From positions 1 through 12,676 of the forward strand of contig JAJYJX010000063.1 of NCBI GenBank assembly GCA_021789095.1: a stretch of DNA of 12,676 bases, in the 5' to 3' direction. Source of the DNA: a bacterium. Its GTDB lineage: Bacteria; JAMCPX01. Made by a program: the position numbers and the translations under genes. The notes below the pieces were generated by a model, which was not told where the DNA came from, searched no databases, and saw nothing but the letters and a program-made list of their open reading frames with translations. Positions within the stretch are counted from its first letter, which is position 1; each line of letters opens with the position of its first letter. This document shows, piece after piece, positions 1 through 12,676 of the stretch.

Positions 1-802
1 CTTGAAGCTCATGGGTATTTCCACGGGACTGGTGATAGGAAGCAGATTGTTTGGCGGTGTGTCCTCCATACTAAAGCTCGGCAGGGTGCTTGGTCAGGAC
101 GCATTTGCAAGCGATGCGACAGGTATTGGCATTGGCAAGGCCGTATCAAATCCAAGTGCTCTCACGGCGAAGCGCTGGGCAATGGCAGTCGATCTGCGTA
201 AGTTTAAGACAAACGAAGATTACAAAAGATGCATTGATGTATGCGATAAGATCCACAATATACCGGATATTCCGGACAAGCAGGATATTAAGTGGATATG
301 GACTGAGCTTTATGAAAACGCGTTCCCTGAGCAGCAAAACAAATACATGGAAGAAGAATTAAAAGACAAGCAGGTATTGCTGTTTTGCAACCAGTGTGAG
401 TACCCCCCGTGTGTAAGGGTGTGTCCCACAGGTGCAACATTCAAAAGAGCAGACGGGATTGTCATGATGGATTACCACAGATGTATAGGATGCAGATATT
501 GCATGGCAGGATGCCCGTACGGCTCGAGAAGTTTTAATTTCCAGGATCCAAGGCCGTTTATAAAAAACATCGACCCTGAATACCCGACAAGGACCAGGGG
601 TGTAGTGGAAAAATGCGATTTCTGCGCAGAAAGACTTGATAAAGGTATGATACCGGCGTGCGTTGAGGCGTCCAGAGGGGCCATGATCTTTGGTGACTTG
701 AGCGATCCAAACTCGGATATCAGGAAGGTCCTCAGCAACAACTTCAGCATAAGGCGGAAACCGGAGATTGGAACTCAACCAAACATTTTTTATATAATAT
801 GA
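1..802 (+). CDS. dsrO: DsrO-like periplasmic iron-sulfur subunit of the DsrMKJOP complex (5' end missing)
   Basis: Ferredoxin-like electron-transfer subunit of the membrane complex of dissimilatory sulfur metabolism, expected to face the periplasm and pair with DsrP. The reading frame is open to the left edge. The first visible residues (LKLMGIST, then a hydrophobic stretch) match the region just after the twin arginines of a Tat signal, so the TTG at base 2 is an internal Leu and the true start lies upstream. Numbering that Leu as residue 1, complete Cys motifs lie at 129/132/137/141 and 161/164/167/171. The outer motifs are incomplete: Cys77 and Cys81 remain with Phe68 and Tyr74 at the expected first two ligand positions, and Cys205/208/220 are followed by Ser224. 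The missing ligands all fall in one predicted cluster site, leaving three [4Fe-4S] sites. The C-terminal segment (FGDLSDPNSDIRKVL, RRKPEIGT) resembles DsrO as remembered from family members. The stop overlaps the ribosome site of dsrP. Other NrfC/HybA-type ferredoxins are a less likely reading. Confidence 0.88.
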   Translation, partial: LKLMGISTGLVIGSRLFGGVSSILKLGRVLGQDAFASDATGIGIGKAVSNPSALTAKRWAMAVDLRKFKTNEDYKRCIDVCDKIHNIPDIPDKQDIKWIWTELYENAFPEQQNKYMEEELKDKQVLLFCNQCEYPPCVRVCPTGATFKRADGIVMMDYHRCIGCRYCMAGCPYGSRSFNFQDPRPFIKNIDPEYPTRTRGVVEKCDFCAERLDKGMIPACVEASRGAMIFGDLSDPNSDIRKVLSNNFSIRRKPEIGTQPNIFYII

Positions 803-812
803 GGTGGCAGTC

Positions 813-1967
813 ATGATTGATAAGGCATTGTACGGAAGCAAAAAATACTGGGCATGGGTATTATTTCTGATTCTTTTTCTTGCGGTATGCTTTCATTTCT
901 ATCTCATTCAGTTCAGTGAAGGATTGAAGATTACCGGCATGAGCAGGAATGTCTCCTGGGGACTTTATATTGCACAATTCACCTACCTCGTTGGAGTTGC
1001 AGCATCTGCGGTCATGCTTGTTATTCCTTATTATCTTCATCATTATAAGGCCTTCTCCAGGATGATCATTCTCGGAGAATTCATGGCGATTGCAGCTGTT
1101 TTAATGTGCATGCTGTTCATTTTTGTTGATCTCGGTCAGCCCATAAGGGTCCTAAATGTATTACTTTATCCTCAGCTGCACTCTGTAATGTTCTGGGACA
1201 TGACGGTCTTAGCCGGATATTTAATTCTCAATTTACTTATAGGCTGGACCACACTGGAAGCAGAGCGCAAATCAGTTATGCCCCCCGGCTGGGTAAAGCC
1301 GTTGATATATCTATCTGTTGTATGGGCTATAAGTATTCATACCGTAACGGCATTTTTATACGCGGGACTTCCGGGAAGGCCCTTCTGGATGTCAGCCATT
1401 ATGGCGGCTCGTTTTCTTGCTTCGGCGTTTTGTTCCGGACCTTCAATACTTCTCTTGCTTGTTTTTCTTGTGCAGAAACTAATCAAGTATGACGTTGGTG
1501 AAGAGGCTGTAAATGCGCTTTCAAAAATTATCACGTATGCCATGAGCGCAAATGTATTCCTGCTTTTGCTTGAGGTGTTTACTGCTTTTTACAGCCAGAT
1601 ACCTGATGAAATGAACTCATTTAAATATCTTTACTACGGGATTGACGGACATGATACGCTTGTCCCGTTTATGTGGACATCGGCAGGCCTTGCAGTTGTA
1701 TCGCTGGCACTTCTTATACCTCCGTCTCTGAGAAATAATAAAAAACTGTTGCCTGTTGCATTGATTGCACTTGTTATATCTACATGGATAGACAAAGGCA
1801 TGGGCCTGATCGTGGCAGGATTTATTCCCAATCCCTTTGATAAAATAACAGAATATCTTCCTACATTCCCCGAGATAATGATCACCCTGGGTGTCTATAC
1901 AATAGGTATTTTTGTATTAACAATACTCTGGAAGGTAGCAATTTCTGTTAAAGAAAGCACGGTATAA
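813..1967 (+). CDS. dsrP: DsrP, NrfD/PsrC-family integral membrane quinone-interacting subunit
   Basis: Integral membrane subunit of the DsrMKJOP complex, of the NrfD/PsrC polysulfide-reductase family, thought to exchange electrons between the quinone pool and the iron-sulfur subunit DsrO. The protein is 384 residues, rich in hydrophobic helices (about ten membrane spans expected for the family). Segments such as GSKKYWAWVLFL, SWGLYIAQFTYLVGVAASAV and FVDLGQPIRVLNVL are characteristic of DsrP. ATG at 813 is preferred over the in-frame GTG at 804 because GAGGTGG (801-807) sits five bases before the ATG and would overlap the GTG. This ribosome site overlaps the dsrO stop (800-802), so the two genes are co-transcribed and probably translationally coupled. 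No gene of the complex follows, so dsrP closes the cluster; dsrM, K and J should lie to the left of the window. Whether the complex works in sulfate reduction or sulfur oxidation cannot be told here. Confidence 0.9.
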   Translation: MIDKALYGSKKYWAWVLFLILFLAVCFHFYLIQFSEGLKITGMSRNVSWGLYIAQFTYLVGVAASAVMLVIPYYLHHYKAFSRMIILGEFMAIAAVLMCMLFIFVDLGQPIRVLNVLLYPQLHSVMFWDMTVLAGYLILNLLIGWTTLEAERKSVMPPGWVKPLIYLSVVWAISIHTVTAFLYAGLPGRPFWMSAIMAARFLASAFCSGPSILLLLVFLVQKLIKYDVGEEAVNALSKIITYAMSANVFLLLLEVFTAFYSQIPDEMNSFKYLYYGIDGHDTLVPFMWTSAGLAVVSLALLIPPSLRNNKKLLPVALIALVISTWIDKGMGLIVAGFIPNPFDKITEYLPTFPEIMITLGVYTIGIFVLTILWKVAISVKESTV

Positions 1968-2033
1968 AAAAATTACCAGGTTAGAGCACCAAACCATTTA
2001 TGACAGGGAGGGTATAATAAACTCTGAATTCAT

Positions 2034-2091
2034 TTCCGCCAGAGGCGAATGGGCATATGGCTCGAGCCTATGGCTGAATAGAAATGGCGGA
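2034..2091. repeat. Cluster of inverted repeats in the dsrP downstream gap
   Basis: The 209-base gap between dsrP and the next gene contains no credible coding frame but several nested palindromes. TCCGCCA (2035-2041) pairs with TGGCGGA (2085-2091). CGCC (2037-2040) can alternatively pair with GGCG (2044-2047). The centre holds GGCTCGAGCC (2059-2068), a perfect 10-base palindrome, extended by CATA (2054-2057) and TATG (2069-2072) with one bulged T. There is no T-run right after it, so a simple intrinsic terminator is not clear. It could be a repeat relic, an RNA structure or part of a processed 3' end. Confidence 0.5.
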
Positions 2092-2176
2092 GTGTAAAGG
2101 TAGGTCGTTTCTCATGGTGTTTACGGATTTTAAGATAGCTGTTGATTTTTAAGTAAAATTACGGGGGTACAAAACC

Positions 2177-2989
2177 ATGTCAATTATTACAATATCAAGG
2201 GGTACCTTTAGCGGGGGAGAGAAGCTGGCAGAAAGTCTTGCGGAAAAGCTTGGCTACCGTTCGCTGAGCAGGGAAATTCTGGTAAAGGCCGCAGAAAAAT
2301 ATGGTATTTCCGAAGAAAAGCTGTACAGCGCGGTAACCAGTAAAATAAGCATGAAAGAGTGGCTGGCGATAGACATAGATCGATTCCGTTATCTCTCGTT
2401 TATACAGTCGGCTCTTTGTGAAGAGGCAAAAAAAGATAATATTATTTATCACGGACATACAGGTCATTTACTGTTGAAAGGTATTTCCCATGTGCTGAAA
2501 ATTAAAGTTACAGCCAGCATGGAACAGCGTGTTATTTTTGCCATGGAGAGAAATAAATTGACACGGGAACAGGCAATAAATTACATAGAGGCTGTAGACG
2601 GCCAGAGGGAGAAATGGACCAAGTTTCTGTACGATGTGGATTGGAATGACCTTTCATTGTATGATATTGTCATAAATCTTGAACAAATAACGATACAGGA
2701 TGCATGTGATATGATAGGTATAGCGATTCAAATGCCGGCTTTCCAAGCGGATGAGGCCTCCCGTAAGAGTATGGAAAATCTCACGATAGGCAGCAGGGTA
2801 AAAGCTGCTCTGGCGTATGATGAATCCACCAAAGATTTAAACGTAGAAGTATCTGCCGATAACGGCTCGATTACTTTAGAGGGCAAGGTAAAGAATATGG
2901 AAGACACTGATAATATAGAGAAAGTCGCAAAAAGTGTTCCTGGAATAAAAAAAGTTATATGTAATTGCCGGCCGCTTTATATTAACTAA
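2177..2989 (+). CDS. Cytidylate-kinase-like protein with C-terminal BON domain, copy 1
   Basis: A 270-residue protein with two parts. Residues 1-185 resemble the cytidylate-kinase-like family (PF13189 type): an N-terminal ITISRGTFSGG segment at the P-loop position, SREIL (31-35), the NIIYHGHTGHLLLKG segment (88-102) and FLYDVDWND (150-158). Residues about 205-264 look like a BON domain (VKAALAYD, then GSITLEGKV and a VPGIKKV ending), a fold linked to phospholipid or periplasmic interactions in other proteins. The P-loop lacks the usual GK[ST], so real kinase activity is uncertain. The protein ends in CNCRPLYIN, with Cys262 and Cys264. No signal peptide or membrane helix is visible, so it is probably cytoplasmic. 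The start is ATG 2177 with a G-rich but weak ribosome site (2163-2168). It is one of three paralogues here (also 3111 and 7036) and the most divergent at its C-terminus. Substrate and role are unknown; true CMP kinase is unlikely. Confidence 0.85.
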   Translation: MSIITISRGTFSGGEKLAESLAEKLGYRSLSREILVKAAEKYGISEEKLYSAVTSKISMKEWLAIDIDRFRYLSFIQSALCEEAKKDNIIYHGHTGHLLLKGISHVLKIKVTASMEQRVIFAMERNKLTREQAINYIEAVDGQREKWTKFLYDVDWNDLSLYDIVINLEQITIQDACDMIGIAIQMPAFQADEASRKSMENLTIGSRVKAALAYDESTKDLNVEVSADNGSITLEGKVKNMEDTDNIEKVAKSVPGIKKVICNCRPLYIN

Positions 2990-3009
2990 TTTTAAAGGAG
3001 CCCCTGCCA

Positions 3010-3123
3010 ATGCTGAATACCTCATTTGTACGAAAAAATGCCCTTGAATCCTTGAGAAAATTGAGTATAATAAAATGGTCGTGTAACGATTTTAAAAGAG
3101 GAGATGTTAAATGGCGATTATAA
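3010..3123 (+). CDS. Possible 37-residue small ORF overlapping the start of copy 2
   Basis: ATG at 3010 follows AAAGGAG (2994-3000) with a nine-base spacer and opens a 37-codon frame ending in TAA at 3121-3123, inside the first codons of the next gene. The peptide is basic (MLNTSFVRKNALESLRKL at its start) and resembles nothing I recognise. It would only be made from read-through of copy 1, because the promoter at 3044-3071 lies inside the frame. It could be a chance ORF or a coupling peptide. Confidence 0.15.
   Translation: MLNTSFVRKNALESLRKLSIIKWSCNDFKRGDVKWRL
3044..3071 (+). promoter_or_regulatory. Sigma70-type promoter for kinase-like copy 2
   Basis: TTGAAT (3044-3049) and TATAAT (3066-3071) are separated by 16 bases. 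The -10 box is perfect. Transcription would begin near 3078, giving a leader of about 33 bases that carries the ribosome site AGAGGAGA (3097-3104). This suggests that copy 2 can be expressed independently of copy 1. Confidence 0.6.
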
Positions 3124-3935
3124 CAATATCAAGGGGAACGTTCAGCGGCGGTGAGCAGCTTACCGAGTGTCTCGCGAAAAGACTCGGCTATATTCCTGTA
3201 AGCAGGGAGATTCTGCTGAAAAGTGCAGCTATCTATGGCTTAACAGAAGAAAAGTTGAAAAACGCGCTGGAAGGGAAAATAAGTTTAAAAGAGCGACTTG
3301 CTATAAATACCGACCGGTTTCGCTATCTCTCTTTTATACAGTCCTCACTGTGCGAAGAGGCAAAAAAGGATAATATCATATATTATGGTCATGCAGGTCA
3401 TTTATTGCTAAAAGGTGTTTCACACGTGCTGAAAGTAAAAATCATAGCCGGCATCGAACAAAGAATAGTTTTTGCCATGGAACGGAATAAATTAACCAAG
3501 GAACAGGCAATAAGATATATAGAAGACATAGATAAACAACGGGCAAAATGGACAAAATTTTTATATGATGTCGATTGGAATGATCCGTCTCTGTACGATT
3601 TTGTTGTTAATATTAACAAGATAACAATACCGGCCGCATGCGAGATGATAAGCGTTCTTGCTAACTCCAAGGCTTTCCAGGCGACAGAGGCTTCTATTAA
3701 AGTGATTAATAATCTTGCACTTGCAAGTAAGGTGAGGGCAGTTTTAGCTGCAAACGAACTTACCCAGAATTGCAATGTAAATGTAGTTGCAGAAGATGGC
3801 ATAGTAACGGTGAGTGGTAAGGTAGAGAGCATGGAAGATGCAGAGAATATAGAAGAATTGGTTAAGAATACAGAAGGTGTAAAAGGCATGAGCTGCCAGT
3901 GCCACCCGAACTATTTAAAAGATGTTGTATTGTAA
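3111..3935 (+). CDS. Cytidylate-kinase-like protein with C-terminal BON domain, copy 2
   Basis: A 274-residue paralogue of the upstream gene, colinear with it and with the third copy without any gap through residue 264. The kinase-like part shows ITISRGTFSGG at the P-loop position (no Walker A lysine), SREIL (31-35), NIIYYGHAGHLLLKG (88-102) and FLYDVDWNDPSLYD (150-163). The BON-like part spans roughly 205-264 (VRAVLAAN, GIVTVSGKV, EGVKGM) and ends in SCQCHPNYLKD with Cys262 and Cys264. In copies 2 and 3 the tail is longer (LKDxVL) than in copy 1. The ATG at 3111 has a good ribosome site (AGAGGAGA, 3097-3104) and its own promoter. Its stop faces the minus-strand DUF1634 gene across 34 bases. 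The protein is probably cytoplasmic and nucleotide-binding; catalytic function is not established. Confidence 0.85.
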   Translation: MAIITISRGTFSGGEQLTECLAKRLGYIPVSREILLKSAAIYGLTEEKLKNALEGKISLKERLAINTDRFRYLSFIQSSLCEEAKKDNIIYYGHAGHLLLKGVSHVLKVKIIAGIEQRIVFAMERNKLTKEQAIRYIEDIDKQRAKWTKFLYDVDWNDPSLYDFVVNINKITIPAACEMISVLANSKAFQATEASIKVINNLALASKVRAVLAANELTQNCNVNVVAEDGIVTVSGKVESMEDAENIEELVKNTEGVKGMSCQCHPNYLKDVVL

Positions 3936-3953
3936 TTTACTAACGGGGTTTAC
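3936..3953. repeat. Solo end of the dispersed repeat found at 7912-7988
   Basis: CTAACGGGGTTTAC at 3940-3953 is identical to 7976-7989, one terminal arm of the small MITE-like element further right. Here TTTA (3936-3939 and 3949-3952) flanks CTAACGGGG directly, and no second arm is seen. It may be a deletion relic or a single-arm version of the element. Confidence 0.45.
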
Positions 3954-3969
3954 CAGGAACTGGTATATT
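3951..3969. terminator. Candidate terminator hairpin between convergent genes
   Basis: TACCAG (3951-3956), loop GAA, CTGGTA (3960-3965) form a perfect six-pair hairpin followed by TATTTTAG on the + strand. It sits in the 34-base gap between the convergent copy 2 and DUF1634 genes, where a terminator serving one or both strands is expected. The stem is short, so it would be weak. Confidence 0.4.
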
Positions 3970-4506
3970 TTAGTGTATAAGCAGGCTAATACCCAGGATC
4001 ACCAGCACGAATAATGTGATTGTCCCGTATTTCCAGTTTTTGTTTACTATGGCCATATAGATACCGGTAACTAAAACCTGCACCATCGGCGTTATTAGCA
4101 AAATCATGAGTCCTGCATTTAATAAAATCTCTGTTCTAAAATGCCCAAGGCTTATAAGTCCCAGTTCTTTCTCTGTGAACAGATAAAAGTTTTTATAAAA
4201 CATGTTGTAATCGACATTAAGGCTCTGGTGCCTTATATAAAACCGTAATAATCCGGCGACGAAAAACAGAAAGGTCAACCACACACCCGTCCTGTATATT
4301 ATTGATATTACATCTTCAAGACTTGCAATCTTTCTTCCGACAGACAAGGGGATCCTTTTTTGAAGCGTAATAATTGCCTGCTGATGCTTTTTTATCTCTT
4401 CATTTAGCTTTGCAATTGCATCTTTATGATATTTAATATCTTCAGATGTCGGTTCCCCGCACGGACTGGAAGATTGGGATATATTCTTGAAGTTATCCTC
4501 AGACAT
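3970..4506 (-). CDS. DUF1634-type membrane protein, partner of the TauE/SafE permease
   Basis: A 178-residue protein with a soluble N-terminus of about 70 residues, including a charged helix likely to form a coiled coil (roughly 24-52, DIKYHKDAIAKLNEEIKK), then three probable membrane helices (about 74-91, 126-153, 161-177). The last two, with GLMILLITPMVQVL and the following helix, match the DUF1634 pattern, a family commonly encoded beside TauE/SafE permeases. Its ATG overlaps the permease stop as TAATG, with GGAGAGG six bases before the ATG lying inside the permease gene, so translation is coupled. It is probably an accessory subunit of the exporter; no enzymatic residues are evident. The N-terminal coiled-coil extension is longer than the core domain requires and may mediate oligomerisation (inference). 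Confidence 0.8.
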   Translation of the reverse strand: MSEDNFKNISQSSSPCGEPTSEDIKYHKDAIAKLNEEIKKHQQAIITLQKRIPLSVGRKIASLEDVISIIYRTGVWLTFLFFVAGLLRFYIRHQSLNVDYNMFYKNFYLFTEKELGLISLGHFRTEILLNAGLMILLITPMVQVLVTGIYMAIVNKNWKYGTITLFVLVILGISLLIH

Positions 4507-5321
4507 TATATGCCTCTCCAGATCATCTCAAGGGAGATTACCAGCAGAATTACAAGGAACAATCTCCTCACAGCCTCTTCTACCATCCTTACCAGCAGTT
4601 TTGAGCCTATCCAGGAGCCCAGCAAAACGCCCAGTATTATTGGAACTGCAAGACCTGGTTTCAAATACCCTGATGCAAAAAATACACTTGAGCCTGCCAG
4701 CGCTGTAATACCGATTATATAGTTACTTGTTGTTGTTGAAACTTTTGGAGGTAATCCCATAAGTAGATCCAGTATAAGGACCTTTAAGGCGCCGGCACCG
4801 ATACCAAGGAGTCCGGCAACCACACCTGCCATAAACATAAAAGGTCCTCCCAGAATGGCGTACCTGCTCTTATAATTTACTACCCTGAAAGGCGGGACCT
4901 TCTCCTCATAGCAGCCGTTTAACTCCAGATAGTTATCAACAAATCCACCTTTATTATCATAACGGGCAACGTTTACCCCCTTTTTAAGAAGGGTTATCCA
5001 TGAGCTTAACAATATAAGACCAAACATAAGGGATAGGGGCTTCTCACTCATTTTTAATGTTATAGTGGCACCAGCAATTGCACCAAGGATTGTAAAGAGC
5101 TGAAGGAAAGTACCTATTTTTAGATTGACGATCTTTTCTTTTGCGTATGCTGCTGTAGCAGAACAAGAAGTCGCAATGACCGATAGCATACTTGCAGCGA
5201 TCGCATATTTTATATTAATACCAAGCAGTACAAGGGCAGGAACAATTATAATGCCTCCGCCCATGCCGCTCAAAGCACCGATAAATCCTGCAAATAACGA
5301 GATTAAAAATATTAAAGTCAT
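4506..5321 (-). CDS. TauE/SafE-family sulfite/anion exporter
   Basis: A 271-residue polytopic inner-membrane permease of the TauE/SafE family, whose members move sulfite, sulfoacetate or related organosulfur anions. The two family repeats are visible: GFIGALSGMGGG (12-23) with IIIVPAL, and GVVAGLLGIGAGALKV (166-181). A hydrophilic central loop (about 113-157) separates the halves. Length is typical. It is first in a two-gene minus-strand operon with the DUF1634 protein. Close to a dsr complex, export of sulfite or another sulfur anion is a reasonable inference, but the substrate cannot be read from sequence. No Shine-Dalgarno sequence precedes the ATG at 5321; a strong promoter sits so close that the mRNA would have only a few leader bases. 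Confidence 0.88.
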   Translation of the reverse strand: MTLIFLISLFAGFIGALSGMGGGIIIVPALVLLGINIKYAIAASMLSVIATSCSATAAYAKEKIVNLKIGTFLQLFTILGAIAGATITLKMSEKPLSLMFGLILLSSWITLLKKGVNVARYDNKGGFVDNYLELNGCYEEKVPPFRVVNYKSRYAILGGPFMFMAGVVAGLLGIGAGALKVLILDLLMGLPPKVSTTTSNYIIGITALAGSSVFFASGYLKPGLAVPIILGVLLGSWIGSKLLVRMVEEAVRRLFLVILLVISLEMIWRGI

Positions 5322-5331
5322 AATTTAAAAT

Positions 5332-5360
5332 ATTGTATGTTGTATACAAAAATATGTCAA
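5332..5360 (-). promoter_or_regulatory. Near-consensus sigma70 promoter of the TauE/SafE operon
   Basis: Read on the minus strand: TTGACA (5360-5355), a 17-base spacer, then TACAAT (5337-5332). This is a perfect -35, a good -10 and ideal spacing. Initiation would fall at about 5324-5326, only three to five bases before the ATG at 5321, so the transcript would be leaderless or nearly so, in agreement with the missing ribosome site. Confidence 0.7.
5340..5349. promoter_or_regulatory. Palindrome in the promoter spacer, possible operator
   Basis: TTGTATACAA is a perfect 10-base palindrome lying between the -35 and -10 boxes of the TauE/SafE promoter. A protein bound here would block RNA polymerase. 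The preceding bases make a tandem TTGTATG/TTGTATA. No particular regulator is identified. Confidence 0.4.
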
Positions 5361-5394
5361 TCTAATTTTTTATTGAGGTATTAAGTCACTTCTA

Positions 5395-5408
5395 TTGATT
5401 TTTATCAA
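5395..5408. promoter_or_regulatory. FNR/CRP-family binding box
   Basis: TTGATTTTTATCAA matches TTGAT-N4-ATCAA, the consensus of FNR-type regulators of the CRP/FNR family, at every defined position. It lies between the divergent TauE/SafE and CLC genes, centred roughly 77 bases upstream of the inferred TauE start point and about 200 bases upstream of the CLC start codon. A + strand TATAAA (5416-5421) lies 15 bases after TTGATT (5395-5400), so the box may overlap a rightward promoter. Oxygen- or redox-linked control is inferred. Confidence 0.55.
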
Positions 5409-5600
5409 ATCTAAGTATAAAACGTTCAAAAAGTCCCCATGAGAAATTCAGCTTTTCCCTGGCTTGTAGTTGCAGTAGAAAGAGAAATAAGTATTATGGG
5501 TAGCTCAGGATAAGCCTTGACGGCAATTATTGATAGAGTATTAGAGCAATGCCGCGGTGATGTTTAAATAGGCATTGTATGCATATATATATTTACGATT

Positions 5601-6950
5601 ATGATAAATAAATTAAAATCGTGGTATTATCAAATAATAACAGGTACAATAAGAGATATTGTTCTTGCTGTGCTTATAGGGGTTCTGGCAGGGCTGTCCA
5701 GTTCCTTTATTATAAAATCCGAAAGCTTAATAGAGGGTTTTCTTTATTCTACACATGTACAGGAACTGAGTTTAGAACAGATATTCAAATTGAGGAATCT
5801 TATAATTCTGTTCCTTCCTTTAACCGGTGCGATTTTTTATATTATTATAAAACCGGTTTTCTTTAAAGACCAACGGATGGGCTACAGCTTCCCGGATTTC
5901 ATAGTGAACGTTAACAGAAGAGAGGCAAGAATCAATCCCCAAAGCATCCTTTATCTTTTATTGTTTACGCCTATCATTATTGGAACAGGTAATATGGCTG
6001 GTGTCGAAGGCCCGATTGCGCAGATAGGGGGTGGATTTGGTTCGTTCATGTCAGGGATAATGAAGGAGGAAAACAGAAAAAGAAGGAAGCTCCTTATAGC
6101 AAGCGGTACCGCGGCCGGCATTGCATCAATATTCAATGCGCCCATCACGGGTGTATTCTTTGCCATAGAGATCGTCCTTCTCGGTGAATATGAACTGACG
6201 TCAATAAGTGTAATTGTTATATCTGCTGTAGCCGGAACTCTTGTTGCCAGGGCGTTTATAGGAAATCATCCCATGCTTGGTACACCGCTGTATGAATATG
6301 CCGGGGTACATGATTTTATCGGCTATACGTTTTTAGGGTTGTTTGTCGGGGTTTTTTCAGTGTTGTTTGAAAAATGGTTTTTTAAGGCAGCAGATTATTT
6401 CAAAGAAATGAAAGTAAAAACCTTAACAAAGCCGCTGATAGGCAGTATTATTATCGGGTTTATAGGTGTTTTTCTGCCCATGTCTCTTGGTAACGGCTAC
6501 CCTGTGATAAAACTGGCTCTTCTCGGTAAACTTGGTTTTTCGCTGATTGTATTTTTATTTATTGCCAAATTTATAGGTACGGCAATAACTATCGGGTCAG
6601 GTTTACCCGGCGGCATTTATGCACCGTCACTTTATACTGGTGCTATGATCGGCGGGACAATCGGTTATATATTTAAGTTCCTGTTTCCTGCCCAGCCTGT
6701 ATCAACAGGTGTGTATGCCATACTGGGCATGTCGGCATTCCTCGCATCACTTACCCATGCACCTTTCACAGGGATATTTCTTGTGTTCGAACTTACAAAC
6801 GATTACAGAATGATGCTCCCCTTTATGATTACAACCGTTATCGCCATGCTTATAAAGGCAAAGCTTTTTCCCGATTCAATTGAGCATTATCCGATAAGGG
6901 AATACATAAAACATATTGAACAGAAGACGGAAAACAACACCGGAACATAA
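5601..6950 (+). CDS. CLC-family chloride channel or anion/proton antiporter
   Basis: A 449-residue polytopic CLC protein without C-terminal CBS domains. Family motifs are clear: GVEGP (134-138) with the external gating glutamate Glu136, SIFNAPITGVFFAIE (176-190), and GSGLPGGIYAPS (332-343). Judged against E. coli ClC-ec1 from memory, the selectivity motif GSGIP reads GYSFP (94-98), the internal proton glutamate position E203 is Ile191, and the C-terminal anion-contacting Tyr position appears to be Glu428 with His429 and Tyr430 next to it. Anion preference and proton coupling are therefore uncertain. The ATG at 5601 has no visible Shine-Dalgarno, but the first helix (INKLKSWYYQIITGTIRDI) begins as expected. 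It is divergent from the TauE/SafE operon and directly precedes the third kinase-like gene, 85 bases away. Fluoride-type CLC is not supported, since its signature motifs are absent. Confidence 0.9.
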   Translation: MINKLKSWYYQIITGTIRDIVLAVLIGVLAGLSSSFIIKSESLIEGFLYSTHVQELSLEQIFKLRNLIILFLPLTGAIFYIIIKPVFFKDQRMGYSFPDFIVNVNRREARINPQSILYLLLFTPIIIGTGNMAGVEGPIAQIGGGFGSFMSGIMKEENRKRRKLLIASGTAAGIASIFNAPITGVFFAIEIVLLGEYELTSISVIVISAVAGTLVARAFIGNHPMLGTPLYEYAGVHDFIGYTFLGLFVGVFSVLFEKWFFKAADYFKEMKVKTLTKPLIGSIIIGFIGVFLPMSLGNGYPVIKLALLGKLGFSLIVFLFIAKFIGTAITIGSGLPGGIYAPSLYTGAMIGGTIGYIFKFLFPAQPVSTGVYAILGMSAFLASLTHAPFTGIFLVFELTNDYRMMLPFMITTVIAMLIKAKLFPDSIEHYPIREYIKHIEQKTENNTGT

Positions 6951-6981
6951 AGACGGGTAAATGCAAATAAATTTAAAACTA

Positions 6982-7010
6982 TTGCCATAGAAGCAATGGT
7001 TTGTTAAAGT
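6982..7010 (+). promoter_or_regulatory. Candidate promoter for kinase-like copy 3
   Basis: TTGCCA (6982-6987) and TAAAGT (7005-7010) are separated by 17 bases in the short gap after the CLC gene. Start would be near 7016, leaving a leader of about 20 bases with AAGGAGGT. Both boxes are imperfect, so read-through from the CLC gene is the alternative. Confidence 0.35.
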
Positions 7011-7035
7011 GCAAAATATACAAGGAGGTACACCT

Positions 7036-7860
7036 ATGGCCATTATTACAATATCAAGGGGAACGTTCAGCGGCGGGGAGAAACTCGCCGAATGTCTGAA
7101 TCAAAGGATCGGTTACCGTACAATAAGCAGGGAGGTCATACTGCATGCAGCGTCAGAATACGGCGTGTCCGAGGAAAGATTGATCAAGGCAATAGAGCAG
7201 AAGCCGAGCATCAAGGAACGGCTTGCATTAGACGTTGACAGGTTTCATTATTTATCGTTCATACAAGCGGCACTGTGCGAGGAGGCGAAGAACGATAATA
7301 TTATTTATCATGGGCATGCGGGACATTTATTATTAAAGGGCGTATCCCACGTGATCAAGGTAAAGGTAATCGCGGATATGGAGCAGCGCATAGTATTTGC
7401 AATGGACAGAAATAAGCTGTCGCGTGAAGATGCCATAGGGTATATCAAAAAGGTTGATGAACAAAGAGAGAAATGGGCAAGGTTCCTTTACGATGTGGAC
7501 TGGAATGACCCATACCTGTACGATATCGTTATAAATCTCAAAAAGATGACAATACCTACGGCATGTGAAATTATAAGCATCATGGTGAAAGCGGATGAGT
7601 TTAAAACCACGGATTCTTCACGCATGGCTATGGGAAATCTTGTACTGGCAAGCCGTGTCAAGGCAGTGCTTGCATCCAGCGATGCAACAAAGAATTTCAG
7701 TCTGGAGGTGATTGCTGATAACGGTATTGTAACAGTGAGCGGGAAGGTGGATACAATGGAAGATGTTGAGAACATATCAGAGCTTGTTAAGAATATAAAA
7801 GATGTTAAAGGTGTAAGTTGCAAATGCCATCCACACTATTTAAAGGATGCGGTATTGTAA
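7036..7860 (+). CDS. Cytidylate-kinase-like protein with C-terminal BON domain, copy 3
   Basis: A 274-residue paralogue of the genes at 2177 and 3111. ATG 7036 is chosen over the upstream GTG at 7009 because AAGGAGGT (7022-7029) lies six bases before it and because it makes the N-terminus (MAIITISRGTFSGG) identical to copy 2. The kinase-like part contains SREVIL (31-36), NIIYHGHAGHLLLKG (88-102) and FLYDVDWNDPYLYD (150-163). The BON-like part covers about 205-264 and ends in SCKCHPHYLKD with Cys262 and Cys264. As in the other copies the P-loop position lacks the Walker A lysine. It has the strongest ribosome site of the three. It stands alone between CLC and a gap containing a MITE-like repeat, rather than in tandem with the first two, which suggests dispersal or insertion of the exporter/CLC block between copies (inference). 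Substrate unknown. Confidence 0.85.
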   Translation: MAIITISRGTFSGGEKLAECLNQRIGYRTISREVILHAASEYGVSEERLIKAIEQKPSIKERLALDVDRFHYLSFIQAALCEEAKNDNIIYHGHAGHLLLKGVSHVIKVKVIADMEQRIVFAMDRNKLSREDAIGYIKKVDEQREKWARFLYDVDWNDPYLYDIVINLKKMTIPTACEIISIMVKADEFKTTDSSRMAMGNLVLASRVKAVLASSDATKNFSLEVIADNGIVTVSGKVDTMEDVENISELVKNIKDVKGVSCKCHPHYLKDAVL

Positions 7861-7911
7861 AAATTTGTTACTTGTTCCTTTAAAGTAATTATACCATATT
7901 TCCAATTCTCA

Positions 7912-7988
7912 TTTACCCCGTTGGAAAGCCCCGCCATTTATGGCGGGGATAATATGATAAATTACAAAGTCTTTTCTAACGGGGTTTA
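7912..7988. mobile_element. Small MITE-like element with terminal inverted repeats and central hairpin
   Basis: CCCCGTTGGAAA (7916-7927) and TTTCTAACGGGG (7973-7984) are inverted repeats with one mismatch, flanked on both sides by TTTA (7912-7915 and 7985-7988), which looks like a target duplication. The centre carries CCCCGCC-ATTTAT-GGCGGGG (7929-7948). There is no coding capacity. The right arm recurs at 3940-3953, which shows it is dispersed. Alternatives are a REP-type palindromic repeat or a stabilising 3' structure for copy 3. Confidence 0.5.
7929..7948. repeat. Perfect GC-rich hairpin inside the repeat element
   Basis: CCCCGCCAT and ATGGCGGGG are exact inverted repeats around two central T bases, about 70 bases after the copy 3 stop. 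No T-run follows, so it is more likely part of the repeat, or an RNA-stabilising stem, than a standard terminator. Confidence 0.6.
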
Positions 7989-8039
7989 CTGCTGTCATAT
8001 AAGTGCCTGTATGGACCACATTTTATAAATATTGTTGCG

Positions 8040-8056
8040 CAGTATTACAGATACTG
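8040..8056. promoter_or_regulatory. Inverted repeat upstream of the acyl-CoA synthetase gene, possible operator
   Basis: CAGTAT-TACAG-ATACTG has perfect six-base arms around a five-base centre and ends 27 bases before the ATG at 8084. It could bind a dimeric regulator. A weak promoter-like pair, TTGTTG (8032-8037) and GATTAT (8056-8061) at 18 bases, overlaps it. An mRNA hairpin is the alternative. Confidence 0.35.
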
Positions 8057-8083
8057 ATTATCTGAGAAACAGAGGTTTTGAAT

Positions 8084-10168
8084 ATGGAGAAGGATGCGAA
8101 AACTATCAGAGGGATATTCTATCCGGACGGTGTAGCTATATTCGGAGTGTCTGAGAATCCAGGGAACCTTGCCCGTTTAATATTTAGGAACATGATAGAT
8201 AACAAATATACAGGCAAGATCTATCTGGTAGGAAGAAAAGAGATAGAAGTAGAAGGCGCCAAGGTCTATAAAAGTATAAACGATGTGTCCGGGCCTGTTG
8301 ACCTTGCAGTTATTCTTACACCTGCCCGTACAGTGCCGGCCCTGCTTGAGGAATCCGGTAAAAAGGGCATAAAATATGCGGTCATAGAATCGGGCGGGTT
8401 TTCAGAAACAGGCAGTGAAGGCGCAGAACTGGAAAAGGAACTTGTAAACATTGCCATGGAGTATAGTATAAGGTTTACAGGCCCAAACGGGCTCGGGGTC
8501 ATAAACACAGAAAATGGTTTAAGCACGCCGTTTTCCCCGGTGGTCCCGCCCATAAGAAAAGGCGGTACATCCATAATCTCACAGAGCGGAGGCATGTCTC
8601 TTACCATCATGCATATGCTCAGTTTCGAAGGCGTCGGTGTCAACAAGGTTATAAGTGCGGGCAACAAGGCCAACATAGACGAGATAGATTATCTTTCCTA
8701 TCTTATGGAAGATCCCGGAACAAAGCTTATAGCAATGTACCTTGAAGACATAAAGCACGGAGATAAATTGATCGAATTGATGAAATCAAACCCTAAACCC
8801 GTTGTTGTTTTTAAGTCCAACGTGAATCAAAAGACCGCCCTGATTGCAAGATCCCACGCCTCCGCTATTGCCAATGATGACATTGTTGTAACAGAGGCTT
8901 TGAGGGAAGCAGGTGCAATACGTGCAGATACGCTGACGGAATTTATTGATGCAGTGAAGCTTTTAAGCATTGCCGGCAGGTACGGCAAAAGGATAGCGGT
9001 TCTTTCAAGATCGGGGGGGCACGCAGTCATTACTCAGGATGCCATAACAAAATACGGTTTTGAAACCCCGGCGTTCACCGGGAATTTTCTTAACGAAGTA
9101 AACAAACATGTAAGATCAGGTATTGTAAATTTTACAAACCCTCTTGATATGGGCGATATATATGATTTTGATTTTTACACAAATGCAGTGGAACTTGCCC
9201 TTGCAGAACCGTTGTTCGACATGGCAATCTTCATTCATACTTATTCCTCATCCATTAACGAGGGCTCATCGGAGAATATGGCAAAGGCATTCGCGCAATT
9301 GAAAGACAAATATAGCAAACCCATTCTTCCGCTGTTCTTCACGGAGATTGAAAACCTGAACAGGCTCAGGGGAATTATTGATTATCCGTTTTTTGTCGAT
9401 CCCGCGACCATGCTGGCAGCGGCGGCTAAAGTAAGGGATGCAGGCCTCTATAAACGCGGCCATGACACAATCATTCATGCACAGACAGAAAACATTGGGC
9501 CGGGCATCAAGACTACGCTGTCACTTATGGGGTCTTTAAATGTTGCGGAAAATTACGGCATAAGTACAGCACCGTGGGCTTATGCAGTCAAACGGGAAGA
9601 AGTGAAAAAGGCCGCTGAAAGACTCGGTTATCCCCTGGCAATGAAAATTGAATCAAGAACTGTATCGCATAAATCGGATATTGGCGGGGTCATTCTTGGT
9701 ATAGACAATGAAGCAAAAGCCTTTGAAGCTTATGAACAACTTACACATGGTATAAAAAGCATACATCCCGAGATTATGACGGACGGGGTCGTTGTTCAAA
9801 AGATGTTAAAGGGACCAATGGAATTGATCATAGGTGCGAGGAGGGATGATGTGTTCGGGCCTGTTGTAATAGCCGGCATCGGCGGCATATACACGGAGAT
9901 CCTCAAGGATACAGCAATTGCGCTGTGTCCTGTTGATGAAACATACGCATTGAAAATGCTGAAACAGTTGAATGGTTATGCCCTTCTTGAAGGGACAAGG
10001 GGCAGAAAACCGCTCGCACTCAATGATGTAGCAAGGCTTATATCAGTGGTATCAAAGATGATGATTGACAGGTTCAATATAGTTGAACTAGACCTCAACC
10101 CTGTTCTTGTTGACGAAGAAAAAGCTGTTGCACTTGATGCACGTGTTGTAGTAGAAAAGAAAGCATGA
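8084..10168 (+). CDS. NDP-forming acyl-CoA synthetase (acetate--CoA ligase family), alpha-beta fusion
   Basis: A 694-residue cytoplasmic enzyme that interconverts acyl-CoA plus NDP and phosphate with free acid, CoA and NTP; in anaerobes this typically conserves energy as ATP from acetyl-CoA or other acyl-CoA. Domain order is CoA-binding Rossmann (about 8-135), succinyl-CoA-ligase-like (about 160-300, with ISQSGGMS at 165-172), linker, and C-terminal ATP-grasp (about 475-690). The likely phosphorylated histidine is His258 in SHASA (usually SHTGA). The ATP-grasp part shows VSHKSDIGGV (527-536), FGPVV (591-595), GIGGIYTEILKD (598-609) and ELDLNPV (668-674). ATG 8084 is preferred to the TTG at 8078 because AGAGG (8071-8075) is eight bases upstream of the ATG. 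The stop overlaps the mltG start as ATGA. Substrate acid cannot be deduced; related acyltransferase fusions are excluded because no GNAT domain follows. Confidence 0.88.
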   Translation: MEKDAKTIRGIFYPDGVAIFGVSENPGNLARLIFRNMIDNKYTGKIYLVGRKEIEVEGAKVYKSINDVSGPVDLAVILTPARTVPALLEESGKKGIKYAVIESGGFSETGSEGAELEKELVNIAMEYSIRFTGPNGLGVINTENGLSTPFSPVVPPIRKGGTSIISQSGGMSLTIMHMLSFEGVGVNKVISAGNKANIDEIDYLSYLMEDPGTKLIAMYLEDIKHGDKLIELMKSNPKPVVVFKSNVNQKTALIARSHASAIANDDIVVTEALREAGAIRADTLTEFIDAVKLLSIAGRYGKRIAVLSRSGGHAVITQDAITKYGFETPAFTGNFLNEVNKHVRSGIVNFTNPLDMGDIYDFDFYTNAVELALAEPLFDMAIFIHTYSSSINEGSSENMAKAFAQLKDKYSKPILPLFFTEIENLNRLRGIIDYPFFVDPATMLAAAAKVRDAGLYKRGHDTIIHAQTENIGPGIKTTLSLMGSLNVAENYGISTAPWAYAVKREEVKKAAERLGYPLAMKIESRTVSHKSDIGGVILGIDNEAKAFEAYEQLTHGIKSIHPEIMTDGVVVQKMLKGPMELIIGARRDDVFGPVVIAGIGGIYTEILKDTAIALCPVDETYALKMLKQLNGYALLEGTRGRKPLALNDVARLISVVSKMMIDRFNIVELDLNPVLVDEEKAVALDARVVVEKKA

Positions 10169-11172
10169 TAAAAAGGATCATATGGTACTGCATTACCTTT
10201 TTACTCGTGTGCATACTGGTTTATGCAGTCCAGTTCATGCACTTCCTTATTATACCGGCAGATTCATCGGGTGTGCTTAAAACAGTAAATATACCGGCAG
10301 GTATATCATTTAAAAAGGTTTCAGCCGTTCTTGCGGATAACCATATTGTGAAAGATAAACTTAACCTCAAGCTGCTTGCATATTTGATGGGTGCAACGCA
10401 CAAGGTGAAGTATGGCGAGTACCTGTTGAGCAGTGCGATGAGGCCCATTACAATAATCGAGAAGCTGCAGAACGGTGAAGTCGTACTGCATGAGGTAACA
10501 ATACCCGAGGGATACACGGATGAAGAAATAGCCGCAACACTTCACACTGCAGGACTGCTTGATGATGTAAACGGTTTTATGACTCTTACCAGGGACAAGG
10601 TTTTTATAGCAGGTCTTGGCATAAGTGCAGACTCCCTTGAAGGCTTTCTTTACCCGGATACATACGAGCTCAGCAAAGGATTGATACCCAGGGAGATCAT
10701 CAAAAAAATGGTTAACCAGTTTAAATCGGTTTATACGCCCCAACTGCAGGCGCGCGCAAAAGACATAGGCATGACAACGCCGCAGGTTGTGACCCTTGCT
10801 TCTATGATAGAAAAAGAGACATCGGTACCTGCGGAGCGGTTCCTTATATCCGCTGTTTTTCATAACAGGCTTAAAATTGGTATGCGACTGCAATCAGATC
10901 CAACGGTGATATTTGCTTTTCACCTGACAAAAGACATAATTACCAAAAAGGATCTGAGGGCAAGGAATCCTTATAACACCTATAGGATAAAAGGACTGCC
11001 TCCCGGACCCATATGCAATCCCGGCAAGGAATCCATTATCGCTGCCCTGTACCCTGCTGATGTAAAATACCTGTATTTTGTTTCGAAGAATGACGGCAGC
11101 CACGAATTCTCTGAAACATTAAAAGAGCATAACCATTACGTAAGAATATATCAGAGAGACAATAGGAGATGA
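10165..11172 (+). CDS. mltG: Endolytic murein transglycosylase MltG (YceG-like)
   Basis: A 335-residue inner-membrane enzyme that cleaves nascent peptidoglycan strands and so helps set glycan length. One N-terminal membrane anchor (about 4-30) places the rest in the periplasm. A LysM-like region lies near 40-105 (VNIPAGISFKKVSAVLADN, then GEYLLSS). The catalytic block is TLASMIEKETSVPAERF (210-226), with Glu216/Glu218 bracketing the family's catalytic glutamate, followed by VFHNRLKIGMRLQSDPTVIF. The C-terminal YLYFVSKNDGSHEFSETLKEHN is also typical. The length matches the family. The ATGA overlap with the acyl-CoA synthetase gene indicates coupling, although the two functions are unrelated; no separate promoter is seen. 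Confidence 0.93.
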   Translation: MIKRIIWYCITFLLVCILVYAVQFMHFLIIPADSSGVLKTVNIPAGISFKKVSAVLADNHIVKDKLNLKLLAYLMGATHKVKYGEYLLSSAMRPITIIEKLQNGEVVLHEVTIPEGYTDEEIAATLHTAGLLDDVNGFMTLTRDKVFIAGLGISADSLEGFLYPDTYELSKGLIPREIIKKMVNQFKSVYTPQLQARAKDIGMTTPQVVTLASMIEKETSVPAERFLISAVFHNRLKIGMRLQSDPTVIFAFHLTKDIITKKDLRARNPYNTYRIKGLPPGPICNPGKESIIAALYPADVKYLYFVSKNDGSHEFSETLKEHNHYVRIYQRDNRR

Positions 11173-11173
11173 A

Positions 11174-12349
11174 ATGTTAAAAGATTATATTGAAAAAATT
11201 GTAAATGCATGCGGTCCGAGAATTGCAGGATCAGAAGCGGATCAGCGAGCAACAGGCATTATAAAAGACTTTATGACCGAGTCATGTGACAGCGTAGAGG
11301 TTGAAGAATTCGATGTTGCCCCAAGGGTGCTGCAGCGGCTGACCGAAATGATAACCTATGCAGTAGTTGCAGGCTTCGTGACGTTTTTCATTTCCCCGGT
11401 AATATCGTTGGTAATCGGCCTGGGCTCAGGAACAATATTCTTTATATCAAGGTGGTACGATATAGAGATTATCGACAGGTGGATGGAAAAGAAAAAAACC
11501 GCCAACGTAATCGGTATCATAAAACCATCCGGAGAAATAAAGAAACGATTTATTGTATCGGGCCATCATGATTCGGCATTCAATATGACGCTGCTGCACA
11601 GGCAGTATGTCTGGCTTACGCCGGTGCTTGAGTTTTTTACGACCGTATCAATGCTGGCAATGATTGTCATATCTGTATATGCGATAGTAAAAGGTAGATG
11701 GCTGTATCCGTTTATACCGGCGAGCCTGTGGAAATGGGTTGTATTAACGGGTTTCTTCGGTGTTATTACCTCACAGATCATGCGTAAAGGTCTTGTTTCG
11801 GATATTAAGGTCGAAGGAGCGAACGATAATCTCTCGGGCGTGTCTGTTGCGATCGGGCTTGCTGATTATCTTTCAAAAAACAAACTCCTGAACACAGAGG
11901 TCATGTGCATAGCTTTCGGGGCAGAAGAGCAAAACACAAAAGGATCCCAGGCATTCGTAAAGAAGCATATCTTACAATTAAAGCAGGTACCTGCGTATGT
12001 TCTCAATTTTGACATGGTCGGCGAAGACGGCACGCTGCGTGTCGTAAAAAAGGAGTTAGAGGTGAAATCAACCCATTCAAAGGCCTTTGTAGATTTTGTT
12101 CATAAGGCAGCCATTGATAAAAATATAAAATCAAGGTTTGCTGTTTTGCCGTTCGGCAATACCGATGCAACGCCTTTCAGCAGGAAAGGCATTCAGGCGA
12201 CCAGTATTGTAAGGCTTGATTCAACAGGTTTGCCCGGCCACTGGCATACAGTAGAAGATAGCATTAAGAATATAAGGGAGGAATCGCTGATAGAATCTGT
12301 GGAGATTGCAAAGGCCGTATTGTCAGAGCTTGATTCTACTTTAAGATAA
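11174..12349 (+). CDS. M28-family zinc metallopeptidase with membrane helices
   Basis: A 391-residue protein with the co-catalytic zinc site of M28 aminopeptidases: His131/Asp133 (SGHHDSAF), Asp218 (GANDNLSGV), Glu251/Glu252 (FGAEEQ), Asp280 (NFDMVGED) and His358 (GHWHTVED). All expected ligands are present, so it is probably active. Unlike most secreted members it has no signal peptide but hydrophobic stretches at about 57-92, 146-172 and 177-203; the last two lie between the first and second metal-ligand motifs. If each hydrophobic block forms a hairpin, all ligands fall on one side of the membrane, and the basic residues after the first block (RWMEKKK) suggest the cytoplasm. The start is one base after the mltG stop, with AGGAG (11164-11168). 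It is the last gene of the three-gene operon. Peptide substrate unknown. Confidence 0.85.
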   Translation: MLKDYIEKIVNACGPRIAGSEADQRATGIIKDFMTESCDSVEVEEFDVAPRVLQRLTEMITYAVVAGFVTFFISPVISLVIGLGSGTIFFISRWYDIEIIDRWMEKKKTANVIGIIKPSGEIKKRFIVSGHHDSAFNMTLLHRQYVWLTPVLEFFTTVSMLAMIVISVYAIVKGRWLYPFIPASLWKWVVLTGFFGVITSQIMRKGLVSDIKVEGANDNLSGVSVAIGLADYLSKNKLLNTEVMCIAFGAEEQNTKGSQAFVKKHILQLKQVPAYVLNFDMVGEDGTLRVVKKELEVKSTHSKAFVDFVHKAAIDKNIKSRFAVLPFGNTDATPFSRKGIQATSIVRLDSTGLPGHWHTVEDSIKNIREESLIESVEIAKAVLSELDSTLR

Positions 12350-12351
12350 CT

Positions 12352-12364
12352 GACAAATTTTGTC
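12352..12364. terminator. Weak hairpin after the operon end
   Basis: GACAAATTTTGTC, beginning three bases after the peptidase stop, is an imperfect AT-rich inverted repeat followed by TTAATT. It is in the right place for a terminator but the stem is very weak. Confidence 0.2.
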
Positions 12365-12426
12365 TTAATTAAAATCTTTATAAATATATCTGTCTCATCT
12401 AAACATAATCTTATTATATTTCAATA

Positions 12427-12435
12427 TGTTATAAT
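12427..12435 (+). promoter_or_regulatory. Extended -10 promoter for the lipoprotein gene
   Basis: TGTTATAAT combines the TGn extension (12427-12429) with a perfect TATAAT (12430-12435). There is no good -35 box, as is usual for extended -10 promoters. Initiation near 12442 would give a leader of about 57 bases ending in AAAGGAG. Confidence 0.5.
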
Positions 12436-12498
12436 TTATCAAGCTGGCATGCTGAATGCATTAATGTTGTGTAAAGATAAACAAAAAGGAGAAAAATA

Positions 12499-12676
12499 AT
12501 GAAAACATATAGTGTGTTCAAAAGTTCATTATATATTTCGGCATTATTGCTTGCTGGCTGCGGTACTGTGCAGGATAAACCTGTCCAGTATAATGAACCT
12601 GTTGCCGCATACCAGATAGACTATAATGCAGGTACAAGTGTACTGAGTATAAAATCTATTGATGTTACACCTTCAC
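12499..12676 (+). CDS. Lipoprotein, N-terminal part (runs off the window)
   Basis: ATG 12499 follows AAAGGAG (12485-12491) and opens a frame of 59 codons to the window edge. The start MKTYSVFKSSLYISALLLAG followed by Cys21 is a lipoprotein signal peptide with an LAGC lipobox, so the mature protein would be lipid-anchored to a membrane. The mature part begins GTVQDKPVQYNEPVAAYQ and has no recognisable domain in the visible stretch. A preceding extended -10 promoter suggests a transcription unit separate from the peptidase operon. Function unknown. Confidence 0.75.
   Translation, partial: MKTYSVFKSSLYISALLLAGCGTVQDKPVQYNEPVAAYQIDYNAGTSVLSIKSIDVTPS

Follow-up and report, generated by a model that had tools for sequence, protein, structure and literature searches.

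Gene layout of the window

The stretch of DNA analysed here, called the window, is the whole of contig C197 (12,676 nucleotides), which begins inside dsrO and belongs to a draft genome of 2.15 Mb that is 92% complete. Three of its genes encode proteins joining a kinase-like part to a BON part, and these are called kinBON in the following. The features that the argument needs are:

2-802, forward strand: dsrO, its 5' end lost at the contig edge (NCBIfam NF045797 DsrO, 294.6 bits, cut-off 200)
804-1967, forward strand: dsrP (NF045798 DsrP, 472.4 bits, cut-off 350)
2177-2989, forward strand: kinBON copy 1, 270 aa (PF13189 1.4e-38, PF04972 8.9e-12); kinase-like part 2183-2683, BON part about 2786-2962
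3111-3935, forward strand: kinBON copy 2, 274 aa, in tandem with copy 1 (PF13189 3.8e-35, PF04972 4.3e-12); kinase-like part 3117-3617, BON part about 3717-3884
3951-3965, forward strand: terminator-like hairpin between copy 2 and the convergent DUF1634 gene, in a region where the number of terminator-like sites does not exceed the shuffled expectation
3970-4506, reverse strand: DUF1634 membrane protein (PF07843 7e-13)
4506-5321, reverse strand: TauE/SafE (TSUP family) transporter (PF01925 6.7e-50, 170.4 bits against a cut-off of 32.6)
5601-6950, forward strand: CLC-type chloride channel or exchanger, upstream of copy 3 (PF00654 1.8e-85)
7036-7860, forward strand: kinBON copy 3, 274 aa (PF13189 3.4e-37, PF04972 2.5e-10); kinase-like part 7042-7542, BON part about 7645-7818

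The profile matches bear out the layout of the original prediction, with dsrOP followed by the tandem copies 1 and 2, the TauE-DUF1634 pair, CLC and copy 3. After this region come genes for an ADP-forming acyl-CoA synthetase, YceG and a probable aminopeptidase-type protein. Copy 3 has an alternative GTG start upstream at 7009, but the ATG at 7036 has an AAGGAGG ribosome site in front of it. The gap of 209 bp that separates dsrP from copy 1 showed no terminator-like site in a scan. A structured RNA or attenuator in this gap was considered and rejected, as the fold was no better than that of shuffled sequences (z -0.57), and an Rfam search of the whole window gave no match. A promoter-like site lies between copies 1 and 2 (3044-3071). 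Just upstream of the TauE gene, at 5360-5332, there is a near-consensus sigma-70-type site (TTGACA-17-TACAAT, 11/12), which suggests that this gene has its own promoter.

Domains, fold and active-site motifs

The three proteins are 270-274 aa long, with PF13189 (Cytidylate_kin2) at residues 3-169 and BON (PF04972) at about 203-262. Both domains scored above their cut-offs in every copy (122-133 bits against 28 for PF13189, and 40.9-46.6 bits against a gathering cut-off of 27 for BON), and such strong matches in three of three proteins are not due to chance. The predicted joining of a kinase-like and a BON part in three ORFs is therefore real. That the three are colinear paralogues was also borne out, copy 1 being 60% and copy 2 65% identical to copy 3 with no internal gaps until the last few residues. 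A fourth copy lies elsewhere in the genome (C97:88-906, 60% identity). A hydropathy scan found no transmembrane-like segment in copies 1-3, which makes a cytosolic location probable.

The AlphaFold2 model of copy 3 had a mean pLDDT of 85.9 and a pTM of 0.84. Compared with the PDB, the kinase part of the model matched two structures of the PF13189 family, 3HDT (Z 19.1 over 164 residues) and 3FDI (Z 18.0 over 159 residues), while the next-best match had Z 12.8 and CMP, dephospho-CoA, shikimate and APS kinases were found at Z 11-13. For the BON part, OsmY was the BON relative in the PDB by sequence. The BON domain (PF04972) is shared with OsmY, DolP and Kbp, of which the first two reside in the envelope and carry a pair of BON domains each, whereas Kbp joins BON to LysM. 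The published survey of BON architectures lists no kinase-BON class (PMC7806268).

A housekeeping CMP kinase role, which the original prediction had disfavoured, was rejected: a canonical cmk is present on another contig of the same genome (C31, 215 bits, cut-off 135.6), and the kinBON motifs differ. Bacterial CMP kinase (cmk, TIGR00017) has a related P-loop NMP-kinase fold, but kinBON falls far under the CMP kinase cut-offs (34-50 bits with profile TIGR02173 against 102.1). The Walker A motif GxxxxGK[ST] is absent, and inspection of the sequences in an ungapped reading against CMP kinase places a Gly at the position of the lysine. This missing lysine is no proof of lost catalysis, because PF13189 proteins in general are without it.

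The differences from other PF13189 proteins are more specific. In kinBON the P-loop is changed to RG[TS]FSGG and YHGxAGH replaces VGRGG, whereas most other PF13189 proteins of the same genomes have GSGG or GAGG together with VGRGG. The GR of VGRGG has become G[HNL], so that R94 is kept in only 4 of 54 homologues, and H97 is new (50/54). In contrast, R118, D141 and Y162 are invariant in all 54 and R144 is found in 47, the LID-type D141 and R144 thus remaining in place. With the PF13189 family kinBON shares the profile match across the N-terminal part, the common fold, R118, D141 and the YD motif; it differs in the two changed motifs, the C-terminal BON domain, its separate clade and its linkage to TauE and dsr. 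On these sequence comparisons kinBON is a divergent branch of the PF13189 superfamily and not a typical member. The pattern of kept and changed residues suggests that a ligand site of some kind is under selection, and it makes ordinary phosphotransfer doubtful.

Homologues and their gene neighbourhoods

Homologues were collected by a single-protein search and then an alignment-based search, and were thus picked by similarity to the window proteins and not by neighbourhood; the phylum-level searches around G265 and around G031 covered 3 genomes each. PF13189 was matched in all 54 sampled homologues and BON in 42 of them at E 0.01 or better, which extends the domain support for the BON part beyond the window. 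In a quick maximum-likelihood tree kinBON forms one clade (support 96-97) apart from the GSGG-type PF13189 proteins. Some homologues carry additional parts: a receiver domain is fused in 4/54 (L060 and relatives), and a form of about 500 aa that adjoins TauE has two C-terminal hydrophobic helices. Copies of 219-256 aa, apparently without BON, occur in the window's family (L049, L050, L053, L054), and therefore kinase-like proteins without BON are also spread in this family. In addition, two PF13189 proteins of the GSGG type, less closely related and about 277 aa long (L114:889-2229, L115:2491-3813), lie directly before a CitMHS_2-type transporter, and the linkage to transporters may thus extend beyond kinBON. 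In the open-access papers that were searched we found no functional description of kinBON; nor did a cytidylate kinase-like protein appear there together with TauE, or the cytidylate kinase-like family with a BON domain. For TIGR02186, PF13189 and Cytidylate_kin2 the DolP paper (PMC7806268) was the only one found among them.

The presence of kinBON follows that of dsrP. DsrP (NF045798) was detected in 33/36 genomes of the kinBON clade against 11/94 kinBON-negative genomes (Fisher p about 5e-18, with no phylogenetic correction), and within the phylum of G232 in 14/15 kinBON genomes against 6/46 negative ones (p about 2e-8, likewise uncorrected for phylogeny). The pattern is also kept within the window's own family, where kinBON and dsrP are both missing from G002 and G003. 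Exceptions occur in both directions, as 11 sampled genomes have dsrP but no kinBON, and three have kinBON but no dsrP: G621, which is complete, G008, which is 80% complete, and the MAG G633, whose kinBON contig is, judged from its position in the tree, probably misbinned.

The genes themselves are seldom next to dsr, direct adjacency being seen for 5 of 86 kinBON genes. Outside the window's family, the genes for DsrM, DsrK, DsrO and DsrP are followed by kinBON in L151, and kinBON is followed by ATP sulfurylase (sat), dsrP and dsrO in L144 and L146. In L098, HdrA-like and Fe-S genes, sat and two kinBON genes lie together. It has to be considered whether kinBON, instead of sensing, helps to assemble or scaffold membrane complexes such as DsrMKJOP and TSUP transporters. 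The position beside membrane-protein genes and the membrane anchoring of some homologues would fit this, as would the binding of phospholipid by the BON domains of DolP (PMC7806268). However, the rarity of dsr adjacency speaks against it and the receiver fusions and two-component neighbours indicate signalling, and we regard an assembly factor as improbable.

The most frequent partner of kinBON is TauE. Neighbours were surveyed with a six-frame scan and custom profiles built from Pfam-annotated neighbours. Within 5 kb of TauE were 42 of 75 kinBON genes, against 1.3 expected from the TauE number and genome size (30 genomes, 132 TauE genes), a count in which loci of one family are not independent of each other. 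The pairs were drawn from 11 of 16 families. None of 200,000 simulation runs exceeded 9, and none of the 21 other PF13189 or cmk genes in those genomes was within 5 kb of TauE. Random placement, which would have spoken against the original prediction, is thereby excluded. The other 33 of the 75 were not near TauE, some of them owing to the contig ends of draft genomes, which hide neighbours. In the larger count TauE was within 5 kb of 53/86 in-clade genes. In 23 cases kinBON immediately precedes a TauE gene of the same orientation, the distance being usually shorter than 100 bp, and the partner TauE proteins come from at least three sequence clusters.

Recurrence of the neighbourhood, for which the original prediction had proposed a survey, was seen in part: adjacency to dsrOP and to TauE returns in other families, together with the co-occurrence with dsrP, but adjacency to CLC was seen only in the window's own family, and CLC was accordingly rejected as a general partner of kinBON. 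Alternatively, the three copies could have arisen by expansion within one lineage and have no particular connection with the genes around them. The window copies do fall into a clade of 18 rows (support 99) that consists of the window's own family and one contig of a Bacteroidetes-labelled MAG, but the links to TauE and dsrP are found in other families and phyla as well, far more often than expected, so that this reading is largely refuted and very improbable. The kinBON gene of that MAG (L040:1721-2542) lies on a 7.7 kb contig, in a genome without a DsrP match, and the contig is probably misbinned.

Other neighbours within 5 kb of the 86 in-clade genes were response regulators (28), PPDK_N/PEP-utiliser proteins (27), TIGR02186/Alph_Pro_TM membrane proteins (22), histidine kinases (21) and DUF1634 (9). 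A DHA2-type MFS transporter also recurs near kinBON (L044:977-2485, L046, L052, L057, L098, L133, L136, L144, L145); it is EmrB-like in L098 and is found beside the fourth copy of the window's genome as well. Several loci (L058:4439-7045, L100:4171-6813, L098:12622-15210 and others) encode, beside TauE and kinBON, proteins some 850 aa long in which PPDK_N and PEP-utiliser domains are the only Pfam matches, and these may be a second, unstudied partner of the kinBON-TauE module.

The frequent PPDK_N/PEP-utiliser neighbour could point to kinBON being an active small-molecule kinase of sulfur metabolism, acting on a nucleotide or a sulfur metabolite, while BON would serve for docking. The predicted model keeps the whole NMP-kinase fold, and the conservation of R118, D141 and, in most homologues, R144 would agree with catalysis. 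On the other hand, kinBON has neither the lysine of Walker A nor the arginine of the NMP site, and for a family with receiver fusions and with several copies in a genome, signalling is a better fit than a single enzymatic step. We therefore consider an active kinase unlikely. The two-component genes raise the further alternative that kinBON is an output or phosphate-relay partner in a two-component sulfur-response module, of which TauE would be one regulated target. Although the response regulators and histidine kinases near kinBON and the fusions of the kinase-like part to a receiver are in line with this, TauE is the commoner neighbour and neither a histidine kinase nor a response regulator gene lies beside kinBON within the window, and such a role appears quite improbable.

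A putative regulator of sulfur-compound transport

The reading that we tentatively favour, at somewhat less than even confidence, is that kinBON is a regulator of sulfur-compound transport in Dsr bacteria, in which a degenerate kinase acts as a ligand sensor and BON serves for docking. The protein would be cytosolic, with a fold derived from NMP kinases and ordinary phosphotransfer probably lost. Its kinase-like part would bind a ligand in the cytosol, for which adenine nucleotides, sulfo-nucleotides and sulfur oxyanions are the most plausible candidates, and the C-terminal BON domain would probably attach the protein to the membrane or to a partner. In turn, kinBON would adjust the TSUP (TauE/SafE) transporter, and in many lineages it may signal onward to the histidine kinase and response regulator encoded nearby. 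Of the three copies in the window, the first two lie between dsrOP and the DUF1634-TauE genes, and the third comes after CLC. The sensory or regulatory role suggested in the original prediction gains support from the receiver fusions and the two-component neighbours, although its sensory part stays conjectural.

A degenerate kinase with an allosteric nucleotide-sensing function in sulfur assimilation is known from the APS-kinase-like domain of fungal ATP sulfurylase. This regulatory domain (1M8P) resembles kinBON in its kinase-type fold (Z 11.0), but the match is no better than that to many NMP kinases, and binding of PAPS or APS by kinBON is unsupported. It is possible, though we hold this with less confidence than the role itself, that kinBON represents an unrecognised Dsr-associated family in which a former nucleotide kinase works as a cytosolic sensor of the sulfur or energy state and gates TSUP-type sulfite/sulfate transporters.

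Sulfate and sulfite reducers have many TSUP transporters, the substrates and control of which are unknown, and a comparative study of their sulfate transporters (PMC5840216) states that it was not feasible to predict what TSUP proteins do. As kinBON is found almost only in dsrP-bearing genomes and is repeatedly paired with TSUP, it gives a handle on TSUP function and flags those TSUP genes with a likely part in dissimilatory sulfur metabolism. Through kinBON, a connection of the Dsr pathway with anion transport and signalling also becomes testable. In case the proposed role is true, kinBON would be a missing layer of control between dissimilatory sulfite reduction and sulfur-oxyanion transport, and would also show that the NMP-kinase fold has been turned to regulation.
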